A stretch of 64,000 nucleotides of DNA from Cafeteria roenbergensis (taxonomy: Eukaryota; Sar; Bigyra; Bicosoecida; Cafeteriaceae), in NCBI GenBank assembly GCA_008330645.1, contig VLTN01000005.1:1-64000 (forward strand). Reading direction: 5' to 3'. Made by a program: the position numbers and the translations under genes. The stretch's first letter is position 1. Every line of letters starts with the position of its first letter. Shown one piece after another: positions 1 to 64,000 of this stretch. The notes beneath the pieces are model-generated. The model searched no databases. It was not told where the DNA came from and saw only the letters and a program-made list of their open reading frames with translations.

Positions 1-1326
1 ACGAGCCTCCTCCTCAGCCTTCAAACGAGCCTCCTCCTCAGCCTTCAAACGAGCCTCCTCTCAGCCTTCAAACGAGCCTCCTCCTCAGCCTTCAAACGAG
101 CCTCCTCCTCAGCCTTCAACCGAGCCTCCGCCTCAGCCTTCAAACGAGCCTCCTCCTCGGCCTTCAACCGAGCCTCCTCCTCAGCCTTCAAACGAGCCTC
201 CTCCTCGGCCTTCAAACGAGCCTCCTCCTCAGCCTTCAAACGAGCCTCCTCCTCAGCCTTCAAACGAGCCTCCTCCTCAGCCTTCAAACGAGCCTCCTCC
301 TCAGCCTTCAAACGAGCCTCCTCCTCAGCCTTCAACCGAGCCTCCTCCTCAGCCTTCAAACGAGCCTCCTCCTCAGCCTTCAAACGAGCCTCCTCCTCAG
401 CCTTCAAACGAGCCTCCTCCTCAGCCTTCAAACGAGCCTCCTCCTCAGCCTTCAAACGAGCCTCCTCCTCGGCCTTCAAACGAGCCTCCTCCTCAGCCTT
501 CAAACGAGCCTCCTCCTCAGCCTTCAAACGAGCCTCCTCCTCGGCCTTCAAACGAGCCTCCTCCTCAGCCTTCAAACGAGCCTCCTCCTCAGCCTTCAAA
601 CGAGCCTCCTCCTCAGCCTTCAACCGAGCCTCCTCCTCAGCCTTCAAACGAGCCTCCTCCTCGGCCTTCAAACGAGCCTCCTCCTCAGCCTTCGAACGAG
701 CCTCCTCCTCGGCCTTCAAACGAGCCTCCTCCTCAGCCTTCGAACGAGCCTCCTCCTCGGCCTTCAAACGAGCCTCCTCCTCAGCCTTCAAACGAGCCTC
801 CTCCTCAGCCTTCGACCGAGCCTCCTCCTCAGCCTTCAAACGAGCCTCCTCCTCAGCCTTCAAGCGAGCCTCCTCCTCAGCCTTCAAACGAGCCTCCTCC
901 TCAGCCTTCAAACGAGCCTCCTCCTCAGCCTTCAAACGAGCCTCCTCCTCAGCCTTCAAACGAGCCTCCTCCTCAGCCTTCAAACGAGCCTCCTCCTCAG
1001 CCTTCAAACGAGCCTCCTCCTCAGCCTTCAAACGAGCCTCCTCCTCAGCCTTCAAACGAGCCTCCTCCTCGGCCTTCAAACGAGCCTCCTCCTCAGCCTT
1101 CAACCGAGCCTCCTCCTCGGCCTTCGACCGAGCCTCCTCCTCAGCCTTCAAACGAGCCTCCTCCTCAGCCTTCAACCGAGCCTCCTCCTCGGCCTTCAAA
1201 CGAGCCTCCTCCTCAGCCTTCAAACGAGCCTCCTCCTCAGCCTTCAACCGAGCCTCCTCCTCAGCCTTCAAACGAGCCTCCTCCTCAGCCTTCAACCGAG
1301 CCTCCTCCTCGGCCTTCGACCGAGCC
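1..1326 (-). repeat. 24-bp tandem array encoding KAEEEARL octapeptides
   Basis: About 55 head-to-tail copies of a 24-base unit that reads KAEEEARL on the minus strand. Units are nearly identical in DNA. The recurring differences are an A/G change in the Ala codon region, a CAAA/CAAC change before the Arg codon, and a change that turns the Leu into Ser (KAEEEARS). The unit at about 50-72 is 23 bases instead of 24, which shifts the frame and yields a nominal stop near position 45. The array runs into the left edge. The period of eight with alternating acidic and basic residues predicts a long charged single alpha-helix or coiled coil. Such uniformity at DNA level implies recent expansion by unequal exchange or slippage. 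Confidence 0.97.
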
Positions 1327-3838
1327 TCGTCTTCCTGTGCTACGCCTGGGGACGTGGCCCCTGACCCAGGGGCAGCCGCCGGTCGCGAGCTCGGCTCGAT
1401 CGATGTTGCCTTCAGAGCCACGAGTCGCTTTTTGTAGGCGACGCGGACCATCCAACCCTTGACAAGATGGTGGATCGCCTGCGCAGCTGCAAATCGCATG
1501 TCTGCGTCGGACCTGGCAATGGCACTTCGCCACGCGCATTGGATCGTCACAGCGGCGGAGTGCGCTTGCGTCAACTCAGACCCCTGCTGAGACGCGAGCT
1601 TGGCATCAGCCGGCTTGGTGCTGCCGTCGGTGAGACAGGCGATGCCGGGCCACTTGAACGGCCTGGCTGGAATGCAAGGCGCGCCTGTGACCTTGGCCAC
1701 ACGGTGCCGCAGCGTGTTCAGGGGCACTTGCGAGAGCCTCACGACGGCTGCGCCAGGCCCGGCGTCGCTAGACCCGTCCGAGCGCAGCAGGCAGAGCAGC
1801 GTGGAGCCCGCCAGCGTGAGCGCTCGCGAGGCGCTGATGGCCACCGCAGGGGGAGGTATGACCGCAAAGTCCGCAATGTGCCAGCCCTTGGCAACACCCG
1901 TCCACTGCAGCACCGCAGCAGTTTCCGCAGACTTGCCCACTGATAGAATGTGGAGCGCGCGGGGCCCGATCGAGCAGATGGCGTCCTCGAACCCGGCGAT
2001 GGGCAGCCCGTCCGCTGAGCTTCCGTCTGGACACTGCTCGCCTGGCATGGTAATTGAGGCCCATGCAAGCACGCCAAGCGCGTGCTCTGTCCGCGACGCC
2101 TTCTCCTCGCTCGCGACATCGCTTGCCGAGCCAACCAGGCCGCTGGGGGCCAGGCCCTTGAGCTCCAGCTTGATTGTCCGCGCCACCTTGCCGGTCGCGT
2201 GCTCGGCCACCCACAGTCGGAAGCCCGGCCGTGCGCAGATGAGCAAGCGCTCGCCGGGGGCTGCAGAGGACGCGACGGCGTGGTCCTTGCTCCAGAGGGC
2301 ACCCATGGGGGCCTCCCGGGGCTTGGACCCGACGTTCCTGGCCGCAGGCTCGTCCGCGGGCGGGAGGACGGGCGCGGGGGCCGCCCCAGGCGGGATGTAA
2401 GTCGGCCGGAACGCGCGGGTCACAGAAACAACCGTCGTGGCGACCTCTGTTGAAATTGCCACAAGCTCGACATTGTCGGCGCGGCGAGACAGCCTGATTT
2501 GCCGAACAGGTGACGCTGGGTCGCACATATGAACGGGGCACGTGCGAGCCGCCTCCGGTGCAGCTGAAGCAGGCTGTGCTGCCGCGGCAGCCGCCGCCGG
2601 CTGCTTCCCCGGCGTTGCGGCACTGCTAGCCGCTGCCGGTCCGCTCAGCAGGCCCGTCGCCGCCCCCGCCTCAGGGCCTGGAGCGGCTGCTCGGCGCAGT
2701 CCGCCGAACAGCCCGCCGAGGCCGCGCGCGGCGGCGCCCAGCAGCGCGGTGGGGTTTGCCGCGGCTGCCACGCTGGCAGCTGCCGCTCGGCGCGCCTCCG
2801 CTTCCCTGAAGGCCCTTGAAGAGTGCGAGTGGCAGTGCAGGCTGGGGAGCGAGAGAGCTGGCAAGGCGGGCACAGGACCCACAGGCGCGGTGGCGTGCAC
2901 GCCCTGCGGCACGTGCGTGCACATGACCCCGCCCGATGAGTCTCCCGAGAACACTCGGGCTCCGCTGTAGCAGAATGTGATCGAAGATACAGACGTGCCA
3001 TGCTGCGCGACACATGTCCGACCAATCAGTGCCGGGGAGAGGCAGGGAGGGGGCAAAGGGGGAGCACGGAGGTGTGGCGGCTGGCATCGTGGCCGGGCGG
3101 CGCGCAGAATCGCCCGGCCCCGCGCCCTGGCCAATGCCAGTCGACTGCCCATACACCGGGCCGTTTCCTGGGGTGTGGCTGGCAGGCTTTGCTCACGTCG
3201 TGCACCGCCCCTGCGACAAAGAGGTCTTTGTGGGCGTCCGGCGCGAACACCTGCAGCACGAAGACGCGCCCAGACGACGTCCCCAACCCCGCAAGACGGG
3301 AGCAAGGGCTCAGGGCGATTGCGGTCACAGCTTCGCCGGCACGAGGTGACGGCAGCCTCGCCTTGCGGAGGTAGGCAGACGCGTCAGGGCCGTCTGCCTC
3401 GGCGGCGGCGTCGCGCACGCGGATGACGGCCACAGCGGCGTCCGAGGTCCTGCGGGACACACACGGAACCGCGAGGCCAGAGGCCCGGGCGTAAGCGCGT
3501 TGCAGCCGTGGCGCGCGCGGGCAGCAGGCTCGGTGCCACGGCAGCCTCCCTCCGCGCAAGGATTTGCCGCGGCGGCCGCGCTCTCGCCTTGCCTTCGCAC
3601 GGCCCCCCAGAGCCAGGCTCGCCGCGCCGTGCACGCGGCGGCATGGTTGGCGGGGATGCGGGTCTTTGCCGCGCTCCGGCTTGGCGGCCAAGTGGGGCGA
3701 TGGCAGTTCAACAAGGTGCAGCGCTCACCCGGCAACCATGTGGGTCCCGCAAGCGTCGATGCAATTGAAGGTTGGGCATGCAGCGGGTGGCAGGAAGGGC
3801 TCCGCGTGCAGCCACGGCCCCATGTCGGCCGTGGCCAT
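45..3838 (-). CDS. HPS5/TECPR2-type WD40 propeller protein with IQ motifs and KAEEEARL tail (3' end uncertain)
   Basis: Three exons fit: 3838-3729 (starting MATADMGPW), 3449-3197, and 3002 to the left edge. Introns are GT-AG (donors GTGAGC; acceptors CCGCAG and GCGCAG). The joined N-terminus reads ...[20 protein letters not shown]..., then [15 protein letters not shown], then [25 protein letters not shown] and ARPGFRLW. These match the N-terminal propeller of TECPR2 and HPS5 in order (VAVGSS, GTASGRVAVFQL, SITALAW, FSGDDKG, ASRPGLRLW). IQ-like helices follow ([14 protein letters not shown]), then the KAEEEARL array. A further intron near 2815-2920 is possible because that stretch is pyrimidine-rich on the coding strand. 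TECPR2 acts in autophagy and ER export, HPS5 in lysosome-related organelle biogenesis; which role applies here is not decidable. No tectonin repeats are visible. A one-base-short repeat unit near 60 sets the nominal stop, so the true end is probably outside the window. Confidence 0.75.
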
Positions 3839-4039
3839 GTCGGGCCGCCACGGGCGAGTGCCGCGCGCGGGGGAGGGGTCATCGGGCTCCGCCAGCTGGC
3901 CAGATGCTGGCCGGCCAGTTCGCTCATGGGCGTTGCGACCGCAGGCTCGTCGCTGCGCGAACGGCACAGCGCGCGCGCAGCCAAGGCGGCTGGCCCTGGT
4001 GCCTCGGTGCGTTTGACACTGCAGAAGGCGCGTCCGGAA
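3839..4039. promoter_or_regulatory. Divergent promoter between propeller gene and EF-hand/WD40 gene
   Basis: About 200 bases separate the two start codons (minus ATG at 3838, plus ATG at 4040). No TATA box is visible. The spacing suggests one shared bidirectional promoter. This is inferred from layout only. Confidence 0.5.
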
Positions 4040-7000
4040 ATGGCGGCAGGGTTGCCCTCAACGGGCCCGCCGGCGCCCGAGCGGGCGGCCAGGCTCCGGC
4101 CGCCGCTCTCGCCGCGCACAAAGCTGTTCCAGACGCAGCAGTTTGACCTGCTCAAGGCGCTCGACATTGTGCTGCTGAACATCAGCGCGGAGACTGCGCG
4201 GCAGCAGCTGCGGGAAGACTTTCGCCGGGCGGGCGACACTCTGAGCAAGGAGGAGTTCATTGCCGCTGTGCTGCGCATCCTGCCGGCCGAGCTGCAGTTT
4301 CGGTCTCCGGCGGGCATGGGCGACGGCATGGAAAACGCGGCGCTCAATGTGGGGGAGCGGCTGTCGCTGGAGAAGCGGCGCGCCGTGGCAGCGAGCCTCG
4401 TTGACAGGGTGGACACTGACGGAGACGAGCACATCGACTGGGAGGAGATGTCGGCGTTTATCCTCTACCAGAGCGCGGTGGTGACCCAAAGCGACTTCAG
4501 CGTGGGCCGGATTCTGCCGTACAGGCCGCTGAGCGAGGGCGGAGCTGTGGGCGAAGCGCAGTCGGGCGCCAACGCTGCCAAGGAGCGCGAGGGCTTCATC
4601 ACGACGGACCACGCCAAAGCGCGGCTCACGGAGGTCATGGCGAAGCGCCAAGCGACGCTGCGCCGCCCCATCGAGTGGGGGTCCCTCACCCGCGCGCTTC
4701 GGCCGCACCCGGCGGCAGAGGTGGCAAAAGCCGCCGACGCGCTTGCAAGGGAGCAGCGACGAGCCGCTGCGGCCGCGGTCGGGCTCAACTCGGTCGGCTA
4801 CTCCCCCACCACGCGCGCGGGCCCTTTCAACCGCAGCGGCGTCCACAACGGCGTGTCGCTGCTCAAGTACATCCCGGAGGCCGACCTGCTCGCCGCCGTT
4901 GAACCCAAGAGCGTGGGCCTGCGCCTGCTCCACCCAGACGACCTCTCAGAGGCGGCGGTCATCACCGGCGGCGGCCGAGCCATCGAGGCCGTCTCCTCCT
5001 TCGTCTCGCGCGCCGGCTCTCTCGACCACCCGTACCTCGTGACGTCATCCGCAAGCGCAGCGATTTCCATCATCGACCTCAGCAACAGCTCTGCGCGGTT
5101 TGAAACGGTCAACTCGTGGCCGACGCCCGACTCCCAGCAGAGCCTGATGTACACATACCGCTACAACCTGCTCTTCTCGGGGTCCTCCTCTGAGGGCGCG
5201 GTGCACGCGTGGAACGTGCAAACGGGGAAGATGCTTGCGACGATGCGCGGCCACTCGGACATGTGCACCGGCATTGCGGATCTGGCCGGGGAAGACCGCA
5301 TCGCCAGTTGCTCCCACGACAAGACCGTCCGGGTGTGGGACGTGACCACCTGCAGGTGCGACACGGTGCTGACCGGGCACGTGCGCGGCCTTTGCGCGGT
5401 CGACGTCTACGAGGACCGGGGCTTGCTGGTGACAGGGAGTTACGACCATACGGCGCGCGTGTGGTCGCCCCGCGTGTCCAAGGCGGTCATGGTTCTGGAC
5501 GCCCACGCCACGCCGCTGGTCGGGGTGTCCTGCGTGCCAGACACGTCCGAGGTTGTGACTGCCTCTGTCGACGGCGACGTCTGTGTCTGGGACATGCGGT
5601 CGCCGCGCGCCCCCGTTCACAAGTTCTCCGTTCTCGAGGCGGCTGGCGAAGACACCGACCCCGCTTCGGACGCGGAGGTCACCCCCATGACGGCCTTTGC
5701 CATGTGCTTGCGACGCCGGCCCAAGAGCTCGGACGCCAAGGCGGAGGTCCGCACCACTGGCGCCGCGCCGTACCGCGAGAGGGGCACGCCCTTCACCCGC
5801 AAGATGCCCCGGCGGTCGCCGGCCGGGTCCTTCCAGGTGCCTCTGCTGCCGGAGGACGTCGGCCTGAGCGCCAAGGGAACGCCGAGCGTCGTGGTGACGT
5901 CCGAAGCGGCCATGGACCCGGTGGCAGCCGCAGCGGCCGCGCTCGCCAGCGCGCGCCGCGCAATGGCCGCGGCTGGCGACGAGTCCGCACGGGGCGACAC
6001 CCAAGGCGCGGACAAGGCTGGCAGCCGCAAAGAGCCCAAGGCGGGCAAGGGCCTGCTGAAGCCCCGGCGCGCCGGGGAGGACGGCCGGCTCGACCACGAG
6101 GCCATGGCGCGCCGCCCGCGGCAGGTGGAGGTGGCCGAGCGGCAGGTGCAGCAGCTCGTGTTCGGGATCAAGACGCTCCACAGCTTCACGCAGCGCGAGT
6201 CGCCGGAGCTGCTTGAGAACTCGCACAAGGAACCCATCGTGGCCGTGGGCTACAGCCCGCTAAACAACACCATCCTGTCGGCCGCTGGCCCCAGCGTGCG
6301 CGTGTGGAGCGCGCTGGTGGGCGTGCTCACGGGAGTGTTCGAGGACGTGGCTGGCGAGGGAGAGACCATCGCCTCGATGCTCATGGACCCGCGCGGCGTC
6401 ACGTTTGTGCTCGGCACGGAGAGCGGCAGGGTGCGGCTCCACAACGCTACGTCGGGGCACTGCCTCCGCGAGCTCTCCTCGCACCACTCGGTCGTGCCCG
6501 CGCTGGCTTGGTTTGGGCGCGCAGTGGTGTCGGGCGGGTGGGACGGTCGGGTGCTGCTGCACTCGCTGCGCGAGACTCCAGGCTTGCAGCCCGACAAGCA
6601 CACGGAGATCGGCCGGGCGGGCGGCCACAGCGGCAGGGTGACATGTTTGGCGGCGTCGGACAACCTGGGCCTCATCGTGACCGGCGGCACGGACTCCACC
6701 GTGCGCGTTTACAACGCGTCGACGAGCCAGCTGGAGAAGCGCTTGCGCCACAACGGGATGATCACGGCCGTATCCATCCTCCCTGAGATGGGCTTGATCG
6801 TGTCGACGGACATATCCGGGACGCTCTTCGTCTGGGCCATTAAGTCCGGAGGCGCCCGCTACCAGCTCGCCGCGGCCTTCCGGCACCGGCCCATCGAGTG
6901 GCTGGACCGAACGAAGCTGCTTCGCCAGCTGGCCCGGCGCGTGCGCATCAACCAGCAGAAGCGAAAGAGCCGGATGCGCTTCGTGCTGGGGATCAAGGAC

Positions 7001-8887
7001 CCCGCGGGCGACGGCAAGGCCGACCCCGGGGATGCCAAGTCGCCGGGGGGTGCCGCAGCGGCAGGGGCCCGCCCGGGCAAGAAGCTTGCGATGGAAGGGC
7101 TCTCCCCTCGCAGACAGGCCCGCGCGCAGCAGCGCCGCGAGATGGACGACATTCTCCGCCTCCACGACAGCATCTCCGCGTCCCGAGCCAAGGCGCGCGA
7201 CGCCCCTTCGCTCGCGGAGCGCATGTTCCGCGGCGAGCACGGAGCCATGGACGAGTTCCGCAAGCTCCAGGAGGCAAAGCGCCTTGGGCCCAAGCGGGGC
7301 GCGGTGCGGCTACGGTCCTCGATCCTTCTTGGAGCCGGCGTTCGTAGCATGGGCACGGGGTCTGCGACTTCGTCCGGCGCCACCTCGCCGGCCCTCACGA
7401 ATGGCGCCCTGGGGTCGAGCGCGGCTGCGACTCCCTTCTCGGCGGCGGCAACGGCCGGGTTCGGGTCGCCGACGGGCGCCTCACAGGGGCTCCCTGAGAG
7501 CCTCGCGGCGTCGCCAGTGGCGCCGTCCGCGCCCTCCGCGGCCAGCGGGGCTGGGTTCTCCGGCACTGACCTCGGGTCTCCTTCATCGGAGCAGCTGGAA
7601 GCCGCCAAGCTTGACGAGACGCTGCGGAAGTGGGCTGACTGCGCGCAGGTTCTCAGCATTCACTTTGATCTGGACGACTGCTCCCTCTACACCACCGACG
7701 ACGAAGGCTGGCTCACCAGCTGGGACCTGAAAGAGCTGTTCAAAGCCATCGAGGTCCAGTCCCTGCGCAGCGCGATGCTCGCGGGGGTGGATACTCGGAC
7801 CGTCAAGCGGCGCCTCAGCGTGGGGATGACCGACGCGGACGTGATGTCGGCTGCCGCGGCGGCGGCCGGTGGTCGTGGCGCCGCAGCTGCCGAGTACGCT
7901 GCCACCGCCAAGGCGCGAGCCAAGGCCAAGGCGGAGGCGGCTGCCAAGGCCAAAGCCGAGGCCGAGGCCAAGGGCGGCGCTGGCGCGGGGGAGAAGAGCG
8001 AGAAGCCAGCGAAGCGGCACACCATGGTGAACATCCTCAACGCCTCCAAGCTGGGGGCGTTCGACAAGGTGCGCCAGCCTGTGCTGCCTGAGGGCACGCC
8101 CACGCCCATCGTCATCGCGTCGGGCTTGCTCAGGGTCAACTGGCGGTCGCTGGTGCACACCGAGGCCGTCACGGGTCTCTCCGTTATCCGAAACCCGCAC
8201 ATGCCCGAGACCGTCATCACGGGCGGGTTCGACCGCTGCGTGCGAGGGACGGATGCGGCAGACGGCACGATGATTGGCAGGCTCTGCCAGAAGCTGACGC
8301 GGACCGGGGTGAACCCGCACTGGCAGATGGACGTGGACTGTGAGTCGTGGAGGTCGGAAGCGAGCGCAGCAGCGGAGGCAGCGGTGGCGGCAGCGGACGC
8401 AACCGTCGCTGCCTCCATGGACAGCCTCTCCGGCGTGGACAGGTACCAGCCCCATCCTCGGTCTCGTGCCAGCTCATCGCACGACTGGGGCGCCTCCGCG
8501 ACGGGCGTGAGGGGCGGCGGCTCCGGCGCGGGCGAGCGAACTTCGTCGGGCGCCCCTCCTCCTCCCCGGCACCCGCCCAAGTCGGCACCCGACATGGACG
8601 ACTCGTACTCCGCGTTGCCGTCGGCCGCGGCTGGCGAGCCACAGGACGCGCAGGAGGGGCCGAGCGGCCAAAAGGATGTGGTGTCTCGCGCCGCAGCGGC
8701 GGTCCCTCTGGACGACGAGCTGCGGTTCAGCCTGCGCCCCGAGGCCAAGAGCGCCTCCAGCCCTGTGCGGTCACGCGTAGCAAACGCCCTTCGGCAGGTG
8801 CTGGAGGGGGAAGCGGAGGAGCCTCCCCCCGCCAAGTCCAGGGTGCCGCTTGGCAGCCGTTCGCGCACCGCGAGCAGTCGGCGGTGA
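4040..8887 (+). CDS. EF-hand and multi-WD40 protein (WDR49/WDR64/EFCAB8-like)
   Basis: Intronless frame of 1615 residues. ATG 4040 (MAAGLPSTG) is the first ATG just before the conserved part; the frame stays open upstream only through non-ATG codons. Residues about 30-145 form an EF-hand pair; the second loop is canonical (DTDGDEHIDWEE, about 125-136). A first WD40 group lies at about 380-530 (GHSDMCTGIADLAG, DKTVRVWD, DHTARVWS, GDVCVWD). A second lies at about 725-935 (SVRVWSA, GGTDSTVRVYNAST, TLFVWAI), and a last blade-like stretch at about 1365-1430 (TGGFDRCVRGTD). Long Ala/Ser/Lys-rich linkers separate them, including a KAKAEAEAK helix. EF-hand plus two-propeller proteins of the WDR49/WDR64 kind are commonly linked to cilia, so an axonemal calcium-responsive scaffold is plausible. 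Subfamily assignment is by architecture. Confidence 0.82.
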   Translation: MAAGLPSTGPPAPERAARLRPPLSPRTKLFQTQQFDLLKALDIVLLNISAETARQQLREDFRRAGDTLSKEEFIAAVLRILPAELQFRSPAGMGDGMENAALNVGERLSLEKRRAVAASLVDRVDTDGDEHIDWEEMSAFILYQSAVVTQSDFSVGRILPYRPLSEGGAVGEAQSGANAAKEREGFITTDHAKARLTEVMAKRQATLRRPIEWGSLTRALRPHPAAEVAKAADALAREQRRAAAAAVGLNSVGYSPTTRAGPFNRSGVHNGVSLLKYIPEADLLAAVEPKSVGLRLLHPDDLSEAAVITGGGRAIEAVSSFVSRAGSLDHPYLVTSSASAAISIIDLSNSSARFETVNSWPTPDSQQSLMYTYRYNLLFSGSSSEGAVHAWNVQTGKMLATMRGHSDMCTGIADLAGEDRIASCSHDKTVRVWDVTTCRCDTVLTGHVRGLCAVDVYEDRGLLVTGSYDHTARVWSPRVSKAVMVLDAHATPLVGVSCVPDTSEVVTASVDGDVCVWDMRSPRAPVHKFSVLEAAGEDTDPASDAEVTPMTAFAMCLRRRPKSSDAKAEVRTTGAAPYRERGTPFTRKMPRRSPAGSFQVPLLPEDVGLSAKGTPSVVVTSEAAMDPVAAAAAALASARRAMAAAGDESARGDTQGADKAGSRKEPKAGKGLLKPRRAGEDGRLDHEAMARRPRQVEVAERQVQQLVFGIKTLHSFTQRESPELLENSHKEPIVAVGYSPLNNTILSAAGPSVRVWSALVGVLTGVFEDVAGEGETIASMLMDPRGVTFVLGTESGRVRLHNATSGHCLRELSSHHSVVPALAWFGRAVVSGGWDGRVLLHSLRETPGLQPDKHTEIGRAGGHSGRVTCLAASDNLGLIVTGGTDSTVRVYNASTSQLEKRLRHNGMITAVSILPEMGLIVSTDISGTLFVWAIKSGGARYQLAAAFRHRPIEWLDRTKLLRQLARRVRINQQKRKSRMRFVLGIKDPAGDGKADPGDAKSPGGAAAAGARPGKKLAMEGLSPRRQARAQQRREMDDILRLHDSISASRAKARDAPSLAERMFRGEHGAMDEFRKLQEAKRLGPKRGAVRLRSSILLGAGVRSMGTGSATSSGATSPALTNGALGSSAAATPFSAAATAGFGSPTGASQGLPESLAASPVAPSAPSAASGAGFSGTDLGSPSSEQLEAAKLDETLRKWADCAQVLSIHFDLDDCSLYTTDDEGWLTSWDLKELFKAIEVQSLRSAMLAGVDTRTVKRRLSVGMTDADVMSAAAAAAGGRGAAAAEYAATAKARAKAKAEAAAKAKAEAEAKGGAGAGEKSEKPAKRHTMVNILNASKLGAFDKVRQPVLPEGTPTPIVIASGLLRVNWRSLVHTEAVTGLSVIRNPHMPETVITGGFDRCVRGTDAADGTMIGRLCQKLTRTGVNPHWQMDVDCESWRSEASAAAEAAVAAADATVAASMDSLSGVDRYQPHPRSRASSSHDWGASATGVRGGGSGAGERTSSGAPPPPRHPPKSAPDMDDSYSALPSAAAGEPQDAQEGPSGQKDVVSRAAAAVPLDDELRFSLRPEAKSASSPVRSRVANALRQVLEGEAEEPPPAKSRVPLGSRSRTASSRR

Positions 8888-9077
8888 CTCCGTCATTGTT
8901 TCTGTTGAGCTTGCCGCTGCAGCGCCACGAGCAGCGCGTTGCGTGGTGAGAGAGATGCTTGTTGAGTGGCGATTGGCAGCGACGGGCAAATAGCCGCCTT
9001 CACGCGCTGGGGAGGTTGCAACCAGGCGAGACATTGCGGAAAGACCATTGCTGGAACGCCGGCTGCCGGGCCCGGCG

Positions 9078-12000
9078 TCACGCGAGGTCGTCTGGCTGGT
9101 TCGCACTCACGCGGACGGCAGACTGCGTTGCGCACAGATACACGAGCCCGGGCCCGCCACGCGGATGCTCAGTCGGGGCAAGCACCTCCAGCGCCGAGAC
9201 GTGGGGCAGGCCGCGCGCCTCGCACTCCAAGGCAACAGGAGCGCAGCTCACAACGGCTGCCTCGGACGCCGCCAGACGGACGGCTACGCACAGCCGCTCC
9301 GACGGCTTGGCCGCCGTCAGGCCTGGCATCCCCCGGCCCTCCAGCGCCTTGGCGATGATCTGGATTGCCGACTCGCTGCGCCCTGCAATGAGCGACGACC
9401 CCAGACGGGGCAGAGCCGCGCGGGGCGGCGACGTCCCTGCGGCTTCTTCGCTGCCGTCCTCGTCGTCCAGGGCCAGCTCCGCCGCGCGCGCCTGGTCCAC
9501 GGGTCCCTCCCCGGCCCAGTCATCCTCGTCCTCGTCCGGCCCTAGGTAGGCCACGGCTGCCTGCTCCGTCTGCGCTTGCGGCACCAGGTGCCGGACGCGC
9601 GCGCTGAGGTGGCCTCCCTCCAGCGCGCCCGGGAGGTACGCCGCATCCTGCCTGAGTGCGTCGTCGGCGAGCGCAGCAATGATTGCTGCCTCTCGGCTGT
9701 TCTCCGCGCTCAGGGGGCCGACGACGCACCCGCCACAGAGGAGCGCTACTGCGGCAATGCTGGTCGCTTGCGCCTCCGGGCGGCGCATGGACGACGGGCT
9801 GCCGGGCACGCTGAGCTCTGCGTCCGCCGCGCGCCACGCCATCGCGCCGCGAGACTGCGGCGTGTCCAGGTGGTGGCACAGCGCCGTGAAGCGGGCCAGC
9901 GCCGTTTCGGCGTCTGCAACGGCGCACACGGCGGCGTACGCGGCGCCAAAGAAGTCATGGACGCGGCCGCGCTGCTCCAGGGTTCGCAGGGCCTTTCGCT
10001 GCCGTGCGGGCGACCCGAACCCGCGCAGGGCCCTGCCCCTTGCGCCCGCGGGCGACCCGGACATGAGAGCTGCCCGGGCTGCGTCGTCAGCGTGCTCGCC
10101 GGCACTCTCTGCGAGCGCGATTGCGCTCGCCGCCTCGCAGCACTCCCGCAGGGCCCGACGGGCCAGCGAGGCGCGCCAGGTGCACTCCGGGCTGCGCTCC
10201 GCAACCCCCTCCACGGCGTGGTCAAGCACGTGCGCCGCGTTCGAGGCCGACACAGCGAACAGCATGGGAAGCAGCTCCTGGAGCGTGAGGGTTTCCAGGT
10301 AGTGGAGCGCCTGCTCGGCATGCGCCTCAACGTTGACCACTGGCCGCTGCCGGCTGACCGGCGCGGCGTCACTTTCGGCCCAGGCCCGCATCCAGATGCT
10401 CCCTTGCTCCCCTGCGGCGCCGGGGGTGCTGGGTGGCGCCACGAGGGGCGGGGAGCCTGCTACGGGCGTTGCGTGAGCCCAGCCCGCGCAAACGTCATCG
10501 ACGCCGGCCACGGCAGCAACGCAGCCTGGGAATCGCGACGAAAGGCGGCCGTCGAGCCTGCGGGGGCTGATCCGGTCCTCTGCCTCGCCCACGGGGTCGC
10601 TCGCTTCGTCTGCCTCCGGAGTAGCGTCGCCTGCTGAGTCGCTGCCTGCCTCCAGGGCCGCGCCGCAAGCCGCACCCTTGCCGCCGCAGCCGCTCGCGTC
10701 GCCGCCGGCGCCGGCTGCGGATGCAGGGGGCGCCGACTGCGCAGCCGCGTCGCGAGGCGCAACCCAGTCGTTTGGGGAGTGCCACCTCACAAAGTCTGCG
10801 AAGCAGCACGTCGGGTTGGCCGCCTTGAACGCGGCCATGTCGCTGCGAAGCCCCGCCGCGTGCATGCCGGCGCGATGCGCAGTCGCATCGGCGTCAGAGC
10901 CCATCTTCATGAGCAACGCCTGGTGCTCCAGCAGGGTGTCCTCGGTGAACGCGGACGAGGGCTGGGTCTCGGGCTCGAACATGGCCAGCCTCGATCGCAG
11001 CAGCACCATGCCAGGGAGCTGGCGCCGATGCCCGGCCCGCATCTCCTTGATCTCCCTCGGGTCCGGAAGGGCTTCCGCGACTGCGGCTGTCCCCTCGCTG
11101 CAATCCTTCTGCGACCCCGCGTCGCTGTCGCCGCCATCGCCACGAGAGGCACCGCTGCTGACGTCGCTGCCTCGGCCGCGCAACTCGTCCAGGCCCTCGC
11201 CCTGCCGCACCACTTCGGCGCCAGACGCGATCCGCGCCTCTGCTTCGGCCGCAAGCGCTGCCTCCCACGCCTCACCGCGCGCCAGCCTCGCGGTGCACCA
11301 GCCGAGCAGCATCAGCTTCTGGGCGAGGAGCCCTTGCCCTAGGTCGACGGGCTGGCTTGGCCGCACGGCCACGTGGGGCAGCGGCTCTGTCCGGTGCCAC
11401 CTCTCGCGGATTTCTGACACGAACGCGCGCCAGAGAACTGCGATGCCCCGGACTCCGGCCATGCGGCCGGCCAGCACCACGAACCTGGAAATCAGGTCGC
11501 CGGGAGCGGACCCGCACACGGAGGCCCCCGACGTGCGCTCAGGGGGCGAGGGCAGCCAGGCAGCAGAGGGGGGTCCTTCGTCGGCGAAGAGCACCTCCAT
11601 GCAACGCCGCACGCCCTCTGCTGTGGGAAGCCGGTCGGCGCCGCGAAGGAACGCCGACGTGGCTGAGGCAAGGCTGCCGACTGCGGCCTGGAGCCCTGCG
11701 GCCACGCTGGCGCCCGGAGTGTGCAGCAGGATGGACTGCAGCGACTGCGCAGCGGAGCGCGGCATGCGAGCGCGCCGGGCGGCCGCGCGGCATCGGTCCG
11801 CGCCCGGGCGGTCCGGGTCTTGCATGCGCTCGGCAAGCGTCCACTCCTGCTCCTCCTCCTCGGCCAGGCGGGCCTCCTCCTCGGCTGCCGCTCGCCGCGC
11901 CTCCTTCCGCTTGGCCGCCACGTGCGCCCTGGCAGCCGCTTGCGCCGCCTGCGACGTCTCCGCCAGCCCGCCGCTGCCGGGCACCCCGTGCACGTCGGTG

Positions 12001-14432
12001 CGCCCCAGCGCCGCTGCGAGCTCCTTGGTGGCGAAATCGACGGCGGGCCGAGCGGCGCACCCGAGCCGCAGCGCGGCCTGCAGTGCGCGAACGAACGCCA
12101 GGCACCGCGCCGCCATTGGCACGCTGAGCCCGGCGAGGTGCTCGCATTTGACCCGCGCCGCCTCGGGGGACAGCAAGGCACCTTTGGGCGGCAGCGCGCG
12201 GAAGCCCGCCGGCGCGCTGGGGCGCAGTTCCTCGGGCTGCCGCACCCCGGCCGCTGCCGCGCCGACCAAGATCGCCCCTGGCGAGCGAGGTTCCTCCTCG
12301 GCAAGCTGTGGCAGCTCAACGGCAGAGCGAGCTTCGGCGGCCCTGCTGGCCTCCGACCCAGCGTCGGACCCTGCGTCCGACCCAGCGTCCGACCCGCTCT
12401 CGCTCTCGGCGCCTGATGCCGCTTGCGCGAGGTGGTCCTCGTGGCCGGCACTGCTGGCATCGCTTGCGACGCTGTCACCGCTGTGCCCGTCGCTGCCGGC
12501 ACCTGTCTCGCCTCCTGCGCTGGCCTGCGAGCCCGAGGTGCTGGACGGCGATCCCTGATCCGCCTCTGCTTGCCCCCCACTGCGTGCCTCGCCGTGGGCT
12601 CGCAGGCCTGGCGACAGTTCGCCGCCCGCCGCATGCGTCTCCCGGCCGGCGCCCTCTCCGCTGTGCCCACGAGCTCGCACCGGCCCGGCGACGCGCTTGA
12701 CCCCGGAGCGCGACCCGGACCGCCCGTGTGACGCCCCCGCACCCGAGGCCGCAACTGCGGCGTCCACCTGCACGCTCCCGACCCCGTGCTGGCTCGGCTG
12801 CACCCAGCGCGAGGGACGCTGCCCCTCCTCCGTGTGAGGCGCCGCTCCCGAGACAGCTGCGATGTCCACGGATGCCGAAAACTCCCCGCCCGGGCCCGCT
12901 CGCAAGGCGCTGCCCCCAGACCCGGCCCTGCCCGTCTCCAGCGTGTCCCCGCACTCTGGCCTGGCCTGCGGGCGCGCAAAGTTCAGCCTGCTCGTGCTCG
13001 TGGCGCGCGCCCACCGAATCGCCAGCGTGGACTGCGAGGCCGACGCCGAGTCAGCGCGCTGCGGCCAGTTCGGCGCCTCCCACCCCGCGGGCAGGCGCCC
13101 ACCCGTCCACTCGCACTGGAGCTGGAACGCCTCGACGGGGTCGCGGTCAAGCGGCCCCCACAGCGGCTCGAAGCCGTTCACAACAGTCAGCGCCGCCACC
13201 GCAGGGTCCACTCGGGTCAGCAGGCCCGTCGCTCGCTCTCTGACCTTGTCAGCTGATCCGCCGCCCTGCCGGGAACGCCAGAGCCCGGCGGGCGCACGCC
13301 AGAGCCACGGCTGCAAGAGGGCGGCGTCAACGGGGCCCCGCGCAGACGCCGAGTAGCCACCGCCAGCAGCTGCTTTGCCAAGCAGCTCGAGCAGCTCCAT
13401 CCGCTCTCTTGGCGGGGGCAGCCGCAGCATTGGCTCCCAGCTCCAGCACGCGCGGACGCTCGGTCGGAGGCGCTGTGGCACGGAAGCGGGCGGCCCGCTG
13501 CCGAGCGCAGCACGGGGGCCGGGCACAGGGGGCGCAGCTTGAACGGGCGCGCCGGCTGCAGCCGACGTCGGAGCTGCCTCGGCGGCGCCCGCCCCGCCAG
13601 CTGGCCCCAAAGCTGCGGGCAGGGCTTGCGCGCCTCCGCGACCCGCGGCGGCGCCTTTCGAGGGCGGGACTGCGCTCACCCCCAGCGCGCGCAATGCGCC
13701 GGCCACGCCCCCGAGCGACGGCAACCTGTCTGCGCTGGTCTCGCGGAGATCGCCAGACACCCAACGGGCGCCCCCGCTGGGGGCTCCCTCGGCCCCAGGG
13801 GGCGCCAGCAATGCACGCACGTAGCTGCCCCGCAAGCAAAGCTCGTCCGTCGCCTCGTCGCGCGCCATAATGGCAAGGCCCACAGCGCAGCCCATGGCCT
13901 GAAACGCCTTCCATTGAGCCTCGCTCTCCGCCTGCTGGGCGCCGGCAGCACCGCTCGCATGCGGAGCTGGGGCCGCAGCAGCCGTGCCGGGCCCACCACG
14001 CCGACTAGCTGCCAGCCGGGCACGCTCCATTCGCTCCGCGAGCCCGCACAAGGCGACGCGGAAAGCGGACAGGATGGCAACGTGGTCTCGGTGTGACCTC
14101 ACCGTTGCCAGGGCCCGCAGCCCGCACGCGGACAGCTCGCTTCCGTCGGACCCGACAGCGAACCGTGGTGAGCTGTCGGCGGGAGCGTGGGGACCGATGC
14201 GAGCGCGGAAGTCAATGTTTAGCCTTGCTCCATTGAACTCGACCTCGGCGTGGCGAAGCACGTCGACAAGGCGCCGGGAGGTCTCCGTCCCCCGGGCCCT
14301 AGCAATTGCCAGGCCCGCTTCTGTGAGCCAGCGCTCCAGGAAGCTCTCGACCGCCGACGCCAGCTCCTCCATCGGCGTTCGCGTGGAGTGATCGTACCAT
14401 TGGTCCTCCACAGGCTCCACAACGAACGACAT
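9078..14432 (-). CDS. RAB3GAP1: Rab3 GTPase-activating protein catalytic subunit
   Basis: Intronless, 1784 residues with start at ATG 14432 (MSFVVEPVEDQWYDHSTR). The N-terminus matches the family start, where an acidic FEITDFT-like stretch leads into a helix ending ESFLERW. Around residue 1000 GIAVLWRAFVSEIRERW matches human GVAHLWQEFVLEMRFRW. Residues about 1200-1220 contain FKAANPTCCFADFVRWHSP, the family's most conserved segment and the region of its catalytic arginine; a tryptophan-rich WMRAW segment and a HAEQALHYL helix follow as in human. With its non-catalytic partner this enzyme stimulates Rab3 GTP hydrolysis and acts as exchange factor for Rab18 at the ER, affecting autophagy and lipid droplets. 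It is much longer than human (981 residues) through Ala/Ser/Gly-rich inserts, including a SDAG repeat. The partner subunit is not in the window. Confidence 0.93.
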   Translation of the reverse strand: MSFVVEPVEDQWYDHSTRTPMEELASAVESFLERWLTEAGLAIARARGTETSRRLVDVLRHAEVEFNGARLNIDFRARIGPHAPADSSPRFAVGSDGSELSACGLRALATVRSHRDHVAILSAFRVALCGLAERMERARLAASRRGGPGTAAAAPAPHASGAAGAQQAESEAQWKAFQAMGCAVGLAIMARDEATDELCLRGSYVRALLAPPGAEGAPSGGARWVSGDLRETSADRLPSLGGVAGALRALGVSAVPPSKGAAAGRGGAQALPAALGPAGGAGAAEAAPTSAAAGAPVQAAPPVPGPRAALGSGPPASVPQRLRPSVRACWSWEPMLRLPPPRERMELLELLGKAAAGGGYSASARGPVDAALLQPWLWRAPAGLWRSRQGGGSADKVRERATGLLTRVDPAVAALTVVNGFEPLWGPLDRDPVEAFQLQCEWTGGRLPAGWEAPNWPQRADSASASQSTLAIRWARATSTSRLNFARPQARPECGDTLETGRAGSGGSALRAGPGGEFSASVDIAAVSGAAPHTEEGQRPSRWVQPSQHGVGSVQVDAAVAASGAGASHGRSGSRSGVKRVAGPVRARGHSGEGAGRETHAAGGELSPGLRAHGEARSGGQAEADQGSPSSTSGSQASAGGETGAGSDGHSGDSVASDASSAGHEDHLAQAASGAESESGSDAGSDAGSDAGSEASRAAEARSAVELPQLAEEEPRSPGAILVGAAAAGVRQPEELRPSAPAGFRALPPKGALLSPEAARVKCEHLAGLSVPMAARCLAFVRALQAALRLGCAARPAVDFATKELAAALGRTDVHGVPGSGGLAETSQAAQAAARAHVAAKRKEARRAAAEEEARLAEEEEQEWTLAERMQDPDRPGADRCRAAARRARMPRSAAQSLQSILLHTPGASVAAGLQAAVGSLASATSAFLRGADRLPTAEGVRRCMEVLFADEGPPSAAWLPSPPERTSGASVCGSAPGDLISRFVVLAGRMAGVRGIAVLWRAFVSEIRERWHRTEPLPHVAVRPSQPVDLGQGLLAQKLMLLGWCTARLARGEAWEAALAAEAEARIASGAEVVRQGEGLDELRGRGSDVSSGASRGDGGDSDAGSQKDCSEGTAAVAEALPDPREIKEMRAGHRRQLPGMVLLRSRLAMFEPETQPSSAFTEDTLLEHQALLMKMGSDADATAHRAGMHAAGLRSDMAAFKAANPTCCFADFVRWHSPNDWVAPRDAAAQSAPPASAAGAGGDASGCGGKGAACGAALEAGSDSAGDATPEADEASDPVGEAEDRISPRRLDGRLSSRFPGCVAAVAGVDDVCAGWAHATPVAGSPPLVAPPSTPGAAGEQGSIWMRAWAESDAAPVSRQRPVVNVEAHAEQALHYLETLTLQELLPMLFAVSASNAAHVLDHAVEGVAERSPECTWRASLARRALRECCEAASAIALAESAGEHADDAARAALMSGSPAGARGRALRGFGSPARQRKALRTLEQRGRVHDFFGAAYAAVCAVADAETALARFTALCHHLDTPQSRGAMAWRAADAELSVPGSPSSMRRPEAQATSIAAVALLCGGCVVGPLSAENSREAAIIAALADDALRQDAAYLPGALEGGHLSARVRHLVPQAQTEQAAVAYLGPDEDEDDWAGEGPVDQARAAELALDDEDGSEEAAGTSPPRAALPRLGSSLIAGRSESAIQIIAKALEGRGMPGLTAAKPSERLCVAVRLAASEAAVVSCAPVALECEARGLPHVSALEVLAPTEHPRGGPGLVYLCATQSAVRVSANQPDDLA
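12352..12395. repeat. 12-bp minisatellite inside RAB3GAP1 (SDAG repeats)
   Basis: About 3.7 copies of a 12-base unit (tccgacccagcg and one-base variants) encode repeated Ser-Asp-Ala-Gly on the minus strand within a low-complexity acidic insert. It keeps frame because the unit is a multiple of three. Probably length-polymorphic. Confidence 0.85.
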
Positions 14433-14659
14433 TTCGCGCGCGCTGGTCCCGCCTCGCTGCGAGAACTGCTGCAGGGCTCCCCAAGAGCGACCCCGTCCTT
14501 TGCTCGCGCGTCGCGGATCGCTGGGCTGCTGGGCGCACGAGTGACGATCGGCAGACCGGCACGGTGGCGCGCAGAGCCGACGGGCAGTCGGCACTCCGCG
14601 GCAGCTCCCCGGGCCAGCACAGACCGAGGGGGGACAGAGAGAGAGGGGTCCCCCTGCCC
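14433..14659. promoter_or_regulatory. Divergent promoter between RAB3GAP1 and an Ala-rich protein gene
   Basis: 227 bases separate the opposing start codons. No TATA-like element is seen. Shared promoter is inferred from spacing. Confidence 0.45.
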
Positions 14660-16636
14660 ATGGCCGGCGCGCAGTCCCTCTCTGCGGAGCTGGGGTCAGC
14701 GAGCGTGCGCCTGACGGCTGGCTTGGAGGAGCGCGCGCGAGCGTGGTTGCTGCAATCGCGGCTGCGAGACGGCCTGCTCCGCGGAGGCAAGCGTCCGGAG
14801 CGCATCGCATACCCGCGCTACGACGCAAGCGCGTGGGAAGGTTCGCCGCACGACCTCCCTAGTGGCCGTAGAGCGCATGTCGAGCGCCGACTGAGCGGGT
14901 CGCTCGAGGCGCTGCGGAAAGCCAGGTCAACGCCCTTGTGCGCCGAGAGCAGGACGCCGGGCGTGCCCCCTGTTTGCGCACCAGCCCTGGCAGTGCATGA
15001 GAGGAGTTGCAGCGGCCCGAGATGCTCTGAGCCGTGCCTGGCGGCGGCGCTGGACGCGCTTGCAGACGCCCCATCGGAAACAAGCTGGCTGCGCGCGGCC
15101 TCATGCCGCGCGCTTGCGGAACCACTGGCCCTCGGGTCTGGGCGCGTGGCATCGCTGATGCGAGCCGCTGGGTCTTTTCCGCGCGTTCCTCTCGTGTCCC
15201 CGTGTCGCGTCGACGGGCTGACTCTCGGGTGCGTTTGGCACCTTGCGCCGGCTCCGTGCAGCAGCCTGCTGGCCGCAGCCGTGACGGGGGACGGAACCAG
15301 GCCGGATCCGCCCGACGAGGGCCAGGACGATGATGACGACGTGTATGCATGGCAGGGTGCTGCCCGCAGTGTCGGCGGCGGCAGCAGTGGCGGCAGCAGA
15401 GTCAGCGAGCCGCCGATGGGGCTGCTGTCGGGGACGGCCAACCAGGCCGCGGGCGAGCCCCCAGCGCAGGCGTTGGCGACAGCGCCCGCGACGGGCGCAT
15501 CCGCCTCCCAGCAGGGCACGCAAGCCAGTTCAGGCTCGCTGCGGCGTCATCGGGCCCGCCCGGAGGCTCTGTCCGCAGAAGCGCTCCGCTGGGAGGCACG
15601 GCAAGCCGCCGCGCTGCCCCGGGCCGACTGGTGCTTGGGGATCAGCTGCAGGGAGCCGGCGCCGTGGCCGGCCGTGCTGGCGTGCGCGGCTGGCACCTCC
15701 TTCAAGCCGACGCGGCTGGCCTCGCACGAGGCCCCAGCGGCCTCCGGTGTGCTCTCGGAAACGCTCCAGCCGTCGCCCCCGCGGCCCGCGTCGCGAAGGC
15801 CGCCTCATCGCGCGCTCGGCGTCGACCCTGGCGCGGGGGGCGCCGCTACCGCCGACGACGAGCAAGCCGTGGCCGCGGAGTTGGTTCGGGTCCTGCCCGC
15901 CCCCGGCCAGGGCCGTGAGGACCGCCTTAGGGGAGTGGGCGTCCGGGGCGCAGCGGCAGAGCTCCTGACACGACGCCAGGGAGGTGAAACCGCGGAGGCA
16001 GCCCTCGTTGTTGTGGGCGCCCGCGCCAAGTGGCCAGCGGACAGCGTGCGCGCCGCCCTGGGCCGCCTCTGCGGACGCCTGGCGGCTGCATGCGCGAGCC
16101 TTGGGCTCCGCCCCGGAGCCGAGACGGGGGGGGTCGTCGTGGGCCGGGCGCCTCACGGCGAAGGGGCGGCAGGAGCCACCGACGGCTCGGGGCCGCCGTC
16201 GGAGTGGCTGTCGATGGCCGCCGGCGCGCAGGCCAACGAGGGTGGCCACCCACGGGTCAACACGGAGGCCTGGGCGCTCGCGGCGATGTGCGCAGTCGCG
16301 GCCGGGGACGCCGCTGTTGCCCGCGCGTCTGCGGGCCTGTCGGGCGCCCATGCCGCGGCGGGCGCGTGGGCGGGCGTGCGGGGCGCGCTCTTGGCCTTCC
16401 TGCCTGGCCCCGCGCACGCTTCGGCGGTCGCCAGCCTGGCAGAGGCAGAGTCTGACTCAGGAGCGATGCCTCGGGACGGGGTGTTCCCGAGCGCGCTGTG
16501 GGCCTCGGACGGGGCAGCCGCGAGGGAGGCTGCGCGGATTGCGCGCCTGTCGCTCGTCAACGCGTGGCTGGACGCGTTCCGTGAGAGTGTGGAGCTCGTC
16601 AGCTCGCTGGCTGCGCGGCTGAAGCGGGCTACCTGA
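14660..16636 (+). CDS. Unrecognised Ala-rich protein, head to head with RAB3GAP1
   Basis: Intronless frame of 658 residues from ATG 14660 (MAGAQSLSAELGSASVRL). An in-frame ATG at 14564 would add 32 low-complexity residues and is less likely. I do not recognise a family. Visible parts: a charged N-terminal helical region (about 1-110), two short Cys-containing stretches (CSGPRCSEPCLAAALDALA at about 115-135 and CRVDGLTLGCVWHL at about 185-198), a disordered acidic/Gly/Ser middle (DDDDDVYAW at about 228), and a C-terminal helical half from about 410 that could be a helix repeat (RVLPAPGQGREDRLRGVGV, NTEAWALAAMCAVAAGDAAV, LSLVNAWLDAFRESVELV). No signal peptide or membrane segment is seen. Coding nature is supported by length, frame continuity and the divergent position; function is unknown. 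Confidence 0.6.
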   Translation: MAGAQSLSAELGSASVRLTAGLEERARAWLLQSRLRDGLLRGGKRPERIAYPRYDASAWEGSPHDLPSGRRAHVERRLSGSLEALRKARSTPLCAESRTPGVPPVCAPALAVHERSCSGPRCSEPCLAAALDALADAPSETSWLRAASCRALAEPLALGSGRVASLMRAAGSFPRVPLVSPCRVDGLTLGCVWHLAPAPCSSLLAAAVTGDGTRPDPPDEGQDDDDDVYAWQGAARSVGGGSSGGSRVSEPPMGLLSGTANQAAGEPPAQALATAPATGASASQQGTQASSGSLRRHRARPEALSAEALRWEARQAAALPRADWCLGISCREPAPWPAVLACAAGTSFKPTRLASHEAPAASGVLSETLQPSPPRPASRRPPHRALGVDPGAGGAATADDEQAVAAELVRVLPAPGQGREDRLRGVGVRGAAAELLTRRQGGETAEAALVVVGARAKWPADSVRAALGRLCGRLAAACASLGLRPGAETGGVVVGRAPHGEGAAGATDGSGPPSEWLSMAAGAQANEGGHPRVNTEAWALAAMCAVAAGDAAVARASAGLSGAHAAAGAWAGVRGALLAFLPGPAHASAVASLAEAESDSGAMPRDGVFPSALWASDGAAAREAARIARLSLVNAWLDAFRESVELVSSLAARLKRAT

Positions 16637-16919
16637 GGCGCGCCGTTTGCGGAGGGAGGCAGCTGGAACGCAAATGAAGCCAGCGCAAGCCGCGATTGTG
16701 AACCACCTCTCGGGGGTGGCCGGCCCGCCCAGCACCCACCCAAGGGTGCGAACCACCTCGGAAATAGCGCACCGCCGCAGCGGCGCGAGGTGAACGGCTG
16801 GGGCGGCGCACGCTGCGCCGACGAGCGGTCAAGGGCACCGCAAGAGCTTGACGAAGCGCCTAGGCAACACCCACACGAAAGCGGCGACACACGCAACGTT
16901 CTCTTGGCAAGGGCCCCGA

Positions 16920-19719
16920 TCACGGGGGCGCGACGACGGTCGCGCCGCCAGCCCCGCTGGCCGCACCGCCACCATTGCCACCATTTCCGCCGCCGCCGCC
17001 GCCGCCAAGGCGCACGAGCAGGTCTCGCCGCTCGATGTCGCGGACGTAGCGGGAGTCGCTCACCTGGGCGTCGAGGCGGCTGACCTCGCGCTGCACGTCT
17101 GCGTAGAGCTCGGCCTGCTCGCGCAGGGTGGACCGAAGGCGCTCGCTGGTGTCCGCGGCGTCGTGCAGCTTCTGCAGGGCCGCCTGGCGGGCCGCCGATG
17201 CCGGGTCCTCGCTCCGAACCTCGTTGTACCGGGTGTTGAGTGCCGTGATGCGCTCCAGCAGCGACGACTGCTCCGCGAAGGAGGCGGCAAGCACCTCCTT
17301 GTGAGGCTCGCGGTCCTTGGCGGCGATGGCGGCGGCGGCCGCAATGTCGTCGTCGGACAGCTCGACCGTGCTTGGCCCGTGCCGGTCGGCGACGACGGAC
17401 ATGCAGGCGCGCGAGAGCGAGCTCTTGTCCGACGCCTTGCAGAGGTTGTCGACCAGCGCGGGGCGAGCCTCCAGAAGCTTGTGCATGGCCACGAGGGCGG
17501 CGCGGAGCTCTGTGCGCTCCGCCGCGCCGCCGCCGCCGGTGGAGGCGTGAGGAACGGCGGCAGCGAGCTCCTCCCTGGAGCTGCTGCTCACGCTGGCCAC
17601 ACTGTCCAGGACGGCGCTGACGCGCTTGGCCAGCTCGGTGTCCCGGCTGCGGAACGACGCCACCGCCGACCGCAGGCTCATCAGCTTTCCGATGTGCTCG
17701 CCCATGTACTCGCGGTGGTCGGCCGCGGTCCAGGCGCTGCCGAAGCGGGCCCGGTTGGCCTCGTGCTCCTGGTAGTCGCCCCGAAGCTTGCTCTCCACGT
17801 CGTCGAGCCCTCTCGAGATGGCGGCGCCGGCTGCCGCGTTGGCGTCGCGGAGCTTAGTCAGCTCGTCGGCGCCGCCGTTGATGCGCACGCGGTCGCACTT
17901 GGCCCAGAGGGCGTCGGGGATGCCGGTCGCCGACTCCCCCGCGTCGAGGCTCCCTGGGAGGCCCATGGAGGACAGCGTGGCCTTGGCAGTCTCCGCTGAC
18001 CGGTCGGCGTCGGCGCGCAGCTTCGCGCAAAACTCCGCGTGACGGCTCAGCAGCGACTCGACGGCCTTGCTCACGGAGGCGGGGACCAGCGTGGCGAAGA
18101 GGTCGGCCGTGGGCGTGGCGGGAGCCAGCGGGGGGAGCGCCGCCGGCTTGGCCAGGAGCGTTGCGGGCACGGGCGGCAGCTCGGACGGAGTGGGAACGCC
18201 CTGTCGGTACACGTTGCGGTTGTCCGTGGCGGCAGCGTCGTAGGCATCCTTAACCTGCTGCAGGAGGGCCGCGAGCGGGCGCACTGCGATGGCCGCCTTG
18301 GACGCGGCGAGCGTGGCCTTGGCCGTCTCTGCGGCGCGGAGGGCGAGCTGCAAGAAGCCAACCTGCTCTCCGTAGCCCACCGTGGTCTCCTCGGCCCTGC
18401 GGGCGCCGGGGCAGAGTCGCGCAGTCGAGAGCGGTCGCGTGCGGGCGAGTGCAACGGAGTCAGCGCAAGGCTGGCTGGGCTGCCTTGCAACAACCGCAGC
18501 AGGCGGTGGCAGCTCGCGGCAGGCACAGCGGCGCGCACTGAAGAGGCCAGCAGGCGGCAGCGGACAGCAGGGGCTCACCGAGCGAAGACCACCTTGGCGT
18601 GGTGGAGGTATGCCACGGAGTCCAGCGACGCCGACTGGATGGCGAGGTGCTTGGAGTACGGGTAGGCGCGCTCGATCGCCTTCATGGAGTCAGGAGTGAG
18701 GGACTTGTTCGCGGCGCGGTACTCGTCGGCGGCAGCCAGCGCGATTTTGGCCACCCTGTCGGGCGGGTAGTCGAGGTGCTGGTCGGCCATCTCGAAGAAG
18801 CAGACCTGAGCTTGCGCCAGGAAGATGTGGATGAAGAAGTTGAGGCCCTCCGCGGACAGGTCGATGGGCATCACCCCCAAGAGCTTGCCAACGACCTCGT
18901 CGCGGATGTGCGTCAGAATCCCTGCCGCAAGCTGAAAGTGCTTGGCAACCTCAATGATGCTGGCCTTAGAGTCGCGGGCAAGCCCGGCGCCGCGTTGGCT
19001 CTCCAGGGCGGCAAGGTTGTACAGCAGGGCCGCGTACTCAAAGTCCCAGTTGCACTGCCCCACGAGCTGCTTGCCCGTGAAGGAGTCGTCCCAGCCGAAG
19101 CGAATTTTGATCTGGGCGTCCGAGACGGGCAGCTTTTCGCGAACCTGCCTGATTTGGGCCATGTAGCGAAGCAAGGCCTCCCGCGCTGCGTCGTTGGGCG
19201 ACGCCAGCGTTCGCACATCATTTCTCATCTGCTCCAGGGCTGCCAGCGCCTCGCCGTGGGACTTCGCCTCGGACTGCGCGCGAACAGTGGAGGTGGCGCA
19301 CTTGGGAAGTTGCCGGGCCGCAGTGGCACACGAGCTCGCAGAGTCGCGGCCGACACCCAGCGATCTGCCACGAAAGCACTGACACCGCCGCCGCATCGGC
19401 GGGCGCGCCGCTCCCCGGCAGGCGGAGCAAGACGAGGCAGCGCGGATACCAGGCTTGAGCGAAGCATTCCGCGAAAACCCGCAGCGACTGCTCCCCGGAC
19501 CGCCGCTCGGGCGCGCGCCGCCAGGGCGCGCCGCCGCCGCCCCTTGGCCAGTACATCGCAGGCGCAGCCGCTAGCCGCCGCGGATGCTGCGGCTGGGGAT
19601 GAGCGCGAGCGCGAGCAGAACCGTGCCCCGCTCACCTTGCCGTAGACGGAGCGAAGGTAGGCCTGGCAGGGCCTGGCGATGTCAACACGCTGCCCGCGCT
19701 TGAACGGGATCTGGAGCAT
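16920..19719 (-). CDS. PDCD6IP: ALIX/Bro1-family ESCRT accessory protein
   Basis: Three exons: 19719-19636 (MLQIPFKRGQRVDIA), 19273-18579, 18396-16920, with GTGAGC donors and CGCAG acceptors in compatible phases; 751 residues. Residues 1 to about 370 are a BRO1 domain (WDDSFTG, CNWDFEYAALLYNLAALES, KHFQLAAGILTHIRDEV, AQAQVCFFEMA, VYRQGVPTPSELPPV). About 370-720 is the helical V domain, the ALIX site for YPXnL late-domain motifs. The family recruits ESCRT-III (CHMP4/Snf7) at endosomes, in abscission and in membrane repair. Unlike animal ALIX (868 residues), the C-terminus is only a short Gly/Asn/Ala tail; the Pro-rich region that binds TSG101, ALG-2 and endophilin is missing. The minus-strand start faces peroxiredoxin-5 across a 1.3 kb gap. 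Confidence 0.93.
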
Positions 19720-21026
19720 TGCTGCTTGCCCTGTCCTCTTGGGCCAAGCCGGTGGCGTCGCGGTGTGGTGAGCGCCGAGTGCGCGGCACGTGTTCCTTGC
19801 TCTGCCCCTGCGCCGGGGATACAGCGCCTGCCTCTCTCGCCGCCCGCGGCTCCGCTGCGAGACCGGCTTCCTGGCCCGGCTTCAAAGAGCGCCACCGCCT
19901 CCAAGGGCGCCCTTCGATCCGCACCACGACGTGCTTGAGGAGAAATCGAAGCGGCCGGAGCCGAGAATGGTGTGGCAGGGGGCTGTATGGAAAATTAGTT
20001 CAACGAGGCTGAAGCTCTCACACGCCCAGCGCGAGCGCTGCGCAAGCTTGGGAGCGACAACCAAAGTCGTTGGGTAGCCATCCTTCGTGCAACAATCCTG
20101 GCAGACAGCCGCAGTCCTGAACTTGAGCAAGCGCCTGATCGCATTTGATACAGCGACCAAATTCGGGACGGCGATTTCCAGAGTGGCCCTGGTCACGCAA
20201 CGTCTCGACATCCAGAACTGTCCCCATGCTCGTTGCGGGATTGGCTGGGGCGAGAAAGGCGGCTCGGCTTGTTCTTAACAAAAGCTGCAGCCGCTACATT
20301 GCTGCTCGAGGGAAACAATAGCAGGGACGCTTCCTTCGCAACGTCCTCCAGATGCAACGCTTGAACTGCACTTTGGAACCGAAGCATCGCCCAAAGGCAA
20401 TGGTAGCGGCTTTGGTTTCGCCGAACTTGCTGCATCGGTACCTGCGTCTTGGCAGGAGAGACCTCAGGCCGGCCGGGGCCCTTCAGCCGCTGCTACAGGC
20501 TCGTGATGTCCCCCCCCCATCCCTTACGACCCTACCCACCAGTCTCCGGGGACCAGGGGCGCTGAGCTGCATCAGCCAGCTCTCTTCTGGCAAGAAGCTC
20601 GCACACTGTGGCGGCAAGAAAGCCAGCGGTCCGGTTTCGACCGGATCGGGGGACGCCGCGCGCATCATGGCGACAAGTTCCCGACGGCGTCCTTCCCAGC
20701 CCCTGCCCCGTCGGACGGCCCGGTCACTGCTAAAGCAACGCCCCGCGCAGGGCCTACTGACTCCCGGGGCTGTTTAGGGCAACGCGCTGCTTGTGGATAT
20801 CGCGGTCCTGCGCCCGGCTCGAAGCCGCCCGGGCCTTCGCGCTCGTTCTGCGGATGGGCACGCGCAGCAACCTCGCTCTAAGCCGGCCGAGAGCCTTGGC
20901 GGGCGGTTCCGCCCCGCGGCCGGCGGCGAGTGGTGGCGAACTGTGACATTAGACTTGGCCTCTGCCACGCGGCCATTGTGTTCCGCCACGGCCGCCCGCA
21001 CACCTTCGCTCCGTGCCGCAAGAGAC
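19720..21026. other. Large intergenic gap between ALIX and PRDX5 with an AT-richer island
   Basis: At 1.3 kb this is the longest gene-free stretch. Roughly 19950-20450 is visibly less GC-rich than its surroundings, with runs such as ggaaaattagttcaac and ttcttaacaaaagc. Several small open frames cross it on both strands, none with a recognisable motif or good coding character. No tRNA or transposon signature was found. Both flanking genes start from it, so it holds two promoters; an unannotated non-coding RNA is possible. Confidence 0.6.
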
Positions 21027-22121
21027 ATGTTCGCTCGCGCCGCTGCCCCTGCCGCCCGCGCCGTCGGCCGCCGCTTCATCTCGGTGGGCGACGCCGTGCC
21101 CGTGGCCAGCGCCACCCAGGGCCTCTTCGTCGTGCGCGTGAGTTGTTCGCTAGCTGCGCTGCCGGAGCCTGCGCAGCGCCCCCGCCCAGGGCTGCCCCAG
21201 CACGGGGCCTGAAGAGGAGAGAGGCCGCCCAGCCGTGCACCCCTGCGGCAGCCGCACTGGTGCCGCGCTTGTAGTCTGTCTGGAGGAGAGGGGGGAGGGG
21301 GGGGAGATGACGCTCGCGCCACGTACTCTTGTTTGTTCGCCGTGCTGGAGCCGACTTTGCGCTTGCCGGCCCGCGCCCTGCTCGGCCCGCAGGACGGCGC
21401 CGCCTCCGAGACCACCGCGGAGGAGCTCTTCAAGGGCCGCAACGTCGTTGTGTTCGGCCTCCCGGGTGAGGCTGCGGGCCTGTCCAGCTGCGGACGTGGC
21501 GCGGTCGCTGTGCGGATTGGCTCCGTCACGCGCTGACGGCCCGCATCGTGCTCCCGCTCCCTTTCAACAACCCGCAGGTGCCTTCACCCCTGTGTGCAGC
21601 GCGTCCCACCTTCCCGGTGAGCTTCCGGCATGGCCGGGCCGCGACGTTGCGGGGTCGCGCTGCAGTTGTCGATCCGCAGCGCCTGGCCACAGCCATCAGT
21701 GACGCGCTGGGCCCCTTGCCCCGCCCTGCCCGCCAAGGAGCACCCTCGCCCGCCTTGCCCGACCCCCGACGCGAGCTTTGTCCGTGCCGCAGGCTACATC
21801 GCGGACCGCGAAAAGTTCGCTGCCCACGGCATCGACGACGTGCTGTGCATCACCCCCAACGACAAGTTCGTTGCCACTGCCTGGGCCAAGGACCAGGGTG
21901 CGGGTGACAAGGTGGGCGTCGTCGCTGACGGCAACCTCGTCCTGACCAAGGCCCTCGACCAGGCCTTCGACATGAAGGACGTTGGCTTTGGCGAGCGCTC
22001 CAACCGCTACGCCATGGTGATCCGCGACGGCAAGGTGGACCAGATCTTCGCCGAGCCCAACCCCGGCACCTTTGAGGTCTCCGACTCCGCGTCGGTCCTC
22101 AGCGCCATCGAGCGCAAGTGA
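21027..22121 (+). CDS. PRDX5: Mitochondrial atypical 2-Cys peroxiredoxin (Prx5/type II)
   Basis: Four exons: 21027-21137, 21393-21465, 21578-21616 and 21793-22121. All introns are GT-AG (GTGAGT/GTGAGG/GTGAGC donors, CGCAG acceptors) and phases agree; 183 residues. The N-terminus MFARAAAPAARAVGRRFISV is a typical Arg-rich mitochondrial presequence. Exon 3 is only 39 bases but carries the active site: P-x3-T-x2-C (PGAFTPVC) with peroxidatic Cys68. A second Cys in DDVLCITPND and the ATAWAKDQGA segment are typical of the Prx5 subfamily. It reduces H2O2, alkyl hydroperoxides and peroxynitrite using thioredoxin or glutaredoxin. The very short exon 3 would be missed by naive gene finding. It converges with PGS1 157 bases downstream. 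Confidence 0.96.
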
Positions 22122-22278
22122 GCGCTTCTGCCAAGGCGGGCAGGCGGGCTTTGTGTGACGCTCGGCGCGGCTTGGGACACTGCAGTTCCCTTGCCGCGCA
22201 CCCGCAAACTCGCGAACCCGCCTCATTTGCTCGCACCACGACGCCCTCCTGCACGCAGCGCGCCGCTCGATCCCCGCG

Positions 22279-23862
22279 TCACATCCACTGCCGCACCAGC
22301 ACCGCCCCCGCGCGCACCCACTGCCCCGTGTCGTACTGGCTCAGCGTGCTCGGCAGTCGGCCAGGCTGCTCCAGCTCCCGCAAGCCCACCGGCACCGCTG
22401 CCTCGCCCGCGAAGAGGGCGTCTCGCTCCGCCAGCAGGCTGGTGCCCGTGGCCGACTCGGCCGCGACGGGGCCCACCCACGTCTGCAGCTCAACGTCCAC
22501 GTCGAAGGACCGACAGCCGAAGTTGGAGCTGCCCCCTGCGGTCAGGACCTCGCCGCCACGCTCCACCCACAGCCCCTTGCCGTGGAATGTGCGCCTGGCC
22601 GGGCCGTCCGCGTCGGGGGGCGGCCGCGTCCCGATGCCGGCTGCGCCGCGCGGTTCCGCCCAGTGGTGGTCCAGCGGGTGCGTCCACTCGACGAGGGACA
22701 CTCTGCCCGGCACGCTGGCCGCCGGCTCGTCGTCGGAAGGCGCGTAAAGAACGCCCATCGCGCTCAGCCGCCGCGCCACGGCCCGCAGCAGGAGCGAGTA
22801 GGCGAGGGGCAGCGCGGCTGGGATGCTCCGCGCTCCAAGGAACCCGTTTGCGGCCGGCGAGGCGGTGAGGACGCGGATGGCGGCCCCGCGGCGCGCTGCG
22901 GCGGCCAGCAGGCCCACCATGTGGTCGGGCATGTTGCAGTACCCGGTGGCAACGTCGACGCGCCACCCCTCCCCGGCCGCCGCGAGCACTGCCTCCAGAC
23001 GCGCCTGGTCGTCGCGCAGCCCGAGCATGCCGCACTGCCACGCCAGCGACACAGGAACGGCGCCTTCGGACTGGGGGGCGGCCTCGCCGCAGGCTGCCTC
23101 CAGCGCCGCGGCCAGCCCCGTCTGCAGGCGCCGCCCTTCCTCCCCTGGGGTCAGCTGCTCCACCGCGGCGGGCTCGTGCGTCACGGTCGCGCCCGCCTCG
23201 CGCGTGTGAGCCGCAGGCGACGCCGCAAGCAGCCGGGCGGCCGCGTGGTAGACCCCCGCAAGCGGCGGGCTGTCCGTCACCAGGTAGCGATCTTGCCTGC
23301 CGGTGAAGTAGTCTGTGGACAAGTTGGCGCCGGCCACGCACGCCCACCCGTCCGCAGCGTAGGCCTTGATGTGCTGCGTGCCCGCCGACTCCCGCAGCCG
23401 GCCGCTCCCCATGCGGTTGCGCGGCCACCTCCCCGCAGCGGGGTGTTCGAGGAGGGCCAGGCACGCGCTGCGGGTCGGCGGCGAGGCTGCGAGCGTGCTC
23501 CACACAAAGTCCGCGGGAGCCGCCCCTGGCCAAGCCCGCCGCCCTCGCGTGGCGTCCATCGCAACGAGCACGTCCGCCTCGCAGCTCGACACCGCCCGCA
23601 TGAGCTGCTGTTCCAGCGGGCCGTCACCGACGTACAGCGAGACGAGGCTCACGCGGTCGCGAGCCGCGGCCACCCGCTCCACGAGGGTCGAGAAAAAGTC
23701 GGCAGGCGTCGTGAGCGCGGACACCGACCCATCCGGAACGCGCACGACCTGCTGGTTGGCGCCGTGGGCGGCCGCGGCCAAGGACGACGACGCGCGCCCC
23801 GTCGCCGGAGCTCCCCTGCAAGCCGAGCCCAGTCGCCTCGCTCCCGCCAGCGCCGCGCGCAT
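22279..23862 (-). CDS. PGS1: CDP-diacylglycerol-glycerol-3-phosphate 3-phosphatidyltransferase, mitochondrial
   Basis: Intronless, 527 residues from ATG 23862. It belongs to the phospholipase D superfamily of eukaryotic PGP synthases. The first HKD motif is intact (H164-I-K166 then D171, in TQHIKAYAADGWACVAGANL). The family signature DYFTGRQDRY follows. The second half-site HGKGLWVE lacks the final Asp, as in other PGS1 proteins, and is followed by GSSNFGCRSFDVDVE. SPAANGFLGAR and IPAALPLAYSLL match the human central region. The enzyme makes phosphatidylglycerophosphate from CDP-DAG, the committed step to phosphatidylglycerol and cardiolipin in the mitochondrial inner membrane. The first 35 residues are Ala/Arg-rich without acids, consistent with a presequence. 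Confidence 0.95.
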   Translation of the reverse strand: MRAALAGARRLGSACRGAPATGRASSSLAAAAHGANQQVVRVPDGSVSALTTPADFFSTLVERVAAARDRVSLVSLYVGDGPLEQQLMRAVSSCEADVLVAMDATRGRRAWPGAAPADFVWSTLAASPPTRSACLALLEHPAAGRWPRNRMGSGRLRESAGTQHIKAYAADGWACVAGANLSTDYFTGRQDRYLVTDSPPLAGVYHAAARLLAASPAAHTREAGATVTHEPAAVEQLTPGEEGRRLQTGLAAALEAACGEAAPQSEGAVPVSLAWQCGMLGLRDDQARLEAVLAAAGEGWRVDVATGYCNMPDHMVGLLAAAARRGAAIRVLTASPAANGFLGARSIPAALPLAYSLLLRAVARRLSAMGVLYAPSDDEPAASVPGRVSLVEWTHPLDHHWAEPRGAAGIGTRPPPDADGPARRTFHGKGLWVERGGEVLTAGGSSNFGCRSFDVDVELQTWVGPVAAESATGTSLLAERDALFAGEAAVPVGLRELEQPGRLPSTLSQYDTGQWVRAGAVLVRQWM

Positions 23863-24275
23863 CTCTGACGGGACCGGCTGCTACCGGTGGGTCCTGGCTC
23901 GCGCGCGCTGACCCAGTCCGCGCTCAGCGCGATGCCTGCCAAGGTGCGCGCCTGCCGCTGCGAATGGCGCATTTCCCGCGCGGAGCTCGGCCGCATAGTC
24001 GATTGCGAATCTGGGCTGAGGCTCCCGCGGAGTCGCCCCGGGAAGCGCTCTGCCGGCGACCTTGCTCGACGGGCACTTGCGGGCCGCGGCTCGCCGCCTC
24101 CAGGGCCGCGTCTGGCTGGGCCTGCGCGCCTTCGCTCGTCGCGACACCGCACACAGAGCCGCAGGCTACGGGCCCAGCCCCGGAGTCGCGCGCGGATCCC
24201 CGTGCTCTCCGAGCAGCCGGGGTCAAAGCAAGCCTGGCTTTTGCTGCAGCGGCTGGCCCGCCGCGACGCCAAACG
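23863..24275. promoter_or_regulatory. Divergent promoter between PGS1 and an unknown mitochondrial-type protein
   Basis: 413 bases between opposing ATG codons. GC-rich, no TATA box, no other gene seen. The plus frame is open throughout this stretch but without an ATG that would clearly precede 24276. Shared regulation of two mitochondrial proteins is inferred from layout. Confidence 0.4.
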
Positions 24276-25541
24276 ATGCGAGGCGCTCTTGTTGCTGCGA
24301 GGGTCGCAAGCACGCGGGCCGTTCGTGTGGGTGAGCTCCCTCTGCGCGTGCGGGGAGCGGCCCAGCTGAACACGGCCGCCATGCAGGTGGCTGCCGAGGG
24401 CCGCGCCAGGACCAAGGACGAGGATCCCTACACCGTGCTCACGACGCCCGCCGACGAGTGCCTTCGCCAAGGGTCCAGCGCTGCGTCGGGGCTGGCGTGG
24501 AGGCTGCTGCAGGCCCCGACGGCCGCAGCCAGGTGGAAGCGCCTCGACGTTCGCGCTGTGCGCTCGCTCCGCTTTCCCGGTGTCTTCTTCGTGGACGTGG
24601 ACGAGGCGACCGCGGCGGAGCTGGGAGCGCGCGCAGACGCCCCGCTGGTCCCGTCGCTGGCGTCTCCGCCTTCGCTGCTGGGGCCCGCCCCAGGGATGGT
24701 CCGCTTGTGGACCTATCGCCTGTTCCTCAACACCTGGGCAGGAAAGCGCCGTCAGCTCCTCCTCCACCCCTGCTTCCACCGCTGGTGGTTCTCGTCGGAG
24801 CTGGAGGCCGCCTTCGCCCGAGACTACCGCCTCTTCCGCGACTGCGTGGACGTCAACGCGGCTCTCGGCGTGCCGCGGCCCAAGACCAGGCCTTGCCTCG
24901 CGGCGGTGAGGGTCGGCCGGGAGCAGTCCCCCTTCTCAGGCGTGTCTGCTGCGCCGAACAGCAGCGTCAAGCGGTGGCGGTACCGCGAGACCTGGGGCCA
25001 GCACCGCGCCTCGGGCTCCTACGTGACGCGGTGGCCCGGGGAGGCCAGGCGCCCGATTCCCTCGGGCGTCGTCGCAGCCGGCCTTCGTGAAAAGTCCTTC
25101 CGCAAGGCAGTCATCCAGGGGAACATCCCCACCATGCGAGACCGCGTAGGCCGTGATGGGACCGAAATGAGGGCCGCGAAACCACCGTACTGCAACTTCG
25201 ACATCGGCCTCCGCCTTCCCGGCGAGAGCATGGACGACTTCACCGCGTGGCTGGCCGCCCTGGCCGAGGACGGCAGGGGCACCCCCGTCGGGCAGCCCGA
25301 TAGCGACCTGCCTGACGACGCGGCGGGCTGGTCCGCGTTCCGCGCTGACGTCCTTGACGAGCTCCGCACGCAAGCGCACGCCGCTCTCGAGGCGCAGACG
25401 CTGCTTGACAGGGCCTGGGAAGACTCCGGCATGCAGCACCCGGCCCTGGGCGCGTCGCGCGACTCGGAGCTGGAGTTGCTGAGCGTGCCACTGCGAAGCC
25501 CACTTGTGGTCACCGTCATTGACGACGACGCCGGATCGTGA
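24276..25541 (+). CDS. Unrecognised protein, probably mitochondrial, head to head with PGS1
   Basis: Intronless, 421 residues from ATG 24276 (MRGALVAARVASTRAVRV). The first 30 residues have seven Arg and a single acid, a good presequence. The rest looks like a genuine globular protein with many Trp, Tyr and Phe: RLWTYRLFLNTWAGKRRQ, HPCFHRWWFSSELEAAFARD, KRWRYRETWGQHRASGSY, and a later Phe/Leu-rich helix (ESMDDFTAWLAALAED). No catalytic signature was recognised. The mid-region basic-aromatic character would suit an RNA-binding or mitoribosomal protein, but that is speculation. It converges with the BIRC6-like gene. Confidence 0.72.
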   Translation: MRGALVAARVASTRAVRVGELPLRVRGAAQLNTAAMQVAAEGRARTKDEDPYTVLTTPADECLRQGSSAASGLAWRLLQAPTAAARWKRLDVRAVRSLRFPGVFFVDVDEATAAELGARADAPLVPSLASPPSLLGPAPGMVRLWTYRLFLNTWAGKRRQLLLHPCFHRWWFSSELEAAFARDYRLFRDCVDVNAALGVPRPKTRPCLAAVRVGREQSPFSGVSAAPNSSVKRWRYRETWGQHRASGSYVTRWPGEARRPIPSGVVAAGLREKSFRKAVIQGNIPTMRDRVGRDGTEMRAAKPPYCNFDIGLRLPGESMDDFTAWLAALAEDGRGTPVGQPDSDLPDDAAGWSAFRADVLDELRTQAHAALEAQTLLDRAWEDSGMQHPALGASRDSELELLSVPLRSPLVVTVIDDDAGS

Positions 25542-25794
25542 CGCCCGCTCCCCCGCGGCACAAAGGCGTTCGTTCGGGACGAGGTCGTGGGGCGCGGCAC
25601 TCGAGTGTGCCAGGGGCGACCTTGCGTGTTTGTGGACGTGCGTGCGAGGCGGCCGGCGACAAATGTGGCTGCGTGACGTTGTTCGCGCCTGAGAGCATGT
25701 CTGGTCAATCGCAGCGCCATCACGCAGTGAAGTTGTGACAAGCCCGCCACCCCTCGCAGCCCTGGGCCTTTCTCGGACGCAGCAGCTGCTGCTG

Positions 25795-28700
25795 TCACTC
25801 GGAGGGGGAGCCGGGCGAGGCTGCAGCGGGAGCAGCAGCGGCGGCGGCAGGTGCAGGAGCAGCTGCAGCGGCGGCAGGAGCAGCAGCGGCGGCGGCAGGA
25901 GCAGGAGCAGCGGCAGCGGCAGCGGAAGGGGTCCCAGCCGCCGCCGAGCCACCAGCGGTTGCTGCTGGTGCCGGCGCGGGTGCTGCTGCTCCAGCCGAGT
26001 CAGCCGCCGCTTTGTCTGGGGTGGGCGCAAACAAATCAGCCGGTGTGTCCAGCACCTCGGGGTGCAGCGAGGCGAACTCGTCCACGTCGCCAACCTCGGT
26101 GAAGAGCATGTTGGCTGCAGCCTCCGTGGAGTCCGACTTGCGAACCACGTAGAGCAGCACGCCGTGGTGCACGCCTGGCATGATCGCGGAGAGGTGCTGG
26201 ACTGCGGTGAGCTCCTCGTCGGTCGCGATCGGGGCGGGGGGGGCGTCGGCGGCCGCGGCAGCCGCGCCGCCGGCAGCACTGTCCTCGTCCTCCTCGTCAT
26301 CGCACGGGCTCGGACCCAGCTTGTCCAGCTCCTCCTTCAGCGCAGAAATGGCGGTTGCGAGCTCCTGTGGGTGGCGCTTGTTCTCGCTATCCGCGCCCTC
26401 GGCCTGCCAGCGCGCAAGCGTGCGCAGGATGTAGCGCCGCTTGAGGCGGAAGTGCTCGCGGACCTCCTTCTCGAACCCGGTGGGCGGGTGCTTGAGCATG
26501 TCCACCATGGCGTGCCGCACAGTGCCGCGGCGGATGATCTCGTAGCCCCCGTTCTCCGCGTAGCGGGCGTTGTGGTCTCCCTTTGGAGTGCCGATCTCCT
26601 CCTCGTAGCCGGGCTCGTTGGCCCAGGGGAACTTGACGAGGATGAGGGCCTGGATGCTGACCAGCACCTGCCAAAGGGTCGACGTCTTGGCGTTCCACTC
26701 CTCCGAGGCGCCGCCGCCTCGCCACGTGCCGAGCAGCGAGAGGCACACCTTGCCATTGGCGTAGAGGTTGGGATTGAAGCGGAACCTGCCGCCGCCGGTG
26801 TTGACGATGTTGCAGTGAGGCGCGGTGCTGGGGTAGGTGGCGCCCGTGTAGATGTCAAAGACGTAAACGCCGCTGTCGTAGGGGGTGTCGTCGGGGCCGA
26901 AGATGACCGCCTTCATCATGTACGGGCGGCGGGAGTCGTAGCGCAGGAGGATGGAGGACTCCCAGCCGATGGGCAGGGACTGCGCCATCTGCTTGAGGTC
27001 CTTCTTCACGCGGGTGATGACCTTGCGCGAGATGCGGGACTCTTCCGAGAGCATCGAGGAGCCGTACTTGTGCACGCTGTACTTGCCGTCGGAGCCGGAA
27101 AAGTCGGCCTTGCCCTGCCGCCCCGCCGACATCACCGCCAGGTATTGCGCCTTGCTGTCGCCACCCGCTGAGGAGGCAGCCGCCGCGGAGGCCGCTGCCG
27201 CGGCGCCTGCAGATGCGGGCGCCTTGGAGGCCGCTGGCGCCGCGGCCTTGGATGCGTTGGCCGCCTTCCACGCTGCAAACGCCTCCACGCCAGACTGGAC
27301 GGTGTCGGCAGTCGCGAGGAGGGTGCTCATGGCCGCTGCATCGGCACTCTGGCTGCCCTCGTCCTCCGCGGCGCTGGTAGCGGCGACGGCTGCGTGGGCC
27401 ATTTCCCGCTCCATGTCGAAAAAGGCCGTCGCCATGGCGCGCTGCTCAGCCACGAGCGACGCCACGCTGGTGCCGCCCTCCTCCGAGAGAAGCAGAGGCG
27501 CGGTCCGGGCGTCGGTGCTGAGGCCCCGCAGCACGCGGTAGACCGTCCTGTACAGCTCAATCTGGCCAACCACCTCGGCCTCGGAAGGCCGCAGGTGTCC
27601 GCGAAGCACGGGAATGAGAGGGGACCCCTCGATCTCAGCCACAACAGGAGGCGGAAGCCCTGACCCCGCCGGGCCGTGCTCGCGCATCGAAGCCAGGCGG
27701 GCCCCAGGCGACGCAGCCGCCGCGTCGCCGGCCCCCCTCGGTTGCACACTCACGCACTCAGCCAGGAGGTTGAGCACCCGCCTCGTGGTGCTGGTGCGCA
27801 CCTGTGTGCGGGCCTTTGCGCGCTTTGCTAGCGCAGCCGACTCTTGTGGGTTGGACTGCTCACCATCGTAGCCGTAGCCCGTGCCGCGCGCCCAGTGGCC
27901 GTCCTGAGCCCGCGACTTGGACTCCTCAAGCAAGAGCTGGCGCCGCACGCGCTGGCGCTCGCGTAGGACCGCTTCCTCGGGCTCCTGGTGCGCATCCAGC
28001 CATGCGTCGCCGGCCGCCGGGCTGGTGGAGGTGCAGCGGCCGAGCTCAAGCAGCAGCCTTCCGAGGACCCCAGACTGCGCCAGCATCAGGCCAAGCTCGT
28101 TGGCAGCGTCGGCCCCTCGCTTGGCGGTGGCCTCCACCATGGCCTCCAGCGGGGTGAGGAGGGCCAGCACGGGGTCCTCAAGCACAGCGGCGGGCACATC
28201 GGGCAGCTTGGCGGCACTCGTCGGGGTGCCGCTGAGCAGGGCGTCAAGGAGGAGCCCCATGCAGCTCGAGTCCGCCACGACGAAGCTGGACGACCCGGGC
28301 ACGCTCAGCACCGCGGCAAGCCCAGAGAAAAAGCGCGCCCACTGCACCGGCCGGACGCTAGCAGCGTCCGTCGCGGCTGCAAAGGCGATATCGCTCTCGT
28401 CGTCCTCCTTGGCCAGTGGCTCCGTGGCGGAGGGCAGCTCAAGCCGGGCGCGGGCCACGGCGGCGAGCTTCGCCAGCTCGCCGGTGCTCGCGAGGTAGCG
28501 GAACACAGGCGCGGCCGACGTTGCGGCCACAGGCGGCGGCGGCGGCGCGCCATCCGCAGGCACAGTGGCTGGGCTGCGGGCCGTGCCACTGGCCACGTCG
28601 GGCCAGTCGACGGAATACGACAGGTTGACGATGTCGGACGCTGCCCCACCGAGGGCACGCTCTTCGTTGGTGACGGCAAGCGACTCGGGCCCGGCAAGTG

Positions 28701-31700
28701 CCGGAATGCCCGCAGCGTCGAGGGCACGCGCCAGGCGAGCGTGCAGCAAATCCGCGGCGCCAGTGGTAGCGGCGAGGCCCTCCGCAGCAGCGAGCTGGCG
28801 GAGCGGCGTGGATGGCCGCAGCTCTGAGCCGTCCCCTGCCTTCCACACGAACCTGGGCCCTGCGGCCCCGATCTCAGCCTGAACGTCGCGGACAGTCGCC
28901 GACGCAGGAAGCGGCAAACAAGGCACAGCGCGCAACAGCGATGCGCACGACCCAAGTCCAGCGGAACTCGACGGCGCGCTGTTGGAAGCGGCATCATCCG
29001 CTGCGAGCTCGCCAAAGAGGGCGGCGCCGATGCGGTCGGCGCCTCGGTCGCTGTCTGAGGACTCGGCAAACGCGGAGTCCAACGTCACGTGGCACTCGAT
29101 GGCCACCACCACAACGGGGCGCAGTTCCCCCATCGACGCGTCCTCATCGGGGGCGGCTTCGGGGCTCGAGCCCTTTGGCGGCATGCTCCTGGTGTACCGT
29201 GGGTTGGTCACAACCGTGGCCCAGTCATCTTTGTCGCTAGCGCGGGCTTGGATCGTGCCGGCGTCCATGTCCACGCGCATCTGCAGCGAATGGCCTGCCT
29301 TGATGCGGTCAGGGCCGCCCGCTTGCGAGCGGCAGCTACTGCCACCGCGGTACACCGAGAAACGATCCGAGAACAAGACGGCGTCCTTGAGGGAAGTGAG
29401 ACTGCTTTTGCCCGTCTGGTTCAGAGGCAGGCGAGCCAAACCAAAGGCAACCCCGTGCGACATCTTGCCCACGGAGAACTTGAGCACGAAGCTGCCAGCC
29501 TTGGGCACCACGAAGCTCAGAGGCACAGCCGTCCACTGACTGGCAGTGTGAGAAAGAGCGCGGCCCTCGCCCTCAAGCGTGCAGTGCGAAGGGCTGGTGC
29601 CCAGCTCCGGCTCGAACGTGGCCGACGCAACGGCTGCGGCAAAGCTGCGAGCGGCCGAGTCAGCAACAGAGAGCTGCTCGCCTCGAGGCACGTCCGGGCC
29701 GAACTCGATGGCATGCGCCACGACGGGCTTGGACAGCATCGCGTCAGCCCCGTCTGGGTGGCGGACGTTGGCTAGCAGCGTCTCCGTGTAGGTCGCCGCG
29801 TCAGCAAGCACCTGCTGGATGAAGGGCGGCATCACGCCGCCGGGCGCAAGCTGCTCGACAAGCGCAGTGGCCACCAGGCGCTGGTTTCGAGGGCTGGCGT
29901 TGACCAGCCTGCGCAAAAGGCTCAGCGCTGCAGCCTGGACCTGAGCTGGCGGCGCGGGCGGCACCGCGAAGCCAGCAGCGGAGGCAGCAGGACCACCCCC
30001 CGCGCCAGATGCGGCCCCCGCGGCGGGAGGCGGCTGCTCCCGGGCCCCGTCCGACGACAGGCCAGACAAGACAGCCGGAACGATGATGGGGCCGACGGCC
30101 TCCTTGAAGGCCGAGTTGAAGCATACGTCCTCGATACAGGCAAAGCAAGCGGAGAGCAGCTCGGGGTGGCGGCGAGGGCCTCCGCGAACGGACACGAGGA
30201 GCCTGCATGCGGACACGACGGCCGCGTCCACCGCTGCTGCCACACTTGCCTCGGCAACCACCTTGGCGCTTGAAGCCGCCACGATGCCCAGCACGCGAAG
30301 CGCCGCGACCACCTTGTGCTTAGGGGCCGCGAGCAGATCCGCCTTTCCCCCTGTCGCCAGGGCGGAGAGAACCGGGCGAAGCACCGCTGCCGCCTTGGAT
30401 GCGATGTCCGGGCAGCGCAGCAGCGTACAAAGAAGCGATGTGGCCCCAGACTCGAAGCCCTCGGCTGAGACCGCGAGCTCTGGCCCGACAAGGCAGGCGC
30501 CGAGGCTGGTTGCCAGGGACAGGGCGTCAGCGGCGGCTCCAGCAGCCACGTCACGGACAGCGAGCGTGCCCCCCGCGGTGAGGGTCTCCACGGTCATGGC
30601 CGCGGCTCGGAGGTACGGGCCTGCCAGGATTGTGTCCGGGCTGTCGGCTGCGTGCCGCGCCATGCCGAGCAGCTGGCGAAGCGGCGCGATGGAGCCCGAC
30701 TTGGCCGCCGAGAGGCACAGGCTCACGGCCAGTGTCGCCGCTGCGGCCGAGGGCTCCGCGCTCGGACTGAAGATCGCCCCCGTCGCGTCCCCGGCCGCCT
30801 GCTTGGACGCCGCGGCCAAAAGCGCCACAACGCCACGGACGGTCTTGCCGTGGTCCGGGTCCGCCACGTGCGAGATGAGCGCGCGGCACAGGGGCACCGC
30901 AAGCGACCTCCCAACCAAGGCCTCGGTTGCGCTCGGGAAGGAGCGGCATGCGGACAGGAGCAAGGAGAGCCCCACAGCAAACGGCTCGCTGGCAGCACGG
31001 GTCGATGCCCGAACGCACCACTGGCCAGCCGTCTCAGCGAACGAAATGACGCTCAGAGCCAGCTGCAGGAGGACGGGGTTGGAGAACTCGCGCTTGACTG
31101 CCTCGTCGAGAGCGCTGTGCGAGGAGGCTCCCCCCACCGCCACCTTGGAGAGTGCCTCTGCGGCGGCAGCCGCTGCCCCGGCAAGAGCGCCCAGCCTGAC
31201 GCTCAGCCGCACCACGCGGGCGGGCGGTGCGTGACCTCCAGGAGAAGCCACCTTGACGACCAGCCCGCGCGGCAATTTGGAGGCCTCGGCGGGCCAGATC
31301 CGGTCCTTGCCCGCGTGGGTCGCACCCATCTCAGTTGTCACGGTTGGGACAACCGACAAGCTCCCGGGCGCCGAGCCAACCTCAACCGTCACCGGCGACA
31401 CGCCATGGTGCTTGTGCAGAAGCGAGGCCGACTGCTGCAAGGCCACGTCGGCGCCCCGGCGGCACAATGACATGGGAATGACAAGCTCCGAAACGGCAAT
31501 GGGGCGCTCGAACCGGAGGGTGAAGGAGAACTCGCGCGCCCCTGGCGGCAGCTGCAGCTTCGCCGGCGCCGCCTTGACGAACGACGGCTGCTGCGGCATG
31601 CCCGATGCAGCCTTGGATACCTGGGACGCCGCGAGGCATTGACCCGAGGCAAGCCACAGGGCAGCGCCAGGCTCAGTTGGCTCGTCGGCGACCCATCGGG

Positions 31701-34700
31701 GCTCGGCCGCACCCTCCCCGCCCCACGGGTCATGCAGAAGAGGCGCTGTTGCCTTGGTGAGGAGCTCCGGACGAGCCAGGGCTGCGGCTGCCGGGGCGGC
31801 CTCGCCGTCTGCCGCATCATCGCTCCCGAAGAGAAGGCACCCGAGCGCGGGGCCCTTGCGCGTCGCTTTGTCCTTGCCCTCATCGACGCGACCGAGCCCC
31901 GCGTCAGCCGCGGCGCTTTGCTCACCAGAGGGACCACCGACGACAGGGTCGCTTGCACTGCTGGAGGCGAGGCGCGCCACGCTCGAGAGGTGATTCGTGA
32001 CCGACGCTCCGCCGCAGGGCTCTGCCGCAATCACGGTCGGGTTCATGGCGGCGGCGTCGATACGGCCCATGCTGTCGCGGGCGAGCAGCGCCAAGGACTG
32101 CGACGGGGCGCTGGAGCGCGCAGAGACCTTGAACAGCTGTCGCATCGCCGCACTCATGGCGTCCCCGTCACCCGACGGGAGCCCGAGCAAGCCCCCAGAG
32201 GTCATAGCCGATCCTAGAGCAAGAGCCGCCTCTGCTGAGAACGCCGACGCCGCCGCAACTACGACAGGCTTGATGTCCCAGGCCTGCTCGGTGAGCAGCA
32301 TGGCAAGGTCGGACACAACCCGCTGCGCGCGGCCGGCGTCTGTCATGAGAGAGGCAACAACGGCGCTCACAGCGGCAAGCGAGCGCTGCTGCGTCGTGGG
32401 CATGCGGCCAGCCTCCGCGGCGCCGCCGCTGCCGTCACCATCGCTGCCGCGCGCAGGCGCAGCGACCAAGGCCTCTTCGTCCTCGCCGCCCGCCATGTCC
32501 TCCACGGCACGCGCAATGCCGGTCACGCACTCCCCGAGCACGGCGGACGCGCCGCCCTCGTCCTTGCCCACACACAGGAGCACGAAGCGGAGCGCTGACA
32601 CGAGGGACGCGACGTCAGCCCTGAGGAACTCCAGCGGTGGTGCCTTGGCGTCGCACGTCGCCGCACTCCCAGCTGATGGGCTTGCTCCTTGCTCGGCGGC
32701 AGCGTCGGCATCTGGCACGATATTTGCGTCTCCGGAAGCAGTGGCACCAGCAGCGCCAGCAGCACCAGCTGCCGAAGCAGCACGGGCTGCCGAAGCAGCA
32801 CCTCCACCTGCGGCACTGGAGGCCGTATCGGGAGCGAGGCTGCGAGGTGGAGCCGCCGTGGGCGCCGAGCACTCGGCTTCCTCGACGGCCACGCGGCCGG
32901 TGTTGACGCCGCCCTTGGCTGCAGACGCGAAGAGGAGGTCCTCGGTCGAGCAGCCGGGCGGCCCGGAGCGAGGCCCACTGGCGCTGGCTCCAGCCACCAG
33001 CCCTGCGTGTCCGTTGGGGCGGAGCCTGAGGAGGCGGTCAAGTGTGCCGGGCTTGGACAGGTCGAAGCCCGCAGCTGCGAGTTCAGAGGCAGCTTCGCCG
33101 CTGGTCGCCGCCTGAACGAGAGCGCTGATGATCCCACCGCCCATCATCTCTTCACGGATCGCGGCGCTCAGCCACGAGGCCCAAGGCGATTCAGGCAGCT
33201 CCGGGTCTGCCATTTCTGTTTCGACCCAGCCCGTCGGCCCTTCCGCCGCCCCGGAATAGGCGGCTTCATCCAGGGCCGCGTCGGCCGGCGGAGCGGCGGA
33301 ACCGCTCTCGGGCGAAACCGGCTCTGGGGCCGAAGCGCAGGCAATGACAATTTCCAGCAGGGCGCTCGCCATCGCGCTTCCATGGGGCGACGAGGACGAC
33401 ATCGTCGAGCCCGCAGCCGGGGAGAGCAGCGCCGAGGCGGTCGATGCGAACACTCCCAGGGCGGAAGAGGTCACGCATCCGCAGAGCTGAGGGGCGCGCT
33501 GCAGTGCGGTCGCAAGACCCATGGCCACAGAGACCGCGGTCGCGGTAACGGTGAGCTTTGACGCGCAGTGGAACTCGAGCGCCGCCGCCACTTGCCCGAG
33601 AAGGTGAAGGCGAGCCGCGGGCGGGAAGTCTAGCGCCGACAATTCGCCCGCCGCGGCAGCCCCTCCCGCGCCGCTGTGCGAGACACTGAGCAACAGCGCC
33701 GACACGAGGCGGTCCATAGCTCCCTCAATGGCAGACATGGGCGCGGCCCAGGGCGCAAGCGATGCGAGGACGGAGGCGGAGTGCAAGGACTTACTTGCCA
33801 CAGCCCCGGCCTCGGCAACGCGTGCGCGGGCCTCCAGGGTCATTGAGAGGAGCCAGGCAAGGCTGGGAGTCCACGGAACCATGCGGTAGGCCTTCCGGGC
33901 GTGGTTATGGAGGCCCGGCCCCGCCAGAATCACTGCGCCGTTTGGCTCAGGCAGCGGAGCTCCGTCTTGGGTGGCGGAGGAGATCGCGCCAAGCGTGGCA
34001 CATGCCTGGATCACGTCGAGCCCGCGTGCGTAGAGCGCTGCGGTGTCGGGAGAGAAGATTGGGATGCGAAGCAGGTAGCCCAAGATGCTCGACACTGCCG
34101 AGGCAGACAGCCGCTGCGATGCCATTTCAGCAACCTCAAGTGCGGCCTTGGCTTCCTTGACGGTGGTCGCGGCGGGCACGCTGCGCTTCGGTGCGGAGGG
34201 GGCTGATGCCAGTCGCATCAGCGGCGGCGCAGCTAGAGACGCTTCGTCGTCACTGTCAGGCACGGAGACGAGCCGATGCTTGGCGTTCCGAACAGCGGCC
34301 GCCGCGGCACTGGCTGCCATGTTGGCTGCAGCGGTGTCCGAAGGTGTGGCGGACGCCACGGAGATGGCCACGAGGTCAAGAAGCGCGGTCTCGAGGGGCG
34401 GGCGGCCTCCGCGGACGGAAAGGGCTTCCAGCGCAGCTTTGCGGACTGCAGCGCGCGCAGCAGCAGCCTGCGGCGGGCGGGCGACGACTGAAATCACCGC
34501 CACTGCCTCGCGGCGCACGAACGGCTCTGAGCACTTGCCGATGAGCCGCACGGCATCGGCAAGGGCGCCGGTGTCCACAAGCGCCCTGCGCACGGCAGCG
34601 AAGCCTGCAATGGCGGCGGTGCGACGCACGAGCCGAGCGCAAAGCACAAACAGGCCTTGCTCAGCAGAGGCTGCACCTGCGGATCCGGCGGCGGAGCGCG

Positions 34701-34745
34701 ACGGAGACGAGTCGGAGCGCGCAAGCCCGAGCTGTGCGTCGTCAG

Positions 34746-34783
<38 letters not shown>

Positions 34784-37700
34784 GAGCCAGCCGCTGCGAG
34801 AGCGGACGCGACAGTGCGACCAGCAGGCTCCATGGGCGGCCTGCCCATGTCAGCCAGGGCCGGGCCAGATGCGGCAGCGGCCAGGCGCTCGCGGAGGAGG
34901 GCGAAGAGTCCTTGCAGCGCGGCGTCGACAGACGAAACATCACCGATCTTGCCCCAGTCGGCATCGGCGCGGCGGGCCGGGCCGTCCACATCGTCCCTTG
35001 CAGAGTCCGAGGTTGCTGCAAGCAACGCGCGTCCGACAGCAGCACTGGACGGGTCTGCCGAGAGCGAGCGGGTGAGCGCCGGAGCTGCGAACTCGTCGCT
35101 GTCCGACCGCGGATGGGAGGCTTCGGACACGGATGCCGCCGACGAGGCGGCTGCCGCGGCAGCGCTTGAGGCGACGGCTGGCTTGGTGGGGCTCGCGGCT
35201 CCAAATACGCCGGGCTGTGACATGGCAAGAGCGGCGAGGAGCTCGTCGTCGTCCTCCTCGGCGAAGCTGCGGAGCGACCCAAGGGCAGCGTGCTGCTCCT
35301 CAGCCTCGGCTTCGTCGGCAGCAGCATTAAGCACTGCGGCGCCGCGCGCGGCCCGGATGCCGTCGTCCACGGCAGTGTTCAGCAGCGCGAGCCCCCACGC
35401 CAGCAGGTCGGCTTGCTTGCGGTGCCGCGCGATGCGAATCACGTCGACGAGAGAGCGGCACACGGGGTGCGCCAGTACGCTGGAGGCATCGGGCGGAGGG
35501 GGCACGGCCGAAAAGACGGCCTTGTTCACCATCGCGAGCGCCTCGACGAGCCTGCTCTGCGAGGCCATGCGACCTGGTCGCATGGACAGCTGCGGCGAGC
35601 TGCAGTGCTTCGAAAGCAGGCGCGCTGCGAAGGAGGCCGAAGGGACTGCGCTTCCAGACACGGATGACGCTGCCGAAGCAGAGGCTGCCGCCATGGCCTC
35701 CGAGCGGGCCCGGCCTGCGAGCGCCACGGACACCACTGCGATGGAGTCACGGCGAACTTCCTCCGAGCAGCACAAGTCTGACACCAGCATGCTTTCCAGC
35801 AGAGACTCGGCGGCAGGGGCAGCAGCAGCAAGGCCGCTCGCCACCGCCGCTCGGCATGCGGCAGGCCCAGAGAGCGCGGCCGCAAGCAGCGACAAGGACG
35901 TCTCGGCAGCCCTCGCCGAGGCGGCAGGGTCGACAAGCGCCGTGGAGCGTTCTGCCTCATCAGAGTCCGACGCGTCTGCATCGATACGCCTCAGCTCAGC
36001 CGTGAGGCGATCGACGACGACGGCTGCAGCCATGTGCTCAACAGCGGCGTCTCGCACCAGCACCTGGTGCGCCTTGCCAACACGCTTGAGTGCACTGCTG
36101 AGCGGGTGGGTGTTGGGCACGTCAGCAAGGCTCCTCACCCCCGTGAAGCCAGCCATTCGCCCCTCTGGTCCCTGGGCGGCTCGGAGCAGCGCCAGCGCTG
36201 ACGAACGCAGCGCCTCCTGCGCTGCACGCTTAGTCTCCTCCGCGTCCAGCAAGGCCGACACGGCCTGCCGGTGCGCTTGACGGAGCGACTGCTCCGTGAT
36301 GCCGCTTGCCTCGCCCTTGGGGGCCAAGGTCCCGCCCGCGCCGCTTGCTGCGGTGAGACGCGACTCGGCCTGCTCCGCGAGGCTGCTGCTGGCAGCGGCC
36401 ATGCCGCGCAAGCCGCAAGGAGAGAGGCTGAAGGCGATCGTGACTCCCTTTTGGCGGCACGCAGCTGCAAGCGAGCCGGAGATGCGCACGTATCGGCCGT
36501 AGACAGGCTCTGCCACACCACGAGCCGTGCCAGCATCGCACGAGACGAGCGCTCTGGCACCAGACAACGAAGCTGGAGCTGCGCTTCCCCCCTCGATGGC
36601 GCGCCGAAGCGTCGATGGAGGGCAATACGCCGGGCCGCCACTGCCGTTCGAGGACAGCTGCAGCTCGTCGGGCCGCTGCGGCATCAGCTCCGGGTGCTGC
36701 ACCAGCGAAATTCGCTTGTCCCCGCCACGCGCATGCGGCGACGGTGAAAAGGTGGCGGTGGCCACTCGGACGGCCGCCGAGTCGGGAGCTCTCACCGGCG
36801 GCCCGAGCGAGCCGAGCGAGAGGTGCAGCGTCTTTATGGCCATTCCAGGCAGGCTGAACCACACCATGGGGTAGACGGGCTCGCCTCCGCCCACGTCTGT
36901 CAGCACAGTTGTCAGTGCCAACGACTCGAACGAAGACGAGCATAGCTCGTCGCTGTACGCGATCGTGCCGTGCGAGATCGTGCGCGCATCAGCGTCGAAC
37001 TCCAGGACAAGCACATCCCTGGCACGCCTGGCCTGCTGGCACTTCGTCGGCAGCTCGCCCTTGTGGAACCACTTCCCGCCCCTCATGTTCACCAGCCAAG
37101 TCCCTGACGATTGTGCTTGCGACGAGCTCAAGAGGTTCATGCGATTTGACTCGCTGCAGGTCGCGAGCGCTCGGGCAGTTCCGAAGCCGACGTGCGGAGA
37201 CGTCCGGGCCGTCGAAGAGGAATCCATGCCAGCAGCGCTCTCGGACTGCTCGACAACAGCCCAGCGAAGCTTGCCCGTTCGGTGCAAGGGCAGCCGCATC
37301 GCTGCGTACGAGAGCTTGAAGTAGCTGCGGGCCCAAGGGCCCGGCTTGTTTACCCGCGAGTCAGTGGCCGAGCGCGACTCGGGCAGGTCCTTGTACATCT
37401 GACCTGTGCACACTCCGGAGCTCAAAAACGGCACGGACTCGTCGGGGGTAGGCAGCTCCATCGGCGTGCCTTGGGCTGCCGGCTCCGAGGCACTGGCATG
37501 CGAGCTTGCAGCTGCAGCTGCGGCCCCTACATCCGCTGCAGTGGCCAAGGGCTTCAACGACGCCTGGGAGGCGTCGGCAGACGCCAGAGACGGCGGGCCA
37601 CCGACACCCCCAGCGGAGGCGGAGGCGGCGCCTGAAGCATCAACAGGGCCGACGGCATTCTCGCCCCACGACGGAAGGAGAGCCATTGGGCCTTGACGCT

Positions 37701-40700
37701 CGGACACGCTTGGCCTGGCCTGGAAAACGTCCACCACGAGCTGCGCAACGAGGGCCTCGAACCGGCCGGCTGCGGCCCCTGTGCCAGTGGCTTCGGTGCT
37801 CTCCCCCATGCGCGCCAGCGCATCTATGATGGCCTGCTTGCCCCTCGACGGGCTTCGCGCTTTGCCGCCGGATCCCTTCAGCTGTGAATTGCCCTTCGGC
37901 TTCGGCGGTGGTGAATGCGGAGACCCCGGAAAGGCAGCCGCGTTCGAGCCGGCAGCCCAGCAGCTGGAGTCGGAACTGAGCCCTCGCAGCACTGCGACCA
38001 GGTTCACGCCGGAGATTTCGCATTCCGTGCCCAGGTCGACCCAAACCGATGTTGGAGATGTTGACAGGTCGATCTCAGCCGTGACGGCGCCGGCGCGAAC
38101 GGCCATGTCCAAACCGGCCAGCCTTGCCGGCGACGCTTTGCCCAGCGCAATCTCCGACGCAGCCTCGCGAGGCAGCGGAGACATGGCAACGCCGGACGGA
38201 TCGCCCAATGCCCGCGCCTCGCTCAGCTGCGCGGAGCGGCGGGTGTTGCCGAGGAGCACGGCGCTGCCGCCGCGCCGCTCAATCGAGCCCGGCAACAGCG
38301 CGCGGTCACTGAGGCCGCAAAGCACGGCCAGCGCCACCTGCGCCGGGTCGGCAGCCGCGGCCTCCGACGCCCTGGTCCCTGCTTGAGCCGCACATCGGAG
38401 AAGCTTGCTCACCATCGCCGCGGTGGCGCCCGCACTGACCGCTGCATCTCCGTCCGCTGCGGCGGCTGTCGGTCTGGCATCCAGGGAGAGCCCGCGGCCC
38501 ATGCCCGCGGCAAAGACGCGGGCAAGGCAGGTCATCGCCACGCTGGAGCCCACTGACATCGGATCTTCGACCGCCCGAAGGAACGACCCAGCTGCTGCCG
38601 AGGCCACGATTGACGCGACTCCCGGAACGGCCTCCCGCACGACCTCTTCAAGCGCGTCGGCAACTGCGGTGGAGTCCTCGACGCTGGTTGACTTGCGGAG
38701 CAAGGCGTCCACAGCTGCAGCCCACCCCAAGCGAGGTTGGAGCTTTGCGCCCTCGCCGGACAAGGCCAGCGCCCGGGCGTTGCTAGACATGGCGCCAACG
38801 CGACGCATCAAGGCCAGGGCGAGCCCTCGCGACCCCGGAGCAAGCTGAGAGAGCGGGGCTGGCTCGAGCAGGCTGGTCCACAGCGCGTGAGCGAGCGCCG
38901 GCTGACGCAAACGAGAGGCGTCCAGGGCAATGGTCGCCACCTGCTTCGCGCTCGACCCCCAAAATACCCGCTTGTCGCTGCTGAGGTCGCCTGCAATGCC
39001 GTCCACCTCCAGCTCGACGTGACTCACATCGGGGCCTTGACCGTCCACCAGCCCCTCAAGAACGACGCGGAGGTCGAAGCAGGGCTGCGACGCGAGGTCA
39101 GCTTCGCAGGTGCCGTCCTCGGTGGGCACGCGGTGCAGCACGACCTCTGCGCCAGTCTGGCTGAGCGGGACCTGGCAGCCCAGCACTCGGTCGGGCACGG
39201 CAGCGGGGGCTCTGGCCGAACCGCCCGCGCCGCTGTCGGCCCCGTCAGCCGGGGACGGTGGCCCTGGGCCAAACGGAGGGGGGGCCGGGAAACAGCAAGC
39301 TCTGCTGACCAGCTGGAGGGTGTGCACAGTTGCCGGGAGCACGAGCACGCTGGTCCGGAAGTGGCCGTGGCAGTCGAGGGCCGGGGCGTCGGAAACTGAC
39401 CAGGCCGGTCCGGCAGCACCCTCAAGCACCGAGACGGCGCCGCCAGCAACCACGGTTGCCGAGGGCGGCGCGCCGAAGAGCTGAAGCGCGTCAAGCAGGG
39501 GCATGTGCTGCCATTTCTGGCTGACCTTCCGCTGGCTCTCGATCGCTGTCGCAGACGCTCTGCGGGCCAGGCCAAGCAGCCGCTGGCTCAGAGGCACGGG
39601 CCAGAGGCGCGGCTCCACGATCGAGCCGACCCAGGACAGGCCTTCTGCGTCCGCTCCCACGACCAGCTGCGCCACAGGGGCTGCAGCTCTTGCGCGCGCG
39701 GCCTGGGGGCCTTCGTCGTCGCTGCCCTCGGCGTCCGCCTCTGCGTCTGCCTGGGCGGAGCCGGCTGCCGCAACGGCAGCTGACGCGGATGTCCCAGCGC
39801 TCGCGGCAGAGGACGCAGCGGCTGCGGCAGCGGCGGTGGCGCCACTGTCGCTGGCATGGTGAGCGCCAGCAGCTGCGGCACCGTCGGCCTCGCCACTGCC
39901 GAATCCAGGCGGCGGCGTTGACGCTGCGTTGCCCATGCGGACGAGCCGCATCGGCCCGGCAAAAATCGTTCCTGATTCGCTAGAGGTCGGCGTGAACTTG
40001 CCGCTGCCGGACTTGCGCGTCGCGGTCAGCTTGACGCTCGCCTCCGACACCAGTGCCTCGGACCCGTCCTCGTTCTTGCGGAAAATCTTAAACGCGAGCT
40101 GCTCGCTCGAGCCGGTGGCCTTCCGGACGCCGTCGCGAACGACGAACTTGGGCCAGGCTGGGAGAGGACCATCTTTCTCCGAGTAGGCCACCTCGTGGCC
40201 AGCCAGCACCCCATTCTCGTTCGCGAAGAGGTCCAGCAACACCTTTTTGCTGAGACCGTGAACCCGCCACCTGCCAGAGCAGTCCTGCGGAGCCGGCAAC
40301 TCGGAGATCGATGCTCCGTGGCTCGTCGCCCCCCACGGCACGAGCAGCTTGCCGACGCAGCGATGCGGAGCTGCGAACGTTTTCCCGTTCAGCGCCACAG
40401 CAAGCTCCCCGGAACAGACCACGGCGGACACGTGCGTCCACGCGAGGCGGCGCAGCGTGCCATCGCCCCCCTCGGTGCCGACCACGAGGATGCGTTCGCG
40501 AGCCGTGCCGTCGCTGGACTTGAGCGACGTGCGCGCAACCACAAAGACGTGACCGGATTTGGTCGCGAACATCCTCAGGACGCTGTCGCCCTGCACTTGC
40601 GGGAGCAGAGGGCTCCCAGCGCCGTGCGGGACCGACGGCTGGTGGACCGAGGCGATGGGGAAGACCTCAGGCGCCGGCACCGCCGCCGCACCCACCGCAA

Positions 40701-43700
40701 TGGGCACCGAGGCGCGGATCTCCTTGCCGTCCCGAACAACCCGAAGCTCGAAGGAGCCGGGAGCGTCGGGCACCTTGTCTGCCTCTACGGTGATCCGGCC
40801 GGCGTCCAGAAGACTAGCCGAGAGGGGGATGGACGCAAGAACGGCCGCGTCGGCTAGCACGGGAGCGGCATCGGCGGGCACCAGGGCGAGCGTGTCGCGA
40901 TGCTCCGTGGACGGGCTCTGGGACTTGACGCTGTCCTCACGCGCCGCCGTGGATTTTGCAAGAAAGTCCATGTCCAGGACCGAGACCTCAAAGGCAGTGC
41001 CCGGGGCCACGCGGCGGGGAGCCAGGATGACCACTTCGGGGCGAGCGGGCGGGCGCTCTGCCCCAGCGGTTGCGGCTGCCTCCTCCGGCCGCCCCGACCG
41101 GACGTCTCCACCGGCAGTGCTCCACGGCATCTCCCAGTCAGGCCGCACCCAGGCGTCCAGGGTGAAGCTCTTGGGGCGAGAGGGCGAGTCCGGGAGCGCT
41201 GCGACGATGGCAGACGGGCCGGTGGCCTTGGACATGTCGCACGCTGACCAGGTGGGGACGCGGTTCCTGCGAAGCCCAACCTTGGCCGACGCTACCACGC
41301 GGATGCGCGTCGGCGCGGACACCCCACTGAACTTGACGTCGAAGACGAGCGGCCGGCTATCAGGCGTGGCATGCGGAGCACCGGGTGTGCCGGTCCACTT
41401 GAGGGTGGAGCCGCAGAGGCCGTTGACCGTGCCTGCGAGCTTCAGGTTGCCGCGCGGCGGGCTCAGCATGGAGCGCATCAGCAGGGGCTGCGAGTCCACG
41501 AGCTGCAGCATGGCCGCCAGTCTTTCGGGCCCGAGCCCAGCTCGCGCGAGGTGGGGCCGAGCGCTCCCGCTTGAGCCCGGTCCAGCGGCTGCGGCGGCGG
41601 CCTGCTGCATCGCCGCAATCGCCTCGTCCTGAGCGCGCAGGCGCGACGCGGCCGCGATGGCTCCGAGTTGCACCGACGCTCGGCCGCTCGGCTTCGCGAC
41701 ACGAAGCGCAATCGGATAAAATTCTGCCGCAGCGTCGAAGACTCCGGCTGCAGCTGACAGCACTTTTCCGGCAACGACACCCGGCGCGGGGGCAAACGTG
41801 CCAACGACTCTCGCGGCCTCCGGGTCGGCGAGCGAGACGAGTGCTGTAGCGCCGTTCTCCGCCACAACGAGGGAGCCCCAGACAGTGCCCGCGACGGAGC
41901 CACCGACACCCTTCTCGCTTGAGGGCTCAAGAGCAACCACCGCCACCACCTTCGCCCCCTTGGACCACCCCTTGGGGAGGGGCACACTCTGCGTCCGCAG
42001 GCCGGTCGCGTCGATGGAGACCCGCGGGTCTCCCACCGTGTGGGCTGCGGCTGGCCGCTCGACGCTGCGACGCTCCACCCAGGCAACCGTCACGTCCGAG
42101 GCCGGGTCGTCGCGGGCCACCACCAGCGCGCCAGCACCACAGACGGCGCAGGCGGCGGCGACTGCGCCCGCTCCGGCCACGGGGGCCACGTCGATGGCCG
42201 TTACTGTGCCGCGGCTGGCCGGGTCCGCCGACGACAGCGACATGGGCGGAATCGGCCACATGGGGGTTGCAAGGGGCTCTTCGCCGCCTTCGGCGGCAGC
42301 GGCAGCGGCAGCGGCAGCGGCCGGCTGCTTGGGCGCAATCGCCCCGGCCAGCTTCACGCCCCGCAAGGAGGAGGCCTGGCGCTCGAAGAGCTGGATGGCG
42401 GCACCCGCGCCGCCTTCCCTCTCGACCACAACTGCCGTGAGCATGCCCGCATCTGTCGCGTCGGGGCCGCGCAGCGGCACCTTGACGGCTTCCTTGGTTG
42501 CCGCCTCCGCAGACCGGCCTGCCGCCTCTGCCGCGGCCTTGCGGGCTTCACGGCGCTTCAGGGCCAGCCGCTTGAGCGGTCCTGCCGCTTGGCGGCGCAC
42601 CAAGCAGAGCGAACCGAAAGCCACGTGCGAAAATCTGGATCCGGGCGCGCCGGGGGCGTGCGCGACGATGGCCCAGCCGCCACCGCCGTCCGCTTCGGAG
42701 GGAGGCGCAGCCGGGGCGCTGCTCGAGGTGTCGCGACGCAGGAAGCGAACGAGCCTGCCTTTGAGGGTTCCCCTGATCACGCGGCACACCTGCCCCGGGA
42801 TGCTAGGCTGCAGGGGGGCGAGGTGCTCAGTGGATACCAGCGCGTCCCCCGCCTCCGGGCCTTCGGGCTCGTCGTCGAGCTCGAAGAAGAGCTTCACCTG
42901 GGCCGCGGGCGTGTCGGCCGAGAGCATATGGTCCACAGCCAGGGCTGCCGCGGTGTCCGCATACTCGCCCCCGACCGCCTGCACTCGCAACCCTGCTGTG
43001 ACCCAGTCCACCCAGATGGGCGATGCGTCGGTGGCAGGGAAGGCTGGCAGCTCCTCCGCAGCAAGGAACGCCTCCCACTCGGCAGCAGAGCCGCAAGCGG
43101 AAGGCGAACCCTCCTCCGGACCCGTCGCCGCCGCAGCATCGCCCGGCGCTGCAGCCGCGCCAACAGATGCGGCAGAGGCAGCAGCAGGCGCAGGCGCCTT
43201 GGCGCCAGCTGCGGCGTCGCCGGAGGGTGCGGCGCCCGAGTCAGCAGCAGCTTCCAGCGCCTTCGCAACCAAGGCCGCTGCCGCCTTGTGGGGACTCGAG
43301 CCACGCGTCGCCGCCTTGGCCAGGCGCTGAATCGCCGCACGGGCAGCCGCTCGGGCCGCGTCGCGAGCACGCTGGCTCGTCGAGTCCATCGGAACGGCAG
43401 CAGCCACGCGGAGCCCCGGGACCCCGGCGCCAGCCAGGGTGCTCCCCGCTTCCGGCGAGACGTCCGTGGATGTGGCAAGCAGCCGCGCCTGTGCCCGCGC
43501 TGCCGTTGCTGCTGCCTCTGCCTCTGCCGCCACGAATGCGGCAGAAACGCCTCGCTCAGGGTCGAACGCCACGTTGCCGTCGGGGCCGAGCGAAGCCGCA
43601 ACCGCCGCCGCCTTGGACTCGGCCGCCAGGGCAGCCGCCTCTGCAGAGACCACGCCGTCTCCCGTGAGCGGGTTGAACGCGAACAGGGAGGTGGGGATTC

Positions 43701-45944
43701 CGTCGGGCCGCGCGTCCATGGCCGTCACCCAGCCGTCTCCCGACAGGGCACAGACATGGGCGGAGGGGCCCGCGACGGCAGGCGCTGCAACAGCCTTGAC
43801 AGCCTCCGCGGCGCGCGCCGTCTGCTGCATCGGACGGGCAGCCACCATCACCTGGCGGGAGTGCGAGAGCGGCACCTCGAACGCTTGGGCTGGCCACTTG
43901 GACTGTTCCTTGGCTGCGGCAGAGTTGGGCCAGGATGGCGCGAGTGCCTCGAATAGGGGCACCATGACGCCCACAGGGGCGCTGCGGAGGCGGGCCGCCA
44001 TCTTGAATTCGTCGAGCGACAGCCCCCGCTTCACATTGAAGAGCTGCAGCATCTGGTACGGCGAGCTCGCCTGCTCTGCGCGAGTGGCGCTCGGACCCGG
44101 CCTTGGCATGTCGGCAAGCTCCAGCGGCGGGGCGACGACGAAGCCGAGCTTGGACAGCTTCTGGGCCCGCTTCAGCAGAATGCAGTTGAGCTCGTCCACG
44201 GCCGCGAGCCCGCCGCAGGCCATAGCAGCGTCCCTCATCAGACCCAGGGTGTGCACAGCGCGACGCAGAGGGTCAGCGGGGAGGGATCGGCGCACGGGTG
44301 GGCCCGCCGGCGCCTCGTCCGCCCCCCGCTCCTCCTTGTCGTCCGACTCGCTTTCGCTGCCGTCCGTCCGCGAGCTGTGATTCGATTTCTCCCGCTCCTG
44401 AGCTGGCTTGGTCGCCAGAGGAAAGGGCTCGTCCTCGCCGTCGTGTGAGAAGTCGCCTTCCTCGGGTGCCGCGCTGCCAGCGGTTGCTGCTGCGGCTGGG
44501 GACAGCTCCACGGCCGGAGCGCCACTTGGCGCTGCTGCAGATGCAGCAGCCGCCGTGCGGCCGCGCGAAGCCCCCGCGGCTGCTCCTTGGTTCAGGGCCG
44601 CGATGGCCAGGTCAACGTTGTGCTGCGTCGCGAAGAGCACGGCGGAGATCTGGCGGAGGCGGACCCACTGCATGTGCACGTCGCGTGCCGCCGACGGGGA
44701 GTCCATGGGCTTGGGGACCCGGGCGAAGAGACGGCGCAACATGCCCGAGGCTTGCGAGCGCATGATGGGGCCGAAGAGCTGGGCGCGCATGCTCGACAGC
44801 GCCTCCAGCATCACGGTCCGAGAGCTCTCGCTCATTTTCGCGACCGCGGACGCGTCGGAGCCGGCCAGCTTGCGAACTGCCGTCTCCACGTCCTGGTAGA
44901 ACTTCTTGGTGAGCTGGAAGCGCACCTCGCCTTTGCGAATCTGGCGCGGCAGCTGGTTGCCAGCCCCGCTCACGGCGTCCAGGGCCGCCTGCTTCGCCGC
45001 CTCCGCCTCCTCGATCGCCGCCCTGACCATTTTGGCAGCGGTGGCGACCTCTGGCTCGCTGGGCCCGCCAGCGGCGGCGCTGGAGCACTCGAGGGCGCGC
45101 AGCGCAGCCCTGGCGCGCCTCAGCGTGAGAGTGAACTCGACCACAGGCTGGGCCATCGACTCCGGCTCCGGAGGCAGCGACCATGCATGGGTCTGCGCGC
45201 GCCTTGCGGGGACGGCACGGAGCGAAGCATACCAATGGGGAGCATGCGCCGCGACTCGACGCATGCCACGGGAGCTCCATGCGGCAGCAGCGCCGGCACC
45301 CATGCAACTCACGTCGGTGTCCAGGACGGCCATGTGAACCTTTGACCCCGAGGACACAAGGAGCTCGGGGTGGGGCGATGCCGAGGAAAGGGTTGCGAGG
45401 CACACCGCCGAGTCGGCCAAAAATTCGTGCTGCTCGTCGACCAGCGGCGTGCCCCGAAAGCAGCCGGTCTCCTGCAGCGCCCAGGACAGGCAGAAAGCGA
45501 GCGAAAGCCGCGCAGTTGGCCCCGCACCGAGCGAATGCGCGACCCCGGCGCAGCAGCGGCCACTGGGGAATCCAGCGTTGCGCTGCAGCCAGGAAAAGTC
45601 CACTGGTGGATCCTGGCCATTGCGACAATCGCATGCGCGCGGCGCGCTCGAGCGCGTCACGCGCTGGCCGGCGGGCTCGGGCTCGCTGGTCTTCAGCACG
45701 CTCTCGCCCCCCGCCGAGCGCGCAGGGCCGCCCGTTGGGCGCCGCAATCCGAATTTGCCGCCGCCTCTCTCCAGCGAGCGCAAACGCCGCAACTCACGAC
45801 GAGGGACGTTCCGGCAGCGGTCACGAGGACGGGGCTGGAACTGAGCGGAATCATGCACGCCGCGTCTGCATCGTGGGCGCGCGCACCCAGCGGCACAAAG
45901 CGCACGTCGACGGCTGCAGCCATTGCGGCGCAGTGGCTCATCAT
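25795..45944 (-). CDS. Giant BIRC6 (BRUCE/Apollon)-like ubiquitin-conjugating enzyme without visible BIR
   Basis: Three exons: 45944-45798, 45471-45313 and 45192-25795; GTGAGT donors, TGCAG/GCGCAG acceptors, all phase 0; about 6567 residues. Joining exons 1 and 2 gives a WD40-like start (PVLVTAAGTSLV, then PELLVSSGSKVHMAVLDTD). Later parts: LamG-like segments (about 1430 and 1680), a SPRY-like domain (about 2725-2905), helical-repeat regions, a discoidin/DOC-like segment (about 4650-4770), a second SPRY-like domain (about 5295-5440), a ubiquitin-like stretch (about 5535) and an E2 core (about 6160-6330). The E2 has NPNLYANGKVCLSLLGTW with catalytic Cys6252, then PWANEPGYEEEIGTPKG, closest to BIRC6. 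A UBA/CUE-like helix bundle (about 6425) and an Ala/Pro tail end it. BIRC6 ubiquitinates autophagy and apoptosis regulators; no Zn-binding BIR pattern is seen here. Confidence 0.88.
25816..25968. repeat. Ala/Pro low-complexity tract at the C-terminus of the BIRC6-like protein
   Basis: Imperfect GGCAGCAGC-type repeats (ggcggcaggagcagcagc and variants) encode runs of Ala broken by Pro (AAAPAPAAAAAA) on the minus strand. Likely a disordered tail after the UBA-like segment. Confidence 0.8.
34747..34782. repeat. Six-copy GTCGCC microsatellite in the BIRC6-like gene
   Basis: Six perfect copies of GTCGCC encode (Gly-Asp)6 on the minus strand. It lies in a disordered acidic linker, keeps frame, and is a likely polymorphic site. 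Confidence 0.95.
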
Positions 45945-46191
45945 CAGCCCTCTGCTGGCTGCCCTCCTCAGTTGGCCCGAACTATGGCCGCGCGGGTCGC
46001 TCAGTCTTGCGCACGAATACGCCGCGCGAGGTGCGTGGGCAGACGCTCGGGCAAGGCCGCCATGATTGGGCCCGAGGCCACGAATACGAAACACACAGCC
46101 GCACACACCAAAGCGCGCGCCTCGAGGGAGGGGGGGTCCCAGCCGCCCCCCGCGACGCCTCCGGCCGGCGCGGCATCGCCAGGGCCGAGGC

Positions 46192-46826
46192 TCAGTACAC
46201 CTTCTTGCCCGCAGCGCGGCGCGCCTTGGTCACGGCAAGGTAGTGCTCGTGCAGCTTCTCCACTCCGCGGTAGGTGTCTGTCGTGAGGAGAAGGCGGTCC
46301 GAGAGCGGCGTCTCCGCTGCCGTGGGGATGGGGGGCTGACGGCGGAACAGCATCTGGCTGCGAGCGCGGGACACACACACGCCAAGCAACAACACGCGCA
46401 TTCGTCGCCGCGCGGGCCCGGAGCTCGAGGCTGCCCGTGGCGCACGAGCCAATCGGCTACGCGCAGCCGTCCACCGCCCCCGCGCCAGCCCAAGCGGCGG
46501 CCAGGGCGGCGCGAGAGGTGGGGCGCGCCGTGGCTGTGCCGCGCCGCAGAAGCAGTCCCGCGGCGGCCGGGTAATCCGGCAGGGCCGCGGCCCCGCCGCT
46601 GTGCGCCGACCCCTCGCCTCGCGGTAAGTTCGCGCAGCTCCGCGTTCCCGCGGACACGCGGGGCAAGCGGGCGTGGGGCGGCGCCGGTGGACGCGTGGGA
46701 GGGCGGGGGGAGCGCGCTCCTCGAAGCGCGGCAAGCTCACCTGACCAGGCCGTCCATGAACCCGTTGGTCACGATGCGGCGCCGGTTGGCAGTCCGCATC
46801 GCTGGGGCGCTAGAGTCGACTTCCAT
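46192..46826 (-). CDS. Small two-exon protein of 83 residues, unrecognised
   Basis: Exon 1 is 46826-46741 (MEVDSSAPAMRTANRRRIV) and exon 2 is 46357-46192, joined through a GTGAGC donor and GCTCGCAG acceptor with matching phase (Ser codon split AG/C). The product ends ...ARRAAGKKVY. It is basic and helical, with the segments RRQPPIPTAAETPLSDRLLL and TYRGVEKLHEHYLAVTKARR. No signal peptide, membrane segment or Cys motif. The good splice fit and protein-like exon 2 support a real gene. The family is unknown; a small adaptor subunit of a complex would fit its size, but nothing shows which. Confidence 0.62.
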
Positions 46827-47134
46827 TGCTCCGGCGCAGGCAGTGCACAGGTGCCCTCGAGAGCGCGGCGCGCAGCGAGCGCGGGCGAGCAATTGAGCTG
46901 CCGGCGCAGCAGCAGAAGAGGCTGCGCATGCTCTGCCTTGCAAATATCGAGACTTTGGGCTCCCCTCGCACGCCCACACACACGCAACTGCAAGCTCGCA
47001 AGCCGAGCCCTGGCAATCCACTCAAACGCAAGCTCGCACCAAGCCGGGGGCGGGGGAGCGGAGAACGGACAGGGCGGCAAGGGGCCGAACTCCCCGTGCG
47101 GACAAAACGGACTCCCGCGGAGGACAGACCTGGC
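46827..47134. other. Intergenic, no feature seen
   Basis: 308 bases between the ankyrin gene's end and the small gene's start; slightly less GC-rich near 46930-47000. Contains the presumed promoter of the small gene. Nothing else recognised. Confidence 0.5.
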
Positions 47135-48349
47135 TCACAAACACTCAATGACCCGCCTCCACACGCTGGGAGGAGCTAGCACAGCAAGGCGCTCGATTGC
47201 TAGGGCAATGCCGGCATCCGACGGCGTCAGGGTGTCGGTGTCCTCGGCCTCCGCTGGTGTCGCTGCAGCTGCCGCCGCCGCCGCCGCCGCAGCGGCCTCC
47301 CCCGGCGCAGCGCCTGGCCCGCTTCCGTCTGCCGGTGGCGCCGCTGCGCCTCCCTCCGCCGCGCCGCCTGCTTCTGACGCGCCGCTGCCTGCGCCGGCGC
47401 CCATCTTGGGAGAAGCCCGCCTTGCCTTGAGGAGGGAGAGCAGCTTCACGATGGGCAGGCGCGCGAAGGAGAGCAGGGCGCTGGCCAGGGCCGTGTGCTT
47501 GTGGCGGACGGCGAGGTCGACGCAGGTCCAGCCACGCCAGTCGCGCTCGCTGGGGCTTGCGCCGAGGCTGACGAGCACCAGAGCGCAGTCGACCCGCCCC
47601 TCCTCCACAGCGCAGTGCAGGGGCGTCATCTGGCTGCCGTCGCGGGCGCGCAGGTCCGCCCCGCACGACACCAGCATGGCCAGCAGTCGCGTCGCCCCAA
47701 AGGCCGCCGCGCTGTGCATGCACGTGCGCTTCGAGCCAGAGATGCGGTTCTCGGGGTCGGCGCCGGCAGCCAGCAGGCCGCGGACCACGCCGTCAGTCAT
47801 GACCTCCCAGCGCTTGCAGCACAAGTGGAGGGCGGTCCAGCCGCGCTTGTCGCTGGCATTGACGTCGGCGCCTGCGGCCACCAGGGCCAGCGCGCAGTCG
47901 CCATGGCCTGGCGTGAGCCCGTCGCAGCACAAGTGAAGCGCCGTGCGACCGTCGCTCGGGTCGCAGTAGCGCGGGTCGGCCCCAAAGCTGAGCAGCAGGT
48001 CCACCAGGTCCCGCCGCCCCACGTCGGCGGCCGTCATGAGCGGCGTGCGCCCGCCGCTGCGCTCGTCGATGATGGTTGCAGGCAGCACGACGGGCTCCAG
48101 CGGAGTTGGCTTGGCTCCCGCCGGAAGGCCGCGTCCCGATGCCGCCGCCGCGGACTCGAGCATGCGCACGAGCAGCGAGGTCGGCTTGCGGGCCTGGATC
48201 ACGTCCTTGAGGAGCATGGTGACGGAGGAAGTAGAAATTCCAAGCACCTCGGGACCGACGCCGTAGAGGTCGCCCATCCCGCTCACGAGCAGGCCGGCCA
48301 TTCCCGAATAGCTGCTGCATGCGCATTGCCGGCGAGGCGTGGGGAGCAT
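47135..48349 (-). CDS. Ankyrin-repeat protein
   Basis: Intronless, 404 residues from ATG 48349; a second in-frame ATG at 48301 (MAGLLVSGMGDLYG) is an equally good start and gives 388. Six ankyrin repeats occupy about residues 98-290: GRTPLMTAADVGRRDLVDLL, then DGRTALHLCC, RGWTALHLCC, KRTCMHSAAAFGATRLLAML, QMTPLHCAVEEGRVDCALVL and RGWTCVDLAVRHKHTALASA. The third repeat has a short insert (KRWEVMTDG). An Ala/Gly-rich disordered segment (about 320-375) leads to a short C-terminal helix with SVWRRVIECL, somewhat like a SOCS-box tail but too short to call. Ankyrin repeats mediate protein binding; the partner cannot be inferred. It lies in a tandem of minus-strand genes. Confidence 0.85.
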   Translation of the reverse strand: MLPTPRRQCACSSYSGMAGLLVSGMGDLYGVGPEVLGISTSSVTMLLKDVIQARKPTSLLVRMLESAAAASGRGLPAGAKPTPLEPVVLPATIIDERSGGRTPLMTAADVGRRDLVDLLLSFGADPRYCDPSDGRTALHLCCDGLTPGHGDCALALVAAGADVNASDKRGWTALHLCCKRWEVMTDGVVRGLLAAGADPENRISGSKRTCMHSAAAFGATRLLAMLVSCGADLRARDGSQMTPLHCAVEEGRVDCALVLVSLGASPSERDWRGWTCVDLAVRHKHTALASALLSFARLPIVKLLSLLKARRASPKMGAGAGSGASEAGGAAEGGAAAPPADGSGPGAAPGEAAAAAAAAAAAATPAEAEDTDTLTPSDAGIALAIERLAVLAPPSVWRRVIECL

Positions 48350-48754
48350 CGCTGGAAGTCGCGGGGCAGGGGGCGCGGGCTCGGTGTCGCCGTGTGCGGG
48401 CGCGTGACGGGCCCGTCAAAAACAGCAGCCGTGGAACAGCTGACCTCTGCCGCATCGCAGTCCAGCGGCTGCTGCCGCCCTCGGCGGCCAGCGCCACCGC
48501 TGCTGGGGCTGCGGGCTGCAAGAGTGCGGCGCGATCGGCTTGTTTCTTGTGGGGTGCAGCGCGGCGCAGCGCGAGGGCGGCGGCCAGGAAGCGGTGCGCG
48601 CCCAGCTGGGAAGGTTTTCTTCAACTCAGCATCACTCCACGCATTGGTTGGTTGGGCGGGCGGGAAGTCGGGGGCTCCTGGCCTCGCCACAGACCCATTG
48701 GTTGCCCGCGCACACACCCCACTCGCGCTGGCAGGAGGCGGCCCCGCGCAGACT
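48350..48754. other. Intergenic between delta-COP and ankyrin gene, no feature seen
   Basis: 405 bases, GC-rich, holding the 3' flank of delta-COP and the presumed promoter of the ankyrin gene. Short open frames here are shadows; nothing else recognised. Confidence 0.5.
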
Positions 48755-51125
48755 TCACTCGACGACGTACCCCTGGGCTCGAACCTGGGAATCGCAGCTG
48801 AACCGGAAGGCCGCGCCCGAGGCCGGGTCCACGGCAGACTGTGGCGCAAAGCCCGAGAGCGAGCCGTGCGCCTCAAAGTCCACTGCGACTGGGAAGAAGG
48901 AGTCAGCGGAGTCGGCAGTCACGGTGAACTGCAGAGAGCCCGAGCCGTTGGCAGCGTCAACAGTGGACACGCGCCAGCGCAGCACGTTGTCGGCGGCCGA
49001 CGCGGACCCGTCGCAGTGGTCGATCACCGTGCCGGCCGAGCCGGACGGGAGCGGAACGGAAATGACGACGGACGTCAGGCTGATGCCAGGCCAGGCCGAG
49101 TCCTGCAACGAGAAGTCCACGCTGACCTGCCAGCGGCCGCCGCCGAGGGCGTCCGGCCAGCAGGACACGAGCAGCGGTGCCATGTCAGGGTCCTCCGACG
49201 TGGCCTTCCAGCGCAGCACCTTGGACCCGCGGCCGCCTAGCGGGAAGGCCTTGGTCGGGCAAATCACGGACTCGGCGCTCCAGCGGCCCTTGTCCATGCT
49301 GGGGTGAGCCTGGAAGATGAACGCGCCCGAGCCAGGGGCGCAGTGCACGGCCGCCCCCCGGGCCGCCTCGTCGTTCACCTTGAGCACGAGGTCCCCCTTG
49401 ACCTCCAAGGCGCGGATGCCGCCGTCCTTGAAGATGGCGCAGCTCACTACCTCCGTGACGCGGGCCTCCACCTGCGACGCGACAGCGGCAGCGGCGCGGG
49501 CAGCCGCCTCGGACACGGCCTGCTCGGCGGACACGGGCGCGCCGGCCTCCGCAGCGGCACCGGCCGTCGTGGGCGAGGTGCTCGCGATCCCCATCTCCCG
49601 GAGCGCCGAGTCGGCGCCGGCGGCCTTGCCGCCAAGCGAGAGCCCAGCGCGCTTCTTTCCAAGCTGCAGCCCGCCTGCCCTGGAGGTGCCCGCCCCGGCG
49701 GTGTCCCTGGCCGCCGCGCGCGCGGTTGCCGCTGCCCCCGCAGCCATGGCCGCACTGCTGCCGGCGCTGCCGGACCCCGAGGAGGACCCCACCCCCGAGC
49801 GAGACCCGCCCATGCCCCCTCCCGCGCCGCCCATGCGGACGCCCCCCGAGCCAACACCGCCCATGGAGGAGCCGACGCCCGGCATGGAGCGGCCGAAGCC
49901 TTTGCGCTTCGAGTCGGCAATCGCAGACTCCGCGGACTTGCGCTCCGACGCAGCAGCTTCCATGCGCGACTTCTTGATCATCTTGTCGAGGCGCTCCTCG
50001 TGGCTGTCCATCTCCATGAAGGTCCTGATCTGCTCGAGCGTGACCTGCTCCGCCTGGCCGCCGGCCGAGATGGCCTCGTCCAGCGCGCAGATGATCTCGA
50101 ACGCGCGGTCCGTCACCGTGGCCTCGGACACGTCGCCGTCCATAGACATGCCGAACTCGGGCACGCACTTGGACGCCAGCTGCAGCGTGGACAGGTCCTC
50201 CACAATGTTGGAGCCCTTGGTGGTGATAAGCACCACGTGCATGCCCTCGATCGGGAAGTACACGTACCGGACGGAACCCGTCTCAATGAAGGTGTGCTGC
50301 CGGGACTTGTCCTGGCCGGAGAGGAGCTTCGGGAAGGCCGCGAGCAGGCCCTCGATGCGCGAGCGCGGCATGTCCACGAACTGCCGGGCAACCAGCACTG
50401 CGCAGCCACAAGCAGGACAGCGAACAGAGCGCAACAGACCACGAGATGCGGTTGGCAGGGCGGGGCGGGGCGGGGCGGCACGCACGGTCGAGAGCCTCCC
50501 GGCCCGGCGCCCGCAAGCACGAAACTGGACCACTCGTGGGCGCGTTGTGCGACTGCCGCGCCACCAGCACTGACGCCTGCCCCCCCCCCCCACCTCTCCT
50601 CATTCGCCTCTGCTCTCTCGCCTGTGCGCGTGCTCAGGTTGCGGACGAGGCCCAGGCCGCGGCGCAGCTTTCGCCGCAACTCTCGAGCAGAGGCCCGCCC
50701 GCAATCCGTCCGCGGACACGACTGCGACGGCGGCGCAAGCGGCCGCCGCTTGCCCCGCCCGTCAACCCTCGCAATAGGGGCGGTGAGCGCAGCAGGCCCT
50801 CGTCCAGCAGACGCCCCACCCGCGCTCCGCGCACGAGCCGGCGAAAGCAAGGCGACGGCATGGCGCCCCGCGAGCCCCGCTGGCAGGCGTCGGCGCCCCG
50901 CTGAAGTCCCTGCCCCCCTCCCCCGCCCCCGGGTGGGCAATATCCGCGGCGTCGCCGACCCCCGGGCGACTCGGGCGGTGCGGCGAACCCGGGACCGGCC
51001 GACGTGGCGAGCGGAGCGGCGGCGCCGAACGGCGCGGCTCCGGCGTGGAACCAGCGCGGAGGGCGCGCGGCGCGAAGCTCACCCTTTCCGTGGCGACCGA
51101 GGACGGCCGCGGAGAGCACTACCAT
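48755..51125 (-). CDS. ARCN1: Coatomer subunit delta (delta-COP, archain)
   Basis: Exon 1 is 51125-51083 (MVVLSAAVLGRHGK plus one base), exon 2 is 50397-48755; GTGAGC donor, GCGCAG acceptor. The junction gives VLVARQFV, which aligns without gaps to the human start (MVLLAAAVCTKAGK then AIVSRQFV). 561 residues. The N-terminal longin-like domain is highly conserved (RIEGLLAAFPKLLSG, HTFIETGSVRYVYFPIE, VLITTKGSNIVEDL, QIRTFMEMDSHEERL). A Gly/Ala/Met-rich linker (about 195-300) follows, then the mu-homology domain (about 325-561). Delta-COP is part of the COPI F-subcomplex for Golgi-to-ER retrieval; its mu-homology domain binds Dsl1/tethers and cargo. The 685-base intron is the longest found here. 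It shares a 229-base divergent promoter with RPL4. Confidence 0.97.
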
Positions 51126-51354
51126 TGCGGGACCCTGCGCAGTGCGCGGCGGCGGCGCGGCGGGCTGCTGGGCGGCGGGGGACCGTTCGCCCACACGTGG
51201 AGCGGCAGCATGCGCGGGCGATGCGCCCGCCCGGCAGAGCCGGCCCGGCCAGCGGGTGGCTGGCGGCGGACCGACGTCGTGCCGTCAAGAAGTCAGGCGC
51301 CGGCCCCGCCCTCACCCTGTTCGTTCGTGCGCCCTCGCGAACAACTTCTTCACC
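51126..51354. promoter_or_regulatory. Divergent promoter between delta-COP and RPL4
   Basis: 229 bases between opposing ATG codons. The RPL4 side ends in a pyrimidine-rich leader (cttcttcacc before the ATG), a feature reminiscent of ribosomal-protein mRNAs. No TATA box. Confidence 0.5.
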
Positions 51355-52705
51355 ATGGTGCGTCGTTCGGCAAAGCGCTGCCTGGCGAGGCCCGGTGGCC
51401 GCAGCGCCCCGCGCCGAGCCTGTGCGTGCCGGCGCTGCCGGCTGCGAAGGGCGCTTGCCGATTTTTCCCTTGCCCCTCCCTCCTGCGCTGCCCCCACCCC
51501 CCTCGCAGGCCGCTGCCCGCCCCCTGGTGAACGTGTACAACGCCCTCTCGGACGACACCGAGGTGTCCGGCTCCGTGGAGCTCCCGGGTGTGTTCTCGGC
51601 TCCCATCCGCCGCGACCTCGTGCACCTCGTGCACAAGAACATGGCCAAGAACTCCCGCCAGGCCTACGCCGTGAACAAGGATGCTGGCATGCAGCACTCC
51701 GCCATCTCCTGGGGCACCGGCCGCGCCGTCGCGCGTATCCCCCGTGTGGCCTCCTCGGGCACCCACCGCTCCGGCCAGGCTGCCTTCGGCAACATGTGCC
51801 GCAAGGGCCGCATGTTCGGCCCGACCAAGACGTGGCGCAAGTGGCACCGCAAGATCAACGTGAACATGCGCCGCTTCGCTACCGCCTCCGCCGTGGCCGC
51901 CACTGGAGTGACCCCGCTCGTGATGGCCCGCGGCCACCGCATCGAGTCCCTCAACGAGGTCCCCCTCGTGCTCGACAACCTTGACGGCGTGTCCAAGGTC
52001 AAGGAGGCCCTCGCCATCCTCGCTCGCTTCGGCGCCGACGAGGACGTCGAGCGCGTCAAGGACTCCAAGGCCAAGCGCGCCACCAAGGGCAAGATGCGCA
52101 ACCGCATGTTCCGCCAGCGCCGCGGCCCCCTGGTCATCCACGCCCAGGGCAAGGACGGCGACAAGGGCCGCCCCCTTGTTGAGCTTGCCTTCCGCAACAT
52201 CCCCGGCGTCGAGATCGCGCACGTGGACCGCCTCAACCTCCTCCAGCTCGCCCCCGGAGGCCACATGGGCCGTTTCTGCATCTGGACCAAGGATGCCTTT
52301 GAGCGCCTCCCCGCGCTCTTCGGTGCCGCCCCCGGCGCCGAGGCCGAGCTCAAGTCCGGCTTCGTGCTCCCGCGCTCCGTGATGGCCAACGCCGACCTGG
52401 CCCGCCTCCTCAACTCCAGCGAGATCCAGGCTGCCCTCAACCCCAAGAAGGCCGGCCAGCGCAAGGTGCCCCGCAAGTCCAACCCCCTGCGCAACCGCGG
52501 CCAGATGGCTCGCCTCAACCCGTACTCCGTGCACCAGCGCCGCCAGGAGATCCTCGACGCCGAGGCCAAGGCCGCCGGCCGCGCCCGCGTGCTCCACAAG
52601 AAGCGCACCGAGTCCGACGAGAAGATCAAGGCCCGCCGTGTGGCGTCCCGCAACTTCTTCAAGTCCATGGTCAGCGACGACTGGACCTTCGGCGCGTCGG
52701 CGTGA
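51355..52705 (+). CDS. RPL4: Cytosolic 60S ribosomal protein uL4 (L4)
   Basis: Exon 1 contributes only the start codon (51355-51357); the intron 51358-51508 begins GTGCGT directly after the ATG and ends CTCGCAG. Exon 2 is 51509-52705. The protein (399 residues) begins M-AAARPLVNVYN, matching the eukaryotic L4 start. Hallmarks: SWGTGRAVARIPRV, GTHRSGQAAFGNMCRKGRMF, PTKTWRKWHRKINVNMRR, VMARGHRIE, APGGHMGRFCIWTKDAFERL and KSNPLRNRGQMARLNPY. The long central loop, which lines the exit tunnel, is intact. Strong use of C-ending codons suggests high expression. The C-terminal tail is shorter than in animals and ends SDDWTFGASA. Confidence 0.97.
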
Positions 52706-53265
52706 GTCCCTCCCGGACCACCTCGAACTCCCGCTCGCTTAGCTCGCCTGTCCGCCTTCGGGTACGATGCGCTTGCTGATTGAGAGGGGGCTGTCGTGAG
52801 CAACGGGTTGTGTGTCGTCCGCCTCGCCTTGCCCCGGCTGCGCGCTCCGTGCGTGCGGCCGAGGCACGGTGGGCGACTGCGCCCCTCCCCCAACGGCAGA
52901 ACGAACAGGGCACAACAAACCACCTGCCCTCCCTCACGCCCCGCCTCGCAACACGCTCGACGCCGCGCCTTTCACACTCTTGTCGCTGCGGCCCACGTTG
53001 AGCAGGAAGTCCAGCGCACAGCAAAATCCGCATCTGGGTTGGGCGGGCTCTGCTTGCTGCGCGACCTTGCGCCGCCAAGGCGTCGCTGATATAGCCACGA
53101 CCGGGCGCCCCGCACCTGTGACGCGCGCACTCGCCCGGGTGGACCGCAGCCGCCCATTCACCAGCACGAGGGTTTTCCGCCAGTCTCTCCCGCGAGGGCG
53201 CGTGCAGGCAGCCCCTTTTTGTTTGCCAGAGGGACCAGCACTAGCGAGAATCGCAGACGCCCCAA
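52706..53265. other. Intergenic between RPL4 and 5-phosphatase gene, no gene seen
   Basis: 560 bases with the RPL4 3' flank and the presumed 5-phosphatase promoter. Somewhat pyrimidine-rich; no ORF, tRNA or repeat of note. Confidence 0.5.
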
Positions 53266-56097
53266 ATGGCGGCTCGCACGGACACCGGCGAGTGGGACGC
53301 AGCGAGTGTGGAATCGCACGAGGGAGAGCGCACCTCGATCGAGCGGCTTCAGATTGACGAGGACGACGAGGCTGCGCACGAGGTGGTGAGCGCGCCGGTT
53401 GGCGCCGGCTCGCCGCGGTCCGTCGGATCCGGGCGCGGCACACCCTCGGCGGCCGCGGCTGCGGACGAGTCCAACCCGGCGATGCTCCAGACGGCGCTTG
53501 CAGCGAGCGTCAAGGAGTGGGCCGCGGCGGGCTACACTCCGGACGCGCTCGGGTTTCTGGCCGACGAGCTCGTTTCGCTGCGCCAGGAGCAAACGGAGCT
53601 CCGGCAGTCCGTCGACGCGCTCGGCGGCCGAATGGATGCCGCCGTGGCGAGCATCATGGCGAGGCTTGCGTCCATTGCCGGGCCGGCGACGCCCACAGGC
53701 CGCCGCAGCCCCGCGACGCTGCTCGACTCCGCGGTGCACGGCATGCGACCGTCCTCGCCGTCCGGCGTGTCCCGCCTCACCGGCGAGGACAGGGCCGGGT
53801 CGCCTTCCCAGTTCGGCCCTCGGGGCGGCGACTCCTCTGGCCCGGCCAGACCCGCAGCGGGCGCCGGCGGGTCCGCACCCTCTTCCGCCGGCGCTGCCTC
53901 GGCGCAGCCGCCGCCCTCGGCTGCGAAGCACCGCTTCGCCGCCCCCCTCGGCATCTCCACGTCGGGAACAGACGACTCCCCTCGCGTTCCCGTGCACATC
54001 TGGGCCGGGACCTGGAACCTGGGCGCTGCGGAGCCCGTCGGGGGTGCCAAGGGCTGCAGCCGCGAGGACCTGTGCCGGTTCGCCGCGCCCGGGTACGACC
54101 TCTACGTGCTGGGGGTGCAGGAGGGCATGTCCGACGCCGTGTACGAGGAGTTCGCCGCGGCCACTGGCACGGTGCGCCTCAGCCTCACGGACGCTCAGAA
54201 GCGCGGCGGGGTGGCGTCGTCGTCGTCGGGCCCCATGGCCGTGGCCGGGCCGGGCGTGGGAACGGACACCCCCGGTGTGCCGCTGTCATCGGCGCTGTCC
54301 TCGTCAGCCGCGGCCGGCCAGGCCGGCATCGCGCAGGGGTCAAAGGCTGCCGACGCCGACAAGGTCCTCGGCCGCGGCGACGGCTCTCTGGTGTCGCTCA
54401 AGTTCACGGGCATCGCCGTCTTCGCCGCCCACCACGCCCTCCCGTACGTGCGGGTGATGCGCGCGGACCGCCTGAGCTTCGGCGCCACGGAGGGATCCAA
54501 GGGCGCCGTGGCGGCCGTGGTCAGAGTCCACAGGTCCACGCTCGCGTTCGTGTCCGTTCACCTGGCCTCGCACAAGGTCCCGGCGCGCCTCGTGCAGTAC
54601 CGCGACGTGTGCAAGAGCCTCGGTGCCAAGCTGGGCAACAGCTTCTTCCAGCTCAACGAGCAGTTTCACCACGTCGTGTTCATGGGCGACTTCAACTACC
54701 GCTGCGAGCGGATCGGGGGCGAGGAAGCCCTCGCCCTCATCCGCCGCGGCGCGGCCCACAGCCGGCTGCTTCCGCTCCACGACTCGATGCTGCGCCACAG
54801 GGCGGAGACTGGGGCCTGGGACGGCTATGATGAGCCCCCGATGGCCCCCACGCTCTGGCCGACGTACAAGAAGTACGAGCAGAGGCCTCTCACCGACACC
54901 ACCGTCGATGGCTGGGCTGCGGGCGTCTACCGCATCAAGTTCCGCGAGCCGGTCTATAAGGGGGGCCGCGTGATGGACCGCGTCCCCGGCTGGTGCGACC
55001 GCGTCCTCGCGCGCTCCCACCCCCACCTCCGGCCCTACTTCTTCCCGCTCACGCGCGACGAGGCCGAGCGCGTTGCCTCCGGCGCCGCCCCGGACGACGC
55101 GGAGTCCTTCTCCGAGCCCCAGCGCAGGGCCGCAAGCTCCCTCGCCCTTCCCGCCTGGGCCCTCAGCGGGGCGGCAGAGCCCCTGGACTACGGGGAGGAC
55201 GGTGCCGACATCGACCCCCGGCTGGAGTCGTCCTACGACTCGGTCAACGACGTCCTCACCGTGTCCGACCACTCCCCTGTGCGCTGCGTCTTCCGCCTCC
55301 TGGCCTTCCGCGACCCGATGGACGACTTTGGCGACGGGCTCGACGCGGTGCCGGTGTGCCTGCGCGACGCCGTCGTGGCCGCGGCCAGCGCAGCGCCCGG
55401 CGCGGCCGCCGCCGCTTCGGCAGTGGCTGACGGGGCGCCGGGCTCGCCGGTGCGCTCGCTGGCCTCCAAGACGTCCCCCCTCATGGGGCCCTCCTCGGGG
55501 GTGGCGGCGGCTTCGGCGGCCCGAGCCGCGGCCGTCTCTGCGCCCCCCTCGGTCGAAGCGGACCCCGACGGCCGCCTCAGCTCGGCCTCCTCCAGGCGCA
55601 GCTCCCAGCTCACGCAGCCCGCCCCCCGCATCGGCTCCGCCTCCCTCGCGTCCGTCGACCCAGGGGCGGTCACTGCCGCCGTTCACGCCGTCCTCCGCAT
55701 CGACCGCATCGAGCTCGTGCGCGGCGAGGGGAGCGTGCTTGTGCCGCAGGTGGCCAAGCTTCTGTGCCCTGCGCCCTTTGAGCTCGACGACGGCGCCCCC
55801 GCCGAGGTCCGAGTCGTCAAGACCAAGGCCGGCCTCAGTGCCACCGTGACCCTCTCCACGCGTGCCCCGGCAGCCCTCCCCCGCCTCCACGCCATCCTCA
55901 AGGTGCAGGTGGATCGCTCCACCAAGGGCCACTGCGTGGTGCCCCTGCGCCCGCTCTTCGCGGCCCTGGACGCCTCGGGCCGCGCGGAGCACTCCTTCTT
56001 CGCCCCCATTGCCTCCGACGGCATCTCCAAGGCCGGTGTGGCGGTCGCGCCCGCCCACGCCCAGTTCCAGGCCTCCCTGCAGCTGCGCCGGGTCTGA
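53266..56097 (+). CDS. Inositol polyphosphate 5-phosphatase (type II-like)
   Basis: Intronless, 943 residues from ATG 53266. After an acidic N-terminus (residues 1-60) a coiled-coil segment is seen at about 95-140 (ELVSLRQEQTELRQSV). The catalytic domain (about 240-680) has the family motifs in order: WAGTWNLG, VLGVQE, SVHLASH, MGDFNYR (about 475), VPGWCDRVL (about 575) and SDHSPV (about 668). These carry the Mg-binding and catalytic Asn, Glu, Asp and His residues. It removes the 5-phosphate from PI(4,5)P2, PI(3,4,5)P3 or soluble inositol phosphates. A low-complexity link leads to a beta-rich C-terminal domain (about 805-943; ILKVQVDRSTKGHCVVPL), perhaps immunoglobulin-like (SKICH or ASH type). 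No RhoGAP or SH2 domain is present, so it is neither full OCRL nor SHIP. Confidence 0.93.
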   Translation: MAARTDTGEWDAASVESHEGERTSIERLQIDEDDEAAHEVVSAPVGAGSPRSVGSGRGTPSAAAAADESNPAMLQTALAASVKEWAAAGYTPDALGFLADELVSLRQEQTELRQSVDALGGRMDAAVASIMARLASIAGPATPTGRRSPATLLDSAVHGMRPSSPSGVSRLTGEDRAGSPSQFGPRGGDSSGPARPAAGAGGSAPSSAGAASAQPPPSAAKHRFAAPLGISTSGTDDSPRVPVHIWAGTWNLGAAEPVGGAKGCSREDLCRFAAPGYDLYVLGVQEGMSDAVYEEFAAATGTVRLSLTDAQKRGGVASSSSGPMAVAGPGVGTDTPGVPLSSALSSSAAAGQAGIAQGSKAADADKVLGRGDGSLVSLKFTGIAVFAAHHALPYVRVMRADRLSFGATEGSKGAVAAVVRVHRSTLAFVSVHLASHKVPARLVQYRDVCKSLGAKLGNSFFQLNEQFHHVVFMGDFNYRCERIGGEEALALIRRGAAHSRLLPLHDSMLRHRAETGAWDGYDEPPMAPTLWPTYKKYEQRPLTDTTVDGWAAGVYRIKFREPVYKGGRVMDRVPGWCDRVLARSHPHLRPYFFPLTRDEAERVASGAAPDDAESFSEPQRRAASSLALPAWALSGAAEPLDYGEDGADIDPRLESSYDSVNDVLTVSDHSPVRCVFRLLAFRDPMDDFGDGLDAVPVCLRDAVVAAASAAPGAAAAASAVADGAPGSPVRSLASKTSPLMGPSSGVAAASAARAAAVSAPPSVEADPDGRLSSASSRRSSQLTQPAPRIGSASLASVDPGAVTAAVHAVLRIDRIELVRGEGSVLVPQVAKLLCPAPFELDDGAPAEVRVVKTKAGLSATVTLSTRAPAALPRLHAILKVQVDRSTKGHCVVPLRPLFAALDASGRAEHSFFAPIASDGISKAGVAVAPAHAQFQASLQLRRV

Positions 56098-56619
56098 CCT
56101 GCTCGGGCAGGCCGACACCCCCCCCCCCCGCCACAGGAGCCTCCACGCTCGCCGCGGCCCCTCGCCGCCGTTGCCCGCCCTCTCGCGGCATGACACGCCC
56201 TGCCAGCTTGCCACGCGTCACGGGCTCGGGCGACCTTGCGCTCGCGCTCGCGCGCGACAACCTTGCGACCTTGCCGCGTCGCCTCTCCACGCGGCCGCCA
56301 GTGCGGCCGCCAGGCCGCTGCACGAGCGGAAGCCCGCCGATCAGTATTTCCACGCTTCGAGACGATTGCGTCCGTGTGTCTGCGTGTGCCAGTGGCTCGC
56401 CACGCAATCCAACATTGATTTCACCACGCCATGCGGCTCTGCTTGCTCGTGGTTGCACGCGCATTTCCACGAGGCGCGCGGGCGCCCGCGCGTGCCCCGG
56501 CTGCTCACGCCGGATCTTGCACTCCTCTGGCGCAGCACCCTTGCCAACCGCGTGGTGGCCGACGCTTGCGCGCCCGCGTGCGCGCCCCATCGAGAAGCGT
56601 CTCCAGGCTGGGGCGACCG
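56098..56619. other. Intergenic upstream of the MRH/NSF-like gene
   Basis: 522 bases with a C-rich run at about 56117-56129. The downstream gene's frame is open back to an ATG at 56431, but that extension is low-complexity and Arg/Ala-rich, so it is treated as leader. No other gene seen. Confidence 0.45.
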
Positions 56620-59600
56620 ATGAGCGGTCGCGCGCGGCTCCGGCATCGCAGGGACGGAGCGCCCCGGCTCGCGCCCGGCACCTGGCCGCGCGTCAACGGG
56701 CCGCGCATTTGCGCTCCACGGCGGGCTGGGGTGGCGACGCGCCTCGTCCTCGCTGCGCTTCTGCTTGCCGCCGGCCTTGTGCCTCCAGCAACCGCGAGCC
56801 CGCAAGTCTGCCAGGAGCGCGTGACGAGCTTCTTCGACGCTGCAGGACTGTCGCTACCGGAGGGAGGAAGTTCGCTGTTTGGGCAGGTGCTGTCGTTCGC
56901 GATGGAAGATCCCAAGGGGGCCATGTTTCGCGTCGGAATCTGTGCGCCCATTTTTGACTGCCGATCCGCCGCTCAGGGCGAGGCGCTCGCGGGTCGCGAC
57001 ACCCCCGACCTGGCAGCGTCGTGCATTCGCGTCGCGTCCTATGCAGATGCTGGCGGGGCGCTGTCGGCCCAGAACGTAGCGGTGTCGGGCACGGGGTCGG
57101 GCCAGCCGGGCTTTCGACTGACGTACAGCGGCGGCGCCAGGTGCCAGGCTGCGTCGCTTCATCCGCTTCGAGTCACAATCCTCGACGTCATGTGCGTTCC
57201 CGGAAGCCCAAGCAAGCTGGTCAGCGTCACCGAGGGCAAGGGGGACCAAGTCTGCTCCTACCACGCGGTGCTGATCAGCGCTGCTGCGTGCGCTGCGCCG
57301 CGGCCCGCCGGCTCGGCCGAGCTCCACCCCAGCGACCGCCGCCACGACCCCCGCCACCAGCAACAGCAGCGGCAGCCGCCCGTGCACGAGGAGAGCCCCG
57401 CGACGTCTGCCGGCGCAGCGCCGCCCCTGGCTGGCAGGGGCTGGGCCGCCGGCCAGGTGCTGGCCGAACCCACCTCGCTGGCCGCAGCGCGCGCGGCCTC
57501 GAGGCCGTGCTCGCTTGCCGAAAACGGCGCCGTTGCAACTGCGCCATGCCTGCCCGGTGGCGGCTTCGTCGGGCTCAGCGCAGCCGGATGCAGCGCGGCC
57601 CCCGCCGCAGGAGCGGCGCCCGCGCGCCGCGTCACCGGATGCTCGTCAGGGGGCGGCGGCGCAGTAGTCTCCGTCTCTGGCCTGGCCCCGCCAGGCTCTC
57701 GCCTCGTTGGGGCGTGGGTGGGGAGCACTCCATGCCAGGCCATCGGCTTGTCCCGCGACCCAGCGCCTCCTGAGGCCCAGACGCTGCCGCCGCCCCTGGG
57801 CATGGTGGCAAAGCTCGCTCCCGGCGCATGGTGCGCGCTCCCCCGGATGTTCGGCCACAACCTGACGCTGAGCGTGGCGCTCGCGCGCATGGACGCGCAC
57901 GGGGGGCAGGAGGAAACGGTTCTCGTTTCGCTGCCCCGCGCGGTGTCGTTTGACCTCGCCTTCGACCCTCTCAGAATCGACCCCGTGTCAGCCCTGGGAG
58001 TGGGCGGCTTGGGCCCCCAGGTGCGCTCCTTGTTTCGGCGCCTCTTTGCGTCGCGCGTGGTCCCGGAGCACGTGCTGCGCGCGACTGGCACTTCGCACGC
58101 CCGTGGCGCGCTCCTGCACGGGCCCCCCGGCACCGGAAAGACAACGCTTGCGCGAGCCATCGCCCGCTTCGTCGGCGCGCACGTCCAGGCGGTGTCCGGG
58201 CCCGAGGTCATGTCCAAGTTCGTGGGCGACTCCGAGGCCAAGGTGCGAGCCCTGTTTGCGCCCGCTGAGGAGTCCTACAGGCGGCTGGGGGCGGCTGCGC
58301 CCTTGCACCTGCTCATCCTGGACGAGGCCGACTCGCTCTTTGCCAAGCGCTCGGGCCTCGGGGCAAGCGACGCCCCAGCGCAGCGGCTGTACGACAACGT
58401 CGTGAACCAGTTTCTGGCCAAAATGGACGGCGCCGAGGAAGCCACTCCCAACCTGCTCGTCATTGCCCTCACGAACCGCATGTCGCTGCTGGACCCCGCC
58501 GTGCTGCGGCCGGGCCGGCTCGAGGTCCACGTGGAGGTGCCCTACCCCTCCGCGGCAGGCCGGGCCGAGATTCTCCAGCTGCACACGCAGCCCCTCCGAG
58601 AGGCGGGCATGCTGGGGCCAGACGTTGACATCGCGGCGCTCTCCGGCGCCCCCACCCAGGGCCTCTCGGGCGCCGACATTGCCGGCGCGGTCCGGGACGC
58701 GGCCGCTCACGCGGTGAGCCGCGCCTTTGGCGGAGAGGAATCTGTCCCGCCTGAAGGTGCCGGCGACGCAACCGCTCGCAGTGGCGCCGGCACGGAGTCA
58801 GGAGCGGATGGCAGCCCTGCGCCGGGTGCGCAGCCGGGGCCGGTGATGGTGGTCGCCCGTGACCTGGCCGAGGCCGCAGCGGCCGCCCGGCACGCCGTCG
58901 CGGCCCGCGCCGACGGCAGCCAGGAGAGCGAGCGTGGCGTCCAGCCCGACTCGCTGCGCGCCTGGATGCAGCCGGGCGGCCTCCTCCCGCTGCCCCCGCT
59001 GCAGGCCGCGCTCGACGACGCCATCGACGCGGTCGCGCTGCAGCTGGGGTGGCTGGCGCCGACGCCGCTGGTGGGACCCGCAGCCGCGCGCGCGGCGTTG
59101 ATTCACAGCGCGCAGGAGGCTAGAGCGTCCCTGGGAGCCGTCCCGGCTGCAGGGCCACCGCCATCGCGGCTCTCTCGTGGCGCGCCCGGCGCGGCACACG
59201 GCAGCGGCGGCGGGCCGGCAGCGGCCAACGGGGCCATGGCTGCGCGGCTCGCCGCGGCCACGGCCGCGGGCCGCTCCGGCCGCTTCGCTTCGGTGCTGCT
59301 GCACGGGCCGCGGGGGGCGGGCAAGTCGGCGCTCGCCGCAGAGGTCGCTGCAGCGTTTGCCTCGCACTCGGGCCTGCTGCCGGCGTGCGCACGCGCAGCG
59401 GACGGCGTGGCCTCCCAGCGGGACCTCCTCGCCCTGGCCGCTCACGCCGCAGCGGGCACATGGCAGAACGACCTGGCCGGACCATGCCCCGGCGCGGAGG
59501 GCGTGCCGCTGACAAGCCCGTCCATCCGGGTGGTGCGCCCCGCCCCCCTGCTCCCCCTCCAGGAGCACGCGCGCGTGGCGGCGATCCGCTCCGCGTTCGA

Positions 59601-60546
59601 GGCGGCCCAAGCCGCGTGCACGCCCTCCCCGTCCAACGCGGCGCTCGCCAGGGACGCTGCTCCCGCTGCCGGCGCGGATGGCGCCGGGGCGGTGCTGCAG
59701 TGCGCGGGCGTGGTGCTGCTGGACGACCTGGAGGGGCTGCTGGAGGCGGTGCGCGAGCAGTCGAGCGGGAGAGCGCATGCGTCCAGGGCTGTCGCGCACG
59801 CGCTGGGGGTGCTGCTGCGCGGGCTGGCGGCGCCGTCCGCGCCCAGCGGCCGAGCGGCGGGGGCGGTGCTCGTGGTCGCCACTGCGCGCTCGCCCTCCCT
59901 GCTGGCCGGGCTCGGCTTGCTTGAGTCCTTCGGGGCGGCGGTGCGGGTGCCGGAGCTGGCGGGCGACAGCGCGGTGGCGGCCATCCGGTCGCTCGGCGTG
60001 CGGGTGCCGGACCTGCGACTGGACGACCCCAGCCGTCGCCATGGCAGCGGTGCGGCGCATCCGCGCGCGCCTGCGGCTGTGGCCACCACGGGAGTGCCCG
60101 GCGTGCCGTGGGGAGCAGAGGTTCCTGTGTCGCAGCTTGTGCAGCTCGGCGGGACCCTTCACGCGCTCCCAACCGGAGCCCAGGCCGCGCAAGCAGGACC
60201 CGCCCGCGGCGGCAGCGGCGCGCGGGGCGGGCTGGCGCGCGCCTCTGCGCTGCGCGCGATGTCGCGCCAGGTGATGGCCTCGACGCTGCTGCGGGCGCCC
60301 GGGCCTTGGCAGGTCGAGGGCGAGAGCGCGGCCCATGCCCCGCCGCACGCAGCATCTGCCTTCGCACAGGTGAGGGCAGTCAGCGCCGACGAACCAGTGA
60401 CCACGGTCGACGAATGGACAGTTGCCCAAGTGGTGCGCAGGCTGGGAGTCGGCGGCGCCGGCACGGACCTGGGATGGGCAGACGACGGAAGCGGCTATTC
60501 CATGGCCGACGGCGTTTTTGTCATCGACCCAGCCGTCGAGGCGTGA
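56620..60546 (+). CDS. Signal-peptide/MRH-lectin/NSF-like double AAA ATPase fusion
   Basis: One uninterrupted frame, 1308 residues from ATG 56620 (in-frame ATG 56431 would add 63). Residues about 40-60 form a signal peptide or signal anchor (TRLVLAALLLAAGLVPPATA). About 61-228 is Cys-rich and fits the mannose-6-phosphate-receptor homology pattern: LTYSGGARC, R-x-TILDVMC, EGKGDQVCSYHAVLIS and AAC. After a linker and a poorly conserved stretch where NSF has its N domain comes GVGGLGPQV, then AAA D1: Walker A GPPGTGKTT (about 501-509), Walker B LLILDEADSLF (about 565), VIALTNRMSLLDPAVLRPGR. D2 has Walker A GPRGAGKS (about 897), Walker B VVLLDDLEGLL (about 1030) and LESFGAAVRVPELAG, as in NSF D2. 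NSF disassembles SNAREs in the cytosol; an MRH lectin is lumenal. No clear membrane helix lies between. Confidence 0.8.
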   Translation: MSGRARLRHRRDGAPRLAPGTWPRVNGPRICAPRRAGVATRLVLAALLLAAGLVPPATASPQVCQERVTSFFDAAGLSLPEGGSSLFGQVLSFAMEDPKGAMFRVGICAPIFDCRSAAQGEALAGRDTPDLAASCIRVASYADAGGALSAQNVAVSGTGSGQPGFRLTYSGGARCQAASLHPLRVTILDVMCVPGSPSKLVSVTEGKGDQVCSYHAVLISAAACAAPRPAGSAELHPSDRRHDPRHQQQQRQPPVHEESPATSAGAAPPLAGRGWAAGQVLAEPTSLAAARAASRPCSLAENGAVATAPCLPGGGFVGLSAAGCSAAPAAGAAPARRVTGCSSGGGGAVVSVSGLAPPGSRLVGAWVGSTPCQAIGLSRDPAPPEAQTLPPPLGMVAKLAPGAWCALPRMFGHNLTLSVALARMDAHGGQEETVLVSLPRAVSFDLAFDPLRIDPVSALGVGGLGPQVRSLFRRLFASRVVPEHVLRATGTSHARGALLHGPPGTGKTTLARAIARFVGAHVQAVSGPEVMSKFVGDSEAKVRALFAPAEESYRRLGAAAPLHLLILDEADSLFAKRSGLGASDAPAQRLYDNVVNQFLAKMDGAEEATPNLLVIALTNRMSLLDPAVLRPGRLEVHVEVPYPSAAGRAEILQLHTQPLREAGMLGPDVDIAALSGAPTQGLSGADIAGAVRDAAAHAVSRAFGGEESVPPEGAGDATARSGAGTESGADGSPAPGAQPGPVMVVARDLAEAAAAARHAVAARADGSQESERGVQPDSLRAWMQPGGLLPLPPLQAALDDAIDAVALQLGWLAPTPLVGPAAARAALIHSAQEARASLGAVPAAGPPPSRLSRGAPGAAHGSGGGPAAANGAMAARLAAATAAGRSGRFASVLLHGPRGAGKSALAAEVAAAFASHSGLLPACARAADGVASQRDLLALAAHAAAGTWQNDLAGPCPGAEGVPLTSPSIRVVRPAPLLPLQEHARVAAIRSAFEAAQAACTPSPSNAALARDAAPAAGADGAGAVLQCAGVVLLDDLEGLLEAVREQSSGRAHASRAVAHALGVLLRGLAAPSAPSGRAAGAVLVVATARSPSLLAGLGLLESFGAAVRVPELAGDSAVAAIRSLGVRVPDLRLDDPSRRHGSGAAHPRAPAAVATTGVPGVPWGAEVPVSQLVQLGGTLHALPTGAQAAQAGPARGGSGARGGLARASALRAMSRQVMASTLLRAPGPWQVEGESAAHAPPHAASAFAQVRAVSADEPVTTVDEWTVAQVVRRLGVGGAGTDLGWADDGSGYSMADGVFVIDPAVEA

Positions 60547-60721
60547 CTCGCCCCGTGTGCCCCACTCCCTCGCGCCGAGAGCCTCGGGCGGGTGCACAAG
60601 TGAATGGTCCAACGAGCGTGTGTGTTGTGCTGGCAGAGCCCAATGGTTGTTTCGCTGTTCGGAGCGCCAGCTCTCTCGACGGCCCTGTGCCACACTCGAG
60701 CACAGGCGCCTCCCGCCCGCA

Positions 60722-61350
60722 ATGGCCAGCGCCGGAAGCAAAGACGGGGGCGCGAGCCGAACCCCGACGACCGAGGAGCTGCGGGACTCGATCAAGTGCA
60801 CCGACTGCATGAACGCCCTCGCCTTTTGCTTCTGTGCGTCAGGCAAGCAGCGTTGGGCGGCCCGCCCTGCCCCCCAGTCCCAGGCGTAGCTGCAGCGCCC
60901 GTCGGCATCTGCCGCTGCGGCTGCTGCTGTGCCGCCGGCGCCCGGCCCTCCTGCAGCCACGTCACGCCGGCCCGCATGCTCCGCCCAATGTCTCGCAGCC
61001 CCGAGACACCAGTTTGACCTGTACTGGAGGCAAGGAACCTTTGACACGTGCGCAAAGCAGTTCGAAGAGCTGCGTTTCTGCTATTCCCTGAAGACAGCCG
61101 ACTCGGCCAAGGCCAAGGTGGGCTCTGGCAGCCGGGCGCGGCGCCTCGGGCGCGAGCCGAGGGCTTGGCGCCAGCCCACTGCAAGCAACTCACTTCCGCT
61201 CCGCCGCCCGACACTGCGCAGGAGATGCTCCGCAAGCTCGCCCAGAAGCCGCCCAGCCCGACCGAGGGCAGCGTGTGGCAGGCCAGGCCCCTCAGTGACC
61301 CTGGCGTCGTCGCGCCCGCCGGCCCCGCCCCGCCCGCCGAGCAACGCTGA
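60722..61350 (+). CDS. EMI1: Twin-CX9C protein of the EMI1/DUF3128 family
   Basis: Three exons: 60722-60833, 60999-61117, 61222-61350; 119 residues. Donors GTGCGT and GTGGGC, acceptors CGCAG; phases agree. The spliced protein shows C26-x9-C36 and C55-x9-C65 (CTDCMNALAFCF, SPRHQFDLYWRQGTFDTC, AKQFEELRFCYSLKT), a twin CX9C coiled-coil-helix fold. The arrangement CxxC...C, a YWRQGTFDTC core and a downstream Pro-rich tail ending PPAEQR match the EMI1 family of fungi, plants and animals. Twin-CX9C proteins are usually imported into the mitochondrial intermembrane space by the Mia40/Erv1 disulfide relay; yeast EMI1 is needed for early meiotic induction. The splice junction falls between the paired Cys motifs, so the motif is invisible in unspliced frames. 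Confidence 0.85.
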
Positions 61351-61747
61351 GCCACGCGGCCGCCGCAGCGGCCCCACACGCACGCCTCTGTGTTGGTGTG
61401 TGATGTGGCCCCGTGCCTGCTCCCGCCCGCGTGCACCGGGCACCTTAATGAATGTGGCGTGATTGCGCCCGCGCCTTGGGGCCATATGGTCGCCGCGCGA
61501 GGCGGTGCTTTCCCCCCCCCGGGGGGGGGGGCGGCGCGCACACTGCTCTCCAGCACAGTCCACGCAAGCGCCTCGCGGCTGCCCGTGTTGCTCGTGTGCC
61601 CGCCTTCGGCACCAGCGCCCTCCTCCTCCTGTTGACATCGCCAACTCAAACTTGCCGCCCCGCCCCCGCTGCGGCCGCGGTCGTACGCACACTCACTCGC
61701 GCTCTCATACACCCACACCAGCCCCGTCACCCTGAGTGCCGGCCCCC
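61351..61747. other. Convergent intergenic region, no gene seen
   Basis: 397 bases between the 3' ends of the EMI1-like gene and the SDR gene. Contains the C9/G11 palindrome and a pyrimidine-rich stretch; presumably both terminators. Confidence 0.5.
61512..61531. repeat. C9/G11 homopolymer palindrome
   Basis: Nine C directly followed by eleven G: a perfect inverted repeat with no loop, able to form a cruciform or quadruplex. It sits between two convergent 3' ends. Homopolymer lengths here are error-prone in assemblies. Confidence 0.9.
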
Positions 61748-62740
61748 TCAGAGCATGCTGAGGTCGAAGGGGACTTGCGCGGCGCCCACCGACCCGCCGT
61801 CCACGGTCACGACGCTGCCGGTGACCCAGGCGCCCGCGCGGGAGGCGAGGAAGAGGGCGGCCCCGGCCATGTCCTCGGGAGTGCCCAGGCGGCCCATGGG
61901 CACGCTGTTGGAGATGGCCTCGGCCGAGGCGTAGGTGGTGAGCTGCTCGCTCATGGATGAGGGCACGAACCCTGGCGCGATGGCGTTCACGGTGATTTTC
62001 GCGTCCGAGCCCGCCAGTTCGCTGGCGAGCTTGCGGGTGAGGTGGTGCACCGCAGCCTTGCTGGCGTCGTACGCGAAGGTGGGCACCGGCTGGGGCATGA
62101 GGCCTGCCACGGAGCCCACGTTGATCACACGCGACGGCGATCCGGGCGAGGACGCAGCCCGCAGAAGCGGCAAGCACGCGCGGGTCAGCTCAAAGGGCGC
62201 GCGCACGTTGAGCGCGAAGCAGCGGTCCCACGCCTTGGACGGGTACTCGTCCATGGGCGCGCCCCAGGTTGTGCCGGCGTTGTTGATCAACACGTCCAGC
62301 TTGTCGACCCGGCCGCTCAGCTCCTCCACGAAGGCTGCGCACCCCTCGGGGGTGGACAGGTCGTGGGCCATGGCGATGCACTCGCCGGGGCCCATCGCGC
62401 CGATCTCTGCCGCCGCTGCCATGAGGGCATCGCGCTTCCGGGAGGTGACCACCACGGTGGACGCGGCGTTGGTCATGAATGCCTCGGAAAACATGCGGCC
62501 GATCCCGCGCCCGCCGCCCGTCACCACGACGTTGAGGCCCTCCACAGAAAAGAGCTTGCCGATCGCGAGCCCGCCTGCCATGCTTTTCGCGTGCCGTTCG
62601 CCGCTGAGTGAGCGGCAGGGAGGGCGGATCAGGCCCGCTTGCAGAGCTCCGGCCCGCCTCGGCAACTGCGGCCGCGGTGCCCCCGCGCCGCACTCGGCGC
62701 GGGCTCGTGCGAGCAGGGGCCGGAGCGACTGCGCAGCCAT
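61748..62740 (-). CDS. Short-chain dehydrogenase/reductase (RhlG/FabG-like), probably mitochondrial
   Basis: Intronless, 330 residues from ATG 62740. The SDR core starts near residue 60 (FSVEGLNVVVTGGGRGIGRM). It has the NAD(P)-binding TGGGRGIG motif, the NNAG motif (LINNAGTTWGAP), catalytic Ser in INVGSVAG and the Y-x3-K pair in YDASKAAVHHLTR, then VNAIAPGFVPS and GRLGTPEDMAGAALFLASRA. NNAGTTWGAP and HHLTRKLASEL resemble bacterial RhlG-type 3-oxoacyl reductases and the alpha-proteobacterial SDRs annotated as such. The classical motifs support NAD(P)H-dependent reduction of a carbonyl, likely 3-oxoacyl or similar. The first 54 residues (MAAQSLRPLLARARAECG) are Arg-rich and acid-poor, suggesting a mitochondrial presequence; ATG 62581 would give a cytosolic form of 277. 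Confidence 0.9.
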   Translation of the reverse strand: MAAQSLRPLLARARAECGAGAPRPQLPRRAGALQAGLIRPPCRSLSGERHAKSMAGGLAIGKLFSVEGLNVVVTGGGRGIGRMFSEAFMTNAASTVVVTSRKRDALMAAAAEIGAMGPGECIAMAHDLSTPEGCAAFVEELSGRVDKLDVLINNAGTTWGAPMDEYPSKAWDRCFALNVRAPFELTRACLPLLRAASSPGSPSRVINVGSVAGLMPQPVPTFAYDASKAAVHHLTRKLASELAGSDAKITVNAIAPGFVPSSMSEQLTTYASAEAISNSVPMGRLGTPEDMAGAALFLASRAGAWVTGSVVTVDGGSVGAAQVPFDLSML

Positions 62741-62919
62741 GGGCCGGTACACGTCCGTGCAGACTTGTGAGACCCGGCTCCGCCGCACTGCCTTGCCGGC
62801 CCTCGGGTGAGCGTGCCCTGGCCCCAGGCGTGACCTCGCCGCGCAACAGCCCCGCGCTGCTTGGAGCGTCGCCTGTCGTTGCCTTTCCCGCGAGCGCAGA
62901 TTCTGATGACAACCCGCGG

Positions 62920-63741
62920 ATGGTTGCGGTCGGTTACGACGCGAGCCGAGCCAAGGCGGGCTCCGCGGTGGACCTTCGACCGGACCTCGTGACCGTGCAA
63001 GGCTCGACGGCCGGCGCCGGCAGCACCACGTACAACAAGTACCGCCGCATGCGGGAGCGGGAGATGGCGCGAGTGCGCGAGATGGAAACTGACGCCACGG
63101 CAGCCGCTCTTGACGAAGCCTTCCGGGCGCGCGTGGCGGACGAGCAGGCCAAGTGCGAGGACCGGACGCGCCGCAACGCGGAGCGGCGCAAGCGCAAGAA
63201 GGGCCGCAAGGCCCTTGCCCGTGAGCTTTCCAAGACAGGCGCCATTCCTCGCGGCTCGGGGTCGGCGGAGCACCACCAGGCAGAGGCAGCTGCGGCGTCG
63301 CCGGAGGTGGACGAGGCGGCGGTGCTGGCGCGCGCGGCAGAGCTCGTGCGGGCGGAGGCCGCCAGCGACGCGGAACTGAGCGCCGCCCTTCGGAAGCGGG
63401 CGGAGCAGGCCGCCTCGACGGCCAGCGCGGACGCGGCGGCAGCCGGCGCGGACACCGCTGAGTCTGCTGACGCAGCGGTGTCTCTTGACGAGGCAGCGGC
63501 TGCAGCGGTGGCCGCTGCGGCGGCGGCGGCGGCGGGTGCGGCAAAAGGCAGTGCCGCCGAGGGCGGGGACGGGTTTGCGGTGCCGGCAGCCAAGCGGCCA
63601 CGTGAAGAGGCGGACGATGCCGCCCCCGCCGACGAGCCCGCCGCCGCGGCCACCGCCCAGAAGCGGGCGCGCCGAGCCGACGACGCGGCCGCGGGCGATG
63701 CAGCCGCAGCTAGCGCTGCGGCCGGCGGGGCGGAGGCGTGA
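62920..63741 (+). CDS. PRKRIP1: PRKRIP1-like spliceosome-associated protein (DUF1168)
   Basis: Intronless, 273 residues from ATG 62920 (MVAVGYDASRAK); an upstream exon cannot be excluded since the frame stays open before it. Residues about 18-100 match PRKRIP1: PDLVTVQGSTAGAGSTTYNK parallels human ...DVMGSSAGAGSGEFHVY, followed by YRRMREREMARVREMET, a long charged helix and the basic cluster RRNAERRKRKKGRKAL. PRKRIP1 binds double-stranded RNA and is a component of catalytic spliceosomes, where its helix contacts U2 snRNP. The C-terminal 150 residues are an Ala/Glu/Asp-rich disordered tail with a late basic patch (AAKRPREE, QKRARRAD) suggestive of a nuclear localisation signal. It is divergent from the SDR, 179 bases apart. 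Confidence 0.85.
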   Translation: MVAVGYDASRAKAGSAVDLRPDLVTVQGSTAGAGSTTYNKYRRMREREMARVREMETDATAAALDEAFRARVADEQAKCEDRTRRNAERRKRKKGRKALARELSKTGAIPRGSGSAEHHQAEAAAASPEVDEAAVLARAAELVRAEAASDAELSAALRKRAEQAASTASADAAAAGADTAESADAAVSLDEAAAAAVAAAAAAAAGAAKGSAAEGGDGFAVPAAKRPREEADDAAPADEPAAAATAQKRARRADDAAAGDAAAASAAAGGAEA

Positions 63742-63923
63742 GCCAGCCCATGCCGATGGGGCGCCTCGACGCGAGGGGCGCCCCGTGGGTTGCGAGCGGG
63801 CCGGGGGGGGGGTGGGGGAGGGGGCGTCGCTCACCTCAGCCGCATCGGCGTTGTGCGTTGGCGGCCGTGGCGGTGGCGGTGGGCGCTGGCATGCGCTGCT
63901 TGAAGCGCGACGGCTGGCGCCCA

Positions 63924-63947
63924 GTGTGTGTGTGTGTGCGTGTGTGT
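63924..63947. repeat. TG-dinucleotide microsatellite
   Basis: Imperfect (GT)n with one GC interruption, downstream of the PRKRIP1-like gene. A G-rich run at about 63802-63824 lies nearby. No gene function visible. Confidence 0.85.
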
Positions 63948-63981
63948 TTCCGCGACAGGCGCGGGAGCTGGCGGAGCCGCC

Positions 63982-64000
63982 ATGGCAGAGCTTCACTGGT
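63982..64000 (+). other. Possible start of the next plus-strand gene, cut by the window edge
   Basis: An ATG in strong context (gccgccatgg) followed by an open frame reading MAELHW up to the edge. Only 19 bases are available, so this is a hint rather than a gene call. Confidence 0.25.

Follow-up and report, generated by a model that had tools for sequence, protein, structure and literature searches.

At positions 56620-60546 (+ strand) of the window, by which we mean the whole 64,000-nucleotide stretch of Cafeteria roenbergensis contig VLTN01000005.1 analysed here, lies an open frame (P0001) of 1308 codons without a stop, encoding 1308 amino acids and closed by a stop codon. Its computed domain order is a hydrophobic leader, an MRH-type domain, a second cysteine-rich region and two NSF-type AAA modules, D1 and D2. 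The initial annotation had described a single uninterrupted frame at this place, and the translation confirms that the frame is real; it most likely represents one gene. A chance open frame without a gene was rejected, being contradicted by the domain matches and by a coding-frame signal over about 56731-60543, obtained with a coding model whose training set omitted 56100-60800. On the other hand, we dropped the openness of the frame as evidence for fusion, since open frames overrun their genes in this window: the gene L4 fills residues 779-1111 of an open frame that is 1154 aa long, and an SDR gene is likewise overrun. Openness therefore proves nothing about fusion.

The start codon at 56620 is tentative because 56620-56730 looks non-coding, scoring -7.1 nats/100 nt in the coding model. 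Frame-0 ATGs occur upstream at 56431, then at 56620 and 56902, with further ones at 57802, 57847 and 57889. Counted from 56620, the nearest ATG preceding the leader, the first 35 residues (56620-56724, +) are Arg-rich and not coding-like.

The leader, which resembles a signal peptide, spans residues 36-60 (56725-56799, +). It contains residues 36-54, which exceed every other 19-residue stretch of the protein in hydrophobicity (Kyte-Doolittle 2.12). Among the open 62-aa pieces taken from the window's six frames, this gene included, 19 of 4909 hold a stretch of at least 2.1. By Kyte-Doolittle hydropathy, the sole measure used, no membrane-like helix was seen between the MRH part and D1, so that both the hydrophobic leader and the lack of a second membrane helix noted in the initial annotation hold. 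The leader, which would be cleaved upon import, argues against a cytosolic site, where NSF/Sec18 disassembles SNAREs. Residues 1-57 contain 11 Arg and one acidic residue, which would suit a reading in which the Arg-rich N terminus and the hydrophobic stretch serve as a bipartite presequence for mitochondrial import, with the AAA modules acting at the inner membrane. We consider this highly improbable: the greater part of these residues lacks a coding-like signal and may never be translated, MRH domains have their home in the secretory pathway, and the tree places D1 with NSF.

The MRH-type domain occupies residues 61-228 (56800-57303, +) and was identified by Pfam, by a profile of the genome's MRH proteins and by alignment. 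It carries eight cysteines (64, 108, 114, 135, 175, 192, 212 and 224), as does the MRH domain of the mannose 6-phosphate receptor type. Pfam PRKCSH_1 matched this part with E 1.8e-4 and 21.7 bits, slightly below the curated cut-off of 23. A profile built from five further MRH proteins that the genome encodes (L009, L010, L011, L027 and L028, the last two originally found using the window's own MRH piece) scored 36.3 bits on the lectin part. Of 2000 shuffles none exceeded 7.5 bits, and the highest-scoring other frame among the 574 of the window reached 11.1. L012 and L013, whose PRKCSH_1 genome-search scores equal that of L011, were left out of the profile. The six-frame genome search with PRKCSH_1 returned five places at E<=1, this locus not among them, and the third non-self genome match to the MRH piece was L029 (E 0.64). 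With phmmer, the MRH piece matched 0 PDB sequences at E<=10; profile searches of PDB matched many MRH chains, which is not independent evidence because the profiles contain other MRH proteins. CIMR (PF00878) gave no match, in a type of search that does not show absence. For the MRH part, whose folding over residues 61-228 the initial annotation had named as a refuting check, AlphaFold2 gave a model (mean pLDDT 40.7) that was unusable and too poor for a structure search.

In glucosidase II beta, a review attributes binding to a quartet of Gln, Arg, Glu and Tyr (PMC9266668). In our MAFFT alignment, Gln119 and Glu205 fall into columns where four of the five further MRH sequences from the genome have Gln and Glu, and Tyr214 into a column of Tyr in other genome MRH proteins, while Arg184 stands eight residues ahead of its cysteine, the same spacing as in glucosidase II beta. 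The quartet may therefore be whole in this alignment, its state being alignment-dependent: when the sequence is compared by eye with a CI-MPR chain, Ile136 stands where the Gln would be, and the spacing from Glu205 to the Tyr is, also by eye, three residues longer than in glucosidase II beta. If the by-eye reading, with Ile136 in the Gln place and Glu205 displaced, is the right one, the same gene in the same compartment might carry an MRH domain devoid of sugar binding, serving as a protein-binding or sorting module of a machine that is not glycan-directed; binding of mannose 6-phosphate is absent from many CI-MPR repeats. The MAFFT placement, with all four positions potentially filled, speaks against such a loss, and we regard this reading, which overlaps with our best explanation, as rather unlikely. 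The MRH similarity claimed in the initial annotation is thus retained, whereas the term "lectin" is not established.

Behind the MRH part follow a low-complexity hinge (residues 229-290; 57304-57489, +) with a weak coding signal and the second region (57490-57957, +), which has six cysteines (297, 310, 324, 341, 372 and 405), no Pfam match and, at N414, the only N-glycosylation sequon in the 1308 residues. For this region and the MRH-D1 linker, no other genome match at E<=10 and no paralogue were found. Over 57305-57680 the frame is only weakly coding-like, at -1.5 nats/100 nt, and one minus-strand frame does slightly better (-0.3); in windows that the model scores as non-coding, an equally strong contrast is seen in 30 of 1296 frame cases. 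Over 57376-57525 the best of the six frames is a minus frame.

This dip in coding signal, the in-frame ATGs behind it and the overrun of L4 would all suit a cytosolic NSF-like AAA protein whose translation begins further downstream (at ATG 57802 or a later one), with the MRH part as a separate or decaying reading that happens to run into it without a stop. We nonetheless judge this unlikely. MRH and D1 share a common frame with no stop between them; the coding frame continues from one to the other, and no other plus-strand frame in between is coding-like. An MRH gene of its own could reach a stop only by splicing to another frame, and 56000-58700 contains no GTGAG/GTAAG donor, thus none between the MRH and AAA parts, though other GT words are present; this donor pattern was taken from two introns read by eye in the separate NSF gene, both of which start with GTGAG. 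Furthermore, the same coding model rejects the overrun of L4, a control that is not fully independent since the L4 frame belonged to the model's starting set. An intron excising the lectin part was rejected on the same donor evidence. We therefore favour a single gene, whose MRH and AAA parts would be joined in one transcript.

D1 (residues 455-706; 57982-58737, +) is clearly of the NSF type, as judged from Pfam, alignment and tree. Its identity to the separate NSF of this genome is 46% across 246 residues, and the two form a clade (100/99) in a tree whose 12 modules were the query and L015-L025 (11 of 30 places; L004 and L005 were dropped, and the other 18 were without a locus). When the model of D1-D2 was searched with Foldseek, all matches listed (50 of 1757) were NSF or Sec18 entries. 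The ATPase motifs of D1 are kept: GPPGTGKT (58120-58143, +) is Walker A, KFVG (58216-58227, +), with identical letters in the separate NSF, a pore-loop-like motif, LDEADS (58318-58335, +) Walker B, and TNR and RPGRLE (58471-58524, +), aligned with the separate NSF, the sensor and arginine-finger region. A separate NSF gene, for which the initial annotation had proposed a search, is indeed present in the genome. No NSF N-domain model was present among the 25 listed of 44 Pfam families, nor did one match the MRH-D1 linker; Pfam calls no N domain in the separate NSF frame either, and BLAST showed no significant similarity to the frame lying upstream of the separate NSF.

Following a low-complexity linker (58738-59229, +; translation and coding model), D2 (59230-60099, +) has long insertions, the Walker A GPRGAGKS (59305-59328, +) and the Asp-Asp Walker B LLDDLE (59716-59733, +). 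All seven PDB sequences matched at E<=0.1 are NSF/Sec18, and its only non-self genome match (E 0.009) is to D2 of the separate NSF. These matches point, weakly, to a diverged and NSF-specific D2. The tandem of NSF-type AAA modules with Walker motifs was thus correctly recognised at the outset, with D2 the weaker member. The C-terminal tail (60100-60546, +) ends in DPAVEA, and its translation shows no KDEL-type signal at the end; the genome's glucosidase II beta frame has a C-terminal KDEL.

Considering all the above results, we think it somewhat probable that the gene product is an NSF paralogue redirected to the secretory pathway or its lumen, in which the MRH and Cys-rich parts would serve as a substrate adaptor. 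The leader, the MRH-type domain and the second Cys-rich region would replace the cytosolic SNAP/SNARE-binding N domain of NSF and import would place the entire chain in the lumen of the ER or of a later compartment. There, a ring formed by the NSF-type D1 would act on glycoproteins or complexes that the MRH and Cys-rich regions present to it, pulling on them or taking them apart at the expense of ATP; D2 would, as in NSF, mainly keep the ring together. The distribution of cysteines (eight in the MRH part, six in the second region and none in D1, compared to three in D1 of the separate NSF) suits an oxidising compartment; this argument is modest, because D2 has four and its counterpart in the separate NSF three. 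The initial proposal of a lumenal AAA+ machine with its own glycan reader may be kept as the best reading for its lumenal motor, the glycan reading not being established. The single sequon and the end that is not of the KDEL type are points against a lumenal reading.

The protein shares with NSF/Sec18 the D1 identity and its Walker, sensor and arginine-finger residues as well as an NSF-type D2 with an Asp-Asp Walker B, and differs in the leader, MRH and Cys-rich regions in front of D1, in its predicted lumenal site and in the long insertions of D2. As in MRH proteins (glucosidase II beta, OS-9, ATG27 and mannose 6-phosphate receptors), a leader precedes a domain whose sequence match exceeds controls and, for the receptor type, whose cysteine number agrees; unlike them, it is fused to an AAA+ motor, lacks a KDEL-type end and has an alignment-dependent quartet. 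To our knowledge, NSF-type motors are known from the cytosol only. Torsins offer the precedent of an AAA+ protein within the ER/nuclear-envelope lumen, where our protein is predicted to be, and a 2020 review presents them as the only AAA+ proteins of the ER/nuclear-envelope network and as Clp/Hsp100 relatives whose catalytic arginine is supplied via LAP1/LULL1 (PMC7175109). This protein would then be a second lumenal AAA+, differing from torsins in its tandem NSF-type modules and in D1 arginines at the NSF positions. Torsin PF06309 was absent among the 25 listed of 44 Pfam families for this protein, and the genome, this gene included, yielded no match to it at E<=1.

We tentatively suggest, with less than even confidence, that this second lumenal AAA+ evolved independently, as an NSF paralogue whose SNAP/SNARE adaptor was swapped for a glycan reader, and acts as a glycoprotein unfoldase or complex-breaker of the secretory pathway. 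If so, ATP-driven remodelling of folded glycoproteins would be possible inside the ER or Golgi, and an ancient motor would have changed compartment through a swap of its front end. Neither an MRH-AAA fusion nor a lumenal NSF is described in the titles and abstract starts of the open-licence matches listed, which is not proof of being unpublished. Scans with six short peptide patterns found no match in IMG/VR and six loci in GTDB, where the match is confined to 33-45 residues around the D1 Walker A.

Profile matches, a tree of the D1 module and the coding signal confirm the arrangement proposed in the initial annotation for the open frame 56620-60546 (+), namely a leader followed by an MRH-type, lectin-like part and an NSF-type tandem AAA ATPase. 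The frame comprises 1308 codons without a stop in the translation of the window. We consider the best reading, held with modest confidence, to be that this gene encodes a lumenal NSF paralogue.

The genome (167 contigs, 36,303,456 bases; the window covers the initial 64 kb of contig 5) has a separate NSF gene on contig 1 (L015, G000:C1:522358-526083). D1 (57982-58737) is 46% identical to this NSF across 246 residues, and in a tree of 12 modules the two form one clade (support 100/99). In a PDB search with D1, the one D1 module of NSF/Sec18 scored 229.5-236.1 bits versus about 128-129 for each Cdc48 module in the alignment shown; Cdc48 chains top the D1 list because the scores of their two modules are added. 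D2 (59230-60099) is a diverged NSF-type module: all seven PDB sequences found at E<=0.1 are NSF/Sec18, and its sole match in the genome is the D2 of the separate NSF (E 0.009). The AlphaFold2 model of D1-D2 was poor overall (mean pLDDT 53.5), with blocks at pLDDT 63-87 over model residues 51-220 (D1). The best 50 of 1757 Foldseek matches to this model were NSF or Sec18 entries, a result that counts for kinship only since the NSF/Sec18 matches listed have low TM-scores (0.27-0.30 by query).

The MRH part (residues 61-228, 56800-57303) matches PRKCSH_1 with an E-value of 1.8e-4 and 21.7 bits, under the Pfam cut-off of 23, and was not among the five places returned by a genome search with PRKCSH_1. 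Three PRKCSH_1 matches on three contigs (L011, L012, L013) share an identical score of 21.6 bits. Used as a query against the genome at E<=10, the MRH piece found three other places, L027 (5e-5), L028 (0.002) and L029 (0.64), the first two having MRH-family matches above Pfam cut-offs. It scored 36.3 bits with a profile of five other MRH proteins of the genome, which excludes the present protein and has two members originally found with this same piece; the top-scoring of 2000 shuffles reached 7.5, and among 574 window frames the highest score of any other frame was 11.1. Receptor-type MRH domains have eight cysteines, as does the present one (within residues 64-224). An excerpt of a review lists Gln-384, Arg-414, Glu-433 and Tyr-439 as the essential residues of glucosidase II beta (PMC9266668). 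A MAFFT alignment puts Gln119 and Glu205 in the same columns as the Gln and Glu of four of the five other MRH rows, with Arg184 and Tyr214 also at the right positions. By eye, Ile136 occupies the Gln position relative to a CI-MPR chain, and the spacing from Glu205 to the Tyr is three residues longer than in glucosidase II beta. The AlphaFold2 model of this part was too poor to use, and phmmer found no PDB sequence with the MRH piece. A full glycan-directed lumenal AAA+ machine is, in our opinion, a tentative and rather doubtful extension.

As for the cellular location, the leader (residues 36-60) is the sole membrane-like stretch ahead of D1 by Kyte-Doolittle hydropathy, which bears out the earlier impression that no membrane helix separates the MRH and AAA parts. 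Its hydrophobicity is reached by 19 of 4909 open 62-residue pieces of the window. Because its hydrophobic core is short, a cleaved signal peptide would be more likely than a membrane anchor; by topology rules, the remainder of the chain would be lumenal both ways. Besides the eight cysteines of the MRH part, the second region has six, D1 has none (versus three in D1 of the separate NSF) and D2 has four (versus three). Against a lumenal site we counted the single N-glycosylation sequon (N414) and a C-terminal end without a KDEL-type signal. A review describes torsins as the sole AAA+ proteins in the network formed by the ER and nuclear envelope (PMC7175109). A six-frame search of the genome with the Torsin family gave no match at E<=1, although such a search, ignoring introns, leaves absence unproven. 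No description of an MRH-AAA fusion was found among the papers listed by the literature searches.

In this genome, open frames run past the limits of genes. The window has an open frame of 1154 residues in which ribosomal protein L4 fills only residues 779-1111, so open-frame length is poor evidence of gene extent here; a further ATG in frame with the present gene lies at 56431. We used a three-periodic order-4 Markov coding model, trained on the window minus this gene plus five other 10-kb stretches. As a control, not fully independent since the L4 frame belonged to the starting set, the model rejected the front of that frame, where 49241-51340 scored -9 to -31 nats per 300 nt, but accepted it from 51341 onward. 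Hundreds of upstream codons in the L4-bearing frame (49241-52702, +) are not coding-like.

On the + strand, the present frame scored, in nats per 100 nt, -7.1 over 56620-56730, +3.8 over the MRH part (56731-57304), -1.5 over 57305-57680 (+0.9 over 57305-57957), +6.8 in D1, +2.3 in the D1-D2 linker, +3.7 in D2, +2.6 in the C-terminal tail and -8.9 downstream of its stop. The coding signal sets in close to the leader rather than at ATG 56620. Over 57305-57680 the frame is 28.9 nats ahead of the other two + frames, a contrast matched in 30 of 1296 frame cases (216 windows rated non-coding by the model), 21 of which also score at least as high as the present frame does there. One minus-strand frame is slightly ahead in this stretch (-0.3 per 100 nt), the top score among the six frames over 57376-57525 belongs to a minus frame, and a simpler codon model gives a similar near-tie with the minus strand over 57469-57669. 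From these scores, both the + strand contrast and the minus-strand near-ties, we conclude that the coding frame carries on through MRH to D1, with a single weak stretch. Frame 0 has no stop between these two parts, and neither GTGAG nor GTAAG donor words are present in 56000-58700. The separate NSF gene, read by eye, has two introns, both starting with GTGAG, and an extract of the Cafeteria roenbergensis genome paper reports 1.67-1.89 introns per gene (PMC6972860).

Elsewhere in the window, the contig starts partway through an array whose 24-base units are near-identical (read over 1-1200) and which falls in a 1112-codon open frame (48-3383, -), and 25798-45981 (-) is open without interruption for 6728 codons.
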